Shown: piece after piece, positions 1 to 64,000 of the stretch
Position numbering within the stretch: the stretch's first letter is position 1
Layout: each line of letters starts with the position of its first letter
DNA from: Microtetraspora sp. NBRC 16547
GTDB lineage: Bacteria > Actinomycetota > Actinomycetes > Streptosporangiales > Streptosporangiaceae
Assembly (NCBI RefSeq): GCF_030268965.1
Contig: NZ_BSSE01000030.1
Span: 1 to 64,000, forward strand
DNA: 64,000 bases
Direction of reading: 5' to 3'
The notes under the pieces: model-generated
Database searches by the model: none
Seen by the model: only the letters and a program-made list of their open reading frames with translations
Told to the model about the DNA's origin: nothing
Program-made: the position numbers and the translations under genes

Positions 1-1175
1 TGAAAGGCGTCGCCGTTGGGGGGAGTCTCGCCATAGGCGAAGGCACCTCCACGGTGGGAGGCTTTCCCGCATCCGGAAGCAGGCCGCTGCTCCGCGGCCG
101 GAGCGCCGTTGTGGACGGTGCCGCTGCCGGCAGACGTGGGTGCCGCGCAGTCCTTATCGGGGGCAAGGGCTGAACTGCCGTCCGACCTCCAGGACTTCGC
201 CCGCGAGGTGATCTGATCCCACCACTCGGAATCACACGGCCCAGGCGGAGAAGGACGCTCGTCTCGCGAAAAGAACTCCAACGATCCGAAGAACTCCGCC
301 ACGCCCGCCCCCTCCCCGACTATTCGAACGCGCATCTGAATAATGCCACACTCGAACACGCATTCGCAACGGATTCACAATGCATTTTTGCGGGGCGTCT
401 ATTTATAATGGAATTTCGCGATATGTCCTCTTTTCTATGGCGGACGCGGCGTGGCCATCGCCTGTGCTGTTACCGGTGTGACGCCCCCCAAGTCTCGTCT
501 GTATGGGTAGGTCGGTCTTGTCTAGCGTTCAGCCGTCGTCTCATCGCTCGGGGCGGGTGCTGTGCTGTACGCCGCCGCCTACCGGTTCATCCCACTCCAC
601 TCGGGGCTGAGCGATATTCCTGGTGTGTGGACGCCCGGTGGGTGGTTGAACGGGGTCGAGTGCGCGACGACTCCGGACGGTCCGCAGTTTCCGATGGCTT
701 GATGGCTTGCGTGCCTGCGAACGTGCGGCATCCTGGCGTCGCGTCGTGTCGCGATCCCGTGACGGGAGCGCGACACAGCACCATGTCGGCTTTCAGTGCG
801 CGGAAGTTGTGAGACGGTTCGACGATTTGTAGCGGTTTTCGATTCGCCTATGGGGGGAAGGCGGCAGATGCGACGACATGGTGTGAATTCTGGAAAAGAG
901 GGATATTTTACGGCCAGTCCCTGGTGAAATGTCAGAATCAAATAGAAACCCGAAGCGAGGGGATGTCGCCCTCGCAGATCGGCGCAGCGCAACACCGCTG
1001 TGAGGTCGCTGGCAGGGGTCGGGGCGGCACGATGTTGTGTCGCTGACAGGGATCGGGGCGGCGCGACGTTGTGCGAGGTCGCCGTCGAGGTCGCCGTCAT
1101 GTGGCCTCCGCCGCCACGCACGGGCATGCGTCCATCGGCCGATGCTGTGCCTCGCCGGAGCGTCAGAATGGGTTC
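1..1175. other. Gene-poor stretch with no supported coding sequence
   Basis: No reading frame here has a convincing product. The segments around 300-420 and 830-960 are clearly less GC-rich than the rest of the window, as in promoter or decayed DNA, and a TATAAT hexamer is present at 404-409. An open frame from 37 to 213 ends in a plausible-looking hydrophilic tail, but it has no recognisable domain and a stop just upstream, so it is not called as a gene. Confidence 0.5.
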
Positions 1176-1691
1176 ATGGTCGTCTCCCGAATACCTGCTT
1201 TGGCACCCGGCGCACCTTCGAAGGTGCGGGCGCGCCTTCGAATGCTGGCTCTGCTCGAGATGGGCAACATCCCGTTTCAGGCGTTGGTCTGGTTCGGGCT
1301 GGTCGGCCTGCCTGTGACGACGGCGAACTTCGTGGGGTTCGCCCTGGTCGCGGTTCTTCTGACTCAAGGCGCGCTCTACTGGGCGGCCAAGCTGCGCCAA
1401 CTGCGTAAGCCGGGCGTCCTCCCCGGGGCGCAGGCCTTTCTGATCGCGCGAGTGACCGACGTCCCGCTGCTGGTGACCGGGCTGACGATCACCGCCGGTG
1501 CCGTCGTAGCCGATCCTGGGCGCGATTCGTGGCCCGGCCTGGCGTTCGCGCTCTTCGCGGTGCTCGAATACATCAACTACTTCCACGTGCAGCTCATGCA
1601 TGACACTGCGGCGGATTTGCGCAGTCTGGCGAACGGCGGGTTGCGGCCGTCGCACCTCGCCCGTGATCTGGCCCGCCATCGGCGGCGGTGA
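1176..1691 (+). CDS. Small multi-pass membrane protein of unknown function
   Basis: A 171-residue protein with about four hydrophobic segments, near residues 27-45, 48-66, 86-108 and 116-136. The C-terminus is rich in Arg and His and presumably cytoplasmic. The ATG at 1176 was preferred to an in-frame upstream ATG at 1071 because the extra N-terminus is Arg/Cys-rich and looks non-coding, while the segment after 1176 leads directly into the first membrane helix. I do not recognise a family and infer no function. It lies on the same strand as the downstream efflux gene but is separated from it by a repeat-rich gap. Confidence 0.6.
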   Translation: MVVSRIPALAPGAPSKVRARLRMLALLEMGNIPFQALVWFGLVGLPVTTANFVGFALVAVLLTQGALYWAAKLRQLRKPGVLPGAQAFLIARVTDVPLLVTGLTITAGAVVADPGRDSWPGLAFALFAVLEYINYFHVQLMHDTAADLRSLANGGLRPSHLARDLARHRRR

Positions 1692-1723
1692 CGAGGCTTC
1701 GGGCCGGCTGCCGCCGAATCCCG

Positions 1724-1872
1724 CGATCGGTATGGGTTCCGCGACCGGTACGGGGGCCCTCGTGGGTTCTCCGATCGGTGCGTGGGTTCCGCGATCGGTA
1801 TGGGTTCCGCGATCGGCGCATGGGTTCCCCGATCGGTGTGTGGGTCCCTCGTGGGTTCTCGATCGGTACGGG
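1724..1872 (+). repeat. Degenerate tandem repeat, unit about 18-20 bp
   Basis: The motif GATCGGTRYGGGTTCCGC recurs about six or seven times with small length changes (starts near 1724, 1779, 1799, 1817, 1837, 1860). Two copies are extended by a GGGCCCTCGTGGGTTCT-like insert. The repeat fills the gap between the small membrane protein and the MFS gene, ends about 60 bp before that start codon, and belongs to no recognised gene. Confidence 0.75.
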
Positions 1873-1932
1873 GGGCGGCGAGTGGCCAGATGGGACGACA
1901 GATGGCGACGCAGTGTTGCTATCGTTAGCGAC

Positions 1933-3570
1933 ATGATGTCGCCAAATGCCCGCAAGGGTTGGCTGCCCCTCGTCGTGCTCGCGCTGGGGACGTCGATGAT
2001 CGTCGTGGACGCGACGATCGTGAACGTCGCCGTTCCGGCGATCATCGCGGATCTGCGCCTGACCGCGACCGACGTTGAGTGGGTCAACTCCATCTATTCG
2101 TTGACGTTCGCGGCGTTGCTCATCCCGCTCGGCCGTACGGGCGATCTGCGCGGCAGACGCCGCCTCTTCGCGTCGGGGGTCGCCGTCTTCCTGCTGGCCA
2201 GCGTCCTGGCCGCCGCCGCGAGCAGCGGTCCGACGCTGATCGGCGCCAGGGTCGTCCAGGGCGTAGGGGCGGCCATGGTCATCCCGATGACCCTCGCCAT
2301 CATCAACTCCACCTACACCGGCAGACAGCGCGTGATCGGGTTCGCCGTCTGGGGCTCGGTCATCGGCGGCATGGCAGGCGTCGGCCCGCTGGTCGGCGGC
2401 TGGCTCGTCACCGAGTACGGCTGGCGCTCCGCGTTCTGGGTCAACCTGCCCATCGGGGCGTTGATCCTCCTTGGCACGCTCCGCGTGCCCGACTCGCGAG
2501 ACGAGCACGCCTCCGGCCATGACCCCCTGGGCATCCTGCTCACGGTGATCGGCACGACCTCGGTCGTCTTCGCACTCATCGAAGGCCAGAAGTACGGCTG
2601 GCTCACCCCGCTGCGGCCCGCGGACCTTCTCGGCGTGCGATTCGAGGGTGTCACCCCCGTCCCCTTCGCGTTCGGCATCGGGGTCGTAGCCCTGATCGCG
2701 CTGGTGCTGGTCGAGCGGGCCAGGGGGCGGGTGGGACGTCCCGTCCTGATCGACCTGACGCTGTTCGCGCTGCCGAGCTTCCGGTACGGCGCGATGGCCG
2801 CGATGGTCGTGGCGCTGGGCGAGTTCGGGTTGATCCTCGTGCTGCCGCTGTTCCTGCAGTCGGCGCTCGGCTACAGCGCGTTCCAGACCGGGTTGGTGAT
2901 CGCCACGCTGGCCCTGGGCACCTTCTTGGCCGGCGGCATGGTCCCCGGCCTGGTCAAGAAGGCGAGCTCGCGGATGGTGGTGCAGATCGGCGTCGGCCTG
3001 GAAGTCGTCGGCGCGCTCGGCATCGCCCTGTCGATCGACGCCGAGATGAGCCCGTGGCGGCCGGTCCCATGGCTGGTGGTCTACGGGCTGGGGATCGGGT
3101 TCGCGTCGGCGCAGCTCGCCAGCGTGCTGATGGCCGATGTGCCGCCCAGGCAGTCGGGCCAGGCGTCCGGGCTGCAGAGCACGGTACGCCAGGTCGGCGC
3201 GGCCCTCGGGGTCGCGGTGCTCGGCGCGGTGCTGGTCACGGGGCTCGGCTCGTCGGTCGAGCGGCACCTGGACGACTTCCCGGCCCAGGTACGGACCGAG
3301 GTGGCGCACGCCGTGCAGGAAAGCGGGGGAGTGGCCATCGCCGGGCTGCGCGAGCCGGAGATCCACGCGGCGGCGGTGGCGGCCTCCGCGGAGACGACCC
3401 GCCGCGTCACGCTGCTCACGGCGCTGATCCTGCTGGCAGGTGTGGGGGCCACGCTCCTACTTCCGCGTGCCGCCGCGCCCGGCCGCGGCCACACCGAAGC
3501 CCTGGCCGACGGCGGAGCCGAGACAGGCGACGACGAGCAGGAGAGATCGACAATGGAGCGGGTCGACTAA
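1933..3570 (+). CDS. MFS drug efflux transporter, DHA2 (14-TM) type
   Basis: A 545-residue integral membrane protein of the major facilitator superfamily. It has the length and hydrophobicity of the 14-helix DHA2 drug:proton antiporters (EmrB/QacA type). The motif VVDATIVNVAVP at residues 24-35 is the DHA2 helix-1 signature, and the GRTGDLRGRRR loop at 67-77 is MFS motif A. A GPLVGGWL motif C-like stretch follows near residue 155. The ATG at 1933 was chosen because the track-long upstream extension runs through the tandem repeat; an alternative ATG lies three bases later. The C-terminal 40 residues are hydrophilic. A TetR regulator follows on the same strand, a common pairing for regulated efflux, but the substrate cannot be told. 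Confidence 0.9.
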   Translation: MMSPNARKGWLPLVVLALGTSMIVVDATIVNVAVPAIIADLRLTATDVEWVNSIYSLTFAALLIPLGRTGDLRGRRRLFASGVAVFLLASVLAAAASSGPTLIGARVVQGVGAAMVIPMTLAIINSTYTGRQRVIGFAVWGSVIGGMAGVGPLVGGWLVTEYGWRSAFWVNLPIGALILLGTLRVPDSRDEHASGHDPLGILLTVIGTTSVVFALIEGQKYGWLTPLRPADLLGVRFEGVTPVPFAFGIGVVALIALVLVERARGRVGRPVLIDLTLFALPSFRYGAMAAMVVALGEFGLILVLPLFLQSALGYSAFQTGLVIATLALGTFLAGGMVPGLVKKASSRMVVQIGVGLEVVGALGIALSIDAEMSPWRPVPWLVVYGLGIGFASAQLASVLMADVPPRQSGQASGLQSTVRQVGAALGVAVLGAVLVTGLGSSVERHLDDFPAQVRTEVAHAVQESGGVAIAGLREPEIHAAAVAASAETTRRVTLLTALILLAGVGATLLLPRAAAPGRGHTEALADGGAETGDDEQERSTMERVD

Positions 3571-3849
3571 GTGCCCCTCCCGTCAATCTTTGCCCCGTCG
3601 CGTCGCCCAGAACGGCACCTCGCTGCGTTGTCGCCCCACCCACGAAAACTCCTCGCAAGCTCGGACTTTCCGCGGGGCCCGGGAATGTCGGCCGTAGGCT
3701 CCGCTACGAGCTCCTCCTCCGCCTTGCGATGCACCGCCCTGGACACCGCTCCTTCCGGGCAAACCTTGCCGGTCACGGCACCAGGAACGGCTTCATGCCG
3801 GGGAGGTCGCGCGGGGCCGGATACTGGAAGGCCGGCACTGGAGGTGGAG

Positions 3850-4497
3850 ATGCCAAGGATCAGCGCGGCGACCGTCGCCGACCATAGGGCCAACCAGCAC
3901 GCCGCCCTGCTCGACGCGGCGCGCGTGGTCCTGGCGGAACAGGGAGTCCAGGCGCTCACGCCGGCGGCCGTGGGGGCCCGGGTCGGCCTCGCCCGATCGA
4001 GCGTCTATCGCTACTTCGCCTCGACCGCGGACATCCTCGCCCAGCTCGTTGAGGACGCCTTCCCCCGGTGGCTGATCCGCCTGCGCGCCTCCCTGCGGGA
4101 CGCGGGTGACGGCGCGATCTTCGACGACAGGATCCGCGCGTACGGCACGGCGGTGCTGGACTTCGTCGGCAGCCCCGACTACGCGCTCGTCCCGGCGTTG
4201 CAGGCGGTCGGGCTGCCCGACGAGTGCCGGGAACGCGTGGACGAGCTGCACGAGTCGCTGATCGAGCCGCTCAGAGAGGCGCTGGACGAGGCCGGGTACG
4301 ACCACGCGGGCCTGCGCGCCCACCTCGCGTGGGGCGTCCTCCGTGCGGGATCCCGCCTCCTGAGCGACGAGGAGCGGAAATCCGGCCGGCAGCGGCCGTC
4401 CGGTGACGAGCGGCAACCCCATGAGGAACATCCCGAGGAACATCCCGACGAGATCGTCAGGGTGACCCTCGACACTCTCTGCCGCGCCCTCCGCTGA
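3850..4497 (+). CDS. TetR/AcrR-family transcriptional regulator
   Basis: A 215-residue regulator. Residues about 15-60 form the TetR DNA-binding domain, with helix-turn-helix text ALTPAAVGARVGLARSSVYRYF. The remainder is a helical ligand-binding domain with an acidic, His-containing tail (PHEEHPEEHPDE). The ATG at 3850 follows GGAGGTGGAG and matches the family N-terminus; an in-frame ATG at 3685 would add a low-complexity leader. It lies 279 bp after an efflux gene on the same strand and most simply represses it in response to a drug, which is inference from context. Confidence 0.88.
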   Translation: MPRISAATVADHRANQHAALLDAARVVLAEQGVQALTPAAVGARVGLARSSVYRYFASTADILAQLVEDAFPRWLIRLRASLRDAGDGAIFDDRIRAYGTAVLDFVGSPDYALVPALQAVGLPDECRERVDELHESLIEPLREALDEAGYDHAGLRAHLAWGVLRAGSRLLSDEERKSGRQRPSGDERQPHEEHPEEHPDEIVRVTLDTLCRALR

Positions 4498-4542
4498 CCG
4501 GCCCGGCTGCCGCCCGGGTTCCGAAGGGCCGTGGATTTCCTC

Positions 4543-4574
4543 GGCGGGCGGCCGGGACTGTCCGGCTGCCCGCC
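4543..4574. terminator. Hairpin after the TetR gene
   Basis: GGCGGGC at 4543-4549 pairs with GCCCGCC at 4568-4574, with further CCGG pairing inside. There is no long T tract, so it is a terminator candidate only. Confidence 0.35.
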
Positions 4575-4770
4575 GTCGCCTTCTGTTGACCGGCTCGGCC
4601 TCCGGGGCGATCAAGGCTGTGCTTTCACCCTCGGCCGTGTGGCTGGTTCTGTGGCCGGCGATATTCCCATCTGTCTCGTTGCGAACTTCCGTTTCGCAAA
4701 CAAGATGCCGACATTCTGGAATGATCGCGGGATATTCCTCGCGTACTTCGAGACTGACGGACAGTGACTG

Positions 4771-6111
4771 ATGCCCCCCATGGATCAAATCGCCGCCTTC
4801 ACGTCGGACCATCCAGTCGGTACCGCCCTCATCTGCGCTTTCGCCCTGATCATTCTGGTCCTCGGATATTTCGTGCTTCGCGCCGCGTATCGGGTGTTGG
4901 CCGACCTTTTCCGACGTTTCGCCGCACCCCGCCCGGCGGAGGACATTCTCACGATCGTCGCCGCGACCATCGCCACGGGCGTGTCCGCGCAGGGCATGTG
5001 GCGTTTCTCGGGCGACGTCCTGGGATTCGACGGCCCCCTCCGCCTCCTGCTCTTCGCCTTCATCGAAGTCGCCGTCATCACCAGTGCCGTACGGGCCCGC
5101 CGGAACATGAGGGAGAACTATTCAGCGGGCATCGACGGCATCGCCGTGTGGGTGTTCACCTGCCTGTCGGCCGTGCTGTCCAGCATGGACGCCCGTAGCG
5201 TGGCCGAGGCGCTGTTCCGGCTCGCTGCCCCGCTCGTCGCGGCGTGGCTGTGGGAACGCGGCATGGCGATCGAACGGCACCGCATCACTGGGCGGGCCCG
5301 AATCAACTGGCGGATCACCCCGGAGCGCGTCATGGTCCGGATCGGGCTGGCGGAGGCCGGCGACCGCACCGCGAGCGAGGTGGACGCCCATCGCAGGCTC
5401 ACCCGCGTGGCACTGGCCGCCAAGCGTGCTCGCGCGCTGCGCGCGGCCGGGGCGTCCGACCGGAAGATCCGCGCCGCGCTCACCAAGCTCGACCGGGCGA
5501 TGGACCAGGCGGTGGAGTACACCGGTCTGGCCGTCGACTCGGCCCGGCAGCAGGCGTTGCTGTCCCAGATCGGTGCGCTCTACAACACGTCCGCGCTGAT
5601 CGACCTGAGCCCGCCCGTCCCGTGGGCGCCCGAAGAGGAGAACAAGAACCAGCAGACCGCGCAGGCCGGGCATCCCTCGCATCCCGCCCTCCTCGCCGCA
5701 GCGGGCCTGGCGGGCGCCACCGTACCGGCCGGACCCGGAACTCCGGCAGGCGCGGCGCTCCTCGATGACGACGATGACGAGGACCTGGAGATGGTGGAAC
5801 CGGCCCCTCCGGTCGACACGGCGCAGCGCGCCGCGCTGATGCGCGCCGCGCGTCAGTACTGGGACAGGGAGATCGAGCGCCGCTTCGTTCCTCGCGCGGC
5901 CGACATCGCGCACGAGATCGGCATTCCGCTGGCGACCGCCCGGGAGTATCGCGCGCTCTGGAAGCTGGAGCCCAAGGCCCACGCCCTGTTGGAGACCGTG
6001 TACAACGAGCACGGGATCATCGACACCGGGACGTTTCCGGCGATCACCACGCTCGAGAGCGTCCTGACCGTGAACGGCTCCGCCGCCCCAGCACTGACCG
6101 CCCAGCACTGA
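4771..6111 (+). CDS. Large membrane protein with hydrophilic C-terminal domain, unrecognised
   Basis: A 446-residue protein. The N-terminal 160 residues hold about four membrane helices (near 15-40, 58-80, 85-105 and 125-155). A long charged region follows (VDAHRRLTRVALAAKRARALRAAGASDRKIRAALTK in pieces), then an Ala/Pro-rich linker, an acidic run DDDDDEDLE near 332-341, and a C-terminal segment (about 360-420) that reads like a small helical DNA-binding domain. The overall plan recalls membrane proteins of actinobacterial mobile elements, but no relaxase, integrase or transfer gene is nearby and I assign no function. The start could be the ATG at 4771 or 4780. The 100 bp upstream are relatively AT-rich and probably contain its promoter. 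Confidence 0.7.
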   Translation: MPPMDQIAAFTSDHPVGTALICAFALIILVLGYFVLRAAYRVLADLFRRFAAPRPAEDILTIVAATIATGVSAQGMWRFSGDVLGFDGPLRLLLFAFIEVAVITSAVRARRNMRENYSAGIDGIAVWVFTCLSAVLSSMDARSVAEALFRLAAPLVAAWLWERGMAIERHRITGRARINWRITPERVMVRIGLAEAGDRTASEVDAHRRLTRVALAAKRARALRAAGASDRKIRAALTKLDRAMDQAVEYTGLAVDSARQQALLSQIGALYNTSALIDLSPPVPWAPEEENKNQQTAQAGHPSHPALLAAAGLAGATVPAGPGTPAGAALLDDDDDEDLEMVEPAPPVDTAQRAALMRAARQYWDREIERRFVPRAADIAHEIGIPLATAREYRALWKLEPKAHALLETVYNEHGIIDTGTFPAITTLESVLTVNGSAAPALTAQH

Positions 6112-6250
6112 CCGCCGACACTGACCGCCGACACTGACCGCCGACACAGACCACCCGGCGCTGCCCTACGCCGACCGTTCAGCACGGACCGTTCAGCACG
6201 GACCGTTCAGCACGGACCATTCAGTACGGACCATTCAGTACGGACCGTTC
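6087..6250. repeat. Two adjacent short tandem repeats
   Basis: At the 3' end of the preceding gene an about 13-bp unit (ACTGACCGCCGAC) repeats four to five times up to about 6150. From about 6174 a second unit of 14 bp (GACCGTTCAGCACG, later GACCATTCAGTACG) repeats six times and runs into the stop codon of the convergent gene at 6249. The two arrays fill nearly the whole gap between convergent genes. Confidence 0.8.
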
Positions 6251-6830
6251 AGTAGCGGCGGGCCCAGCGAGGTTCGACGTTCGTCCACGCCTCCTCCCAG
6301 CGTCGCTGGTTGCGGCGCTGCATGATCCACCGGAGGAGGCCGACGAGCATCGCCAGCACGGCGGCGATCCCGGACAGCGACGCGAGGGCGATGATCGCGG
6401 TCGCCATGATGATCTCCAGTGTGCTCGCGGGTTCGCGGGACGGCTGGTCGTCCGCGTTGACCCAGACGCGCACCTCCGTGCCGGGCGTGGCTGTGCTCGC
6501 CACCGGGATCACCGCCTGGTGGATCCCGCCATCGGGCGTGTGCCAGCGGGCGCCAGCCCGGAAATCGGCGGCCCCGCCGAGCCGCGCCGTCCGCGCCGGG
6601 GAAGGCTGCTCGTACAGCATCGCGGTCACCTGGTGTTTGCCCGCGTTCTCCGTCTGTGCGGTGACGTACGCCGATCGGGTCGCGTAGTACGTCGCAAGCG
6701 GCATGATCACGGAGAAGAGGAGGAGCAGCGTGATCAGGATCGCCGACTCCGCGTGATCGGCTGTACGGCGCAGCGGATTGCGGTCCAGCCCCAGGAATCT
6801 GGCGGCTCTCGCCGGTACGCGCGTATTCAT
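6249..6830 (-). CDS. Rv1733c-like membrane protein of the dormancy island
   Basis: A 193-residue protein with a soluble domain between two membrane segments, near residues 28-50 and 138-165. The N-terminal text (ARFLGLDRNPLRRTADHAE followed by the first helix) is the hallmark of the actinobacterial Rv1733c family, whose M. tuberculosis member is a DosR-regulon membrane antigen of unknown biochemical role. The internal region has the family's extracytoplasmic pattern (WHTPDGG). The start at 6830 is the only ATG directly before this conserved N-terminus. It is divergent from hsp20, and a DosR-box-like site lies 72 bp upstream. The last codons overlap a 14-bp tandem repeat. Confidence 0.82.
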   Translation of the reverse strand: MNTRVPARAARFLGLDRNPLRRTADHAESAILITLLLLFSVIMPLATYYATRSAYVTAQTENAGKHQVTAMLYEQPSPARTARLGGAADFRAGARWHTPDGGIHQAVIPVASTATPGTEVRVWVNADDQPSREPASTLEIIMATAIIALASLSGIAAVLAMLVGLLRWIMQRRNQRRWEEAWTNVEPRWARRY

Positions 6831-6901
6831 CCCACACCTCCACACGTGCTCGAAGCTAGGGAATCCCCATCGCCGGGCACAGTGCTGATCGGCCCAGGTC
6901 A

Positions 6902-6921
6902 GCAAGGACCTTCGTCCGTTC
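6902..6921. promoter_or_regulatory. Candidate DosR-type box (Rv1733c-like gene)
   Basis: Contains AGGAC-CTTC-GTCCG, a near-palindrome matching the DosR box core GGGACTWWAGTCCC at most positions. It lies in the divergent region, 72 bp before the minus-strand start at 6830. Confidence 0.45.
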
Positions 6922-7015
6922 CTCCGTCGGCCCGCGTGCCGGGCGGAAGGCAGCGGGCGGGCCGGGGTCGGGGTTCGTTCGGAGGGTTCGCGGTTCCGGC
7001 CGATGGTCCCCACCG

Positions 7016-7035
7016 CCAGGGACCTGTGGCCCTGC
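7016..7035. promoter_or_regulatory. Candidate DosR-type box (hsp20)
   Basis: Contains GGGAC-CTGT-GGCCC at 7019-7032. It lies 63 bp before the preferred hsp20 ATG at 7098, or 45 bp before the alternative at 7080, a typical activator-site distance. It shares the half-sites GGGAC/GGCCC with the other island sites. Confidence 0.6.
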
Positions 7036-7097
7036 CGCACCGCCCCACGTCTGGTGATGTTCTGGAGGTGTAGGCGCGCATGAGAAGGGAGTCGGAG

Positions 7098-7541
7098 ATG
7101 GGTGCCATCGCACGCAGGGAGGCCGGGTGGCCCTTCCCGGACCTGCTGGAGTGGCTGGAGTCGCCGATGATGGGGCTGCGCACGACGGCGGAGCTCATCC
7201 GGATAGAGGACTACGTGGAGGGCGACCGCTACGTCGTGCGGGCCGAACTGCCCGGCATCGACCCCTCCAAGGACGTCGACATCACCATCACCAACGGGGT
7301 GCTGGAGATCCGCGCGGAGAAGACCCAGCAGACGAGGGAGCGTCGCCGCTCCGAATTCCACTACGGAGCGCTCTACCGGTCCCTCACCCTGCCACCCGAC
7401 GCGCGGGAGGACGATGTCCAGGCCATGTACAAGGACGGTGTCCTCGAAGTGAGCGTCGGCCTGGAGAAGGAGAAGAAGATCGAGGGACGGAAGATCCCGA
7501 TCCAGCGGACGGCGGGAGAGGAGCAGCCGACCGGGGAGTGA
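7098..7541 (+). CDS. Hsp20/alpha-crystallin small heat-shock protein
   Basis: A 147-residue ATP-independent holdase chaperone of the cytoplasm. The alpha-crystallin domain spans about residues 32-130, including the family motifs VRAELPGIDPSKDVDITI and the C-terminal GVLEVSV strand. A short IXI-like KIPIQR motif follows. The ATG at 7098 has AAGGGAG six bases upstream; an in-frame ATG at 7080 with GGAGG eleven bases upstream would add six residues. M. tuberculosis HspX (Acr), the best-known DosR target, is of this family, and a DosR-type box lies upstream here. Its 3' end converges on the CBS-BON gene across a terminator hairpin. Confidence 0.93.
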   Translation: MGAIARREAGWPFPDLLEWLESPMMGLRTTAELIRIEDYVEGDRYVVRAELPGIDPSKDVDITITNGVLEIRAEKTQQTRERRRSEFHYGALYRSLTLPPDAREDDVQAMYKDGVLEVSVGLEKEKKIEGRKIPIQRTAGEEQPTGE

Positions 7542-7579
7542 TCCGGGGGAGTGACCCGGCTGAACGGGCCGAACGGGCG

Positions 7580-7605
7580 AAGGGCGGGAGCGTCTCCCGC
7601 CCTTT
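7580..7605. terminator. Bidirectional terminator hairpin between hsp20 and CBS-BON gene
   Basis: AAGGGCGGGAG at 7580-7590 pairs perfectly with CTCCCGCCCTT at 7594-7604 around a 3-nt loop, followed by TTCTC. It lies between convergent genes. Confidence 0.75.
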
Positions 7606-7669
7606 CTCGCTGCTTTGGGCACCGCCCCGCGTAGAGGGCGCGTCCGGACTGGGATCCGTCCGGAAGCCG

Positions 7670-8371
7670 CTACTTACGGCCCCAGCGCGAGGTGTCGTCC
7701 TCTCCCCACTCCAGCCTGTCGACGACATCGACCACGCCGTGGACCCGCCGCGCCATGGCGACCACGATCGCGGCGTCGCTGCGCCGGGTCGTCCATCCGG
7801 TCAGCGTGACGATCCCCTGCCACACCTCGACCTCGATCTGCGAGGTCTCCAACCAGAGCGAATTCCCGACGACGTCGTCGCGAACCTCCTTGGCGATTTG
7901 AGTGTCGCTGCGTACGAACACCCGGAGCATGTCCTGGCGGCTGATGATGCCGATCAGAATGCCCTCCGCGTCCACCACCGGCAGTCGCTTGACCCCGTGC
8001 TGGTCCATCAACCGGATCGCGGACACGACGGAGGCCCCAGGCGGGATCGTCACCGCGGGGGACGTCATCAACTCAGCGGCGGTGTCACCGTGGGCGGTGT
8101 CCTTGATGCTGTGGTTCTTCTCCGTCAGGCGGTGCCGCAGCCGGGAGCGCAGCGGCGGCTGGTAGCCCTCCCGGTAGTACTGCTCCTTGAACTGTTCCTT
8201 GCGCAGCAGGTCGGCCTCGGAGATGACCCCGATCACATGTCCCTCGCCGTCGACCACGGGTACGGCGCTGACGCTGTGTGCGATGAGCACTTCGGCGACG
8301 TCTTTGAAAGGAGTGCTTCCGTTGACCGACACCACATGCGTGGTCATGACGTCCTTCACTTTGACGCGCAT
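7670..8371 (-). CDS. CBS-CBS-BON domain protein
   Basis: A 233-residue soluble protein. Two CBS motifs (about 5-62 and 93-150) form a Bateman module that in this family binds adenosine nucleotides. They contain VKDVMTTHVVSV and AELMTSPAVTI. A BON domain follows at about 160-225 (IEVEVWQGIVTLTGWTTRRSDA), a fold often linked to membrane or osmotic stress. The ATG at 8371 has GGAGG six bases upstream; an adjacent ATG at 8374 has poor spacing. A DosR-type box lies 66 bp upstream. M. tuberculosis carries CBS proteins in its DosR regulon, and a second CBS-BON gene lies at 12277, so a nucleotide-sensing role under energy stress is a reasonable inference. Confidence 0.9.
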   Translation of the reverse strand: MRVKVKDVMTTHVVSVNGSTPFKDVAEVLIAHSVSAVPVVDGEGHVIGVISEADLLRKEQFKEQYYREGYQPPLRSRLRHRLTEKNHSIKDTAHGDTAAELMTSPAVTIPPGASVVSAIRLMDQHGVKRLPVVDAEGILIGIISRQDMLRVFVRSDTQIAKEVRDDVVGNSLWLETSQIEVEVWQGIVTLTGWTTRRSDAAIVVAMARRVHGVVDVVDRLEWGEDDTSRWGRK

Positions 8372-8436
8372 CATGTGCCTCCAAACACGGTCAGGGAATG
8401 CCTGCACCAATCAAAGTGGCGCCGGACGGCGGCGGG

Positions 8437-8456
8437 CAGAGGTCGTAAGTCCCAAA
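8437..8456. promoter_or_regulatory. Candidate DosR-type box (CBS-BON gene)
   Basis: Read on the minus strand it is TTTGGGAC-TTAC-GACCT, very close to the DosR consensus TTSGGGACTWWAGTCCC. It lies 66 bp before the gene start at 8371 and is one of the best single matches in the island. Confidence 0.6.
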
Positions 8457-8534
8457 CCGGAGGGCCGTTCGGGCATATGAATCCGCCCATGATCGCTTCA
8501 CATCGCCTCACGTCCGTTCTGACACCCTCTTCCA

Positions 8535-9533
8535 CTACGGCAGCAGCACCGCCGCTCCCTCGACGCGGTCGGCGGCCAGGTCGGCCAGGGCCTGGTCGGC
8601 GGCGTCGAACGGATAGGGCGTGGTCGCGACCCGGGGACGGTACGACGCGGCGAGGTCCAGGAAGACCCGCCCGTCCGCGCGGGTGTTGGCCGTGACGCTG
8701 CGCAGTGTCCGCTCCTGGAACAGGTGCCGTTCATAGTTCAGCACCGGGATGTCGGTCAGATGGATTCCGGCGACGGCGAGTGTCCCGCCGCGGTCCAGGG
8801 CCGCGAGGGCGGTCGGTACGAGGTCGCCCACCGGCGCGAAGAGGATGGCCGCGTCGAGCGGCTCGGGCGGCGCGTCCCAGGCTCCGACCGCGGACCGCGC
8901 GCCCAGCGTCATGGCCAGCTCCCGTGCCTGCTCCGATCGCGTCATCACGTGTACGGCGGCGCCCTGGGCGATGGCGATCTGCGCCGTCAGGTGGGCGGAG
9001 GCGCCGAAGCCGTAGATCCCGAGGCGGCCCCCGAGCGGCAGGTCCGAGCGGAGCAGGGCGCGATAACCGATGATCCCGGCGCAGAGCAGCGGCGCGAGAG
9101 TCTCGGCCGCCCCCTCCTCCGGCAGGAGATAGGCGAAGTCCGCCGGGACGGTGACGTACTCGGCGTAGCCGCCGTCCGCGTCCCAGCCGGTGTAGGTGGA
9201 TGCCGGGCACAGGTTCTCCGCCCCGCGAAGGCAGTAGCGGCACCGGCCGCAGGTGGAGCGCAGCCAGGCCACGCCCACCCGGGTGCCGGCCGGCGGCCCG
9301 TCCGTGCCGGGGCCGTGCCCCTCCACCCTGCCCACCACCTCGTGCCCGGGTACGGTTCTCGGCCGCCGCGGGGCGAGGTCGCCTTCGGCCAGGTGGAGGT
9401 CCGTACGGCAGACCGCGCAGGCCTCGACGCGCACGAGCAGTTCGCCGGGGCCGGGAACGGGAACGGGGAGCCGCGTCCGTTCGAGGGGATGCATGGCGAT
9501 CGGCCCCGGACGGGCGACCACCCAGGCGTCCAT
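8535..9533 (-). CDS. Zinc-dependent alcohol dehydrogenase (AdhA-like)
   Basis: A 332-residue medium-chain dehydrogenase predicted to oxidise or reduce an alcohol/aldehyde with NAD(P). The catalytic-zinc Cys lies in CAVCRTDLH near residue 39 and the His-Glu pair in [10 protein letters not shown]. The structural-zinc Cys cluster is [15 protein letters not shown]. The Rossmann segment [16 protein letters not shown] has the glycine pattern GxGxxxH typical of the AdhA subgroup. The start is the first ATG after the upstream GerW-like gene, only a few bases beyond its stop, so the two are almost certainly cotranscribed. In the island context it may dispose of reducing equivalents at low oxygen; the substrate is not visible. 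Confidence 0.9.
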
Positions 9534-9538
9534 CCCGC

Positions 9539-9886
9539 TCAGCGCTTCCTGGCCCGGAGGCGCGCGATGGTGCGTACGGTCAGCAGCGCGACCACCATCA
9601 CGATCTGGCATCCGATGACCAGCTTGTTGACGTCGACCACCGGCTGCCAGCGCACGGTTCCGTCCTTGATGACGAACACGCCCGCGGGGGCCGCGCCGAG
9701 GCCGAACCCGGCGCCCACGCCCTCGCCGGGGTTGTCGCCCTCCTGCCTTCCGCTGCCGCCGCCCCCTCCGCCGGCGACGCGGGCGACCGGGATGACGGTG
9801 ATCCCCTCCTGGACGATCGGCTCGCCGAACACCCGCTTGACTGTCGGTTTGTCCTGAGCTTGCTCGATCATCTCGATTATGTCCAT
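9539..9886 (-). CDS. GerW/YtfJ-family protein with C-terminal membrane anchor
   Basis: A 115-residue protein. The first 90 residues follow the GerW (YtfJ) family: [21 protein letters not shown], a Gly-rich loop, [17 protein letters not shown] and the VD(V/L)NKL ending. A hydrophobic helix and a basic RARKR tail form a membrane anchor. In Bacillus the family is named for sporulation/germination, but it is widespread in actinomycetes with no settled function. The start at 9886 has AGGGG six bases upstream; 9889 is also possible. It is the first gene of a two-gene unit with the alcohol dehydrogenase and diverges from a universal stress gene. Confidence 0.85.
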
Positions 9887-9978
9887 CATGATCCCCTTTT
9901 GCGTCGAATGTCCTCTTACTCATTCCCGCGTACGCGGCACGAAATGTCGAAGGCGGCGCTCCTCATGCCGTGCTTCTG

Positions 9979-9998
9979 GCGCCGGACCCATGGATCCG
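9979..9998. promoter_or_regulatory. Candidate DosR-type box (divergent GerW/USP promoter)
   Basis: Contains CGGAC-CCAT-GGATC, a near-palindrome. It is the weakest match in the set because the second half-site departs from GGCCC. It is well placed, about 48 bp before the USP start at 10046 and 93 bp from the GerW start at 9886. Confidence 0.35.
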
Positions 9999-10045
9999 CA
10001 GGGTAGACAGGGATGTATGAGGCCCACGATGAGGGGGAGATAAAG

Positions 10046-10891
10046 ATGATCATTGTTGGAGTCGACGGATCGGCCGCGGGGCTGGAGGCGGCCGCCTGGG
10101 CGGCCCGGGAGGCGGCGCTGCGTGGATCCTCGCTGCGAGTGGCGCACGCCATGCCGAAATGGGCGTCCGAGAAGCCCGGGCACGGTCCGTACATGGACGT
10201 CGCGAAGTGGATGCGCGAAGGGGCCGAGTCCGTCGTCGGAGAGGCGTTGGACCGGATCGGCGAGCAGGAGGGTGACGTGGCCGTCGACTCGGCCCTGCTG
10301 CCCGGTGACGCCAGGATCGCGCTGATGAAGGCGGCGGAGGAGGCGGAGCTCCTGGTGGTCGGCAACCACGGGCTCGGCGGCTTCCGCGGCCTTCTGGTGG
10401 GGTCGGTGGCGCTCGGGGTGGCCGGCCGGGCGGCCTGCCCGGTCGTCGTGGTGCGCACGCTCCCGGCGAACGACCGCCGCAAGATCGTGGTCGGCGTCGA
10501 CGGGTCACCCGCGAACGCCGCAGCCGTCGAATTCGCGTTCGCCGAGGCATCGCTCCACGACGTGGAGCTGCACGCCGTGCACGTCTGGCGGGGGCTCGTC
10601 GCCGGTGGCGGCTTCGAGGCCGCCGCGTCGGTCCAGGAGGAGGACGGGCTGCGCGCCATGCTGACGGAGGCGCTGGCGGAGGCGGCACGGCGCCACCCGG
10701 ACGTGAAGGTCACCGAGCACGTCGTCAACGGGCACCCGGTGGAGGTCATAAAGGAGGCGTCGGAGGGGGCGGGACTCCTCGTGGTCGGGTCCCGGGGCCG
10801 GGGCAGGCTGGCCGGGCTGGTGCTCGGCTCGGTCGGCAATGCGCTCCTGGAGCACGCCGACTGCCCGGTGGCCGTGATCCCGCCGCGCTGA
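10046..10891 (+). CDS. Tandem-domain universal stress protein
   Basis: A 281-residue cytoplasmic protein with two USP domains, about 1-142 and 150-281. Each begins with a VGVDGS strand-loop and ends with the ATP-binding pattern GxxGxGG...G(S/L)V (VVGNHGLGGFRG and VVGSRGRGRLAG). The family binds ATP and is induced by hypoxia, starvation and redox stress; several M. tuberculosis members belong to the DosR regulon. The ATG at 10046 follows GAGGGGGAGATAAAG. The in-frame ATG at 10013 would add a leader overlapping the promoter. A second tandem USP gene lies at 13863. Confidence 0.92.
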   Translation: MIIVGVDGSAAGLEAAAWAAREAALRGSSLRVAHAMPKWASEKPGHGPYMDVAKWMREGAESVVGEALDRIGEQEGDVAVDSALLPGDARIALMKAAEEAELLVVGNHGLGGFRGLLVGSVALGVAGRAACPVVVVRTLPANDRRKIVVGVDGSPANAAAVEFAFAEASLHDVELHAVHVWRGLVAGGGFEAAASVQEEDGLRAMLTEALAEAARRHPDVKVTEHVVNGHPVEVIKEASEGAGLLVVGSRGRGRLAGLVLGSVGNALLEHADCPVAVIPPR

Positions 10892-10898
10892 GCACGGG

Positions 10899-10936
10899 CC
10901 AGGGCAGAGCCCTCAACACCACCGGCCCTGCCCTGG
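10899..10936. terminator. Terminator hairpin between USP and DUF1876 genes
   Basis: CCAGGGCAG pairs with CTGCCCTGG, with extra inner GCC/GGC pairing. It sits just after the USP stop, between convergent genes. Confidence 0.6.
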
Positions 10937-11002
10937 ACTTCCTGCCGCGGATCGTTCGGCCAGGCCTGCCGCGGATCGACTGATCGGCGGCGGGCCGGGG
11001 CC

Positions 11003-11278
11003 TCAGCGAGCCCGAGACGACGACGGCGCGGCGAACTGCGCAACGTCCTCGGCGCCGTCCTCGATCAGTTTGGCGGCCAGGTCGGACAGGGCGCGCCCCG
11101 CCGCGAGCTCGTCCCCGATCTGGGGAACCGCCCGATCATGAGGGTTGCGCCGAGCGTGCGCCACGCTCTCGTGCCTGGTGCTGGCGTCACCTGCGTGGAG
11201 TACGGCTCTGGCCGTCGTCACCTGGTCGGCATCGTCCTCATCGATGAAGATCTCGATGTTCCATTCCTTGGCTTCCAT
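11003..11278 (-). CDS. DUF1876 (Rv1738/Rv2632c-like) small protein
   Basis: A 91-residue protein. The N-terminus KEWNIEIFIDEDD, the ARRNPHDRAVPQIGDELAAGRALSDLA core and the acidic tail match DUF1876. M. tuberculosis Rv1738 of this family is among the genes most strongly induced by hypoxia through DosR, and its fold has been compared with ribosome hibernation factors. A role in slowing translation is therefore a family-based suggestion only. The ATG at 11278 follows GGGAGG with eight-base spacing. A strong DosR-type box lies 46 bp upstream. Confidence 0.88.
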   Translation of the reverse strand: MEAKEWNIEIFIDEDDADQVTTARAVLHAGDASTRHESVAHARRNPHDRAVPQIGDELAAGRALSDLAAKLIEDGAEDVAQFAAPSSSRAR

Positions 11279-11323
11279 CGCGAACACCTCCCAGTTCAGC
11301 CTTCCCTCCGTCCCAGGCGAGCG

Positions 11324-11343
11324 GAAGGGACTTTTGGCCTGGT
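11324..11343. promoter_or_regulatory. Candidate DosR-type box (DUF1876 gene)
   Basis: Plus-strand GGGAC-TTTT-GGCCT; on the coding strand AGGCC-AAAA-GTCCC. It lies 46 bp before the DUF1876 start, in an AT-richer spot. Confidence 0.6.
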
Positions 11344-11379
11344 ATGTCGCGATTTAACAGCTTTTGCTGGGAATTTGCG

Positions 11380-12048
11380 TCAAAAGCCGAGGATCCGGCG
11401 CCCGCTGATGTGGTGCGGGACGATGCTGATGTACGCCTCGCGCGCGCCCCCGGCCCAGGGCTCGACCCCGGTGCCGGCCGCCTCCTTCACCTCGTCCGCC
11501 GAAACGTGGTGCGCGGGTCCCTGCACGAGCACGCTCCACCCTTCTCGGTTCACGTCGTCGATGCGGTCGACCTCGAAACCGATCGTGAGCTCGACGCCCT
11601 CCATGCCGGTGCGCATCGCCTCCTCCATCGGGCCGCCCTGCTGCGTACGGAAGACGATCGCCCCGTTGTGGACCTTGAAGTTCACCGGGAAGACCGTCGG
11701 CCCGCCCGGCCCGCTGAAGGCGACCCTGCCGACGCCGCCGGGAGCGATGAGACGCATGCACTCCTCGGGATCGAGTGTGTGCAGCACCGGGTGCGACGCG
11801 GCGAGTCCCTGGCCCGGCGGCCGATCCATCCCGCCGCCGAGAAGGTCGTCGGGGGTGGTCTCCAACGCCGCTGCCAGCCGCAGCAGCGCCTCCTCGGTGA
11901 TCGAGGCGGCCGTCTCCTCGATGTATTCCACGAAACCGGGGGCCATTCCCGCGCGCTTCGCCAGGTCGTCGCGGCTGAGCCCCAGCTGCTTGCGGTGATA
12001 GGCGATGCGGCGGCCCAGGTCGCCGGGCGAGACCGTTCGGCGAGACAT
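11380..12048 (-). CDS. XRE-type HTH fused to pyridoxamine-5'-phosphate-oxidase-like flavin domain
   Basis: A 222-residue two-domain protein. Residues about 8-65 are a Cro/C1-type helix-turn-helix (GRRIAYHRKQLGLSRDDLAKRAG...). Residues about 88-205 are a split-barrel flavin-nucleotide-binding domain (CMRLIAPGGVGRVAF, PVNFKVHNGAIVFRT, GWSVLVQGPAHHV). Split-barrel oxidoreductases occur in the mycobacterial DosR regulon, but there they lack the DNA-binding domain. The fusion suggests a redox- or flavin-sensing regulator. It diverges from the CBS-BON gene at 12277 and could share the box at 12167-12186, 119 bp away. Confidence 0.88.
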   Translation of the reverse strand: MSRRTVSPGDLGRRIAYHRKQLGLSRDDLAKRAGMAPGFVEYIEETAASITEEALLRLAAALETTPDDLLGGGMDRPPGQGLAASHPVLHTLDPEECMRLIAPGGVGRVAFSGPGGPTVFPVNFKVHNGAIVFRTQQGGPMEEAMRTGMEGVELTIGFEVDRIDDVNREGWSVLVQGPAHHVSADEVKEAAGTGVEPWAGGAREAYISIVPHHISGRRILGF

Positions 12049-12166
12049 CGGCTCCCCTTCTTTCGATCGGATGTCAGGACACCTTCATGTGCGACGGTAC
12101 GCCGTTCCCGCCGGTGTCGTCGCGATACCCCTCCCAAGACCGCTTATACCGCCGTAACCGGGGCAC

Positions 12167-12186
12167 TCTGGGACCTAAGCCCCTTT
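12167..12186. promoter_or_regulatory. Candidate DosR-type box (CBS-BON / HTH-PPOX divergent promoter)
   Basis: Contains TGGGAC-CTAA-GCCCC, a close match to the DosR core including the central WWA. It lies 91 bp before the CBS-BON start and 119 bp before the divergent HTH-flavin gene, so it may serve both. Confidence 0.6.
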
Positions 12187-12276
12187 GGCGGAGGACGTAC
12201 GCCGCTGCCCAGCGGCTCAGCCACGGGCGGACGCTGGTCGGGGAGCGAAGTAGGCGCGGCAGCGAGGGAGGAAACC

Positions 12277-12939
12277 ATGTCCGTCACCGTCAAGGACGTC
12301 ATGGGACGTGTGGCGATCGCGGTCCAGGAGGACGCGGGATTCGCCGACATCGCCGCCGCCATGGAGAGGTTCAGGGTGGGCGCGGTGGCGGTCGTCGACG
12401 CCGAACGCCGGCCTGTCGGCGTGGTGTCGGAGGACGACCTGCTGATCCGGGAGACCGGTGCTTCCGGAGGACCCAGCGTGATCCTGGACGCCGGTCGGCG
12501 GCGCCGCGAGCAGCGCAAGGCGGTCGGCGTCACCGCCGCCGAGATCATGAGCACGCCACCGGTGACGGTGACCCCCGGGACGCCCGTACGGGTCGCCGCC
12601 CGCCTGATGCACGAGAAGCGGATCAAGCAGCTGCCGGTGATCGACCCGGTCAGCGGGCGCATCGCCGGGACCGTGCACCAGTCCGACCTGCTGCGGATCT
12701 TCAACCGCCCGGTCGAGGACGTACGGGCGGACATCACGGACGTGATCATCCGGCAGGCCGATCCGGAATGCCTGGAGATCGTCATCGAGTCCGGCATGGT
12801 GACCATCAGGGGAAGGGTGCGGCGGCGCTCCCAGGTCTGCCATCTCGTGGAGGCCGTACGCGCGGTCGAGGGCGTGATCGACGTGACGACCGAGATCACC
12901 TTCGCCAAGAACGACCTGGTCGTCCCGCCGCTTCTCTAG
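12277..12939 (+). CDS. CBS-CBS-BON domain protein (second copy)
   Basis: A 220-residue paralogue of the protein at 7670. CBS motifs lie at about 3-60 (VKDVMGRVAIAVQ) and 88-145 (AAEIMSTPPVTVTPG), and a BON domain at about 150-215 (LEIVIESGMVTIRGRV). The linker RRRREQRKAVGV between the CBS motifs is shorter than in the first copy. The ATG at 12277 follows GGGAGGAAACC. It is convergent with the dosR-like gene and separated from it by a terminator hairpin. Confidence 0.9.
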   Translation: MSVTVKDVMGRVAIAVQEDAGFADIAAAMERFRVGAVAVVDAERRPVGVVSEDDLLIRETGASGGPSVILDAGRRRREQRKAVGVTAAEIMSTPPVTVTPGTPVRVAARLMHEKRIKQLPVIDPVSGRIAGTVHQSDLLRIFNRPVEDVRADITDVIIRQADPECLEIVIESGMVTIRGRVRRRSQVCHLVEAVRAVEGVIDVTTEITFAKNDLVVPPLL

Positions 12940-13014
12940 GTTTGCCGACCACGGATGTCGGCGACCGCGGTAGGCCAAGAAGATCCACGGAACACTCCCC
13001 GGCCCCGCTCGGCC

Positions 13015-13044
13015 GTGCTCCGGCCTCCTCCCTGGCCGGAGCAC
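13015..13044. terminator. Bidirectional terminator between CBS-BON and dosR-like genes
   Basis: GTGCTCCGGCC pairs with GGCCGGAGCAC around an 8-nt loop between convergent genes. Confidence 0.65.
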
Positions 13045-13056
13045 CCGCCTGGCGGG

Positions 13057-13698
13057 TCACTCGCCGCGACCGACCTTGAGCCGCGCGGCGAGGGCCGCCG
13101 CCTGCGTGCGCCGCTGCATGTTGAGCTTGCTCAGCAGGTTGGAGACGTAGTTCTTGACGGTCTTCTCGGCGAGGTAGAGCCGCTCGCCGATCTGCCGGTT
13201 GGTCAGCCCCTCGCCGATCAGCTCCAGGATGTGCCGCTCCTGCTCCGAGAGCGCGGCGAGCGGGTCCCTCTTGCCGGCCTGCTCGCGCAGCCGCTGCAGC
13301 ATGGTCGCCGTCGTCTGCGGATCGAGCAGCGACTGGCCCGAGGCCACCGTCCGGACGGCGCCCACGAGATCGGAGCCGTGGATCTGCTTGAGCACGTACC
13401 CGGCGGCCCCGGCCATCACGGCGTCGAACAGCGCCTCGTCGTCGGCGAAGGACGTCAGCATGAGACAGGCCAGCTCGGGCATCCGCGAGCGTACCTCCCG
13501 GCAGACGTCGACGCCGTTGCCGTCGGGCAGCCGCACGTCGAGGACCGCCACATCCGGCTTGAGCGCCGGGATGCGCGCGATCGCGGACTCGGCCGTCCCG
13601 GCCTCGCCGATGACCTCGATGTCGTCCTCGGCCTCCAGCAGGGCCGCCACACCGCGTCGCACGACCTCGTGGTCGTCCAGGAGGAATACACGAATCAT
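13057..13698 (-). CDS. DosR/DevR-type NarL-family response regulator
   Basis: A 213-residue response regulator, close to the 217 residues of M. tuberculosis DosR. The receiver domain has acidic D8-D9, phospho-acceptor D54 in VAVLDVRLPDGNG, T82, Y101 and K104. The LuxR-type HTH (about 148-205) contains EGLTNRQI and AEKTVKNYVS, placing K179, K182 and N183 at the positions of the base-contacting residues of DosR. I therefore expect it to recognise the same GGGAC half-sites, which recur through the surrounding 10 kb. ATG at 13698 has no good ribosome site; a GTG at 13707 is an alternative. No sensor kinase is encoded nearby, so the partner (a DosS/DosT-like haem or redox kinase) must be elsewhere. 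Streptomyces OsdR is a comparable orthologue. Confidence 0.92.
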   Translation of the reverse strand: MIRVFLLDDHEVVRRGVAALLEAEDDIEVIGEAGTAESAIARIPALKPDVAVLDVRLPDGNGVDVCREVRSRMPELACLMLTSFADDEALFDAVMAGAAGYVLKQIHGSDLVGAVRTVASGQSLLDPQTTATMLQRLREQAGKRDPLAALSEQERHILELIGEGLTNRQIGERLYLAEKTVKNYVSNLLSKLNMQRRTQAAALAARLKVGRGE

Positions 13699-13782
13699 GT
13701 CATGCACGCTAGCGTCCGTTTCGTCTGGATGGGTAGAGAGCGGGCACCGGCCGGGCCCAGTCCGGGGCGGAGGTCCCGAAGC

Positions 13783-13802
13783 CGTGGGACGTTGGGCCAC
13801 TG
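13783..13802. promoter_or_regulatory. Candidate DosR-type box (second USP; dosR-like gene divergent)
   Basis: Contains GGGAC-GTTG-GGCCA. It lies 61 bp before the USP start at 13863 and 85 bp from the divergent dosR-like start, so it could also mediate autoregulation. An outer AGGTCCCG a few bases upstream pairs with the GGGAC half-site. Confidence 0.5.
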
Positions 13803-13862
13803 CGCGGCCGTTCCGCCTGATGATGGAATGGAGATCACAGGCCCCCGAGAAGGAGACGTGCC

Positions 13863-14729
13863 ATGACCGGACCCATCGTCGTCGGAGTCGACGGTTCCCC
13901 GCAATCGACCGCGGCGGTGGACTGGGCGGCGGACGACGCCGCGCGCAGGGGCGTCCCGCTGAAGATCGTGCACGTCCGCGAGCCATGGGCGAACAAGTAC
14001 CCCTTCCACCGGGTCGAGGGATTCGACCAGTCGCTGTCCGACTACTGCGAAGGCGTGATCAGCGGGGCCGCCAAGCGCGCCAGGGAGCGCGTCCCCGGGC
14101 TCGCGGTCACCGCGGAGCTGGCCACGGGCATGGTCGTGGAGAAGCTGAAGGCCGAGTCCAGGCAGGCCGCCGCCCTGGTCGTCGGCAGCAGGGGCATGGG
14201 CGGCTTCGCCGGTCTGGTGCTCGGATCGGTCGGGCTGGGGGTCGCCGGCCACGCCACCTGCCCGGTCGTGGTCGTACGCGGACCGGGTAAGGCCGGGCAG
14301 CGGGAGATCGTCGTCGGCTTCGACGGCTCGGAGCACTCCGAGGCCGCCATGCGGTACGCCTTCGAGGAGGCGGAGCTGCGCGGCGTCGGGGTGCGTGTCG
14401 TCTACGCGTGGCAGATACCGGCGTTCACGCCGTTCGCGATCGGCTACACCCGGGCGCTCGACGAGGTCCTCGAGCAGAGCACGGACATCGCGCGCCGGCA
14501 GCTCGCGCCGTGGCGGGAGAAGTACCCGGACGTCCCGGTGACCCAGTCGGCTGTCTGCGGGCATCCGATCGCCGTCCTGTCGGATTTCTCCCGCGGGGCC
14601 GACCTACTCGTGGTCGGTTCGCGCGGGCTCGGCGGGTTCGGCTCGGCCGTGCTGGGATCGGTCGGCCACGGGGTCCTGCACCGGGCTCACTGCGCCGTCG
14701 CCGTCGTGCGCCCGGGAGAGCCATCGTAA
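13863..14729 (+). CDS. Tandem-domain universal stress protein (second copy)
   Basis: A 288-residue protein with two USP domains (about 1-140 and 148-288). Both carry VG(V/F)DGS near their start and nucleotide-binding ends VVGSRGMGGFAGLVLGSVG and VVGSRGLGGFGSAVLGSVG. The ATG follows GAAGGAGACGTGCC. It is divergent from the dosR-like gene and is followed 78 bp later by a CBS gene on the same strand, probably in one transcript. Confidence 0.93.
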   Translation: MTGPIVVGVDGSPQSTAAVDWAADDAARRGVPLKIVHVREPWANKYPFHRVEGFDQSLSDYCEGVISGAAKRARERVPGLAVTAELATGMVVEKLKAESRQAAALVVGSRGMGGFAGLVLGSVGLGVAGHATCPVVVVRGPGKAGQREIVVGFDGSEHSEAAMRYAFEEAELRGVGVRVVYAWQIPAFTPFAIGYTRALDEVLEQSTDIARRQLAPWREKYPDVPVTQSAVCGHPIAVLSDFSRGADLLVVGSRGLGGFGSAVLGSVGHGVLHRAHCAVAVVRPGEPS

Positions 14730-14807
14730 GCCGGCGCTCGTGAGCCGGGAGAGTTCGTAAGTTCGGGAGAGTTCGGGAGGGGTCATGAGCCGGGGAGAGG
14801 AGAAGGG

Positions 14808-15284
14808 ATGAGCGTGGAGAACCTGACCGCGGAGCAGATCATGACCCGCGTACTGGTCACGGTCACCGTCGATGAGTCCCCGCTGATGGCGTGGGAGCTG
14901 ATGCGCCGCGGCGGCGTCCACCACCTGCCGGTCGTGGACGACGACTGCCACGTGCTCGGCATCCTGACCAGGGAGGACGTCGCCGCCACCTGGTGCGGCG
15001 GCGGCCCGGACGAGCACTCGCGCCGCCAGGTGGGCAGCCTGCTGGACCGGCGCAGGCTCCCCAAGGTCGGCCCGGGGCACCCGCTGTCGCGGATCACGGG
15101 CGTCATGCTCGACGTCGGCTGCGACGCCGTTCCCGTCGTCTCGGCGGCGGGGAGGCTACTGGGCCTGGTCACCGTCAGCGATGTCCTGAGAGCCGTCGCC
15201 GGCCGTGCCGTACAGGGGGAGAAGGGCCGGGGCGAGGTGCGGACCGGGCTGTTCCACCTCAATCCCGTGCTCCCGCCAGACTGA
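14808..15284 (+). CDS. CBS-domain pair protein
   Basis: A 158-residue protein made of two CBS motifs, about 8-62 (AEQIMTRVLVTVTVDESPL) and 78-135. There is no BON domain and only a short tail. The ATG follows GGGGAGAGGAGAAGGG. M. tuberculosis Hrp1 (Rv2626c), a secreted DosR-regulon CBS protein, has the same domain layout; no signal peptide is seen here. It is likely cotranscribed with the upstream USP gene. Confidence 0.88.
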   Translation: MSVENLTAEQIMTRVLVTVTVDESPLMAWELMRRGGVHHLPVVDDDCHVLGILTREDVAATWCGGGPDEHSRRQVGSLLDRRRLPKVGPGHPLSRITGVMLDVGCDAVPVVSAAGRLLGLVTVSDVLRAVAGRAVQGEKGRGEVRTGLFHLNPVLPPD

Positions 15285-15325
15285 TCGCCCACCTGTGCCG
15301 TGCCGGAGGACCATCGGCGGATCAT

Positions 15326-15345
15326 GGACCGACCTTCGGCCCTGA
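15326..15345. promoter_or_regulatory. Candidate DosR-type box (flavodoxin-ligase unit)
   Basis: Contains CCGAC-CTTC-GGCCC. It lies 46 bp before the flavodoxin start at 15392, and the right half-site is perfect. Confidence 0.45.
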
Positions 15346-15391
15346 ACGCGCCGCACGGCCCGGCGGACACTGGTCGCCGGAGGTGATCTTC

Positions 15392-15877
15392 ATGGCACGG
15401 GTACTGGTCGCGTACGGATCCACGAGGGGGTCCACGGCCGAGATCGCCGAGTGGATCGGCCGGGCGCTGCGCGAGGAGGGCCATCAGGTCGACGTCGTCG
15501 CGGCGGGCGATGCCGCGGATGTACGTGCGTACGATGTGGTGATCCTCGGCGGCGCGGTCTACGCGAGGCGATGGCACAAGGACGCCCGGAGGTTCGCCCG
15601 CCGTCACGCGGCCACCCTGCGCGCCCTGTCGGTGTGGCTGTTCAGCAGCGGCCCGCTGGACCACTCGGCCGTGGAGCGGGAGATCCCTCCCACGCCGAAC
15701 GTCACCCGGTGGTGCGCCCGGCTGGAGGTCCTCGGCCACGTCACGTTCGGAGGGCGGCTGGCCTCCGACGCCAAGGGCTTCCCCGCGTCCACGATGGCCA
15801 GGAGCATGGCGGGCGACTTCCGGAACCCCGCCCACGTCACGGCGTGGGCGAAGGCGGTGGCCCGCGAGCTGGGGTGA
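15392..15877 (+). CDS. Flavodoxin-domain protein
   Basis: A 161-residue protein with an FMN-binding flavodoxin fold. The phosphate-binding loop is YGSTRGSTAEIAEWI at residues about 8-22, and the later loops are VILGGAVYARRWHKD and FSSGPLD. The pattern is that of the flavodoxin/protoporphyrinogen-oxidase-like subgroup, and it probably carries electrons in the cytoplasm. The ATG at 15392 follows GGAGGTGATCTTC. The DNA ligase gene begins 34 bp after its stop on the same strand. Confidence 0.88.
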   Translation: MARVLVAYGSTRGSTAEIAEWIGRALREEGHQVDVVAAGDAADVRAYDVVILGGAVYARRWHKDARRFARRHAATLRALSVWLFSSGPLDHSAVEREIPPTPNVTRWCARLEVLGHVTFGGRLASDAKGFPASTMARSMAGDFRNPAHVTAWAKAVARELG

Positions 15878-15910
15878 CGAACCGGCCGCCCGCCGGGTAG
15901 GAGCCCCGTC

Positions 15911-16885
15911 ATGGGGCACCTGCCGGCGTACGCGCCCATGCTGGCCCGGCTCGGGCAGTTGCCATCGGTGGCGCAGGACGAGCTGTTCGGCTACGAGATG
16001 AAGTGGGACGGCGTCCGCGCCATCGGCTACGTCGAGGACGGGCGGCTGCGCCTGGTCTCGCGCAACGGGCTGGACGTCACGGTCGCCTATCCCGAGCTCG
16101 GCCCCCTCGCGGACGCCGTCCGGGGCGCGGTCGTGCTGGACGGAGAGATCGTGGCGTTCGGGGAGCGCGGCCTGCCCAGCTTCGCCGCACTCCAGCCGCG
16201 GATGCACCAGCGCGACCCCGTCAAGATCAGAGTGCTGGCCAGGGCCACCCCGGTCATGTATCTGATCTTCGACATCCTCCACCTCGGGGACGCCACCACG
16301 ATCCGCCTGCCGTACGTCGAGCGGCGCGAACTGCTCGACCGCACCATCTCGGCGGGGGAGCGCTGGGACGTGCCGCCGTACTCCGCGGGAGGCGGCGCGA
16401 CGGTGTTCGAGAGCAGCCGCGAGCTGCTCCTGGAGGGCGTGGTCGCCAAGCGGCTGTCCTCGGCGTACCAGCCGGGACGGCGCAGCGGAGACTGGCTGAA
16501 GGTGAAGCACTTCCGCACCCAGGAGGTCGTCATCGGCGGCTGGAAGCCGGGCGAGGGGAGGCGCGCGCGGGGCATCGGCTCGATGCTGATCGGCGTGCAC
16601 GACGAAGCCGGGCGGCTGGTCTACGCCGGGCACGTCGGCACCGGCTTCACCGACGCGATGCTCGCGGACCTGGCGGAACGGCTGGCGCCGCTGGACCGCG
16701 CGACCAGCCCGTTCGCGGACGAGGTGCCGCGCGAGCACGCGCGGCACGCGCACTGGACCGATCCCGTCCTGGTGGGGGAGGTGCGGTACGCCGAGTGGAC
16801 CGCGGACGGCCGGCTGCGCCACCCGAGCTGGCGCGGGCTGCGCCCGGACCGGCGCGCGGCGGAGGTCGGCAGGGAACCCGGCTGA
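15911..16885 (+). CDS. Stand-alone ATP-dependent DNA ligase (LigD ligase-domain type)
   Basis: A 324-residue ligase with the adenylation and OB domains only. The nucleotidyl Lys is K31 in EMKWDGVRAI (motif I), LDGEIVAF is motif III, LLEGVVAKR is motif IV and GDWLKVKHFR is motif V. C-terminal text resembles the OB fold of LigD (GHVGTGFTDAML, RYAEWTADGRLRHPSW). There is no polymerase or nuclease domain, so it corresponds to the LigC class, which in mycobacteria supports back-up repair. It is the distal gene of a probable flavodoxin-ligase operon in the dormancy island. Confidence 0.92.
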   Translation: MGHLPAYAPMLARLGQLPSVAQDELFGYEMKWDGVRAIGYVEDGRLRLVSRNGLDVTVAYPELGPLADAVRGAVVLDGEIVAFGERGLPSFAALQPRMHQRDPVKIRVLARATPVMYLIFDILHLGDATTIRLPYVERRELLDRTISAGERWDVPPYSAGGGATVFESSRELLLEGVVAKRLSSAYQPGRRSGDWLKVKHFRTQEVVIGGWKPGEGRRARGIGSMLIGVHDEAGRLVYAGHVGTGFTDAMLADLAERLAPLDRATSPFADEVPREHARHAHWTDPVLVGEVRYAEWTADGRLRHPSWRGLRPDRRAAEVGREPG

Positions 16886-17070
16886 CCCGCCGCCCGCTCG
16901 CCGATCACCGGCCGATCACCCACCGCAAGCCCGCCGCAAGCCCGCCGCTCACCGGCCGGCCACCCGTCCGCGGTGGCGTACCTGTGCGTGTACTGAGTTA
17001 CGGAGGAGACATAACCTGGATTCTGTCGAGTCCGATTAGAGGCACGGCGGTCCGCGAGCTGAGGCGTTCG

Positions 17071-19431
17071 ATGGCGGCGAAGACATCCCAGACCTCGAAG
17101 CGATCAGGAAACCGGCTGCCCGCCGAGGTGACGAGCTTCATCGGCCGTCGCCACGAGGTGGTCGAGGCCAAGCGTCTGCTGTCCCAGTCGCGCATCGTGA
17201 CCTTCACGGGCCCCGGCGGGGTCGGCAAGACACGGCTCGCGCTCCGGATCGCCGCCGACGTGCGCCGGGCCTTCCCGGACGGCGTGTGGCTGGTCGAGCT
17301 GGCCGCGCTGGACGACCCGGACATGCTCTGCCAGACCGTCGCCGAGGCGCTGGAGATCCGCAACCAGTCGTCGCGGCCATGCGTCGAAGTTCTCGCCGAC
17401 CACCTGAGGAACCGGCAGGCGCTGCTGGTGCTGGACAACTGCGAGCACCTGCTGCAGGACTGCGCCGTGCTGGTGGAGACGCTCGCCCGGGCCACGTCCG
17501 ACCTGCGGATCCTCGCGACGAGCCGGCAGGCCCTCGGCATCACGGGCGAGCAGACGCTGGCCGTGCCCGCGATGACCTTGCCCGACGTGGACGGCATGGT
17601 CCTGCCCCTGGAGACGATGACGCAGTTCGACGCGGTACGCCTCTTCACCGAGAGGGCCTCCGCCGTGGTGCCCGGATTCGCGGTCACGGAGGCCAACCAC
17701 ACGACGGTGGAGCGGATCTGCCGACGGCTGGACGGGATACCGCTCGCGCTCGAACTGGCCGCGGTGCGGCTGCGGGCGCTGTCCCTCGACCAGCTACTCG
17801 ATCGACTCGACGACCGGTTCCGGCTGCTCACCGCGGGATCGCGCGCCGTTCTGCCGCGCCACAGGACGCTGCGCGCGCTGATCGACTGGAGCTACGGCCT
17901 CTGCACGGAGCAGGAGCGGTTGCTGTGGGCGCGGGTCTCGGTCTTCGCCGGGAGCCTCGATCTGGAGGCGGCCGAGGAGGTCTGCTCCGAGGACGGTATC
18001 GCCAGAGAGGACGTGCTCGACCTGGTGATCGGCCTGGTCGACAAGTCCATCCTGATCCCGGATGAGCAGTCCTCGTCGATGCGGTACCGGCTCCTCGAGA
18101 CGATCCGGCAGTACGGCAGGGAACGGCTGGAGGAGTGCGGCCAGGACGCCGTGATGCGACGGCGGCATCGGGACTACTACCGGCGTCTCGCGGCCGAGGC
18201 GGACCGGCTGCTGTTTGGCCCGGACCAGGTCGCGTGGTTCACGCGGCTCCAGCGCGAGCACGCCAATCTGCGGACCGCGCTGGAGTACTGCTTCGCGCAG
18301 GCGGAGACCCGCGTCGGCCTGGAGATGGCGACCGACCTCCTCTACCACTGGATCACCAGCTACTACCTGAACGAGGGGCGCAGCTGGCTGGACAAGGGCC
18401 TGGCGGCGGAGAGCGAGCCGAGCGAGTCGCGGGCCAGGGCGCTGTGGGCCGACGCCTGGCTGGCCATCATCCAGGCCGAGATCACCTCGGCCGAGACGAT
18501 GCTGGAGGAGAGCCGGGCTCTCGGGGAGAGCCTGGGCCTGGAGCGGATCATCCCCTACGCCGCGCTCTTCTCCGGGGTGGTCGCCCTCTACCAGGGAGAC
18601 GCCCCCAGGGCGATCGCGCTGTACGAGGAGGCGGTAAGCCGCTATCGCGACATCGATGATCCTCTGGGTGAGGCGTTCGCCTATCTGCGGCTCTGCCTGT
18701 CGTACTCCCTGATCGGCGAGTCGGCCATGGCCGTCGCGGAGGGGGAGCGGTGCGTCGAGGTCTGCGACGTGTACGGGGAGGGGTGGCACCGGGCGTACGC
18801 GCTGATGGCCCTCGGGATCGAAGCCTGGCGCCAGGGCGACCACGTCCGCGCGGCCGAACTGGAGAAGGAGAGCCTCCGGTTCAACCGGTCGCTCGACGAC
18901 CTGCTCGGCGTCGGGCTGGACATCGAGGTGCTCTCCTGGATCGCCGCCACCCAGGAGAAGTACGAACGGGCCGGCCGGTTGCGGGGAGTGCTGCAGGCCA
19001 TCTGGGAATCGATAGGTACGGTCCTGTCGAGCTACGCGTATCTGATGCCCTATCGCGATGAATGTGAGGTCCGGATCCGCGATGGGCTCGGGGAAGCCGG
19101 GTACCGCGCCGCGCTCAAACGCGGGGCCAGGCTCCCGTACGAGGAGGCGGTCGCCTACGCGCTGGAGGAGGCGGCCCCCGAGGCGGAGCGCGTGGAGCGG
19201 CCCGCCGAGACGTCGCCGCTGACCCCCAGGGAGACGGAGATCGCCCAACTCGTCGCCCAGGGCATGAGCAACAAGGAGATCGCCGCCACGCTCGTGATCG
19301 CGCAGCGCACCGCGGAGGGGCACATTGAGCACATCCTGAGCAAGCTCGGCTTCAGCTCACGTGCCCAGATCGCCGTCTGGGTCCGTGAGCGGAACCACGC
19401 CGCCGAAGATCGCGAGTTCGGCGACTCCTGA
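17071..19431 (+). CDS. Large ATPase regulator: NB-ARC-like domain, TPR-like region, LuxR HTH
   Basis: A 786-residue regulator of the AfsR/LAL-like class. Walker A is GPGGVGKT at 47-54 and Walker B LLVLDNCEHL near 130. A STAND/NB-ARC module ends near 370, a helical TPR-like region follows (about 380-690), and a LuxR-type HTH occupies about 715-775 (LTPRETEIAQLVAQGMSNKEIA). Such proteins couple nucleotide state to activation of target genes; the target is unknown. The ATG at 17071 was used. A strong GGAGGAG at 17001-17007 is followed by no ATG, GTG or TTG in this frame, so the true start may be a non-standard codon about 60 bp upstream. Confidence 0.88.
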   Translation: MAAKTSQTSKRSGNRLPAEVTSFIGRRHEVVEAKRLLSQSRIVTFTGPGGVGKTRLALRIAADVRRAFPDGVWLVELAALDDPDMLCQTVAEALEIRNQSSRPCVEVLADHLRNRQALLVLDNCEHLLQDCAVLVETLARATSDLRILATSRQALGITGEQTLAVPAMTLPDVDGMVLPLETMTQFDAVRLFTERASAVVPGFAVTEANHTTVERICRRLDGIPLALELAAVRLRALSLDQLLDRLDDRFRLLTAGSRAVLPRHRTLRALIDWSYGLCTEQERLLWARVSVFAGSLDLEAAEEVCSEDGIAREDVLDLVIGLVDKSILIPDEQSSSMRYRLLETIRQYGRERLEECGQDAVMRRRHRDYYRRLAAEADRLLFGPDQVAWFTRLQREHANLRTALEYCFAQAETRVGLEMATDLLYHWITSYYLNEGRSWLDKGLAAESEPSESRARALWADAWLAIIQAEITSAETMLEESRALGESLGLERIIPYAALFSGVVALYQGDAPRAIALYEEAVSRYRDIDDPLGEAFAYLRLCLSYSLIGESAMAVAEGERCVEVCDVYGEGWHRAYALMALGIEAWRQGDHVRAAELEKESLRFNRSLDDLLGVGLDIEVLSWIAATQEKYERAGRLRGVLQAIWESIGTVLSSYAYLMPYRDECEVRIRDGLGEAGYRAALKRGARLPYEEAVAYALEEAAPEAERVERPAETSPLTPRETEIAQLVAQGMSNKEIAATLVIAQRTAEGHIEHILSKLGFSSRAQIAVWVRERNHAAEDREFGDS

Positions 19432-19538
19432 GGTTCCCGCCGCGCGAACCAGCAGCACGGAGCGCCCGCCCGGACCAGCCTCCAGGATCAGCCATCCAGA
19501 CGGCGGATCCCGCGCGTCGGTCGCCGGTCTGCCGGCCC

Positions 19539-20453
19539 TCAGGCGTGTCTCATGTCCCGGGCGTGGCTGTAGGTATGACGGATGGGCCCCGGGGGCGGGA
19601 GCTCCACCCAGACGGCTTTGCCGGTGGCGGTGCGGACGCACCCCCAGCAGCAGGCGAGCCGCTCGATCAGGTGCAGCCCGCGCCCATGATCGTCCTCGGA
19701 GTCCGTGCACGAGGCGCAGTCGATGGCGGCCGCGACGGCACCGCCGTCATCGGAGGCGTGGCCTCCAGAAGCTCTGTCACCGGAGGCGCTGTCACCGGAG
19801 GCGCTGTCCTCGGAGTCGCGGATCCCGTCGCGGGCACCGGTCTCGCTCATGGCGTGGCCGGGGTGGCGGGTCGTCGGCGGTGGCATCGCGTACGCGTCCT
19901 CGACCTCGCAGCGGAGGGTGCCGTCGAGGAGATAGAGGCTGAGCCTGGTCGGCCCGCCCGCGTGCCGCAGCGCATTGGTGACCAGTTCACTCACCACCAG
20001 CTCCGCGACGTCACGCTGGTCCCGCAGACCCCAGACCGCGAGCTGGGCGCGGGTCAGCCGCCGCGCCCGGCGCACGCAGGACGGTTGCGGCGTGAGGACC
20101 CAGGACGCGGTGTTCGGGTCGTCGTTCGGGTCGTCAATGGTTGGCAGGGGAGCGCGCGGCCTGTGGAGATGACCGGCGGCGGTCCTGAGCCAGGTCCGCG
20201 CCCGCCCCCAGGACGCACCGGTGAGATCCCGCCCACCGCGACTCGCATCGTCACCGGCAGCGCGACCGCCACCTGCACCGGCACCAGCACCGTCACCGTT
20301 GCTCGCTCCGGCGTCGTCACCGCCACTGCCGCCGTCCCCGGCACCCCGGCCGGCCCGGCGATCGGCGTCGTGCCCGCCGCCGCGCCCGCCGCTGTGACCG
20401 GCGCCGTGATCGAGTGTGTCCGCGGACGCGGACGGTGACACCTGCTCGCCCAT
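19539..20453 (-). CDS. Anti-sigma-factor-like HATPase with low-complexity N-terminus and insert
   Basis: A 304-residue protein. The first 100 residues are Gly/Ala/Asp-rich and probably disordered. A GHKL ATPase domain of the RsbW/SpoIIAB type follows, with N-box ELVVSELVTNALRHAG near residue 165 and the late G-box DDHGRGLHLIERLA near 270. Between them lies a repetitive insert, DSASGDSASGDRASGGHAS, absent from typical members. The C-terminus WGCVRTATGKAVWVEL is family-like. The ATG at 20453 follows GGGGGGAAAGAAC. Actinomycetes carry many such ATPases that control sigma factors or anti-anti-sigma partners; the partner is not in the window. Confidence 0.85.
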   Translation of the reverse strand: MGEQVSPSASADTLDHGAGHSGGRGGGHDADRRAGRGAGDGGSGGDDAGASNGDGAGAGAGGGRAAGDDASRGGRDLTGASWGRARTWLRTAAGHLHRPRAPLPTIDDPNDDPNTASWVLTPQPSCVRRARRLTRAQLAVWGLRDQRDVAELVVSELVTNALRHAGGPTRLSLYLLDGTLRCEVEDAYAMPPPTTRHPGHAMSETGARDGIRDSEDSASGDSASGDRASGGHASDDGGAVAAAIDCASCTDSEDDHGRGLHLIERLACCWGCVRTATGKAVWVELPPPGPIRHTYSHARDMRHA

Positions 20454-20893
20454 GTTCTTTCCCCCCGGGTCCCTCGTCCGCCTGGACTCCGCCTGGACCT
20501 TGCCCCGTGCCAGCTTCTCTCCGGGCGTACGCCTGAGGGATGGGGATAAATCCCCATATAAGTACCCATATCGCACAAATTTGCCGCGATCATGGCGGCT
20601 GAGGCTCTTCGGGGCTCTTCGGGACCGGCTCGGGAGAGCCCGAGATGCGGGCGCTCGCCGAGGAGCCGCACCTGTACGACAGCGGGTGACGCTTCACGAA
20701 GAAGTCACGCGCGGCGCGGCGGCGCCGGAGTGATCAGGGATCGATGCGGCAGGGGGTGATCGCGCGAATTCGCCCCGACGGCACCGGTAGCATCGGTAGG
20801 TATACATCACAGGGTGAGGTGCCGCGAGCGCGTCGCACTCCGGCGCGGGATTCGCGGCCGTCGCATCCATCCGGAATCGTGCAAGGAGCAAGC
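20454..20893. other. Divergent intergenic region upstream of thrS
   Basis: About 440 bp between the HATPase gene and thrS with no supported gene. It holds an AT-richer stretch at 20540-20580, which includes a perfect palindrome, and a TATACA hexamer at 20801-20806 that could be the thrS -10 element. I see no T-box signature, although folding was not possible by hand. Confidence 0.5.
20540..20557. promoter_or_regulatory. Perfect palindrome upstream of the HATPase gene
   Basis: ATGGGGAT-AA-ATCCCCAT, 8-bp arms, 87 bp before the minus-strand start at 20453 in an AT-rich patch. The size and position suit an operator; the binding protein is unknown. Confidence 0.45.
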
Positions 20894-22873
20894 GTGTCTG
20901 CCGCACTCGAAATACGCATCACCCTCGCCGGAGCCGAGCGCGTGGTGGCGGCGGGCACGACGGCCGGGGAGGCGCTCGACGCCGACGGCAGGTCGGTCAT
21001 CGCCGCCAGGATCGACGGCGAGCTGCGGGACCTGGCCGCCGAGGTCGCCGAGGGCGACGTCGTCGAGCCGGTCGCCATCGACAGCGCCGACGGCCGCGCC
21101 ATCCTGCGCCACTCCACCGCCCACGTCATGGCCCAGGCCGTCCAGGAGATCTTCCCGGAGGCCAAGCTCGGCATCGGCCCGCCCGTGGAGAACGGCTTCT
21201 ACTACGACTTCGACGTCAAGGAGCCCTTCACCCCCGAGGACCTCAAGCGCATCGAGAAGCGCATGCGCGAGATCGTCAAGCAGGGCCAGACCTTCCGGCG
21301 GCGTCCCGTCAGCGACGAGGACGCCCGCGAGGAGCTGGCCGCCGAGCCGTACAAGCTGGAGCTGATCGGGCTCAAGGGCGGCGCGGACGACGCGGGCGAC
21401 GGCGCGAGCGTCGAGGTCGGCGCCGGCCAGCTCACCATCTACGACAACCTCGACCCCAAGTCGGGCGATCTGTGCTGGAAGGACCTGTGCCGCGGTCCGC
21501 ACCTGCCGACCACCCGGGTCATCCCGGCGTTCAAGCTCATGCGGTCCGGCGGCGCCTACTGGCGGGGCAGCGAGAAGAACCCGCAGCTCCAGCGCATCTA
21601 CGGCACGGCCTGGGAGTCGCGCGAGAAGCAGGACGAGTACCTCCACCTGCTGGAGGAGGCGGAGAAGCGCGACCACCGCAAGCTCGGCGCTGAGCTCGAC
21701 CTGTTCAGCTTCCCGCCGGAGCTGGGCAGCGGCCTGCCGGTCTTCCACCCCAAGGGCGGGATCATCCGCAAGGAGATGGAAGACTACATGCGCAGACGAC
21801 AGGCGGAGGCGGGGTACGAGTTCGTCAACACCCCGCACATCACCAAGTCGTCGCTCTTCGAGACCTCGGGGCACCTTCCCTGGTACGCCGACGACATGTT
21901 CCCGCCCTTCGAGCTGGACGGCACCGAGTACCGCGTCAAGCCGATGAACTGCCCCATGCACAACCTGATCTTCAGGTCGCGGGGGCGTTCCTACCGTGAG
22001 CTGCCGCTGCGGCTGTGCGAGTTCGGCTCGGTCTACCGGTACGAGAAGTCGGGCGTGGTGCACGGGCTGACCCGGGTGCGCGGCATGACGCAGGACGACT
22101 CGCACATCTACACCACCAGGGAGCAGATGGCCGACGAGATCAAGTCTCTCCTGAGATTTGTGCTCAGCGTGCTGCGCGACTTCGGGCTGCCGGACTTCTA
22201 CCTGGAGCTGTCCACCCGCGACGACTCCGAGAAGTTCATCGGCGACCCCGCCGAATGGGAGGAGGCCACCCAGGCGCTGCACCAGGTCGCCATCGAGTCG
22301 GGGCTGGAGCTGGTGAACGACCCGGGTGGCGCGGCCTTCTACGGGCCGAAGATCTCCGTGCAGGCCAAGGACGCGATCGGCCGCACCTGGCAGCTGTCCA
22401 CCATCCAGCTCGACCTGAACCAGCCCAAGCGGTTCGGCCTGGAGTACCAGGCGGCCGACGGCAGTCGCCAGACGCCCGTCATGATCCATCGGGCCCTGTT
22501 CGGCTCGATCGAGCGGTTCCTCGGTGTGCTGACCGAGCACTACGCCGGCGCCTTCCCTCCCTGGCTCGCTCCGGTTCAGGTCGTCGGCATCCCGATCGCC
22601 GACGCGCACGCCCCCTACCTGCAGGACGTCGCCAAGCGGCTGCGGGAGCAGGGGATCCGGGTCGAGGTCGACACCGCCGACGACCGGATGCAGAAGAAGA
22701 TCCGCAACGCGCAGAAGGCCAAGGTGCCGTTCATGCTGCTCGCGGGCGACGACGACATCGCGAGCGGCGCGGTCTCCTTCCGCTACCGCAACGGCGAGCA
22801 GAAGAACGGTGTCCCGATCGAGGAGGCGATCGCCGAGATCGTCGACGCGGTCGAGCGCCGGATCCAGGTCTGA
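20894..22873 (+). CDS. thrS: Threonine--tRNA ligase
   Basis: A 659-residue class II synthetase charging tRNA-Thr in the cytoplasm. Domain order is a TGS domain (1-60), an editing domain with [11 protein letters not shown] (about 77-87) and its distal HXXXC region, the catalytic core with MNCPMH and the class II motifs ([25 protein letters not shown]), and a C-terminal anticodon-binding domain ([11 protein letters not shown]). GTG at 20894 was chosen because AAGGAG lies six bases upstream and the length matches the family. thrS-HIT-pgsA order is conserved in actinobacteria. Confidence 0.97.
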
Positions 22874-22924
22874 GACACCCCGGGCGGTGTCCCCGCGAGG
22901 GACCGGCGCCCGGGCCGCTCACCA

Positions 22925-22959
22925 GAAGCCCCCGCCTCCGTTCCGGAGGCGGGGGCTTC
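22925..22959. terminator. Terminator hairpin after thrS
   Basis: A 16-bp perfect stem, GAAGCCCCCGCCTCCG with its complement, around a 3-nt loop, followed by TCGTCG rather than a T tract. Confidence 0.65.
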
Positions 22960-23108
22960 GTCGTCGTGCGCCCGGCACGGGCGGACCATCTCAGGCCGCG
23001 CCGCCGTCGGCGTCGCGGGCCCGGAACGAGTTGTGATTTATCCGGCATCTGCGGATGTCGCTGGAGCCGTACGCGAGTGCCGTCGGGGGCCGGAATATGC
23101 TGGCCCGC

Positions 23109-23657
23109 ATGACGAACGAGCCGGAGCTGCAGCCGGGAGCGGGAGTGCCTGACGCGTTTGGGAGGCTCTGGACTCCGCACCGCATGGCCTACATCAAGGG
23201 GGAGAACAAGCCCAGCGGATCGGGGCCCGGGGACGGCTGCCCCTTCTGTGAGATCCCCGCCATGAGCGACGAGGACGGCCTCGTCGTCGCCAGGGGCTCC
23301 ACCGTGTTCGCCGTGCTCAACCTGTATCCGTACAACTCGGGTCACCTGATGGTGTGCCCGTACCGGCACGTCGCCGACTATGCCGATCTGGAGGAGGCGG
23401 AGACTGCCGAGCTGGCCGACTTCACCAAGCGGTCGTTGCAGGCGCTGCGCAAGGCCAGCGGTGCGCAGGGGTTCAATGTCGGCATGAACCTGGGCCAGGT
23501 CGCCGGCGCGGGCATCGCCGCCCATCTGCACCAGCACGTGGTGCCCCGGTGGGGCGGCGACACCAACTTCATGCCGGTCGTGGGGCACACCAAGGTCCTC
23601 CCGCAACTGCTGCGCGACACGCGGGACCTGCTCGCCGACGCCTGGCCCACGCCCTGA
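23109..23657 (+). CDS. HIT-family diadenosine-tetraphosphate phosphorylase-like protein
   Basis: A 182-residue HIT-superfamily nucleotide phosphorylase/hydrolase. It has the HIT triad in GIAAHLHQHVVPRW near residue 140 and a CPFCEIP motif near 47. Orthology is with Rv2613c, described as an AP4A phosphorylase, which also sits beside thrS and pgsA in mycobacteria. The ATG at 23109 begins the conserved MTxEPE N-terminus; an in-frame ATG at 23097 would add four residues. Neither start has a strong ribosome site. Confidence 0.9.
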   Translation: MTNEPELQPGAGVPDAFGRLWTPHRMAYIKGENKPSGSGPGDGCPFCEIPAMSDEDGLVVARGSTVFAVLNLYPYNSGHLMVCPYRHVADYADLEEAETAELADFTKRSLQALRKASGAQGFNVGMNLGQVAGAGIAAHLHQHVVPRWGGDTNFMPVVGHTKVLPQLLRDTRDLLADAWPTP

Positions 23658-23673
23658 CCCCGGCCGACTGACC

Positions 23674-23712
23674 GATCCGCGCCCTCGATCCGTGCCCTCG
23701 ATCCGCGCCCTC
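23674..23712. repeat. Three tandem 13-bp repeats
   Basis: GATCCGCGCCCTC occurs three times head to tail (second copy has T for C at one position), followed by a degenerate fourth, in the gap between convergent genes. Confidence 0.7.
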
Positions 23713-23749
23713 GGTTCGCGTTCCCACGCGGAGCGCCGGGGAGGGGCGA

Positions 23750-25372
23750 TCAGGGGAGCGTGACCTTGACCTGGGCGGGGGCGCTCTCGTTGTTCAGCCG
23801 ATCGAGGGCGGTGACGTAGTAGTCGCCGCTCTCCTCGGCCGTGTATGAGAGGCGGTCGTCCGCGGAGACGACGGCCACCAGGTGGTGCGCGTCCACGGTC
23901 GTGCAGTCGGCGTTCTTGCCGGAGGCCCGGTAGACGGCGTACGCCCGGGCGCGGGAGGACGGAGACCACGTCAGCGTCCCGGCGGCGCTCTTCAGGCTCG
24001 CCGGTGCGGCCGGAGCCGTCGCGGGGAGGCCCTTGATCACCGGAAGCAGGGCGGGCCGCGTGTAGTGGTTCTTGACGATGCGGTCCAGGACGCCCAGAGG
24101 GTTCGTGGCGAGACTGGCGGCGCTGAAGTAGACGTCGCCCTTCACCTCGGGGTACTGGCGGTTCACGGTGAGGTGGGAGGGCATCTCGGCCGGTTTCGTC
24201 CAGGCGGGGGTGTCCTTGGTGCCGACGCGGTACAGCGCCTGGCCGATGTAGAGATCGACGTCGCTGCCGCGCACCGCCTCGGCCCACCAGGGCACGAGCG
24301 CCTCGTAGTCCGCCACCGAGAACCCGCGGGGCCAGTAGAGCTGCGGGACGAGGTAGTCGACGGAACCCGCGCGGATCCACGCCTTCGCGTCCGCGTAGAT
24401 CGCGTCATAGGCCGACATGCCCTTCGTGTCCGACCCCTTGGGGTCGTCCGACTTGTTGCGCCAGATGCCGAAGGGGCTGATCCCGAACTTCACGTACGGC
24501 TTCGTCTGGTGCACGGCCTTGGACACCTGCGCGACCAGCTTGTTGACGTTGTCCCGCCGCCAGTCGGCGAGCTTCACACCCTTGCCGTACGCCGCGTGCG
24601 CCGCGGCGTCGGCGAACCGCGTGCCGTTGCCGGGATACGGGTAGAAGTAGTCGTCGAAGTGGACCCCGTCCACGTCGTAGCGGCGCACCACGTCGGTCAC
24701 GACCTTGGTCACCCAGTCGCGCACCTCGGGCAGGCCCGGGTTGTAGTAGAGCCGTCCCTCGTGCTTGACCGTCCACTCCGGGTGCACCCGCGCCGGATGC
24801 CCCTCCGGAAGCGCCGACACGTCCGTCGTGAACGCCGCGCGGTACGGATTGAACCACGCCTGGAACTCCAGACCGCGTTTGTGCGCCTCGGAGATCAGGA
24901 ACGGCAGCGGATCCCAGCCCGGATCCTTGCCGGGAGTGCCGGTGAGGTACTGCGACCAGGGTTCGAGCGAGGACCGGTAGATCGCGTCGGATGCGGGCCT
25001 GACCTGGACGAACACCGCGTTGAGCCGGCGTTTGACGGCGTTGTCGAGTATCGCGGTGTACTCCGCCCGCTGCCGCGCCGGCGTGAGCCCCGTCCTCGAC
25101 GGCCAGTCCGAGTTGTGCACCGTCGCGATCCACACCCCGCGGAGCTGCCGCTTGGGAAAGGAGCCGCTCGCCGTGCAGGTCTCGGCGGCCGCGGCCGTCC
25201 GCACCGTCGTCGGGGTCTTCGGAGCGGGCTGGGGCCCGAAGGCGTACGCCGCGCTCGCGCTGGCGGCGGCGACGACCAGGCTGGCCAGGAGCGGACCCCG
25301 CACCGACAGCACCCGCCCCGCCGTGCGGTCCTCATTGATCGCCCGCCCGCGGCGGCCCTCCCGATTCGCCAT
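23750..25372 (-). CDS. Secreted or anchored GHL10-type (DUF187) glycoside hydrolase-like protein
   Basis: A 540-residue protein. A hydrophobic N-terminal segment (about 28-46) is a signal or anchor. The body (about 75-395) matches the glycosyl-hydrolase-like 10 family: LRGVWIATVHNSDWPS, the FVQVRPASDAIY strand, GLEFQAWFNPYRAA, GVHFDDYFYPYPG with acidic active-site candidates, and DYLVPQLYWP. A C-terminal fibronectin-III-like domain follows (about 455-540). E. coli YngK-type relatives are poorly characterised; cleavage of a cell-envelope polysaccharide is a family-based guess. It lies on the opposite strand to the conserved genes on both sides. Confidence 0.9.
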   Translation of the reverse strand: MANREGRRGRAINEDRTAGRVLSVRGPLLASLVVAAASASAAYAFGPQPAPKTPTTVRTAAAAETCTASGSFPKRQLRGVWIATVHNSDWPSRTGLTPARQRAEYTAILDNAVKRRLNAVFVQVRPASDAIYRSSLEPWSQYLTGTPGKDPGWDPLPFLISEAHKRGLEFQAWFNPYRAAFTTDVSALPEGHPARVHPEWTVKHEGRLYYNPGLPEVRDWVTKVVTDVVRRYDVDGVHFDDYFYPYPGNGTRFADAAAHAAYGKGVKLADWRRDNVNKLVAQVSKAVHQTKPYVKFGISPFGIWRNKSDDPKGSDTKGMSAYDAIYADAKAWIRAGSVDYLVPQLYWPRGFSVADYEALVPWWAEAVRGSDVDLYIGQALYRVGTKDTPAWTKPAEMPSHLTVNRQYPEVKGDVYFSAASLATNPLGVLDRIVKNHYTRPALLPVIKGLPATAPAAPASLKSAAGTLTWSPSSRARAYAVYRASGKNADCTTVDAHHLVAVVSADDRLSYTAEESGDYYVTALDRLNNESAPAQVKVTLP

Positions 25373-25453
25373 GGGTCATCAGTGTGGCATCGACGAACGG
25401 ATGGTTTGGCCCGAAGCGGGAACCCGGGAAGGAAATTACCAGCGACCGCACCT

Positions 25454-25489
25454 ATCGGCGGCCGGGCGCCGAGGTGCCCGGCCGCCGAT
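25454..25489. terminator. Terminator hairpin after the EF-G-like gene
   Basis: ATCGGCGGCCGGGC pairs perfectly with GCCCGGCCGCCGAT around an 8-nt loop, immediately after the stop of the minus-strand EF-G paralogue. Confidence 0.7.
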
Positions 25490-25492
25490 GGA

Positions 25493-27625
25493 TCAGCGTT
25501 CGGCCGCGGCCGTGACCTTCTCCGCGAGGTGCGGCGGGAGCGGCTCGTAGCGCAGGAAGTCCCGATGGAACGTCCCCGTCCCGTGGGACATCGAGCGGAG
25601 ATCGACGGCGTACCGTGTGATCTCCAGCTCGGGCACCTCGGCCTTGACCAGGGTGCGTCCCGAGCCGACCGGCTCGCTGCCGAGGACCCTGCCGCGGCGC
25701 GCGGACAGGTCCGACATGATGGCGCCCACGAACTCGTCGGACACCAGGACGGAGACCTCGTCGACCGGTTCGAGCAGCAGCGTGGGCACCTTGCCCGCCG
25801 CCTCCTTCAGCGCCAGTTGCCCGGCGATCTGGAACGCCATGTCGGAGGAGTCGACGGAGTGGGCCTTGCCGTCGTACAGCGTGACCCGGATGTCGACCAC
25901 GGGGTATCCGGCCACCACCCCGCGCTCCATCTGCGCCCGGACGCCCTTCTCCACGGACGGGATGAACTGGCGGGGGATCACACCCCCCACGATCTTGTCG
26001 ACGAACTCCAGCCCGCCCCCGGAGGGCAGCGGCTCCACCTCGATGTGGCAGATGGCGTACTGTCCGTGGCCGCCGGTCTGCTTGACGTTCCGGCCCATGC
26101 TCTGGGCCCGGCCGCCGAACGTCTCCCGGAGCGGCACCCGGAGGGGCACCCGCTCCACATCCACACCGTGCCGCCTGGCCATCCGGTCCAGCAGCACGTC
26201 GGCGTGCGCCTCGCCCATGCACCAGAGCACGAGTTGGCGGGTCTCGGCATTGTTCTCCAGGCGGAGGGTCGGATCCTCGGCCACCAGGCGGGACAGCGCC
26301 TGGCTGAGCTTGTCCTCGTCCGCCTTGGATCTCGCCCTGATCGCGACCGGCAGCAGCGGATCGGGCATCTCCCAGGCCTTCATCAGCAGCGGCCGGTCCT
26401 TGTCCGACAGCGTGTCGCCGGTCTCGGCCCTGGACAGCTTGGCGATCGCGCAGATGTCCCCGGCCACGCACTTGGCGACCGGGCGCTGCGCCTTCCCGAG
26501 AGGCGAGCCGAGGCCGCCGACGCGCTCGTCCACGTCGTGGTCCTCGTGCCCGCGGTCGGAGAGGCCGTGTCCGGACACGTGGACGAGCATGTCCGGGCGC
26601 AGCGTCCCGGAGAAGACCCGGACCAGGCTGATCCGCCCGACGTACGGGTCGCTCGTTGTCTTGACGACCTCAGCCACCAGCGGGCCGTCAGGGTCGCCGG
26701 TGATGTCCGTCACGGGCCGGCCCCCGATCGTGGTGATCTCGGGCAGCGGGTGCTCCAGTGGCGAGGGGAACCCCTGCGTGATGATCTCCAGGAGCTCCAG
26801 CATGCCGGTCCCCGGCGCGGTCGCCAGCACTGGGTGGAAGCTGCCCCGTGCGACGGCCTTCTCCAGGTCGTCGATGAGGATCTTGGTGTCGATGGACTCC
26901 CCGGAGAGGTAGCGGTCCATCAGGGACTCGTCCTCGCTCTCCTGGATGATCCCCTCGATCAGATCGCCGCGGTACTGCTCGATCAGCCCGAGCTGCTCCT
27001 GGTCCGGCTCCCGCTCGGTACGGCCGCCGCCCGAGTAGTCGAGGAACCGCTGGGACAGCAGCCCGAGCAGCCCCCTGCCGTCGACGGGCAGGTACAGCGG
27101 GGCGACGCCGTCTCCGAAAGCGCCCTGGCAGGCCGCGAGCACCTCGTCGAAGTTGGCCCGATGGTGGTCGATCTTGGTGATGACCACCGCGCGGGGCATG
27201 CCGACCAGCCCGCACTCCTCCCAGAGCATCCGCGTGACCCCGTCCACGCCGTCGACCGCCGAGACGACGAAGAGCGCCGCGTCGGCGCCGCGCAGCCCGG
27301 CCCGGAGGTCGCCGACGAAGTCGGCGTATCCGGGCGTGTCCAGTAGATTGATCTTGATGCCGTTGTGCATCAGTGGGGCGAGGGAGAGGTTTACCGAGCG
27401 CTGCTGGCGCACCTCCACCTCGTCGAAATCGCTGACCGTGCTGCCCTCCTCGACCCGGCCAGCACGTGCGATGGTGCCCGTCGCCGCCAGTAGCGCCTCG
27501 ACCAGCGTGGTCTTGCCGGCTCCGGAATGGCCGACCAGCACGACATTGCGCACCGTGTCCGGCCGATCGGCCGAGGGTGCCCTGCCCGCGGCCCCTGTTG
27601 GGCCGCCGTTCGCCTTCTCCGCCAC
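25493..27625 (-). CDS. Elongation factor G-like GTPase (FusA2 type)
   Basis: A 710-residue translational GTPase. G1 is GHSGAGKTTL near residue 33, G3 DTPGYADF near 97, and G4 appears as ITKID rather than the usual NKxD context. Domains II to V are present (VKTTSDPYVGRISLVRVFSG; RVPLRETFGG; the domain IV GQYAICHIEVEPL). The protein matches the actinobacterial EF-G-like branch (Rv0120c FusA2), distinct from the canonical fusA that normally accompanies rpsL-rpsG-tuf. Its exact role is unsettled. Start 27625 is an ATG about 24 bases after the G1-preceding extension and is consistent with homologues. Confidence 0.92.
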   Translation of the reverse strand: MAEKANGGPTGAAGRAPSADRPDTVRNVVLVGHSGAGKTTLVEALLAATGTIARAGRVEEGSTVSDFDEVEVRQQRSVNLSLAPLMHNGIKINLLDTPGYADFVGDLRAGLRGADAALFVVSAVDGVDGVTRMLWEECGLVGMPRAVVITKIDHHRANFDEVLAACQGAFGDGVAPLYLPVDGRGLLGLLSQRFLDYSGGGRTEREPDQEQLGLIEQYRGDLIEGIIQESEDESLMDRYLSGESIDTKILIDDLEKAVARGSFHPVLATAPGTGMLELLEIITQGFPSPLEHPLPEITTIGGRPVTDITGDPDGPLVAEVVKTTSDPYVGRISLVRVFSGTLRPDMLVHVSGHGLSDRGHEDHDVDERVGGLGSPLGKAQRPVAKCVAGDICAIAKLSRAETGDTLSDKDRPLLMKAWEMPDPLLPVAIRARSKADEDKLSQALSRLVAEDPTLRLENNAETRQLVLWCMGEAHADVLLDRMARRHGVDVERVPLRVPLRETFGGRAQSMGRNVKQTGGHGQYAICHIEVEPLPSGGGLEFVDKIVGGVIPRQFIPSVEKGVRAQMERGVVAGYPVVDIRVTLYDGKAHSVDSSDMAFQIAGQLALKEAAGKVPTLLLEPVDEVSVLVSDEFVGAIMSDLSARRGRVLGSEPVGSGRTLVKAEVPELEITRYAVDLRSMSHGTGTFHRDFLRYEPLPPHLAEKVTAAAER

Positions 27626-27887
27626 TTCGCCTCCCGGATCTGCGAGCGGCCGGGGGCGCCGGCCGCTCTGCCGTCGCTGCGCGCGCCCCTTGGGGTCGGC
27701 GGGTCCCTCGCCTCAGGTCGTGTCCCTCGTGGAGCCGCCGGGCGAGGACGGGCCGACCGTCCTCCCCGCCGGGAATCCCAGGCGCGTGTTCTTCACCTTT
27801 TACCCATGTGGCGCAGATCACAAGACCTTTCGGCGGAATGGGCTTGCTCGCCTCACCAGGCGTTCCATGGCCTACGATCGGAGCGCG

Positions 27888-28496
27888 ATGCTGAACGTCC
27901 TGCGCCCCGCCGTGACCCGAGTGCTGACCCCCCTGGGGCGGGTGCTCGCCCGCCACGGGATCTCTCCCGATGTCGTCACCGCCGTCGGCACCCTCGGAGT
28001 GGTGGCCGCGGCGCTGATCCTCTTTCCCATGGGCCACCTCTTCTGGGGGGCTGTCGCGATCACTGTCTTCGTCCTCGCCGACCTGCTCGATGGCGTGCTC
28101 GCCCGGATGAGCGGCGGCACGGGCAGCAAGTGGGGCGCCTTCCTGGACTCGACGCTCGACCGGCTCGGCGACGCCGCCGTCTTCTCCGGGCTCATCCTCC
28201 ACTTCATCCTCGAGGACGAGCCCGAGATCGTCCTCGCGGGCGTAGCGCTCTTCTGCCTCGTCGCGGGAGCATTGGTGTCATACGCCAAGGCCCGGGCGGA
28301 AGGGCTCGGGATGACCGCGAACGTCGGCATAGCCGAGCGGGGGGAGCGGATCGCCGTCGTGCTCGTGGCGACCGGCCTCTCGGGCCTGGGCGTGCCGTAC
28401 ATCCTGGCGATCGGGTTGTGGCTGCTCGCGGGGGCGAGCGCGGTCACGGTCGTCCAGCGGATGGTCCACGTCTACCGACAGGCGGTGGTCAGGTGA
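27888..28496 (+). CDS. pgsA: Phosphatidylinositol phosphate synthase (CDP-alcohol phosphatidyltransferase)
   Basis: A 202-residue integral membrane enzyme. The CDP-alcohol phosphotransferase motif DGxxARxxxxxxxxGxxxDxxxD is visible in DLLDGVLARMSGG...GAFLDSTLDR (about 63-90), with about five or six membrane helices. By position before an acyltransferase and pimA it makes phosphatidylinositol phosphate from CDP-diacylglycerol and inositol phosphate, the first step towards PI and PIMs. ATG 27888 has GGAG close upstream; ATG 27867 would add seven residues. Its stop overlaps the next start (GTGA). Confidence 0.93.
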   Translation: MLNVLRPAVTRVLTPLGRVLARHGISPDVVTAVGTLGVVAAALILFPMGHLFWGAVAITVFVLADLLDGVLARMSGGTGSKWGAFLDSTLDRLGDAAVFSGLILHFILEDEPEIVLAGVALFCLVAGALVSYAKARAEGLGMTANVGIAERGERIAVVLVATGLSGLGVPYILAIGLWLLAGASAVTVVQRMVHVYRQAVVR

Positions 28497-29425
28497 AGCG
28501 CCCCCACGGGCGTCTACCCGTTGCCGATCGGATCGTCGCCGCGAGCTACTCCGCGGGCTGGGCGGTGGTGCGCCACCTCCCCGAGAGCGTGGCCGGATGG
28601 ATCTTCCGGTCCATCGCCGACGTGATGTGGCGCAGGCAGGGCAAGTCCGTGCGCCGGCTGGAGTCCAACCTGTCCCGGGTCATCGGGGCCGACGCGGCGG
28701 GCCCCTCCGTGCGCGAGCTCAGCCGGGCGGGCCTGCGCTCCTACTTCCGCTACTGGGCCGAGGCGTTCCGCCTCCCGTCGATGAGCCGCGAGCGGATCCT
28801 CGGCGGCATGCGCGCCAGCGGCGAGCAGGCGATCTTCGACAACCTCGCCAGGGGCCGCGGCGTTGTGCTCGCCCTGCCCCACATGGGCAACTGGGACGTC
28901 GCCGGGGCCTGGCTGGTGCACAAGGGCCACCCCTTCACGACCGTGGCCGAGCGGCTCAAGCCCGAGTCGCTGTTCGAGCGCTTCCTCGCCTACCGCCAGA
29001 GCCTCGGCATGGAGGTGCTGCCGCTGACCGGCAAGGATGGCGGCAGCGGCATGGCGTTCGGCACGCTCGCCCAGCGGCTGCGGGCGGGGCGACCGGTCTG
29101 CCTGCCCGCCGACCGCGACCTGACCGCCTCCGGGGTGGAGGTCGAGTTCTTCGGCGCCCGAACCCGCATGGTCGCCGGACCGGCCCTCCTCGCCGTCCAG
29201 ACGGGGGCGGCGCTGCTGCCCGCCGTCCTGTGGTTCGACGGGCCCGACTGGGGGTTGCGCATCCACGAGGAGATCCCGGTCCCCGAGGAGGGCACGCGCC
29301 GGGAGAAGGTCGCCGTGATGACGCAGAGCATGGCCGCCGTCTTCGAGAAGGGCATCGCGGAGCACCCGGAGGACTGGCACATGCTCCAGCGGCTGTGGCT
29401 GGACGACCTGGAGCCGCGGGGATGA
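28493..29425 (+). CDS. Phosphatidylinositol mannoside acyltransferase
   Basis: A 310-residue LpxL/HtrB-type acyltransferase. The catalytic HX4D motif is HMGNWD near residue 128, with the partner Glu in the following conserved region. Orthologous by sequence and position to Rv2611c (PatA), which acylates the mannose of PIM1/PIM2 at the inner membrane face. GTG 28493 overlaps the pgsA stop codon, and its own stop overlaps the pimA start, so translation is coupled. Confidence 0.93.
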   Translation: MKRPHGRLPVADRIVAASYSAGWAVVRHLPESVAGWIFRSIADVMWRRQGKSVRRLESNLSRVIGADAAGPSVRELSRAGLRSYFRYWAEAFRLPSMSRERILGGMRASGEQAIFDNLARGRGVVLALPHMGNWDVAGAWLVHKGHPFTTVAERLKPESLFERFLAYRQSLGMEVLPLTGKDGGSGMAFGTLAQRLRAGRPVCLPADRDLTASGVEVEFFGARTRMVAGPALLAVQTGAALLPAVLWFDGPDWGLRIHEEIPVPEEGTRREKVAVMTQSMAAVFEKGIAEHPEDWHMLQRLWLDDLEPRG

Positions 29426-30555
29426 GGATCGGCATCGTCTGCCCGTACACCTGGGAGGTCCCCGGTGGCGTCCAGGCCCATGTCCGCGACCTCGCCGAGG
29501 CCCTCATCGCCGACGGCCACTACGTCTCGGTGATCGCCCCGGCGGGCGAGGACGCCCCTCTGGAGCAGTACGTCGTGTCGGCAGGCCGCGCGGTGCCCGT
29601 GCCGTACAACGGGTCGGTCGCGCGGCTCGCGTTCGGTTTCCTGTCGGCGGGCCGGGTGCGCAAGTGGATCCGCGAGGGCCGGTTCGACGTGCTGCACGTG
29701 CACGAACCGGCGGTGCCGTCCCTCGGCCTGATCGCCTGCTGGGTCGCGCGCGGCCCGATCGTCGCGACGTTCCATGCCTCCTACGAGCGGTCCCGCGCCA
29801 TGTCGGTGGCCGCGCCGATGCTGCAGAGCGCCCTGGAGAAGATCACCGGGAGGATCGCGGTCTCCGACGCGGCGCGCAAGACGCTGGTCGAGCACCTCGG
29901 CGGCGACGCCGTGCTCATCCCCAACGGCGTCACGGTCGCCCGGTACACCGACGCCGAGCCGCTGCCCGGGTGGGGGCCGGACGGCGGTGTCGTCGGCTTC
30001 CTCGGCCGGATGGACGAGCCACGCAAGGGACTGCCCGTCCTGCTGTCCGCCTTCGAGATCCTCGCGGAGGACCGGCCGGGCCTCCGGCTGCTGATCGCCG
30101 GCCCCGGCGACGCGGCCGACGTGCTGGAGCGCGTGCCCAAGCGGTTCCACGACCGGGTGAGGCTGCTCGGCATGGTCAGCGAGGCCGACAAGGTGCGCGC
30201 CTACCACTCGGTCGACGTCTTCTGCGCGCCCAACCTCGGCGGTGAGAGCTTCGGCATCGTGCTCACCGAGGCCATGTCGGCGGGAGCGCCCATCCTGGCC
30301 AGCGACATCCCGGCGTTCCGGCGGGTGCTCGGGGACGGCCAGGCCGGCGCGCTGTTCGAGACCGGCAACCCCGAGGCCCTGGCCGAGGAGGCCGCCCGGC
30401 TGCTCGACGATCCCGCGCTCCGCGCCAAGCTGTCCGACGAAGCCCGGCACGCGGTGCGCAAGTACGACTGGTCCACCGTCGCCCGCGACGTGTTGCGCGT
30501 CTACGAGACCGTGACCGACGCGGCCGCCGGTGTCGTGGAGGACGACGCCCCGTGA
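29422..30555 (+). CDS. pimA: Phosphatidylinositol alpha-mannosyltransferase PimA
   Basis: A 377-residue GT4 glycosyltransferase adding the first mannose from GDP-mannose to PI. The N-terminal Rossmann domain has the loop WEVPGGVQAHV (about 12-22). LHVHEPAVPS and ATFHASYERS follow. The C-terminal donor site has FLGRMDEPRKGLPVLL near 195 and the EX7E motif in GESFGIVLTEAMSAG near 275. ATG at 29422 overlaps the upstream stop (ATGA). Confidence 0.96.
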   Translation: MRIGIVCPYTWEVPGGVQAHVRDLAEALIADGHYVSVIAPAGEDAPLEQYVVSAGRAVPVPYNGSVARLAFGFLSAGRVRKWIREGRFDVLHVHEPAVPSLGLIACWVARGPIVATFHASYERSRAMSVAAPMLQSALEKITGRIAVSDAARKTLVEHLGGDAVLIPNGVTVARYTDAEPLPGWGPDGGVVGFLGRMDEPRKGLPVLLSAFEILAEDRPGLRLLIAGPGDAADVLERVPKRFHDRVRLLGMVSEADKVRAYHSVDVFCAPNLGGESFGIVLTEAMSAGAPILASDIPAFRRVLGDGQAGALFETGNPEALAEEAARLLDDPALRAKLSDEARHAVRKYDWSTVARDVLRVYETVTDAAAGVVEDDAP

Positions 30556-31094
30556 CGACCACCGTCCTGATCCTGGTCGTGGGCGTGCTCGTCGTGCTCA
30601 CGGCCGTCTACATCTCCTGGCGGGCCGGCCGGCTCGACCGGTTGCACATCCGGCTGGAGACGGCGCACGCCGCGCTGGACGCGTCCCTCCTGCGGCGGGC
30701 CGCGGTCTGCCTGGAGCTCGCCGGGTCGCGCCTCCTCGACCCCGCGACCTCGCTCGTGCTCGCGGCCTCCGCCCATGAGGCCCGTACGGCCGGGCCGGAT
30801 GAGCGCGAACACGCCGAGAGCGATCTGTCCGGGACGCTGCGCGCGGTCGTGGACCAGGAGCGGTTCCGGGAGAAGCTGGCCGAGCATCCGGCCGGGCCCG
30901 CGCTGCTGGAGGAGCTCGACGCCGCGGTCGCGAAGGTCGTCTACTCCCGGCGCTTCTACAACAACGCCGTCGACGTCACCCGTACGGCGCAACGCCGCTG
31001 GCTGGCGCGGTCACTGAGATTGGCCGGGCACACCGAATATCCTCGGTTCTTCGAGATCGACGACGCGCCACCGGCGGCTTTCGCTGCGGAATAG
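30552..31094 (+). CDS. Conserved membrane-anchored protein downstream of pimA
   Basis: A 180-residue protein with one N-terminal membrane helix (about 4-24) followed by a helical cytoplasmic domain. It ends with a YNNAVDVTRTAQRRWLARSLRLAGHTEYPRFFEID segment (in pieces) conserved after pimA in actinobacteria. Function is unknown; it superficially resembles LemA-type proteins. GTG 30552 overlaps the pimA stop, so it belongs to the pgsA-acyltransferase-pimA operon. Confidence 0.85.
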   Translation: MTTTVLILVVGVLVVLTAVYISWRAGRLDRLHIRLETAHAALDASLLRRAAVCLELAGSRLLDPATSLVLAASAHEARTAGPDEREHAESDLSGTLRAVVDQERFREKLAEHPAGPALLEELDAAVAKVVYSRRFYNNAVDVTRTAQRRWLARSLRLAGHTEYPRFFEIDDAPPAAFAAE

Positions 31095-31225
31095 TCGGTT
31101 TTGACCGTTCCAAGAGGGATCTACTGTCTGACGCCGGTAAGCTCGTTGCCATTTCGCGGCGCGAGCCGGTGCGGGCGCGGCATTTCCTGCCGGTTCGGCC
31201 GGTTCTCCAAGGGAGGAGCTGAGGG

Positions 31226-32230
31226 GTGCGGGCGCAACGGGTGATCGGTGTCACGCTTGGTCTGGGGGCGGTCCTCGCCGGGGCGGCGTGCTCCTCCGAC
31301 GGCGACGCCCCGCCCGCGCAGCCGCAGGCCGCGGTCGCCTCTCCGTCTCCCACCCCGCCGCCCGAGCACCCGTTCACCGGTCTCCCCGTGGCCCAGCGCC
31401 GTCCGGTGCTCGCCGTGAAGATCGAGAACACCTCGGCGGGGAAGCCCCAGATGGGCGTGCGCAGCGCCGACATCGTCTACGTCGAGCAGGTCGAGGGCGG
31501 GCTGACCCGCCTCATGGCGATCTTCTCGTCCAAGGTGCCGGCCGAGGTGGGGCCCGTCCGCAGCGCCCGCATCTCCGACCTGCACATCCTGCCGCAGTTC
31601 GGCAAGCCCGCCCTGTCGTACTCCGGCGTCCAGACCAAGATGATCCCGTACGTGCAGAAGGCGTCGCTGTTCGACGTCTCCGACAGCAGCGCGCCCGGCG
31701 CCTACTTCCGGGCGCAGGGCAGGTACGCGCCGTACAACCTGTTCGCGACCCCCAAGAAGCTGCTCGCCAAGGCCTCCCAGGCCAGCAAGGCCGACGACAT
31801 CGGCTTCGTGTTCTCCGACGAGCCCCCGGCGGGAGGCGTCCCGAAGGAGAAGGTCCAGGTGCGCTACCCCGCGGCGCGCTTCGAGTTCGCCTGGTCGGAG
31901 GCCCACAAGCGCTGGCTGGTCAGCCAGGACGGCAAGAAGGACGTGGCGGCCGAGGGCGGCCAGCAGGGCGCGCCGACGATCGTGGTGCAGTGGGTCAAGA
32001 CCGACAGGTCGGAGTTCCACGACTTCACCGGCAGCTACACGCCCATGGTCCACACCGTGGGCAAGGGCACGGGCGTCGTCCTGCGGGACGGCATGGCCTA
32101 CAAGGTCAAGTGGGAGCGCCCCTCGGAGGAGGAGGGCACCACCTACACCATGGCCGACGGCTCACCGATGCCGTTCGCCCGCGGCCAGGTCTGGGTCGTC
32201 CTCGCCTCGCGCAAGCCCGTCGCCCCCTGA
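31226..32230 (+). CDS. DUF3048 lipoprotein
   Basis: A 334-residue exported protein. A signal peptide ends in the lipobox LAGAAC (Cys about 22), followed by a Pro/Ser-rich linker (about 27-46) and a two-part DUF3048 domain. Recognisable text is PVLAVKIENTSAGKPQ, ADIVYVEQVEGGLTRLMAIF and GPVRSAR. The family is an uncharacterised relative of YerB and probably faces the cell wall. GTG at 31226 is preceded by GGGAGGAGCTGAG. It stands alone between the PIM operon and pdxS. Confidence 0.9.
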   Translation: MRAQRVIGVTLGLGAVLAGAACSSDGDAPPAQPQAAVASPSPTPPPEHPFTGLPVAQRRPVLAVKIENTSAGKPQMGVRSADIVYVEQVEGGLTRLMAIFSSKVPAEVGPVRSARISDLHILPQFGKPALSYSGVQTKMIPYVQKASLFDVSDSSAPGAYFRAQGRYAPYNLFATPKKLLAKASQASKADDIGFVFSDEPPAGGVPKEKVQVRYPAARFEFAWSEAHKRWLVSQDGKKDVAAEGGQQGAPTIVVQWVKTDRSEFHDFTGSYTPMVHTVGKGTGVVLRDGMAYKVKWERPSEEEGTTYTMADGSPMPFARGQVWVVLASRKPVAP

Positions 32231-32389
32231 CAGCCGGTACGCGGCGGCGGGGACGGGCGGGCCGCCCAAGGGTGTGGGCGGGGCGTACAAAAGGAACAGG
32301 TAACCCTTACAGGATGGCGCGTCGGGCCAAGGTTCGGTCAGGACCTAACATGGAGGGGATTCCATTGGTCCGCCTCGTGAGGTAGCAAC

Positions 32390-33301
32390 GTGTCCAGCAG
32401 CACGCCCGAAGTCAACGAGACCGCCGTCGGCACCGCCCGTGTGAAGCGAGGCATGGCCGAGATGCTCAAGGGCGGCGTCATCATGGACGTCGTCACGCCC
32501 GAGCAGGCCAAGATCGCCGAGGACGCGGGAGCCGTCGCGGTCATGGCGCTGGAGCGGGTGCCCGCCGACATCCGCGCCCAGGGCGGGGTGTCCCGGATGA
32601 GTGACCCCGACATGATCGAGGGCATCATCAACACCGTCTCGATCCCCGTCATGGCCAAGGCCCGCATCGGCCACTTCGTCGAGGCCCAGGTGCTGCAGGC
32701 GCTTGGCGTCGACTACATCGACGAGTCCGAGGTCCTGACCCCGGCCGACTACGCCAACCACATCGACAAGTGGCGTTTCACCGTCCCCTTCGTCTGCGGC
32801 GCCACCAACCTCGGTGAGGCGCTGCGCCGCATCACCGAGGGCGCCGCGATGATCCGCTCCAAGGGCGAGGCCGGCACCGGTGACGTCTCCAACGCCGTCA
32901 CCCACATGCGTACGATCCGCGCCGAGATCCGCCGGCTGTCCTCGCTGTCCGAGGACGAGCTGTACGTCGCCGCCAAGGAGCTGCAGGCGCCGTACGAGCT
33001 GGTCGCCGAGGTGGCCAAGGCCGGCAAGCTGCCGGTCGTGCTGTTCACCGCGGGCGGCATCGCCACCCCGGCCGACGCCGCGATGATGATGCAGCTCGGC
33101 GCCGAGGGCGTCTTCGTCGGGTCGGGCATCTTCAAGTCCGGTGACCCGGCCAAGCGCGCCGCCGCCATCGTGAAGGCCACCACCTTCTACGACGACCCCG
33201 ACGTCGTCGCCAAGGTGTCGCGCGGTCTCGGCGAGGCGATGGTCGGCATCAACGTGGACGACATCCCGGTCCCGCACCGGCTGGCCGAGCGCGGCTGGTG
33301 A
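32390..33301 (+). CDS. pdxS: Pyridoxal 5'-phosphate synthase lyase subunit PdxS
   Basis: A 303-residue TIM-barrel enzyme that makes PLP from ribose 5-phosphate, glyceraldehyde 3-phosphate and ammonia supplied by PdxT. The N-terminal [31 protein letters not shown] and the two catalytic Lys regions ([21 protein letters not shown]) are intact, as is [13 protein letters not shown] at 32390 is preceded by GAGGTAGCAAC. pdxT lies 0.8 kb downstream, separated by a MarR gene and a transporter remnant. Confidence 0.97.
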
Positions 33302-33325
33302 TCGCGGCACTTCGCGGCTGAACCG

Positions 33326-33354
33326 ACGGCGGTCCCGTAACTCGGGACCGCCGT
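33326..33354. terminator. Terminator hairpin after pdxS
   Basis: ACGGCGGTCCCG pairs perfectly with CGGGACCGCCGT around a 5-nt loop, followed by TTTCC. Confidence 0.75.
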
Positions 33355-33398
33355 TTCCGCATTTCAGGGGACAGCATTGCGGGACCCTGCCGGGTAGA

Positions 33399-33431
33399 TA
33401 CTTAGACAGGCTAAGTTAGTATGTCTAAGTA
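33399..33431. promoter_or_regulatory. MarR-type operator overlapping its own start codon
   Basis: TACTTAGAC at 33399-33407 and GTCTAAGTA at 33423-33431 are perfect inverted repeats with a 15-bp spacer. Within the spacer CTTAG/CTAAG forms a second, nested pair (33401-33415). The last base is the A of the MarR ATG. TAGTAT at 33418-33423 is a -10 candidate seven bases before the ATG, so the site would cover the promoter and repress it. Confidence 0.75.
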
Positions 33432-33856
33432 TGACGACGGATGAAACACAGGTGCTGGCCGAAAGCCTGTCCCGCGAGCTGCGCCACCTTGTGCTGTTGC
33501 TGCGCCGCACGACGGCCGGCCAGCCGATCACCACCCAGCAGTACTCCGTGCTCGGCTCGCTCGAGGGCGGCGGCCGGCGCATGACGGAGCTGGCCGAGGA
33601 GCACGCGGTGCAGCTTCCCACGATGACGGTGCAGATCAACCGGCTGGAGGAGGCCGGGCTCGTGGCGCGCGCGGCCGACCCGTCCGACGCGCGGGTCCGC
33701 ACCGTGGAGCTCACCGACGAGGGGCGCACCCGCCTCCACGCCGTACGGCGGGCCAGGATCGCCTACCTCGCCCGCCATCTGGCCGCCCTCACCCCCGAGG
33801 AGCGCGCGGCCGTCGACGTCGCCCTGCCCGCCCTCGCCAAGCTCGGCCGCAGCTGA
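33431..33856 (+). CDS. MarR-family transcriptional regulator
   Basis: A 141-residue winged-helix regulator. The helix-turn-helix is [28 protein letters not shown] (about 51-78, in pieces) and the wing [16 protein letters not shown] (about 84-99). There is no ribosome site: the ATG directly follows the operator and a -10 hexamer lies about seven bases upstream, so the mRNA is probably leaderless. The family usually controls an adjacent efflux pump, and the fragment just downstream is the end of such a pump. Confidence 0.92.
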
Positions 33857-33867
33857 AGGGGCCCCAC

Positions 33868-34059
33868 GTTGTCGCAGCAATCCGGCGGGATCCTCCGCCA
33901 GCCCATCTCGAGTTCGGGAACGCCGTGCCGTACTACGTGGGAGCGGCCTGCTGCGTGGCCGGCATCGCGATCCTGTTCGCCCGGCGGCACCACCTGGCGG
34001 TTCTGGACCACGTCGACGTCGATCACACCTTCCAGGACGCCTCGCCCGCACAGGCATAA
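33868..34059 (+). pseudogene. 3' remnant of an MFS transporter gene
   Basis: An open frame of about 63 codons ending in TAA reads [17 protein letters not shown], then [17 protein letters not shown] and a hydrophilic tail. This is the last membrane helix and tail of an MFS multidrug transporter. No start codon or upstream transporter sequence exists; the frame begins 11 bp after the MarR stop. A deletion removing about 350 codons of a MarR-controlled pump is the simplest explanation. Confidence 0.65.
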
Positions 34060-34127
34060 AGCGTATGGGTTGGGACGTTCTGCGCCTTGGTTCTACGCTG
34101 GGACCACCGCCGGACGAAAGGACGATC

Positions 34128-34718
34128 GTGACGACTGCGCCGTTGATCGGCGTGCTCGCCCTCCAGGGCGATGTGCGTGAGCATGCCCGCGCCATCGAGG
34201 CCGCGGGTGCGAAGGCGATGGCCGTACGCCGCAGGAGCGAACTCGACGCGGTCGACGCGCTGGTCATCCCCGGCGGGGAATCGACCACGATGTGGAAACT
34301 CGCGACCGTGTTCGACCTGCTCGAACCGCTCAAGCTGCGGATCAAGGAGGGCCTGCCCGCGTACGGCTCCTGCGCCGGGATGATCATGCTCGCCGACCGG
34401 ATCGAGGGCGGCATCGACGGCCAGGAGACGCTCGGCGGCATCGACATGGTCGTACGCCGCAACGCCTTCGGCCGCCAGGTCGACTCGTTCGAGGCCGACC
34501 TCGACTTCGCCGGCAGGGGACGGCTCCGGGCCGTCTTCATCCGCGCGCCGTGGGTCGAGTCGGTCGGACCCGACGTGGAGGTGCTGGGCCGGGCCGAGCC
34601 CGGGGGTAGGATCGTCGCGGTCCGACAGGGACCTCTGCTCGCGACGTCCTTCCACCCGGAACTGACGGGCGACGCGCGGGTGCATTCGTATTTTGTCGAA
34701 ATGGTGAGGGAGTTCTAG
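34128..34718 (+). CDS. pdxT: Pyridoxal 5'-phosphate synthase glutaminase subunit PdxT
   Basis: A 196-residue class I glutaminase. [12 protein letters not shown] begins the protein, [11 protein letters not shown] carries the conserved GGES motif, GSCAGMI contains the nucleophile Cys near residue 81, and SFHPELTGD the His-Glu of the triad near 180. It supplies ammonia to PdxS. GTG at 34128 is preceded by AAAGGACGATC. It is followed three bases later by yebC. Confidence 0.96.
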
Positions 34719-34721
34719 GCG

Positions 34722-35477
34722 ATGTCCGGCCACTCCAAATGGGCGACGACGAAGCACAAGAAGGCCGCGCTCGACTCCAAGCGCGGCAAGCTGTTCGCCA
34801 AGCTCATCAAGAACATCGAAGTCGCGGCCCGGACCGGCGGCCCGGACCCGGACGGCAACCCGACCCTGTACGACGCGATCACCAAGGCGCGGAAGAACTC
34901 CGTGCCGATCGACAACATCGAGCGGGCGCGCAAGCGCGGCGGCGGCCTGGAGGCCGGCGGCGCCGACTGGCAGACCATCATGTACGAGGGCTACGCCCCC
35001 GGCGGCGTGGCCGTGCTGATCGAGTGCCTCACCGACAACCGCAACCGGGCGGCGTCCGAGGTCCGCGTCGCGCTGACCCGCAACGGCGGCTCCCTGGCCG
35101 ACCCCGGGTCGGTGTCCTACATGTTCAACCGCAAGGGCGTCGTCCTCCTGACGAAAAACGGCGACCTCTCCGAGGACGACGTGCTGATGGCCGTCCTGGA
35201 CGCGGGCGCCGAGGAGGTCAACGACCTCGGTGAATCCTTCGAGGTGGTGTGCGAGGCCACGAACCTGGTCCCGGTCCGCGCCGCGCTCCAGGACGCCGGG
35301 ATCGACTACGAGTCCGCCGAGCAGAGCTTCCTGCCGAGCATGAACATCCCGCTCGACGAGGAGAGCGCGCGCAAGGTCTTCCGCCTCATCGACGCGCTCG
35401 AGGACAGCGACGACGTGCAGAACGTCTGGGCCAACTTCGACGTCTCCGACGAGATCATGGAGAAGCTGGAGGCGTAG
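34722..35477 (+). CDS. YebC/PmpR-family protein
   Basis: A 251-residue protein of the YebC family, with the standard [21 protein letters not shown]-terminus and full-length three-domain layout. Family members act as transcriptional regulators or, in recent work, as helpers of proline-rich translation. Its place between pdxT and ruvC is conserved in actinobacteria. It follows pdxT by three bases and is probably cotranscribed. Confidence 0.95.
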
Positions 35478-35528
35478 GCCGGCTCCGCGAAGCCGCCGCC
35501 CGCACCGTGCCCCGGCCGCCATATGGCC

Positions 35529-35572
35529 GTGTTGTGGCTGTGTCGTGGCTGTGTTGCGGCGGTGTCGTGGCC
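35529..35572. repeat. Four tandem 11-bp repeats
   Basis: GTGTTGTGGCT is repeated four times with one or two changes per copy, between yebC and the acetyltransferase gene. Confidence 0.7.
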
Positions 35573-35644
35573 GCGACGGTGAGGCGGGGGCAGCGCGGAA
35601 ATCCGGTTGGCGGCGGATCGGCGCGCGGCATATTTTGAGCGCTC

Positions 35645-36808
35645 GTGGATATCCGTGATCTGACCGCCGACGACCTCGACGCGGTGCTCGACATCCGTAA
35701 GCGCGCCTTCGGGCCGATCTCCAGCGGCAACGCCGACATCTGGCGCCAGATGGTGGGGCCGCTCCTGTCGGAAGGGCGCTACATCGGTGTCCTCGACGGC
35801 CCCCGCTTGGTCGCGACCTCGCGGATCAACGCGTACACCCAGTGGTGGCACGGCCGGCCGCTGTCGATGGGCGGTGTCGCGGGCGTCACCGTGGCGCCGG
35901 AGGACCGGGGGCGCGGGATCGGCCGCACGATCATGCGGGCCACCATCGAGCGCGCGGCCGAACTGGGCCATGTCGCCTCCGCGCTCTATCCCGCGACCAC
36001 GCCGCTCTATCGCGGCATGGGCTGGGAGCACGCGGGCGGTCTGAACAAGATCACCCTCCCCACCGAGGCGCTGCGCACGCTCGCCGCGGGAGACGCCCGC
36101 GCCGCCGGTGTGAAGCTGCGCCGGATGGGCCCCGACGACGCGCCGGAACTGATGGCCACGATGGCGCGGGTCTACGCCTTGACCCGCGCGTCCGGCCCGC
36201 TGTGCTACGACGAGCGCACGTGGCGGCTGTGGCTCGCCGATGACGACGACTTCTGCTACATCGCCGACGACGGCTTCGTGATCTACCGGTGGAGCGGCAG
36301 GGACATCGAGGTCGACGGCTGCGTGGCGGGGTCCGAGGCGACCACGCGAGCCCTCTGGTCGCTGGTCGGCACCGCCTCCTCGGTCGCCAAGTCGGTCACG
36401 GCGGTCATCGAGCCGAACGACCCGGTGCTCTGGCTGCTCCGCGAGCGGTCGAACGAGGAGATCAGGCAGACGCGGTGGATGTTCCGCCTGATCGACCTCC
36501 CAGCGGCTGTCGCGCGGCGCGGGTTCCCCTCGGGGGTCTCGCTGGACACGGTCGTCCACGTCGAGGACCCGCAGCGGCCGGCGAACTCCGGTTCGTGGCG
36601 GCTGGAGGTCTCCTCCGGATCGGGGACGGCCACCGCCGGCTCCGGCGACGGGCCCACGTTCACCGTCGGCGGCCTGTCCGCGCTGTTCGCCGGCGTCCCC
36701 ACGGCCACGCTGCGCCGTACCGGCCTGGTCACGGGCGGCTCCGCCGAGGACGACGAGGCGCTCGACTCGGCCTTCCACTGCACGCCGTACATGATCGACT
36801 ACTTCTGA
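35645..36808 (+). CDS. Eis-like GNAT N-acetyltransferase
   Basis: A 387-residue protein of the Eis family. The first GNAT domain (about 1-145) holds the acetyl-CoA loop VTVAPEDRGRGIGRTIM near 82-98. A second, degenerate GNAT domain and an SCP2-like C-terminal domain follow. The chain ends in YMIDYF, as Eis enzymes end in an aromatic residue whose carboxylate serves in catalysis. Eis acetylates aminoglycosides and lysine side chains; the natural substrate here is unknown. GTG start at 35645 is weakly supported by a ribosome site. Confidence 0.9.
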   Translation: MDIRDLTADDLDAVLDIRKRAFGPISSGNADIWRQMVGPLLSEGRYIGVLDGPRLVATSRINAYTQWWHGRPLSMGGVAGVTVAPEDRGRGIGRTIMRATIERAAELGHVASALYPATTPLYRGMGWEHAGGLNKITLPTEALRTLAAGDARAAGVKLRRMGPDDAPELMATMARVYALTRASGPLCYDERTWRLWLADDDDFCYIADDGFVIYRWSGRDIEVDGCVAGSEATTRALWSLVGTASSVAKSVTAVIEPNDPVLWLLRERSNEEIRQTRWMFRLIDLPAAVARRGFPSGVSLDTVVHVEDPQRPANSGSWRLEVSSGSGTATAGSGDGPTFTVGGLSALFAGVPTATLRRTGLVTGGSAEDDEALDSAFHCTPYMIDYF

Positions 36809-36849
36809 TCCCGCCTTATCCGCGATCTCGCGCCTCCTGCGGGAGTAGA

Positions 36850-36881
36850 GTTCTTCGCCGAACAGATGTTCGGCGAAGAAC
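36850..36881. promoter_or_regulatory. LexA (SOS) box inside a 32-bp palindrome upstream of ruvC
   Basis: The centre, CGAACAGATGTTCG at 36859-36872, fits the Gram-positive/actinobacterial LexA box CGAACRNRYGTTCG exactly. The flanks extend it to 14-bp perfect arms around AGAT. It ends 21 bp before the ruvC start, as expected for SOS control of ruvCAB. Because it follows the acetyltransferase stop it might also act as a hairpin terminator. Confidence 0.8.
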
Positions 36882-36902
36882 CGACCCGGGGGAGGCGTTC
36901 CG

Positions 36903-37487
36903 GTGCGATTGCCCGAGCTGAGGGTGATGGGAGTCGATCCGGGGCTGACCCGGTGCGGCCTCGGCGCGGTCGAGGGCCGGCCCGGCGCGGCGCTGCGCAT
37001 GGTGGCCGTCGGGGTGGTGCGCACCCCCGCCGACGACGACATCGGCGCGCGCCTGGTCGCCATCGAGGCCGAGATCGAGCGCTGGCTCGACGAGATCCGG
37101 CCGGACGCGGTGGCCGTGGAGCGGGTCTTCGCCCAGCACAACGTCCGCACCGTCATGGGCACCGCGCAGGCGTCCGCGGTCGCCATCACCTGCGCCGCGC
37201 GGCGGGGCCTGCCGGTCGCGCTGCACACGCCGAGCGAGGTCAAGGCCGCCATCACCGGGAACGGTAACGCCGACAAGAAGCAGGTCGGCACCATGGTCAC
37301 CCGGGTGCTCAGGCTCGACGCCATGCCCAAGCCCGCCGACGCCGCCGACGCACTGGCCCTCGCCATCTGCCACGTCTGGCGTGGGGGCGCGCAGAACCGG
37401 TTGGCCCAGGCCCTGGCCAGAAGAGGCGCCCCGGGGGCGGCCGTCACGCTCCCGCCCGGTTACCGCCATCCCGGGGCCGGCCGATGA
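36903..37487 (+). CDS. ruvC: Crossover junction endodeoxyribonuclease RuvC
   Basis: A 194-residue RNase H-fold resolvase. The active-site acids include D in [12 protein letters not shown] (about residue 12), E in AVAVERVF and the late [12 protein letters not shown] cluster. It cleaves Holliday junctions with RuvAB. GTG at 36903 follows GGGGGAGGCGTTCC. It is the first gene of ruvCAB. Confidence 0.96.
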
Positions 37488-37584
37488 GGCGCTCGATGAC
37501 GCCGCCGGCCACCGGGATGTCGGTTCCTTCTGGTAGGACTGTGGTCCGCGAGGCCGGGCGGGCCGATGGGGGAGGGAGCGCGCA

Positions 37585-38205
37585 GTGATCGCATCCGTGG
37601 CGGGCCGGGTGACCGGGATCGGGCCGGAGGCCGCCGTGATCGAGGTCGGCGGTGTCGGCATGCTGGTTCACTGCACGCCGGGCACGCTGGCCGGCCTCCG
37701 GGTGGGCGAGCCCGGCAGGCTCGCGACCTCGCTCGTCGTCCGCGAGGAGTCGCTCACGCTGTACGGCTTCGCCTCCGACGATGAGCGCGCCGTGTTCGAG
37801 ATGCTGCAGACCGCCAGCGGCGTCGGCCCGCGCATCGCGCTCGCCATGCTGGCCGTGCACACGCCGAGCGCGCTGCGGGTGGCCGTCGCGAGCGCCGACA
37901 TCAAGGCGCTGACCATGGTTCCCGGCATCGGGCAGAAGGGCGCGCAGCGCATCGTCCTGGAGCTCAAGGGCAAGCTCGGCACGCCGGAGGAGGCGGTCAA
38001 CGCCGCCCTGGGCGGCGGGGCGCCGGTCACCCCGTGGCGCGATCACGTCCATTCCGGCCTGGTCGGTCTTGGTTACTCCGCCAGGGACGCGGACGAGGCT
38101 GTCGCCGCGGTGGCCCCCGAGGCCGACGCCGAGGTCGCCGCCGGCCGGGCCCCCCAGGTCGCCGCGCTGCTCAAGTCGGCCCTGCGCGCGCTGAGCGTCA
38201 GGTGA
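37585..38205 (+). CDS. ruvA: Holliday junction branch migration protein RuvA
   Basis: A 206-residue protein with an N-terminal OB fold (IASVAGRVTGIGPEAAVIEVGGVG), two helix-hairpin-helix motifs (ASGVGPRIALAML and VPGIGQKGAQRIVLELKGKL) and the C-terminal RuvB-interacting domain. GTG at 37585 follows GGGGGAGGGAGCGCGCA. Confidence 0.96.
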   Translation: MIASVAGRVTGIGPEAAVIEVGGVGMLVHCTPGTLAGLRVGEPGRLATSLVVREESLTLYGFASDDERAVFEMLQTASGVGPRIALAMLAVHTPSALRVAVASADIKALTMVPGIGQKGAQRIVLELKGKLGTPEEAVNAALGGGAPVTPWRDHVHSGLVGLGYSARDADEAVAAVAPEADAEVAAGRAPQVAALLKSALRALSVR

Positions 38206-38289
38206 GCCGGCCAGTGAATCGGCCTATGAATCGGCCGGTGGGCGCCGCCGGTGAAAGTTTCAGCGCACCGCCGACCCCGGGAGGCCGTC

Positions 38290-39351
38290 GTGAGCATTGA
38301 GCGAGACCTGGTGTCGCCCGACGCCGAGGGCGACGAGCACGCGATCGAGGCGGCGCTGCGTCCCCGTCGGCTGGAGGAGTTCATCGGCCAGGGGCGGGTG
38401 CGTGAGCAGCTCTCGCTGGTGCTGGAGAGCGCGCTGCGCCGCAACCGTCCGCCGGATCACGTGCTGATGAGCGGCGGCCCCGGCCTGGGGAAGACCACGC
38501 TCGGCATGATCATCGCGGCCGAGCTGGGCGCGCCGCTCCGGATGACCTCCGGCCCGGCCCTGGAACGCGCCGGCGACCTGGCCGCGATCCTCTCGACGCT
38601 GTCCGAGGGCGAGGTCCTCTTCATCGACGAGATCCATCGGATGGCCCGGCCCGCGGAGGAAATGCTGTACCTCGCGATGGAGGACTTCCGGGTCGACATC
38701 ATCGTCGGCAAGGGCCCGGGCGCCACCTCCATCCCGCTGGACATCGCGCCGTTCACGCTGGTCGGGGCGACCACGCGCGCGGGCCTGCTCCCGGCGCCGC
38801 TGCGCGACCGCTTCGGGTTCACCGCCCACATGGACTTCTACGAGGTGGCCGAGCTGGAGCAGGTGCTGCACAGGTCGGCCCGGCTGCTGTCCGTCGAGCT
38901 GCCCGGCGAGGGCGCGCACGAGATCGCCCGCCGGTCGCGCGGCACCCCCCGCATCGCCAACCGCCTGCTCCGGCGGGTGCGTGACTTCTCCGACGTCCGC
39001 GCCGAGGGCGTGATCACCCGGGAGATCGCGGCCGCCGCCCTCAACCTCTACGAGGTGGACGGCGAGGGCCTCGATCGGCTCGACCGCGCCGTCCTGGGGG
39101 CGCTGCTGCGCAAGTTCGGCGGCGGTCCGGTGGGACTGTCCACGCTGGCGGTGTCCGTGGGGGAGGAGCCGGAGACCGTGGAGGTCGTGGCGGAGCCGTT
39201 CCTCGTCCGGCAGGGGCTGCTCGCCCGCACCCCCCGGGGCCGCGTGGCGACGGCGGCGGCCTGGGCGCACCTCGGCCTGGTTCCGCCTCCCGACGCCTTC
39301 GGCGCGCTTCCGGTTCTCGTGGACGACCAGCGGAACGCCGCGGAGCCGTGA
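38290..39351 (+). CDS. ruvB: Holliday junction branch migration ATPase RuvB
   Basis: A 353-residue AAA+ motor. Walker A is [10 protein letters not shown] near residue 60, Walker B LFIDEIHR near 112, sensor 1 GATTRAG and the arginine-finger region PLRDRFGF are present, and the C-terminal winged helix binds DNA. GTG at 38290 has GGGAGG six bases upstream. The longer frame from 38251 would add 13 residues without support. Confidence 0.96.
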
Positions 39352-39507
39352 ATGCCCGGCTGATGAAAGCCGCATATCTCTTGAAAGATGGAGAAATATC
39401 GGGCCAACGGAAGTCGGATGCCAAGAACGTAGCACGCGTGCATGGTCACGGATCGGTTGCAAAGACGCTGAAATGGGCACTTTCCCGCGTGCCATATCGT
39501 GGGTTCG

Positions 39508-39537
39508 TTGCCGCTCTTCGAGCGGCTCGCCTACACT
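39508..39537 (+). promoter_or_regulatory. Candidate promoter of yajC-secD-secF
   Basis: TTGCCG at 39508-39513 and TACACT at 39532-39537 are separated by 18 bp, in an AT-richer 280-bp gap between ruvB and yajC. Nothing else was found in that gap. Confidence 0.4.
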
Positions 39538-39656
39538 GCGTGGCTTGACCGGCCGCTTACGCTGACGCTTCTCGGCGACGCGGCCGCCGCGCTCAAACGC
39601 GTAACTGGACCTCCGGTGTCATGCCGGTTCATCACGTAATGGAAAGGGTGGCCCCC

Positions 39657-40082
39657 GTGGGCAACAACCCGCTTGGGACGTTTCTGCCACTGATCTTGCT
39701 GGTAGTGGTGTTCTACTTCCTGCTGATCCGCCCGCAGCGCAAGCGGCAGCAGGAGCAGCTGCAGATGCAGAACTCGCTCACCCCGGGCGCGCGGGTCATG
39801 ACGACCACCGGTCTGTTCGGCACCGTGGTGGGCCTCGAGGACGACGACGTCATCCTGGAGATCGCGCCGGGCGTGGAGACCCGTTGGGTCAAGGCGGCGA
39901 TCGGCCGGGTTGTCGTGCCCGTGGAGGACGCCGCCGACGACGAGACGGATTCTGTCCAGCCCGTGGCGGAAGAGGGTGTTCAAAAGGACGCCCATGAGGA
40001 CATTCAGAAGAACAAGGGCGAGCCGGTGATCGAGACCCCGGAAGACGGGGACGCCAAGGATTCGAGCACCAAGCAGTCCTGA
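39657..40082 (+). CDS. yajC: Preprotein translocase subunit YajC
   Basis: A 141-residue Sec accessory protein with one N-terminal helix (about 6-24) followed by FLLIRPQRKRQQEQ, the family signature, a small soluble domain (TPGARVMTTTGLFGTVVGLEDD) and an acidic tail of about 55 residues. GTG at 39657 follows GGAAAGGG; ATG 39639 would add six residues but lacks a ribosome site. Confidence 0.93.
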   Translation: MGNNPLGTFLPLILLVVVFYFLLIRPQRKRQQEQLQMQNSLTPGARVMTTTGLFGTVVGLEDDDVILEIAPGVETRWVKAAIGRVVVPVEDAADDETDSVQPVAEEGVQKDAHEDIQKNKGEPVIETPEDGDAKDSSTKQS

Positions 40083-40124
40083 GTACGCTCACTGAAGATC
40101 CCTTGACGAAAGAATCGACCACCA

Positions 40125-41858
40125 GTGGCCCCACCGACCAGTAGCCAGATCAAGCCAGGACGCACGCTCCTGGCTCTTCTGGTGATCATCCTCGCCATGG
40201 GGGCGACGGTCGTCTTGCAGAAGGCGCTCGTCCCCAAGTTCGGCCTCGACCTCGCGGGCGGCACCACGGTGACGCTGTCGCCGGTCACCAGCGACGGCAA
40301 GGCTCCTCCGCAGGAGAGCCTGGACCGCGCGGTCAACATCATCCGCAACCGCGTCAACGGCACCGGCATCTCGGACGCGGAGGTCGCCAGAGCCGGCGAC
40401 AACATCGTCATCCAGGTGCCCGGGGCGGGCCGCGACGAGGCCATCAAACTGGTCGCCACCACCGCGGAGATGCGCTTCCGCCAGGTGCTCGCGGTGGCCG
40501 CCGCCACGACCCCGCCGCAGACCCTGCCCACCAGTGCCGCCACGCCGAGCCCATCGGCCATGACCCCGTCCCCCGGCGCCTCGCCGGCCGGACGCGCGGT
40601 GTCGAAGGTGCTGGCCGAGCCCACTCCGACGCCCACGGTGACGAGACGCGCCAGGTCGCATACCGCGACCGGTGAGAAGTCGGGGGCGGGGACACGGGCT
40701 TCACGGGCCCAGGCGACCCCGTCGCCGTCTCCCTCGGCCACGCCGGGCGAGAGCGAGGATCCGCTCGCAGGGCAGGACCTGACCGGCATCGACCCGGCCC
40801 TGCTGAAGGAATTCCGGACGATCGACTGCACGGCGAAGAACAAGGGCCAGGGCGCCCAGGACGACCCCGACAAGCAGATCGTGGCCTGCAGCCAGGACGG
40901 CACCGCGAGGTACATCCTCGACAAGGCCGCGGTGCAGGGCTCCCAGATCACCACCGCGTCGGCGGGTGTGCGCCAGGACACCGGCGCCTGGGTGGTCAAC
41001 CTCGACTTCAAGAGCCAGGGCGCGTCGCAGTGGAGCGACCTTACCGCCAAGGCGTTCGAAGCGCAGCCGCCCCGCAACCAGATCGGCGTCGTCCTCGACG
41101 GCCTCGTGATCACCGCCCCCGCCTCGAACGGCCGGATCGCCGGTGGCAACACTGAGATCTCGGGCGGCTTCACCCAGGAGACCGCGACCGAGCTCGCCGA
41201 CCAGCTCAAGTACGGCTCGCTGCCGCTCAAGTTCGTGCAGAGCTCCGTCGTCTCCGTCTCCTCGACGCTCGGTCAGGACCAGCTCCGCGGCGGCCTCATC
41301 TCCGGCGCCATCGGCCTGGTGATCGTCATGATCTATCTGCTGCTCTACTACCGGGGCCTCGGCGCGGTCGGCATCGCCAGCCTCGGAGTGGCGACGATCA
41401 TCACCTACCTCTCGGTGGCCCTTCTCAGCGCGAACGTCGGCTTCCGATGGTCGCTGCCGCACATCATCGGCCTCGTGGTCTCGATCGGCATCACGGCGGA
41501 CTCGTTCATCGTCTACTTCGAACGCATCCGTGACGAGATGAAGGAAGGCCACCGCACCCTCCGCGCCGCCGTCGAGGTCGCCTGGCGGCGGGCGAAGCGG
41601 ACGATCCTGGTCGCGGACGCGGTCATGTTCATCGCCGCGGTCGTGCTCTACTTCCTCGCGGTCGGCGGTGTCGCCGGTTTCGCGTTCGCGATGGGCCTGA
41701 CCACGCTGATCGACATCATGGTGGTGTTCCTCTTCACCAAGCCCCTCATGTCGCTGGTCGCGCGGTTGAAGTTCTTCTCCAAGGGCCACAAGCTGTCCGG
41801 GCTCGACGCCGAGCGCATGGGCCGCACCGGTGCCGAGCAGACCCTGCAGGAGGCGTGA
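40125..41858 (+). CDS. secD: Protein translocase subunit SecD
   Basis: A 577-residue subunit of the SecDF proton-driven export motor. It has one N-terminal helix (about 12-30), the FGLDLAGGTTVTL motif, a large periplasm-facing P1 region and five C-terminal helices with GITADSFIVYFERIRDE. Residues about 120-205 are a low-complexity Ser/Thr/Pro/Ala insert (TPSPSAMTPSPGASP...) that lengthens the P1 loop. GTG start. It overlaps secF by one base. Confidence 0.95.
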   Translation: MAPPTSSQIKPGRTLLALLVIILAMGATVVLQKALVPKFGLDLAGGTTVTLSPVTSDGKAPPQESLDRAVNIIRNRVNGTGISDAEVARAGDNIVIQVPGAGRDEAIKLVATTAEMRFRQVLAVAAATTPPQTLPTSAATPSPSAMTPSPGASPAGRAVSKVLAEPTPTPTVTRRARSHTATGEKSGAGTRASRAQATPSPSPSATPGESEDPLAGQDLTGIDPALLKEFRTIDCTAKNKGQGAQDDPDKQIVACSQDGTARYILDKAAVQGSQITTASAGVRQDTGAWVVNLDFKSQGASQWSDLTAKAFEAQPPRNQIGVVLDGLVITAPASNGRIAGGNTEISGGFTQETATELADQLKYGSLPLKFVQSSVVSVSSTLGQDQLRGGLISGAIGLVIVMIYLLLYYRGLGAVGIASLGVATIITYLSVALLSANVGFRWSLPHIIGLVVSIGITADSFIVYFERIRDEMKEGHRTLRAAVEVAWRRAKRTILVADAVMFIAAVVLYFLAVGGVAGFAFAMGLTTLIDIMVVFLFTKPLMSLVARLKFFSKGHKLSGLDAERMGRTGAEQTLQEA

Positions 41859-42910
41859 TGCCGGGCATTATCAGCCGCCTGTACCGCGGCGACATCGACA
41901 TCGACTTCGTCGGCAAGCGGAAGCTCTGGTACGGCCTCTCCGCCCTGCTGATGGCCATCTCCATCCTGGGCATGGTCGTCCACGGCCTCAACCTCGGCAT
42001 CGAGTTCAGGGGAGGGTCGGTCTTCGACTTCCCTCGCGTGGCGAACTCCAGCGTCGAGGAGGTCAGGGAGACCATCCATGACGCCGGTGTCCACCAGGTC
42101 ATCGTCCAGGAGGCGGGACCGAACTGGCGGGTCACCACGGAGAGCCTCGACACCAACGAGGTCCCGAAGGTTCAGGACGCTGTCGCGAAGAAGTACCACC
42201 TCAAGGCCGACGACGTGAGCTCCCAGGTCATCGGCGCGACCTGGGGTGGTGAGGTCTCCAAGAAGGCCTGGATCGGCCTCGCCGTGTTCATGCTCGCGAT
42301 CATGCTGTACCTCAGCTTCGCGTTCGAGTGGCGGATGGCGCTCGCCGCCATCGTGGCCCTCGTGCACGACCTGGTGATCACCGCGGGCATCTACGCCTGG
42401 TCGGGCTTCGAGGTCACCCCGGCCACCATGCTGGGCTTCCTCACGATCCTCGGTTACTCGCTGTACGACGCGGTCGTCGTCTTCGACATGATCAAGGAAG
42501 TGACGGCCAACCTCGGCACGAGCGCGAAGATGACCTACACGCAGGCCGCGAACAACGCGCTCAGCCACACGCTGATCCGGTCGCTGAACACCTCGCTGGT
42601 CGCGATCCTGCCGGTGGCGGCGATCCTGTTCATCGGGACGACGCTGCTCGGGGCCGGCACGCTGAAGGACCTGTCCCTGGCGCTGTTCGTCGGCATGGTC
42701 GTCGGCACCTACTCCTCGCTGTGCGTGGCCACACCGATCCTGGTCACGCTCAAGGAGCGCGAGCCGAAGTGGCAGGCCCTCGCCAAGCGGGTGGCTCAGC
42801 GGGAGGCCTCCGCCGCCAAGCAGGCCGCCGCCGGCGCCAAGCAGGCGGTGGTGGCGGGATCGCAGAACGGGGTCCCGGCCGCGGACGACGGAAAGCGCAA
42901 GAAGCGTTAG
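41858..42910 (+). CDS. secF: Protein translocase subunit SecF
   Basis: A 350-residue SecDF partner with six membrane helices, GIEFRGGSVFDF early and the GYSLYDAVVVFDMIKE and NTSLVAILPVAAILF segments typical of the family. The C-terminus is Lys/Ala-rich. ATG at 41858 overlaps the secD stop, with GGAGG upstream; the preceding GTG at 41855 is possible. Confidence 0.95.
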   Translation: MPGIISRLYRGDIDIDFVGKRKLWYGLSALLMAISILGMVVHGLNLGIEFRGGSVFDFPRVANSSVEEVRETIHDAGVHQVIVQEAGPNWRVTTESLDTNEVPKVQDAVAKKYHLKADDVSSQVIGATWGGEVSKKAWIGLAVFMLAIMLYLSFAFEWRMALAAIVALVHDLVITAGIYAWSGFEVTPATMLGFLTILGYSLYDAVVVFDMIKEVTANLGTSAKMTYTQAANNALSHTLIRSLNTSLVAILPVAAILFIGTTLLGAGTLKDLSLALFVGMVVGTYSSLCVATPILVTLKEREPKWQALAKRVAQREASAAKQAAAGAKQAVVAGSQNGVPAADDGKRKKR

Positions 42911-42936
42911 CGGATACCGTTGACGCGTAAAGACGG

Positions 42937-42994
42937 CGGCGGCGCCCCTGTGCCGCCTCCCGCGATGCTCGGCATCGGGGGAGGGACGCGGGGG
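42937..42994. terminator. Possible terminator after secF
   Basis: GGCGCCCC and GGGGCGCC flank a second internal hairpin-forming CCTCCCGCG...GGGAGGG region, just after secF. It is compatible with termination or with an apt leader structure. Confidence 0.35.
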
Positions 42995-43020
42995 CGCCGT
43001 CCTCATGAAGTGAGCGGAAA

Positions 43021-43527
43021 ATGACTGAGTGGGTTTCCCTGATCAGGGACGTTCCCGACTACCCGAAGCCGGGCGTCATGTTCAAGGACATCACCCCGCT
43101 GCTCGCCGACCACGGCGCCTTCACGCAGGTCGTGGACGAGCTCGGAGACGGCCTGGCGTTCGACAAGGTGGTCGGCATCGAGGCACGTGGTTTCATCCTG
43201 GCCGCCCCGGTGGCGTACCGGGCGGGGGTGGGATTCGTCCCCGTACGCAAGAAGGGCAAACTGCCTGCACAGACGTTCGAGGCGAACTATGATCTGGAGT
43301 ACGGCTCCGCGACGGTGGAGGTGCACTCCGATGCCTTCTCCCCGGGCGACCGTGTGCTGATCGTGGACGACGTGCTTGCCACGGGAGGCACGGCGAACGC
43401 GACGGTGGAGCTGGTCAGGAGAGCGGGCGCCCAGGTCGTCGCGGTGTCCGTCCTGATGGAGCTGTCCTTCCTCTCCGGTCGTGATCGGCTGCCTGACCTG
43501 GAGGTCCGCTCCCTGGTAACCGTCTAA
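43021..43527 (+). CDS. apt: Adenine phosphoribosyltransferase
   Basis: A 168-residue type I phosphoribosyltransferase making AMP from adenine and PRPP. The PRPP-binding motif is VLIVDDVLATGGTA near residue 112, and the N-terminal DVPDYPKPGVMFKDITPLL is the Apt signature. Its position between secF and rel is conserved in actinobacteria and links purine salvage with (p)ppGpp metabolism. Confidence 0.96.
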   Translation: MTEWVSLIRDVPDYPKPGVMFKDITPLLADHGAFTQVVDELGDGLAFDKVVGIEARGFILAAPVAYRAGVGFVPVRKKGKLPAQTFEANYDLEYGSATVEVHSDAFSPGDRVLIVDDVLATGGTANATVELVRRAGAQVVAVSVLMELSFLSGRDRLPDLEVRSLVTV

Positions 43528-43604
43528 TCTGACCGCACCTAGGCGAAAAGCGGGCAGGCGGCGCGGATACACTTGGGAGCCTGGACTCGACGTGAGGAGT
43601 CTGT

Positions 43605-45959
43605 GTGCCCCGTGATGTGGTCGTGCCCGACGGCGTGCGGGCCCGGAACGAATCCCGGTCCGCCGAGGCCGCTGAGCCGGTAGCCGCGCGCGACGCATCG
43701 GAGGCCGCGGAGGAGAAGCCCGCGCCTGTGCTGCGACGTCGGCGGGCGCGGTTCGGGGGGCAGTGGGGTGCTATGAATCCGGTGTTGGAGCCGCTCTTCA
43801 AGACGGTTCGCGCGACCCATCCCAAGGCGGATCTCCGGCTGATCGAGCGCTCCTACGAGGTGGCCGCGCACCACCACCGCGACCAGAAACGCAAGAGCGG
43901 GGATCCGTACATCACCCACCCGCTGGCCGTCGCGACGATCCTGGCCGAGCTCGGCACCGACGACGAGACGCTCTGTGCCGCGCTCCTCCACGACACGGTT
44001 GAGGACACCGCCTACAGCCTGGAGGAGCTGCGCGCCGACTTCGGCGAGAGCATCGCGCTGCTCGTCGACGGCGTCACCAAGCTGGACAAGGTCAAGTTCG
44101 GCGACGCCGCGCAGGCGGAGACCGTCAGGAAGATGGTCGTCGCCATGGCCCGGGACATCCGGGTCCTGGTCATCAAGCTCGCCGACCGGCTGCACAACAT
44201 GCGCACGATGCGCTACCTCCCCGAGCACAAGCGGCAGCAGAAGTCCCGCGAGACGCTGGAGATCTTCGCCCCGCTGGCCCACCGGCTCGGCATGAACACC
44301 ATCAAGTGGGAGCTGGAGGACCTCGCGTTCGCCATGCTCTATCCCAAGCGGTACGACGAGATCGCCCGGATGGTGTCCGAGCGCGCGCCGCGCCGCGACC
44401 TGTTCCTCCAGGACGTGATCGAGAAGGTCTCCGCGGACCTGCGCGAGGCCAAGATCCGGGCGACCGTGAAGGGCCGGCCCAAGCACTACTACTCGATCTA
44501 CCAGAAGATGATCGCCAAGGGCGTGGCCTTCGACGACATCTACGACCTGGTCGGCATCCGGGTGCTGGTGGACACGGTGCGCGACTGCTATGCGGCCCTC
44601 GGAACGATCCACGCCCAGTGGAGGCCGGTGCCCGGGCGGTTCAAGGACTACATCGCGATGCCCAAGTTCAACATGTACCAGTCGTTGCACACGACGGTCA
44701 TGGGGCCCGAGGGCAAGACGATCGAGCTGCAGATCCGCACCCGCGCGATGCACCACCGGGCCGAGTACGGCGTGGCCGCCCACTGGAAGTACAAGGAGGA
44801 GACGAACGGCGCCCCCGGCACGGCTGCCAAGGGGAAGCAGGTCAACGACATGGCCTGGCTGCGCCAGCTCCTCGACTGGCAGAAGGAGACCGCCGATCCG
44901 GGCGAGTTCCTGGAGTCGCTGCGCTTCGACCTGTCGGTCTCGGAGGTGTTCGTCTTCACGCCGCGCGGCCAGGTGATCGCGCTGCCCGAGGGCGCCACCC
45001 CGGTCGACTTCGCGTACGCCGTGCACACCGAGGTGGGGCACCGCTGCATCGGGGCCAGGGTGAACGGCCGCCTGGTGCCGCTGGAGTCCCGGCTCGGCAA
45101 CGGCGACACGGTGGAGATCTTCACCTCCAAGTCGCCGGACGCCGGGCCGTCCCGCGACTGGCTGAAGTTCGTCAAGAGCGGCCGGGCCCGCAACAAGATC
45201 CGGCAGTGGTTCTCCAAGGAGCGCAGGGAGACCGCCATCGAGGCCGGCAAGGAGGCCATCGGGCGGGCGATGCGCAAGCAGGGGCTGCCGCTCCAGCGCC
45301 TGATGTCCGGCGAGGCGCTCCTCGCGCTCGCGCGTGACCTCAGGTACCCAGACGTGTCGGCTCTCTACGCCGCGGTCGGTGAGGGCCACGCGGGGGCCCA
45401 GGCGGTCGTCCAGAAGCTCGTACAGTCCCTCGGAGGCGTCGAGGGGGCGGAGGAGGACATCGCCGAGGCGGCGGTCCCCACGAAGCTCAGAGGGCGCCCC
45501 AGGGGCGGCTCCAACGCGGGCGTCATCGTGGCCGGCGACCCGGACGTGTGGGTGCGGCTGTCGCGGTGCTGCACGCCGGTCCCCGGTGACGAGATCGTGG
45601 GGTTCGTGACGCGCGGTCACGGGGTCTCGGTCCACCGGACGAACTGCCCCAACGTGGAGCAGCTCAACGAGCAGCCCGACCGGCTCGTGCAGGTGTCGTG
45701 GTCGCCCGGGGGAGACTCCGTCTTCCTGGTGGCGATCCAGGTCGAGGCGCTGGACCGGCCCCGGCTGCTGTCGGACGTCACCCGCACTCTGTCCGACCAG
45801 CACGTGAACATCCTGTCCGCCTCGGTGGCGACCAGCCGGGACCGCGTCGCGGTGAGCAAGTTCACCTTCGAAATGGGCGATCCCAAGCACCTCGGTCACG
45901 TGCTCAAGGCGGTGCGCAACATCCAGGGCGTCTACGACGTCTACCGCGTGACGAACTGA
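43605..45959 (+). CDS. rel: Bifunctional (p)ppGpp synthetase/hydrolase Rel
   Basis: A 784-residue stringent-response enzyme. After a 55-residue N-terminal extension come the HD hydrolase domain ([20 protein letters not shown] near 129), the synthetase domain ([12 protein letters not shown], then [10 protein letters not shown]), the TGS domain ([24 protein letters not shown], in pieces) and a C-terminal ACT domain. Both catalytic halves look intact, so it is the bifunctional RelA/SpoT type. GTG start at 43605. Confidence 0.96.
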
Positions 45960-46077
45960 CGCGTCCGCCGCCCCGCCCTGCCGCGCCGCGCCGGACCGCG
46001 CCATCGCTCCGCCGCGACCGCCGAGTGACGGACTCCCGTGCCGGCTTCCTGATCCGGGCGCACGAGGCCCGTAGACG

Positions 46078-46119
46078 CGTCGTCCCCCGCCGCGAGCAAG
46101 CGCGCGGCGGGGGACGACG
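46078..46119. terminator. Bidirectional terminator between rel and DUF349 gene
   Basis: A perfect 17-bp stem, 46078-46094 with 46103-46119, around an 8-nt loop, between convergent genes. Confidence 0.85.
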
Positions 46120-46134
46120 GGAGCGGAAGTCGGG

Positions 46135-47364
46135 TCAGGAGAACTCGGCGAGCGTGCGCTCGGCCTCCTCAAGCCAGGAGCGCCGCGCGGTGAGCGCCTC
46201 CTCGGTCTCCTTGACGTCCTTGTCCCGGCCCGCGGCCTGGGCCTTGGCCAGCCGGGCCTCAAGCTGCTCGATCGACCTGCGGAGCTGGTTGACCGTGTCC
46301 TGGGCGCGGGCCCTGGCCTCGGGGTTCGAGCGGCGCCACTCGTTCTCCTCGGCCTTGCGGACGGCGTCGTCGATCTTGCGCAGGCCGCCTTCCAGCCGGT
46401 CGCGCTGCTCGCGCGGCGCCGGGCCGGCCGCCTCCCAGCGCTCCAGGATGCCGCGCAGCGCCGCGCGGGCGCTCCGGGCGTCCGTGACCGGCAGCAGCTT
46501 GCCCGCCTCCGCGAGCAGCGCCTCCTTGATCTCCGCGTTCGCGGCGAACGAGGCGTCCCGCTCGGCGAAGACGGCCGACCTGGCGTGGAAGAACTGGTCC
46601 TGGGCGCCCTTGAACCGGGCCCAGAGCTCGTCCTCCACCTCGCGCGAGGCGCGCCCCGCGGTCTTCCACTGGTGCATCAGCTCGCGGTAGGCCGCGGCCG
46701 TCGCGTTCCAGTCGGTCGAGGCCGCGAGCGTCTCCGCCTCGGAGACGATGCGCTCCTTGGTGCCGCGCACCGCGTCGCGCTGCTCGTCGAGCGAGGAGAA
46801 GTACGCCTTGCGCCGCTTGGCGAACGCCGTACGGGCGGCGGACAGGCGCTTCCAGAGACCTGCCTCGGTGGCGCGGTCGATCCGCTCGGCGGCCTTCCAC
46901 TCGTCCACGAGCTGGCGCAGGCGCTCGCCGCCGGACTTCCAGTGGGTCGCGTCCTCGGCGATCCGTTCGGCCTCGGTGACGATCCGCTCCTTGACGTCGC
47001 GCGCGTGGACACGCGCCTTGTCACGGGCGGCTTTCACCTCTTCCCGGCGTTTGCCGACGAGCTCGCCGAGCGCGCCGAGACGGTCCTGGAGCGCGCCCAG
47101 GTCGCCGATGGCGTGAGCCTCGGCGACCGCCTCGCGGAGCTTCAGGATGCTCGCCTCCGCCTGCGCGGGCGGCAGATCGGTGCCCTTCACCCGCTGCTCG
47201 AGAAGCTGGACCTGGCCGGCCAGCTCCTCGTACTTGCGGTGGTAGTAGGCGAGAGCCTCCTCCGGCTCACCGGCCTGCCAGGACCCGACGGCTCGTTCGC
47301 CCTCGGCCGTACGCACGTAGACGGTGCCGTCGTCGTCTACCCGGCCCCACGGGTCGGTGGTCAC
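46135..47364 (-). CDS. DUF349 domain protein
   Basis: A 409-residue, highly charged, largely alpha-helical protein with repeated DUF349 units, each about 65-75 residues with the pattern W-(K/N)-x..L-x-x-(W)-K-(A/T)-A-(G/E). They are predicted coiled coils. It is found near rel in actinobacteria; function is unknown. GTG at 47364 has GGAGG five bases upstream; the longer frame from 47403 adds 13 residues. Confidence 0.9.
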   Translation of the reverse strand: MTTDPWGRVDDDGTVYVRTAEGERAVGSWQAGEPEEALAYYHRKYEELAGQVQLLEQRVKGTDLPPAQAEASILKLREAVAEAHAIGDLGALQDRLGALGELVGKRREEVKAARDKARVHARDVKERIVTEAERIAEDATHWKSGGERLRQLVDEWKAAERIDRATEAGLWKRLSAARTAFAKRRKAYFSSLDEQRDAVRGTKERIVSEAETLAASTDWNATAAAYRELMHQWKTAGRASREVEDELWARFKGAQDQFFHARSAVFAERDASFAANAEIKEALLAEAGKLLPVTDARSARAALRGILERWEAAGPAPREQRDRLEGGLRKIDDAVRKAEENEWRRSNPEARARAQDTVNQLRRSIEQLEARLAKAQAAGRDKDVKETEEALTARRSWLEEAERTLAEFS

Positions 47365-47424
47365 GGTGTCCTCCCGCACTCGAATCAGCCTCCAGGGCCT
47401 CATTGTGCCCTTGGTTGTATTACG

Positions 47425-48258
47425 TCAGCTCTTGCTGGTTATTGTCACGTCTTTGATTTCGACGGGCCGCTTGGGTGCGCCCGTGCCGTCGTTAAGGCCC
47501 CCGGGGATCACGCCCCGCTTGGCCACTCTGTCCAGGATTTCCAGCCCCTTCGTCACGGTACCGAAAGGTGTGTAGTCGGGGCTTAGCCCGGTGTCCCCGT
47601 AGACGATGAAGAACTGGCTGCCGTTGGTGCCGGGCCCGCTGTTGGCCATGGCGAGCACGCCGCGGTTGTACTTGGCGCCCGCGAGGTTCTCGTCGACGAA
47701 CCGGTAGCCGGGGCCGCCCTGGCCGTCGGTGGGGTTCTTGCCGTCGGCCTTCGCGAGCGGGTCGCCGCACTGCAGGATGGGGAAGTCGGTGCCCATCCGG
47801 TGGCACCGGGTGTCGTCGAAGTAGTCCTTCGACGCGAGGAACTTGAACGAGTTGACCGTGCAGGGCGCGTTGACCGCGTCGAGGTTCGCCACGATGTCGC
47901 CGTAGTTGGTCTTGATCGTCATGATCGCCGGCGCGGTGCTGACCTTCTCCGCCGGCATCCCGACGTTCTTGACCTGTTCCCCTGGCTTGGAGGCGACGTA
48001 GGAGCACGTCCCCGTCGACGGGTCGTACGGCTTGGGCTCCTCGGCCGCCGCGCTCGGCTTGGCCGTCGCGGTGGCGTTGTCACCGCGACCCATGAAGGCG
48101 ACCGCCCCCACGACGGCGCCCACTACGACCACCACGGCGGTGCTCGTCCCGATGACCGCGGTGCGCCGCGCCTTGCGCTGCCGCTCAAGTCTCGCCTGCG
48201 TCTGCCGCTGGTAATGGTCCCGGGCCAGCTGCTTCTGGCGGTCCTTGCCGGTGGCCAC
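47425..48258 (-). CDS. Membrane-anchored cyclophilin-type peptidyl-prolyl isomerase
   Basis: A 277-residue protein. A basic N-terminus and a single helix (about 35-56) anchor a cyclophilin domain (about 115-275) outside the membrane. Motifs include VNSFKFLASKDYFDDTRCHRMG, GGPGYRFVDENL and GSQFFIVYGDTGLSP. It is predicted to speed prolyl isomerisation of exported proteins, fitting nearby sec genes. GTG at 48258 follows GGAGGACGAA. Position matches Rv2582 (PpiB) beside rel. Confidence 0.92.
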   Translation of the reverse strand: MATGKDRQKQLARDHYQRQTQARLERQRKARRTAVIGTSTAVVVVVGAVVGAVAFMGRGDNATATAKPSAAAEEPKPYDPSTGTCSYVASKPGEQVKNVGMPAEKVSTAPAIMTIKTNYGDIVANLDAVNAPCTVNSFKFLASKDYFDDTRCHRMGTDFPILQCGDPLAKADGKNPTDGQGGPGYRFVDENLAGAKYNRGVLAMANSGPGTNGSQFFIVYGDTGLSPDYTPFGTVTKGLEILDRVAKRGVIPGGLNDGTGAPKRPVEIKDVTITSKS

Positions 48259-48415
48259 TTCGTCCTCCCGACTGTCCAAGAATGACTATTGAGGTGGGCG
48301 AATCGTATCGGCACACGGGCATTGGTTCGCAGCCCGCCGACCCGCACCGGTACCCTTCGGTTACATTCGCTCGCGCATTCCTTGATACATCTTCTGAGAC
48401 GAAGAGGCCGATTCC

Positions 48416-49120
48416 GTGCTCGTCGCCGGGTTTCCCGCAGGGTCGTTCCAGACCAACTGCTACGTCGTCGCTCCCGCCGCAGGCGAGGAGTGCGTCGTCA
48501 TCGACCCAGGTCAGGACGCTGTCGACGGCCTCGACGAGGTCCTGCGCGAGCACCGGCTGAAGCCGGTCGCGGTGCTGCTCACCCACGGCCACATCGACCA
48601 CATGTGGTCGGTCGTGCCCGTCTGCGGCGCGCGTGACATCCCCGCCTGGATCCACCCCGACGACCGCGAGCTGCTGTCGGATCCGGCCAAGGGGTTGTCC
48701 CTGCAGACGAAGCAGATGCTGTTCGGCGGGCTGGAGTTCACCGAGCCTGACGACGTCCGCGAGCTGACCGACGGCGCCGTCATGAAACTCGCGGGGCTGG
48801 AGATCACGGTCGACCACGCGCCCGGCCATACCAGGGGGTCGGTGACGTTCCGGGTTCCTGAGATCATGTTCTCGGGCGACCTGCTGTTCGCCGGCTCCAT
48901 CGGCCGTACCGACCTTCCGGGCGGTGACTACGCGACGATCCTGCGCAGCCTGGCCACCGTGTGCCTGCCGCTGCCGGACGAGACGACGGTGCTGCCCGGC
49001 CATGGACCGCAGACGACCATTGGCCGCGAGCGCGCGACCAACCCCTACCTCCGTGGGCTGCTCGACCAGCAGGCCTCGGGCGGGGACGCGCCGCCCGCCG
49101 GCCCGACCAGGGGACTGTGA
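48416..49120 (+). CDS. MBL-fold metallo-hydrolase (glyoxalase II-like)
   Basis: A 234-residue metallo-beta-lactamase-fold hydrolase. The metal site THGHIDHMW is near residue 55, with later ligands in [16 protein letters not shown] and LPGHGPQT. It resembles hydroxyacylglutathione hydrolase-like proteins (Rv2581c) found between ppiB and hisS. The substrate, perhaps a mycothiol thioester, is inference. GTG at 48416. Its stop overlaps the hisS start. Confidence 0.92.
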
Positions 49121-50376
49121 TGAGCTTTCAAGCGCCGAAGGGCACCTTCGACTGGATGCCGCCGCGCTCCGAATGGGCACTCGCCGTACGCGACGGGCTG
49201 TCCGCGCCGGCCCGCCGGGCCGGCTACGGCTACATCGAGACGCCCGCCTTCGAGGACACCCGGCTGTTCTCACGCGGTGTCGGCGAGTCGACCGACATCG
49301 TGACCAAGGAGATGTACACGTTCGAGGACAAGGGCGGGCGGTCCATCACGCTGCGCCCCGAGGGCACCGCCTCCGTGGTGCGCGCGGTGATCGAGCACGG
49401 GCTGCCGGGCGGACCGCTGCCCGTCAAGCTGTGGTACTCCGGCAGCTACTACCGCTACGAGCGGGCCCAGAAGGGCAGATACCGCCACTTCTCCCAGGTG
49501 GGGGCCGAGGCGCTGGGCGCGGAGGACCCGGCGCTCGACGCCGAGCTGATCCTGCTCGCCGTGGACGGTTACGCCGGTCTAGGCCTGCGGAACGTGCGGC
49601 TGCTGCTCAACTCGCTGGGCTGCCGCGAGTGCCGGCCCGCCTACCGCGCCGCGCTGCAGGAGTTCCTGCGCGGGCTGGACCTGGACGAGCCGACCCGCCA
49701 GCGCATCGAGATCAACCCGCTGCGGGTGCTGGACGACAAGCGTCCCGACGTGCAGGCCCAACTGGCGGACGCGCCGCTCGTGGTCGACCACCTGTGCGAG
49801 TCCTGCAAGGCCTACCACGAGGAGGTCCGCGGCCTGCTCTCGGACGTGGGCGTCTCCTACACCGACGACCCCCGGCTGGTGCGCGGCCTCGACTACTACA
49901 CCCGGACGACCTTCGAGTTCGTGCACGACGGCCTCGGCGCGCAGTCGGCCGTGGGCGGGGGGGGCCGCTACGACGGGCTGAGCGAGATGATCGGCGGCCC
50001 GCCGCTGCCCAGTGTCGGCTGGGCGCTCGGTGTGGACCGCACGGTCCTCGCGATGGAGGCGGAGGGCCTGCTCGCCGAGCGGCCCGCCGCGATGGACGTG
50101 TTCGCCGTGCCCCTCGGCGAGGAGGCGCGGCGCCGGGTGTTCGCGCTGGTGACGGAGCTGCGCCGGGCGGGCCTGTCGGTCGACATGGCCTTCGGCCGGC
50201 GCGGCGTCAAGGGCGCGATGAAGGCCGCGGACCGCAGCGGAGCCCGTTACGCCCTGATCATCGGCGACCGAGATCTCGAGGCGGGAGCCGCGCAACTCAA
50301 GGACCTGACCACAGCCGAGCAGACCGCGGTGCCGATCGCCGAGGTCGTCGACATCCTGAAGGGGAAATTCTCGTGA
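49120..50376 (+). CDS. hisS: Histidine--tRNA ligase
   Basis: A 418-residue class II synthetase. Motif 2 is [14 protein letters not shown], the histidine-A motif [13 protein letters not shown] and [12 protein letters not shown] are intact, and a C-terminal anticodon-binding domain begins near 325. ATG at 49120 overlaps the upstream stop, and the hisS stop overlaps the aspS GTG, so the three genes are translationally coupled. Confidence 0.96.
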
Positions 50377-52133
50377 TCCGCAGTCACGAAGCAGGGACGC
50401 TTCGTAGGGAGCATGCAGGCCAGCGGGTGACGCTGGCGGGCTGGGTGGCCCGCCGCCGGGACCACGGCGGGGTCGTCTTCATCGACCTTCGGGACGCCTC
50501 CGGCTCCGCCCAGGTGGTGTTCCGTGAGGAGGATCACGCCCACGACCTGCGCTCGGAGTACTGCGTCAAGGTGACGGGCGAGGTCCGGGTGCGCCCGGAG
50601 GGCAACGAGAACCCCGACCTGCCGACCGGCGCCGTCGAGGTCGTCGCCTCCGAGGTGGAGGTGCTGAGCGAGGCCGCGCCGTTGCCGTTCCCGATCGAGG
50701 GCAGCAGCGGCGTGTCGGAGGAGGCGCGGCTGAAGTACCGCTACCTCGACATCCGCCGGGCCCAGGTCGCCGACGCGCTGCGGATTCGCTCGCAGGCGAC
50801 ATACCTGGCGAACGAGGTCATGAAGGAGCGCGGGTTCGTCTACGTCGAGACCCCGAACCTCACCCGCTCCACCCCCGAGGGCGCCCGTGACTTCCTGGTG
50901 CCGGTACGGCTCCAGCCGGGCAACTGGTACGCCCTGCCGCAGTCCCCGCAGCTGTTCAAGCAGCTCCTCATGGTCTCCGGCCTCGAGCGCTACTACCAGC
51001 TCGCCCGCTGCTTCCGTGACGAGGACCTGCGGGCGGACCGGCAGCCGGAGTTCACTCAGATCGACATCGAGATGTCGTTCGTCGACCAGGACGACGTCAT
51101 CGAGCTCGGTGAGGCGCTGATCGGCCGCATCTGGAAGGAGACCCTCGGCTACGAGCTGCCGACGCCGCTGCCGCGGATCAGCTACGCCGAAGCGATGTCC
51201 AGGTACGGCTCCGACAAGCCGGACCTGCGCTTCGGGGTCGAGCTGACCGACCTGACCGAGTACTTCGCCAACACCTCCTTCCGCGTCTTCCAGGCGCCGT
51301 ACGTCGGCGCGGTCGTCATGCCGGGCGGCGCCGGGCAGACCCGCAAGGAGCTGGACGCCTGGCAGGAGTGGGCCAAGTCGCGCGGCGCCCGGGGCCTGGC
51401 GTACGTGCTGGTCCAGGAGGACGGACTCGGCGGCCCGGTGGCCAAGAACCTGTCCGAGACCGAGATCGCCGGCCTGGCCAAGGCCGCCGGCGCGCAGCCC
51501 GGGGACGCGATCTTCTTCGCGGCCGGCCTGCCCCACCCCTCGCGGGAGCTGCTCGGCGCGGCCCGGCTGGAGATCGGCCGCCGCTGCGGCCTGATCGACG
51601 AGTCGCAGTGGTCGTTCCTGTGGGTCGTGGACGCCCCCATGTTCGAGCCGGTGGTCGACGAGGTCGGCCGGCAGACCGGCTGGACGGCCGTGCACCACCC
51701 GTTCACCGGCCCCAAGCCCGAGTTCGCCGACACCTTCCACGACAACCCCGGCGAGGCCCTGGCGTACGCGTACGACATGGTCTGCAACGGCATGGAGATC
51801 GGCGGCGGCTCGATCCGTATCCACCGCGCAGAGATGCAGCAGCGGGTCTTCGAGGTGCTCGGCATCTCCAAGGAGGAGGCGGAGAGCAAGTTCGGCTTCC
51901 TCCTCGAGGCGTTCAACTACGGCCCGCCGCCGCATGGCGGCATCGCCTACGGCTGGGACCGCGTCTGCATGCTCCTCGCGGGCGGCGAGTCGATCCGCGA
52001 CGTGATCGCGTTCCCGAAGACCGCCTCCGGGTTCGACCCGCTGACCGCCGCTCCCACGCCGATCACGACCGAGCAGCGCAAGGAGGCCGGGGTGGACGCC
52101 AAGCCGAAGGGCGAGGCGGCCCCGCAGGCCTGA
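50373..52133 (+). CDS. aspS: Aspartate--tRNA ligase
   Basis: A 586-residue bacterial-type synthetase. An N-terminal OB anticodon-binding domain ([21 protein letters not shown]), class II motif 2 ([21 protein letters not shown]), the bacterial GAD insertion domain (about 290-410) and motif 3 ([11 protein letters not shown]) are present. Many actinobacterial enzymes of this type are non-discriminating (Asp/Asn) and work with GatCAB; this cannot be decided here. GTG 50373 overlaps hisS. Confidence 0.96.
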
Positions 52134-52144
52134 CGTGGTCTGTT

Positions 52145-52183
52145 GCCGGTTCCGCGGTGCTCCTGAGGCGCCGCGGAACCGGC
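52145..52183. terminator. Terminator hairpin after aspS
   Basis: GCCGGTTCCGCGG pairs perfectly with CCGCGGAACCGGC around a 13-nt loop, 12 bp after the aspS stop. Confidence 0.7.
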
Positions 52184-52187
52184 GGCC

Positions 52188-52220
52188 CGGACATGACACG
52201 GACATGACCCGGACATGACA
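52188..52220. repeat. Three tandem 11-bp repeats
   Basis: CGGACATGACA, CGGACATGACC, CGGACATGACA head to tail. The last copy forms the outer edge of the large inverted repeat that follows. Confidence 0.8.
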
Positions 52221-52271
52221 TGGCCCCCGGGCCCGGCGGTTCACCGCCGGGCCCGGGGGCCATGTCATGTC
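52212..52271. terminator. Perfect 29-bp inverted repeat between convergent genes
   Basis: Bases 52212-52240 and 52243-52271 are exactly complementary with only two bases between. The core is GCCCCCGGGCCCGGCGG. It lies between the ends of aspS and the cyclophilin gene and could act as a terminator in both directions. Such length and perfection are unusual. Confidence 0.85.
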
Positions 52272-52287
52272 GCGCGTGCGCGGAGGG

Positions 52288-53148
52288 TCAGAGGATCCGG
52301 ATGGTCTTGATCTCGACCTTCGTCTTGGGGGCGTTCGAGCCGCCGTCGTCGCTGGTGATGTCGACGCCGTCCTTGGCGGTGTTGACGCCGCCCTTGGCGA
52401 TCTTGTCGACGATCTCCATGCCCTTGCGCACGATCCCGAACGGCGTGTACGCCGCGGGCAGCTGAGCGTTCTCGTCGGTGTAGGAGATGACGAACTGGCT
52501 GCCGTTGGAGTTGGAGGCGTCGCCGCCCTGTGCCATGAAGACCACGCCGCGGGCGTACTGCGGCCCGAGGTTCTCGTCGGGGAACAGGTAGCCGGGGCCG
52601 CCGGTGCCGTCGGTCGGGTTCTCGCCGTCGCCCTTGGCCTGGGGGTCGCCGCACTGGAGCAGGCCGAGGCCGTTGGTCTCGACCGTGGTGAGCCGGTGGC
52701 AGACCGTGTTGTCGAAGAACTTCTTGCTCGCCAGGTACGCGAACGAGTTGATCGTGCAGGGCGTGTCGCCGGGGGCGATGTCGACGACGATGTTGCCGAG
52801 GTTGGTCTGGATCAGCATCGTCTTGGCGTTGATCACCGCCTTCGACAGCTGCTTCGGCGGGAAGCCGACGAACTTCGCCGGGCTGCCGGTGTCGTCTTTG
52901 CGGTACTCGCAGGTGACCTTGCGCAGGTCGGTCTCCTTGACGGTGGGTGTCGGCTCAGCGAGTTCCGAGGGGATGGCGGAGGGCACGTCCGAGGGGAGGG
53001 GCGTCGGTGCCCCGTCCGCGGAGTCCTTCGCCTCGCTGCACGCCGCGAGACTCCCTACGAGCGCGAGCACACTGAGGCCGACGCCGATGGTGCGCCTGGC
53101 CTTGCTCCTGGGCCGAGCCGGGTGCTGCTGTCGGTCCGTGTCGGTCAC
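52288..53148 (-). CDS. Lipoprotein cyclophilin-type peptidyl-prolyl isomerase
   Basis: A 286-residue exported protein. A signal peptide ends in the lipobox VGSLAAC (Cys about 37), followed by an Asp/Ser/Pro-rich linker and a cyclophilin domain (about 120-285) with INSFAYLASKKFFDNTVCHRL, GGPGYLFPDENL and GSQFVISYTDENAQLP. It is a paralogue of the cyclophilin at 47425, anchored by lipid instead of a helix. GTG start with GGGAAGG upstream. Confidence 0.92.
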   Translation of the reverse strand: MTDTDRQQHPARPRSKARRTIGVGLSVLALVGSLAACSEAKDSADGAPTPLPSDVPSAIPSELAEPTPTVKETDLRKVTCEYRKDDTGSPAKFVGFPPKQLSKAVINAKTMLIQTNLGNIVVDIAPGDTPCTINSFAYLASKKFFDNTVCHRLTTVETNGLGLLQCGDPQAKGDGENPTDGTGGPGYLFPDENLGPQYARGVVFMAQGGDASNSNGSQFVISYTDENAQLPAAYTPFGIVRKGMEIVDKIAKGGVNTAKDGVDITSDDGGSNAPKTKVEIKTIRIL

Positions 53149-53575
53149 CGTTACGCCTTCCCTTTTTACCTATCTTGACCACTTGCGATGCGTCACTTTA
53201 TCGGCGTTCATGTCGGGTAGGTGTAAACAGGAGACTCACAGGTATCTCAAGTAGCAAAAATCACGATCTTGCGGTATGAGGCCATCCCGTTACGGCTATT
53301 TGGTGACGGGTGGGCCTTACCTCCACTTTCCCCACGTTCACCGGCAATCTTTGACGTTTGTCGCGGAAGACGACGACGCGGACGCTCCGCTACCCGCCAC
53401 CCGCCCGCACAGGGGCCGGGCCGCCACGTGACGGCCGCGCGGGGGTCCTTACGCTGGCCGGAGTGCCGTTTGCGCTCATATTGTTCTCAGATCCCTCTGA
53501 GAACCTCGCCGTGGTCAAATCCGTATCAGGGTGAGGAACCACCCCGCCACGATCACGAAGCCAGGAGCGACGCCC
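53149..53575. other. Divergent intergenic region, no gene supported
   Basis: About 427 bp between the lipoprotein cyclophilin and the DUF2231 gene. It is AT-richer near 53160-53280 (promoter of the minus-strand gene). It contains a small perfect hairpin, GTTCTCAG-ATCCCT-CTGAGAAC at 53483-53504, that may be an operator of the plus-strand gene. Confidence 0.5.
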
Positions 53576-54022
53576 ATGTTCGACGAGATCCTCGGCCTGC
53601 CCGTCCATCCCCTGCTCGTCCACGCGGCGGTCGTGCTCACGCCGCTGCTGGCCCTCCTGTCCGTCGCGTACGCCGTGCTGCCCCGGTTCCGCGGGAAGCT
53701 CGACTGGATGGTCGTCCTGACGGCGGTCGGTGCGCCTGTCGCCGTGTTCGTGGCGAAGGAGAGCGGCGAGTCCTTCGAGCGGAGCCTCTTCGAGGGGCGG
53801 CCGTCGGCCACCGTCGCGGCGCACGAGAGCTTCGCGACCCCGCTGCTGATCAGCACGGCCGCGCTGGGCCTGGTCGGCCTGCTGCTCGTCTTCGGCGCCA
53901 GGAGGTGGCCCAAGGCCGTCGGCACGGCGCTGTCCGCCGCCTCCGTGGTTCTCGCCGTCGTCGCCGGGTACTACGTCGTACGCGCCGGGCACAGCGGGGC
54001 GACGGCGGTCTGGGGCGGTTGA
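53576..54022 (+). CDS. DUF2231 membrane protein
   Basis: A 148-residue protein with four membrane helices (about 13-33, 40-60, 83-105 and 112-135). The N-terminal GLPVHPLLVHAAVVLTPL, with its paired His residues, is the DUF2231 signature. His pairs in such small membrane proteins suggest haem or metal binding, but no function is established. ATG at 53576 follows AGGAGCGACGCCC; the longer frame from 53531 is not supported. Confidence 0.88.
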   Translation: MFDEILGLPVHPLLVHAAVVLTPLLALLSVAYAVLPRFRGKLDWMVVLTAVGAPVAVFVAKESGESFERSLFEGRPSATVAAHESFATPLLISTAALGLVGLLLVFGARRWPKAVGTALSAASVVLAVVAGYYVVRAGHSGATAVWGG

Positions 54023-54094
54023 CGGCTCCCGCGGCGACCCCGTCGGACGCGACGGGCGGGTGCCGGGGGGATCGGAGCGGCTAGAGTCGAGGTT

Positions 54095-55411
54095 GTGGAC
54101 AGTCTGTTCGATTCGGCGGCCGAGGAGGCCCACAGAAGCCAGGAGCCGCTGGCCGTCCGGATGCGCCCGCGCGGCCTGGACGAGGTGATCGGACAGCGCC
54201 ACCTGCTCGGCCCGGGTACGCCGTTGCGCCGCCTGGTCGAGAGCGAGGCCCCCATGTCGCTGTTCCTGTGGGGGCCGCCGGGCACCGGCAAGACCACGCT
54301 CGCCTACGTCGTGGCGGGCGCCACCAAGCGCCGGTTCGTGGAGATCTCCGCCGTGTCCGCCGGCGTCAAGGACGTACGCGCCGCGATCGACCAGGCCCGC
54401 CGCGAGCTCGGCATGAGCGGCCGGCAGACCGTGCTGTTCGTCGACGAGGTGCACCGGTTCAACAAGGCGCAGCAGGATGCCCTGCTTCCGGCGGTCGAGA
54501 ACCGCTGGGTCACCTTCATCGGCGCCACCACGGAGAACCCGTTCTTCTCCGTCATCTCGCCGCTGCTGTCGCGGTCGCTGCTCCTCACCCTCGAGTCGCT
54601 GACGGAGGACGACGTGCGGGCCGTCCTCGAACGGGCGGTCGGCGACCCGCGCGGCCTGGCCGGGCGCGCCACGCTGCACCCCGAGGCTCTCGACCAGCTC
54701 GTACGGCTCGCGGGCGGCGACGCCCGGCGATCTCTGACCTACCTCGAGGCGGCCGCGCTGCTGTCCGACCAGATCACCGTCGAGGTCGTGGAGCGGGCGG
54801 TCGACAAGGCGGCGGTCCGCTACGACCGGCAGGGCGACCAGCACTACGACGTGATCAGCGCGTTCATCAAGAGCATGCGCGGCTCGGACGCCGACGCCGC
54901 CCTGCACTACCTGGCCCGCATGGTCGAGGCCGGGGAGGACCCCCGGTTCATCGCCCGCCGGATTGTGATCTTCGCCTCGGAGGACGTCGGCATGGCCGAT
55001 CCCACCTGCCTCCAGGTCGCCGTCGCGGCCGCGCAGGCGGTGGAGTTCATCGGGCTCCCGGAGGGCCGCATCAACCTCGCGCAGGCGGTGATCCACTGCG
55101 CTCTCGCGCCCAAGTCCAACGCCGTCGTCGCGGCCATCGGCGCCGCCGCGGACGACGTGCGCCGCGGCATGATCGGGCAGATCCCCTCCCATCTGAGGGA
55201 CGCACACTATCCGGGGGCGAGCAAGCTCGGCCACGGCAAGGGCTACCAGTACCCCCACGACTTCGAGCACGGCCTGGTCCGGCAGGACTACGCCCCGGAT
55301 GAGCTCAGGGAGCGGCGCTACTACCAGCCGACCAAGCATGGCGCGGAGGCCCGGTTCGCCGAGCGCTGGGCGCGGATCCGCGACTTCCTCCGGGGCGAGA
55401 GCCGTCCGTGA
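54095..55411 (+). CDS. rarA: Replication-associated recombination protein A (MgsA/RarA)
   Basis: A 438-residue AAA+ ATPase of the WRNIP1/MgsA family acting at stalled forks. Walker A is [14 protein letters not shown] near residue 60, Walker [20 protein letters not shown] near 118, and the C-terminal tetramerisation text ([20 protein letters not shown], in pieces) is family-specific. GTG start at 54095. Confidence 0.95.
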
Positions 55412-55583
55412 CGGGGCCGGGGGAGGGCCCGGGAGAGCCAGGGAAAGGCGTGGTGGGCCTCGGCGTACTCGGCGTTCGCGGTAGGGTCTTGCCATTCCAG
55501 CCGAATCCGCCAGGCCGACTCCGCGCGGCGCGGGTTCGAGCGGAGTCACGCGCCTGCCACCTATCGAGGAGACGGATCCGCAC

Positions 55584-55961
55584 ATGCTAACCGCGGGAGA
55601 GGTCGCCGGTCTGATCGTCGCGATGTTCTGGGCGATCCTGGTGTGCTTCATGGCCGTCGTGCTCGTCAGGCTGGCCCGCCTGCTCACCGAGACCACCAAG
55701 GTGGTGTCCGAGCTGAGCGATCGGGTGGTGCCGCTCCTGGAGGACGTCGGCCACACGGTCAACGAGACCAACCGCCAGCTCGTCGCGGTCGAGGCGATCA
55801 CGGAGAACGTCAAGGACGTCAGCGGCAACATGGTGAAGATCACCGGTGTCGCCGCCATGCTGTTCGCCGGGCCGATGATCAAGATGTCCGCCCTGGGCTA
55901 CGGCGTGCGCGAGGCGCTGGCCCGGCGCGACCGTCGCGCGATCGGAGGGCGCCGCCCGTGA
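55584..55961 (+). CDS. DUF948 membrane-anchored protein
   Basis: A 125-residue protein with an N-terminal helix (about 7-30), a helical region with periodic hydrophobic residues (about 35-85) and a second hydrophobic patch near 85-105. It matches DUF948, a general-stress-like family without a known reaction. ATG at 55584. Its stop overlaps the next GTG. Confidence 0.88.
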   Translation: MLTAGEVAGLIVAMFWAILVCFMAVVLVRLARLLTETTKVVSELSDRVVPLLEDVGHTVNETNRQLVAVEAITENVKDVSGNMVKITGVAAMLFAGPMIKMSALGYGVREALARRDRRAIGGRRP

Positions 55962-56212
55962 TCCGCCGGTTCTTCTACATCACCGTCGGCGCGTGCCTCG
56001 CCGTCTGGGCCATGCGTAAGCTTCAGGCGATGCGGCCCGAGAACGTGGCCAGACGCGCGGCCGGCCGGGCGGCCGGGATCGCCGGCGAGCTCGTGGAGTT
56101 CGCCGGGGACGTCCGCGCCCTCGCACGGGAGCGGGAAACCGAGTTGCGGGCCCGCATGGGACTCGAGAGTCTTGACAGAAACCACGACCACGACGTAAAG
56201 GATGGCCGCTGA
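55958..56212 (+). CDS. Small DUF6167-like protein before alaS
   Basis: An 84-residue protein with a hydrophobic N-terminus ([15 protein letters not shown]) and a basic, helical remainder. It is regularly found between the DUF948 gene and alaS in actinomycetes and has no known function. GTG at 55958 overlaps the upstream stop. Confidence 0.82.
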
Positions 56213-56213
56213 A

Positions 56214-58886
<2,673 letters not shown>

Positions 58887-58914
58887 CGGCCGGGTCTGTC
58901 GGGGAGAACCGGCC

Positions 58915-59409
58915 ATGAGGCAGGGTGTGCGACTCGGCGTCGACGCGGGAGCGGTACGCATCGGCGTGGCGCGCAGCGACCCTTCGGGGCTGCTCGCCAC
59001 GCCGGTCGAGACCGTGCGCCGGGGCCGGGGTGACGTGGATCGGATCGCCGCGATCGTCGCGGAGCACGAGGCGATCGAGGTGGTCGTGGGGCTGCCCACG
59101 TCCCTTTCGGGGCGGGAGAGCCACGCGGCCGGGGTGGCGCGGGAGTTCGCCGCCGTTCTCGCCGAGCGGCTCGCGCCGATCCCGATCCGGCTTTTCGACG
59201 AGCGGTTGACGACGGTCACCGCCCAGCAGCGGCTGCGCTCCAGTGGCGTGAAGGCGAAGAACCAGCGCTCCGTCATCGACCAGGCGGCGGCCGTGGTGCT
59301 GCTTCAGGCCGCGCTCGACTCCGAGCGCTCCACCGGCAGGCCGCCGGGCCGCCCCCTCGGACCGCCGGGCGGAGCCGGCGGCGAGGAAGCGAGCGGCGGA
59401 GCCGGCTGA
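58915..59409 (+). CDS. ruvX: Holliday junction resolvase-like protein YqgF/RuvX
   Basis: A 164-residue RNase H-fold protein. Acidic residues lie in [13 protein letters not shown] (about 10), FDERLTT (about 98) and the late [14 protein letters not shown]. coli YqgF processes 16S rRNA ends. The usual DxGxKRIG is altered to DAGAVRIG. The C-terminal 25 residues are Gly/Pro-rich. The alaS-ruvX-mltG-aroE order is typical. Confidence 0.92.
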
Positions 59410-59898
59410 TGCCCGCCGCGGCGACCCCGGCCGCCCGTTCCGATGCTTCGGTGGCCCAGCGGGCCGCCTGTTCATGTTCCCGGCTCTCGGTCGAGCGCGC
59501 CGATCAACCCGGTAGTGATGCCATACTTAGGGCACTTCGCTCCAAAACGGGCGAAAAGTGCCGGTTTGTCAGAACCGCTCTTCACCGTAGGATCATCAAA
59601 TTCACCGACAAAGAGGGCGAGTTTGTGAAATACCGGGAAGAGCTGAACGCGTACCTAGGGACCATCTAGGACATGACCATCCGAGCCCGGAAGGATCGTC
59701 CTGGCCCTCTGGCGGTCCGGGGCGCCGCCTCCCCATGCGGAGGACGGTCGGCCCGGAACCGGGGGCCCACGCCCGCTCCTAGGGAGTGTCAGACACGACC
59801 TAGCAGGGTCGGGCGCGTAATCGAACGCCGGAACCCCCTCGGTTCTGCGCACTCGCTTGACGTGGGGCGCGTCGTACCGGGAGATTGGCCAGCGCACT
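59410..59898. other. Gap upstream of mltG with gene remnant and promoter-like DNA
   Basis: No complete gene. The stretch 59500-59660 is AT-richer than its surroundings and carries the mltG-like remnant. Between 59670 and 59898 I see only GC-rich, non-coding sequence. Confidence 0.5.
59574..59669 (+). pseudogene. Diverged fragment of an mltG 3' end
   Basis: The last codons of an open frame ending at 59669 read RRIIKFTDKEGEFVKYREEL and a short tail. They align with the C-terminus of the intact MltG downstream, GITKFTDKESEFGKFVEEFN. The DNA is likewise similar over about 60 bp (KFTDKE codons nearly identical). No other mltG sequence is found upstream, so it is a truncated duplicate. Confidence 0.6.
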
Positions 59899-61056
59899 AT
59901 GAATGATCTCGATATGGACTTCCTGCTGGGATCCGACGACGACGGGCCCTCACGGCGCCGTTCCCATGGCCCGAGCCGCAGCCAGCGCCACCGCAGCCGC
60001 CGGCGGCGCAAACGGCAGCGCCGCAAGGGTTTCGCCGCCACCTTCTTCGCCATGGTCATCGTCGCCGGGGTGCTCGGCGGCGCCGGCTACTACGGCTTCC
60101 ACTGGTTCCGCGGCATGTTGGTCCCGAAGGACTTCACCGGCACCGGCAATGGCGAGGTCGTGGTCGAGGTCAAGGAGGGGGCGACCGCCTCCGACGTCGC
60201 CCAGGAGCTGGAGGAGCAGGGCGTCGTGGCCAGCGCGCGGGCGTTCGTCAACGCCATCGGCGCGGCGGGCAAGAGCTCCTCGCTCCAGCCGGGTGAGTAC
60301 AAGCTGCGCAAGGGCATGTCGGCGGAGTCCGCGGTCACCATGCTGGACCCGAAGAACCGCGTGGTCAGCGGCACGCTTACGATCCGCGAGGGCCTGCGGC
60401 TCAGCAAGATCTTCGCCGATCTGTCCACCGCCAGCGGTAAGCCGGTCGAGGAGTTCCAGAAGGCCGCCAAGAAGGACATCGGCCTTCCCCGGTACGCCAA
60501 GGGACGGCTGGAGGGCTACGCCTTCCCCGCGACCTACGAGATCTCGCCCAAGATGAGCGCGGACCAGATCCTGACCAAGATGGTCGACCGCTTCAACCAG
60601 ACCGCCCAGCGGCTCGATCTGGAGCGCCAGGCGAAGCAGCTCGGCTACACCGCGCACGACATCATGACCATCGCCAGCATCGTGCAGGCCGAGTCCGGCA
60701 ACCAGCAGGACATGCCCAAGGTCGCCCGCGTCATCTACAACCGCCTCGGCCTGAACCCGCCGATGAACCTGAAGATGGACAGCACGGTCATGTACGGCCT
60801 GAACAAGTACGGCATCGCCGCCAGCCACAAGGACCTGGAGAGCACATCGCCGTACAACACGTACAAGTATCCCGGGCTGCCTCCCGGTCCGATCGCCAAC
60901 CCCGGTGACCACGCCATCGAGGCGGCGCTCAAGCCCGCCGACGGCACCTGGCTGTGGTTCGTGACCGTCGATCCGAAGAAGGGCATCACCAAGTTCACCG
61001 ACAAGGAGTCGGAGTTCGGGAAGTTCGTCGAAGAGTTCAACCGGAACAACGGATGA
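59899..61056 (+). CDS. mltG: Endolytic transglycosylase MltG
   Basis: A 385-residue peptidoglycan-cutting enzyme anchored by one helix (about 48-68) after a very basic Arg/Ser-rich cytoplasmic head. Signature text includes LEGYAFPATYEI, ASIVQAESGN with the catalytic Glu, VIYNRLGLNPPMNLKMDSTVMYG (in pieces) and PYNTYKYPGLPPGPIANPG. ATG at 59899 was chosen over 59857. Its stop overlaps aroE (ATGA). Confidence 0.94.
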   Translation: MNDLDMDFLLGSDDDGPSRRRSHGPSRSQRHRSRRRRKRQRRKGFAATFFAMVIVAGVLGGAGYYGFHWFRGMLVPKDFTGTGNGEVVVEVKEGATASDVAQELEEQGVVASARAFVNAIGAAGKSSSLQPGEYKLRKGMSAESAVTMLDPKNRVVSGTLTIREGLRLSKIFADLSTASGKPVEEFQKAAKKDIGLPRYAKGRLEGYAFPATYEISPKMSADQILTKMVDRFNQTAQRLDLERQAKQLGYTAHDIMTIASIVQAESGNQQDMPKVARVIYNRLGLNPPMNLKMDSTVMYGLNKYGIAASHKDLESTSPYNTYKYPGLPPGPIANPGDHAIEAALKPADGTWLWFVTVDPKKGITKFTDKESEFGKFVEEFNRNNG

Positions 61057-61913
61057 CCGGAGATCTCCCGGCCGCCGGAGCCGGGCCGTACGCGCGGAGA
61101 GCGGCGGTCCTCGGCCTTCCGGTTCTCCACTCGCTCTCCCCGATCCTGCACCGCACCGCGTACGCCGGGCTCGGCCTGTCCGGCTGGCGGTACGACGCGA
61201 TCGAGTGCGGCGAGGAGGAGCTGGCGAAGCTGGTCGCCGGGCTCGGCCCCGAGTGGGCCGGGCTGTCGCTGACGATGCCGCTCAAGCGCGTGGTGTTCCC
61301 ACTGCTCGACACGGTCTCCGATCTCGCGGTCGCGGTGAACGCGGTCAACACGGTCGTCTTCCGTGACGGCCGCCGCCACGGCGAGAACACCGACGTGTAC
61401 GGCATCGTCCGGGCGCTGGCCGAGGCCGGGGTGATCGCGCCGTCCAGCGCCTCGATCCTGGGCGGAGGCGCGACGGCGGCATCCGCGATCGCGGCGCTGC
61501 GCGAGACGGGTCTGCGCGAGGTGACGCTGGTCGTGCGCGAGCGGTCCCGGGCCGCCGAGACGCTGGAGGTGGCCGAACGGCTCGGCGTCATGGTCGCCGT
61601 ACGGACCTTTGAGGACTTCGACGCCGACGTCGACCTACTGGTCTCCACGCTGCCCTCCGGAGCCGCGGACGTCTTCGTCTCGCGGGCGGCCCGGGCGAAG
61701 GCGGTCTTCGACGTGGTCTACTCGCCGTGGCCGACGCGACTGGCCGCGGCCGTACGGGAGCGGGGCGGTGTCGTCATCGGCGGGTTCCCCATGCTCTTGC
61801 ACCAGGCGGTCAGGCAGGTCGAGCTGATGACCGGCAGGACGGACGTGCCGGTCGAGGAGATGCGCGCGGCCGGTGAGGCGGAGATCCTCAGGCGGGCCGC
61901 CGCGGCCGGCTGA
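61053..61913 (+). CDS. aroE: Shikimate dehydrogenase
   Basis: A 286-residue NADP-dependent enzyme. HSLSPILHRTAY is the shikimate-binding start, SLTMPLKR holds the catalytic Lys near 73, GENTDVYG the partner Asp, and GGGATAASAIAAL the nucleotide loop. ATG overlaps the mltG stop. In many actinobacteria aroC-aroK-aroB follow, but here infC follows. Confidence 0.94.
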   Translation: MTGDLPAAGAGPYARRAAVLGLPVLHSLSPILHRTAYAGLGLSGWRYDAIECGEEELAKLVAGLGPEWAGLSLTMPLKRVVFPLLDTVSDLAVAVNAVNTVVFRDGRRHGENTDVYGIVRALAEAGVIAPSSASILGGGATAASAIAALRETGLREVTLVVRERSRAAETLEVAERLGVMVAVRTFEDFDADVDLLVSTLPSGAADVFVSRAARAKAVFDVVYSPWPTRLAAAVRERGGVVIGGFPMLLHQAVRQVELMTGRTDVPVEEMRAAGEAEILRRAAAAG

Positions 61914-61950
61914 CCGCCCGGACGGAATAGCCGGGGCGGTCGCCGGGTTG

Positions 61951-61959
61951 TGGTAATGT
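61951..61959 (+). promoter_or_regulatory. Extended -10 promoter candidate for infC operon
   Basis: TGG-TAATGT is an extended -10 element with no good -35, about 200 bp before the infC start. It would give a long leader. Confidence 0.4.
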
Positions 61960-62082
61960 TGTCACTCGATCGGTCCGGCATGCCGGCTGGACGCGCAAGC
62001 GGAGGTCCTCCTCCCACCTGATCGGCCGAAAGGCGGACGGGTCAAGGATCACAACCAGAGCTTTCTCCACGAGAGCTCAGTG

Positions 62083-62117
62083 ACCCCGCATGCGTGACGT
62101 GCGGGGTTTTGTGTTTT
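62083..62117 (+). terminator. Intrinsic terminator/attenuator in the infC leader
   Basis: ACCCCGCA pairs with TGCGGGGT around a 9-nt loop, then TTTGTGTTTTT. A T-rich run like this is rare in the window. It lies inside the leader, 44 bp before infC. An upstream GAGCT/AGCTC hairpin could be part of an alternative fold, so this is an attenuation candidate. It may also simply end the aroE transcript. Confidence 0.65.
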
Positions 62118-62160
62118 TCCCGCACGGTCGAGCATCAAGCGGAAGTCCTTTGGAGGTCCC

Positions 62161-62778
62161 ATCAGCACCGAGCCCCGCATCAACGATCGTATTCGCGTGC
62201 CGGAGGTTCGCCTCGTAGGCCCGAACGGCGAGCAGGTCGGCATCGTCTCGATCGGCGATGCACTGAAGCTGGCCCAGGAGAGCGATCTCGACCTCGTCGA
62301 GGTCGCGGCGACGGCCAGGCCGCCCGTGTGCAAGCTCATGGACTACGGCAAGTTCAAGTACGAGTCGGCCATGAAGGCGCGCGAGGCCCGCCGCAACCAG
62401 GCACATACGATCATCAAGGAAATCAAGCTCCGGCCGAAGATCGACCCGCACGACTACGAGACCAAGAAGGGTCACGTCGTGCGCTTCCTCAAGGCGGGGG
62501 ACAAGGTCAAGGTCACGATCATGTTCCGGGGTCGCGAGCAGTCCCGGCCGGAGTTGGGCTTCCGGCTGTTGCAGCGGCTTGCCGAGGACGTCACCGAGCT
62601 GGGTTTCGTGGAGTCACAGCCCAAGCAGGACGGGCGAAACATGATCATGGTCATCGGCCCGCACAAGAAGAAGGCCGAGGCCAAGGCCGAGAAGGCGGCG
62701 GCCAAGGCACAGCGCGGCGAAGAGTACGCGGAGCAGGAAGCCCCCTTCGAGGAGCAGGAATCCGCGCCCGCGGAGTGA
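62161..62778 (+). CDS. infC: Translation initiation factor IF-3 (ATC start)
   Basis: A 205-residue factor that binds the 30S subunit. The conserved N-terminus [19 protein letters not shown] begins at an ATC codon at 62161, four bases after TTTGGAGG. The first in-frame ATG or GTG (GTG 62197) would remove it. Non-standard starts let IF-3 repress its own translation in E. coli, and the same logic probably holds here. The linker and C-domain ([18 protein letters not shown]) are intact, with an acidic tail. Confidence 0.93.
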
Positions 62779-62910
62779 CGCGCTCGTCTGAGTGATCAGA
62801 CACGCATGGAGAAGCCGAGACCGGGACGGTCTCGCAGAGCCAGGCATGCCGCCGGCTCGGGTTACCGGCCCGGGCTGTCGGCACGGACCAACGAGGGAGA
62901 GACGGCTGAG

Positions 62911-63105
62911 ATGCCGAAGATGAAGACGCACAGCGGTGCGAAGAAGCGGTTCCGGGTGACCGGCTCCGGCAAGATCGTTCGCCGGCGGGCCAACCGGAAG
63001 CACCTTTTCGAGCACAAGCCGTCCACCCGTACGCGCCGGCTCGAGGGCGACGTCATCGTTTCCGACGCCGACGCCAAGAAGATCAAGAAGCTGCTCGCGA
63101 AGTAA
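62911..63105 (+). CDS. rpmI: 50S ribosomal protein bL35
   Basis: A 64-residue basic protein with the canonical [21 protein letters not shown]-terminus. ATG follows GAGGGAGAGACGGCTGAG. It lies between infC and rplT, the universal order. Confidence 0.97.
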
Positions 63106-63129
63106 CCGACCCCGGGGAGACTGAACAAC

Positions 63130-63510
63130 ATGGCACGCGTGAAGCGGGCGCTCAACGCCAAGAAGAAGCGCAGGGTCGTCCTCGAGCGGGCGAGTGGCTA
63201 TCGGGGTCAGCGGTCCAGGCTGTACCGCAAGGCCAAGGAGCAGATGCTCCACTCGATGACCTACGCGTACCGGGACCGCAAGGACAAGAAGGGCACCTTC
63301 CGGCGCCTGTGGATCCAGCGGATCAACGCCGCGGCCCGCGCGAACGGCATCACCTACAACCGGTTCATCCAGGGCCTGCGTCTCGCCGGCATCGAGGTGG
63401 ACCGTAAGATCCTCGCCGATCTCGCGGTGAACGACGGCCAGACCTTCGCCACCCTGGCCGAGGCGGCGAAGAAGGCCCTGCCGGCCGACGTGAACGCGCC
63501 GGTCGCCTGA
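63130..63510 (+). CDS. rplT: 50S ribosomal protein bL20
   Basis: A 126-residue rRNA-binding assembly protein with [30 protein letters not shown] and the C-terminal [19 protein letters not shown]. In other bacteria it represses the rpmI-rplT operon. It is followed by a strong terminator. Confidence 0.97.
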
Positions 63511-63529
63511 GCCGGGCGAATCAGAACTC

Positions 63530-63564
63530 AAGGGGCTCACCGGCATCCGGTGGGCCCCTTTTTT
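63530..63564 (+). terminator. Rho-independent terminator after rplT
   Basis: GGGGCTCACCGG pairs with CCGGTGGGCCCC (one T-G pair) around CAT, followed by TTTTTT. Confidence 0.9.
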
Positions 63565-63578
63565 CGACGAGGGAAGGC

Positions 63579-64000
63579 ATGGCCGGATCCGAGCTCACGA
63601 ACATCAGGTCCCCGCGGGTCAAGGCCGCGCGGCGGCTCGCCAAGCGCGCTTTCAGGGACCGCGACCGGGCCTTCCTGGCCGAGGGGCCGCAGGCCGTCCG
63701 TGAAGCCCTCACGCTCGACGGCGTGACGGTGGAGCTGTTCGCCACGGCGGAGGCCGAGACCAGGCACGCCGACATCGTCGGAGCGGCGGCCGCCGCGGGC
63801 GTCCCCGTCTTCCGGGTCAGCGGCGAGGTCATGGCCGAGCTGGCCCAGACCGTCACCCCACAGGGGCTGATGGGTGTCTGCCGGTTCGTCCACGTCCCGC
63901 TCTCCGAGGCGGTGCCGTCCGGCGCTCGGCTGGTCGCCCTGCTCGCCCACGTCCGCGACCCCGGCAACGCCGGCACCGTCCTCCGCACGGCGGACGCCGC
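63579..64000 (+). CDS. TrmH/SpoU-family RNA 2'-O-methyltransferase (truncated by window end)
   Basis: At least 140 residues from ATG 63579, preceded by GAGGGAAGGC, open to the window end. The N-terminal substrate-binding domain (LTNIRSPRVKAARRLAKR, FLAEGPQAVREAL) leads to SpoU motif 1 in LLAHVRDPGNAGTVLRTADA. The S-adenosylmethionine knot should follow outside the window. It matches Rv1644 (TsnR), which also follows rplT. Confidence 0.93.
   Translation, partial: MAGSELTNIRSPRVKAARRLAKRAFRDRDRAFLAEGPQAVREALTLDGVTVELFATAEAETRHADIVGAAAAAGVPVFRVSGEVMAELAQTVTPQGLMGVCRFVHVPLSEAVPSGARLVALLAHVRDPGNAGTVLRTADA

Follow-up and report, generated by a model that had tools for sequence, protein, structure and literature searches.

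In the soil bacterium Microtetraspora, a perfect 29-bp inverted repeat of Microtetraspora sp. NBRC 16547, lying between the convergent ends of an aspS-like gene and a cyclophilin gene, is probably best understood as a shared two-way terminator hairpin which was lengthened by a single inter-strand template switch. The putative role as a two-way terminator, or as a hairpin at RNA 3' ends, is an ordinary one, and judged from the sequence it is very likely. The palindrome is no new kind of element but probably the outcome of known processes, both the terminator role and template switching having been described already; its distinctive feature would be its recent origin, which the comparison of related sequences supports.

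Anatomy of the locus

The window, by which we mean the whole stretch of 64,000 nucleotides that was analysed, carries at this locus the features listed below.

50397-52133, + strand: aspS-like class II tRNA synthetase gene, running towards the cyclophilin gene; stop codon TGA at 52131-52133, start predicted
52145-52183, no strand assigned: first hairpin, on the aspS side; arms 52145-52160 and 52168-52183, 16 nt each and 94% complementary
52188-52220, no strand assigned: three 11-bp tandem units, absent in four congeners
52212-52271, no strand assigned: perfect 29-bp palindrome, proposed two-way terminator; arms 52212-52240 and 52243-52271, spacer TC at 52241-52242
52240-52271, no strand assigned: the 32 nt attributed to one putative template switch, comprising the last stem base, the spacer and the right arm
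52288-53148, - strand: cyclophilin-type peptidyl-prolyl isomerase gene, an open reading frame with a Pfam Pro_isomerase domain (E 5.5e-27)

The product of the first gene contains the Pfam domains tRNA-synt_2 (E 1.4e-119), tRNA_anti-codon and GAD, and it is from these domains that the putative aspartyl name derives. The gap between the two genes measures 154 bp and accommodates, in this order, the first hairpin, with a perfect part of 13 bp and a loop of 13 nt, the three tandem units and the perfect inverted repeat, the two 29-nt arms of which are complementary throughout. The units read CGGACATGACA (52188-52198), CGGACATGACC (52199-52209) and again CGGACATGACA (52210-52220), the third sharing bases with the outer left arm of the palindrome. 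The preliminary description of the structure, namely a 29-bp perfect stem with a two-base spacer, three 11-bp repeats and an additional 13-bp hairpin, was borne out. A second cyclophilin-like gene, taken from the list of open reading frames, lies at 47425-48279 (- strand) and together with that at 52288-53148 (- strand), the only one of the two submitted to the Pfam domain test, brackets three + strand genes, the last of which is aspS.

Rarity and copy number

No perfect hairpin of greater length was found in the part of the host genome surveyed. In a survey allowing loops up to 20 nt and covering the window and 100 stretches (2.064 Mb, 26% of the 7.8-Mb genome), the longest perfect arms measured 29 bp (52212-52271), followed by 24, 20, 20 and 19 bp, while 448 kb generated by a first-order Markov model, with loops up to 15, gave no perfect arm longer than 13 bp. 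Within the genus the palindrome is less exceptional, M. glauca having an unbroken 24-pair stem at the orthologous place. A tandem pair of 11-mers without mismatch was found only at the 52188 array. The runner-up in length in the 2.06 Mb, at C1:76541-76594 (L144), has perfect arms of 24 bp and a loop of 6 nt (TCCTTATAAGTACGCTTCTAAGAA...); it is rich in A+T, which is odd in so G+C-rich a genome.

A search of the whole 7.8-Mb genome for further copies, suggested in the preliminary description, established that the palindrome is single-copy: the query 52150-52300 matched itself, itself reversed and a 30-base stretch on contig C7, the last being judged by eye to belong to local repeats of no relation and therefore disregarded, and no second copy was detected. 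The length of the inverted repeat is the one property that would recommend a mobile or dispersed palindromic element inserted at the locus. Such elements are recognised by several genomic copies, whereas only the one was found here, and each of the four congeners has the orthologous hairpin core at the corresponding position. This possibility, which we regard as extremely improbable, was rejected because of the single copy and the orthologous core.

Folding and the proposed two-way terminator

The fold predicted for 52134-52290 has a z of about -11.4 on either strand, with 0 of 200 shuffles equally good, which argues that the palindrome region did not arise by chance. The RNA of the palindrome forms a stem of 28 pairs with a 4-nt loop at -69.0 kcal/mol on each strand, and so presents the G+C-rich RNA hairpin of a canonical Rho-independent (L-shaped) terminator; the first hairpin (52141-52187) folds at -41.8 kcal/mol on the + strand and -33.0 kcal/mol on the - strand. 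In a comparison with Rfam, none of the 13 matches with E no greater than 1 reached the gathering score; microRNA models account for many of them. As such sub-threshold matches are what any long hairpin may give, the palindrome is not treated as a known structured RNA.

The single hairpin stands between convergent gene ends and can be folded from both strands, such that one element would serve as terminator or RNA 3'-end hairpin both for aspS (+) and for the cyclophilin gene (-), the RNAs of both strands folding into the same 28-pair stem with its 4-nt loop, and with no U-tract following. We infer termination activity from this position, from the hairpins that relatives hold in the same gap and from the bias of long hairpins towards convergent gaps. 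A hairpin is present in all 14 convergent aspS-cyclophilin gaps examined in the Streptosporangiaceae, comprising the window and 13 loci of relatives. These were drawn from 67 loci with a related isomerase, of which 29 were scanned; the 13 that were counted have a convergent aspS within 400 bp, and the other 16 were left uncounted, seven having aspS or a chance motif at a distance of at least 1 kb and nine having neither. The weakest of the 14 (L066) has a 9-bp perfect arm and a 14-nt loop, and one of the gaps (L115) contains a run of N. By counts that rest on a home-made gene caller (83% coding), the density of arms of at least 16 bp is 23.7 per 100 kb for convergent gaps, compared with 7.5 for co-directional gaps, 1.9 for divergent gaps and 0.1 for coding sequence; the number of gaps with arms of at least 12 bp is 46 of 267 for the convergent class, 64 of 832 for the co-directional and 17 of 294 for the divergent. 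The earlier suggestion of a function beyond termination finds no support here, since the position, the hairpins of the relatives and the convergent-gap bias all fit a predicted two-way terminator.

Some further features of such gaps were noted by the way. A hairpin at 46078-46119, together with its orthologues (L129-L140), occupies another convergent gap; in M. glauca it has a longer outer stem with 20-bp perfect arms, and in M. niveoalba it is accompanied by a run of repeats of the TATACGCGTCCTGG kind, much like the 52188 array. By eye, the orthologous gap of Planotetraspora (L070, 339 bp from aspS to the isomerase gene) contains several scattered GCATGATCACG-like words.

Direct repeats spaced by 11 bp fall on one face of the helix and the palindrome is perfect, so that the 11-bp units and the palindrome could also be read as a regulatory protein-binding array or operator, with no terminator involved. 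The site, nevertheless, lies between convergent gene ends and not upstream of a gene, a simple scan found no promoter-like sites, and the array is missing from the four congeners, all of which makes this reading very improbable.

The feature of a canonical Rho-independent (L-shaped) terminator that is missing is the U-tract: a consensus scan returned no terminator-like sites, and the bases following the stem are GCGCGTGCGC on the + strand and CGGGTCATGT on the - strand. Rho-dependent termination is predominant in mycobacteria according to the available text of PMC12288462, and this predominance, together with the missing U-tract, suggests that the palindrome may act together with Rho or may only protect 3' ends. 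The predominance of Rho and a title cited in the same source, stating that the mycobacterial polymerase needs a U-tract, count against a terminator role for a hairpin devoid of one. On the other hand, the I-shaped terminators described there for mycobacteria consist, as does the palindrome, of a G+C-rich hairpin with no following U-run. These are situated within 50 bp of the stop codon, whereas the large stem starts 79 bp past the aspS stop; the first hairpin, starting 12 bp past it, falls within that distance. The comparison also crosses bacterial families, the I-shaped class being mycobacterial and the palindrome, in another family, being a terminator by prediction from sequence (PMC12288462). 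A parallel in layout is provided by the two-way intrinsic terminators of Bacillus cereus, which, in the portion of PMC5381666 available, evolve by compensatory change and are under stronger constraint. There too a hairpin between convergent genes can be formed by both strands and shows compensatory change among relatives, as does the palindrome, which differs in having no U-tract, a longer stem and a high G+C content and in being a predicted terminator (PMC5381666).

States in the relatives and recency

The comparison with close relatives that had been proposed in the preliminary description reveals an orthologous hairpin in the other four Microtetraspora, shorter or less perfect in each. M. 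fusca, M. malaysiensis and M. niveoalba share a common core, GGCCCCCGGGCCCGG, with perfect arms of 18-19 bp and imperfect outer flanks, and between these core arms all three read TGGTGAA on the aspS strand. In M. glauca the core has paired differences and forms a 24-pair stem with one G-T pair (-58.0 and -52.8 kcal/mol on its two strands), the perfect run being 8 bp inside a longer imperfect stem. The 11-bp array was found in none of the four congeners compared.

Against this background three differences distinguish the window. Firstly, the spacer is TC in the window and GA in all four congeners; although it consists of two bases only, its inverted orientation is the better match by 2 edits in each of three comparisons. 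Secondly, the inner stem is 3 bp longer than in the closest relatives. Thirdly, one arm has been altered to match the other: the outer left arm (ACATGAC) agrees with M. fusca and M. malaysiensis on that side, whereas the outer right arm is unlike theirs, being exactly complementary to the left arm of the window itself, the corresponding stems of the relatives being imperfect.

In the tree the window, M. fusca and M. malaysiensis form one group (support 100/99) with no resolution of the order among the three, and the end branch of the window is 0.027. M. fusca and M. malaysiensis differ by 5 edits over 95 nt; a divergence of this size predicts about 2.6 edits in the 32-nt stretch, compared with about 10 seen (rough Poisson P 4e-4). 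The absence of the array from four congeners, the shorter or imperfect stems there and the short branch leading to the window thus sustain the earlier proposal of a recent origin. The accompanying premise, that such palindromes are normally unstable, finds no support for this one, as the arms are 29 bp long and inverted repeats become a threat, in the part of PMC3855049 available, at about 100 bp or more per repeat.

A perfect palindrome in one genome might also be an artefact of assembly or library, that is, an inverted chimera or a mis-joined palindrome. The genome assembly is in 151 contigs, and library preparation also generates inverted copies; but the locus is interior to an 87-kb contig, the palindrome spans only 60 bp and its orthologous core is present in the congeners, so that we consider an artefact quite unlikely.

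Proposed origin by template switching

The replication event that we infer would have started from an ancestral hairpin which was shorter and imperfectly flanked, like that of the sister species. Once synthesis of the new strand along the left arm had reached ...CCCGGCGG, that strand would have jumped to the complementary strand by means of a CGG microhomology and then copied back through the spacer and the left arm. A single switch of this kind would at once invert the spacer, add 3 bp to the inner stem and convert the mismatched right outer arm so that it complements the left one. Tandem duplication of the 11-bp unit would have been a separate event, probably due to slippage.

One switch can write the observed sequence in a reconstruction that takes the left arm from the window itself, as far as CCCGGCGG, and adds the spacer and right side of a congener. 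The switch reproduces 32 of 32 nt (52240-52271) from a 3-nt microhomology if the spacer is that of M. fusca, M. malaysiensis or M. niveoalba, and only 3 of the 32 if it is that of M. glauca. The left arm that was given differs by 5 edits from the three nearest congeners and by 8 from M. glauca. For the spacer, right arm and flank, the edits needed if there was no switch number 14 from M. fusca, 14 from M. malaysiensis, 18 from M. niveoalba and 14 from M. glauca, compared with 4 edits and one event if there was. Random mutation with matched numbers of edits, in a neutral model from which selection for pairing was excluded, yielded a perfect arm of at least 18 bp in 1, 2, 2 and 0 of 20,000 runs and never one of 22 bp.

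Selection for pairing is the substance of the main competing account, by which the same two-way terminator acquired its perfect stem stepwise, through point mutations and small indels favoured for pairing, the change in the spacer being coincidental. In favour of this account, the hairpins of the relatives differ in sequence and yet keep their pairing, the two-way terminators of Bacillus cereus show compensatory evolution and stronger constraint (available text of PMC5381666), and M. glauca likewise carries a 24-pair stem. Pairing selection leaves unexplained, however, the change from GA to TC in all four comparisons; for a branch of this length, about 10 edits within 32 nt is a high number, and the 3-nt step in the inner stem also speaks against it. 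A stepwise origin is therefore possible but rather doubtful.

Is an inverted spacer simply what any comparison of palindromes would produce? Among 57 orthologous hairpin places, 34 have a hairpin on both sides, and 27 of these 34 favour the direct spacer and 7 the inverted one, which argues that spacer inversion is no by-product of the comparison. Three of the seven are the aspS-cyclophilin locus itself, with a margin of 2 edits in each case; a margin of 2 edits is also seen in two poor matches, and the remaining two favour inversion by a single edit, so that neither recurrence nor commonness of the inversion is established by these pairs.

Template switching of this type has been described in other systems. 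In yeast inverted repeats, inter-strand template switching homogenises the arms and inverts the spacer, and in the available part of PMC8604942 one of 10 spacer inversions was accompanied by arm conversion. Arm conversion and spacer inversion thus occur together, as they do at the palindrome, which differs in being bacterial and intergenic and in having in addition a 3-bp extension of the inner stem (PMC8604942). Template switching likewise makes and maintains the hairpins of RNA genes, where, as is proposed for the palindrome, one reverse-complement copy explains both stem extension and loop inversion (PMC8794818); that work, in the text available, concerns rRNA and microRNA, whereas the palindrome lies at the 3' ends of bacterial protein genes and is interpreted from five species. 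No stronger support for template switching is expected there than the combination of compensatory change with loop inversion, which is extremely rare in RNA genes; in rRNA it is not enriched relative to simulation, which counts against reading the palindrome as the product of a switch (PMC8794818). In the portion of the literature on template switching and terminators that was covered, we found no title on template switching in terminators, from which no claim of unpublished status is made.

Template switching at the palindrome does not account for the whole gap, as the 11-bp array and the first hairpin require other events, slippage and perhaps a further inverted duplication. By eye, the first hairpin has a left arm (GCCGGTTCCGCGG) similar to what follows the aspS stop in M. 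fusca (GCCGCTTCCGCGC), a likeness which suggests that the right arm of this hairpin may be an inverted copy too.

Implications and a further palindrome

The inverted spacer, the longer inner stem and the converted outer arm are three linked changes that can be traced to one known mutation process and that the tree polarises. If such cases recur, the perfection of terminator stems should not be ascribed to selection alone. A wider and tentative extension, which we think unlikely to hold as a general rule, is that in high-G+C actinobacteria template switching, and not base-by-base selection, builds and mends the long perfect terminator palindromes of convergent gaps; were it true, the perfection of a stem would record the last switch and the orientation of the spacer would record the kind of switch.

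Elsewhere in the window, at 36850-36881, a palindrome of 15 bp (GTTCTTCGCCGAACAGATGTTCGGCGAAGAAC) precedes by about 20 bp an open reading frame at 36903, ruvC-like by eye. The centre of the palindrome, which we take to resemble the actinobacterial LexA/SOS box, recurs in three congeners with minor differences.
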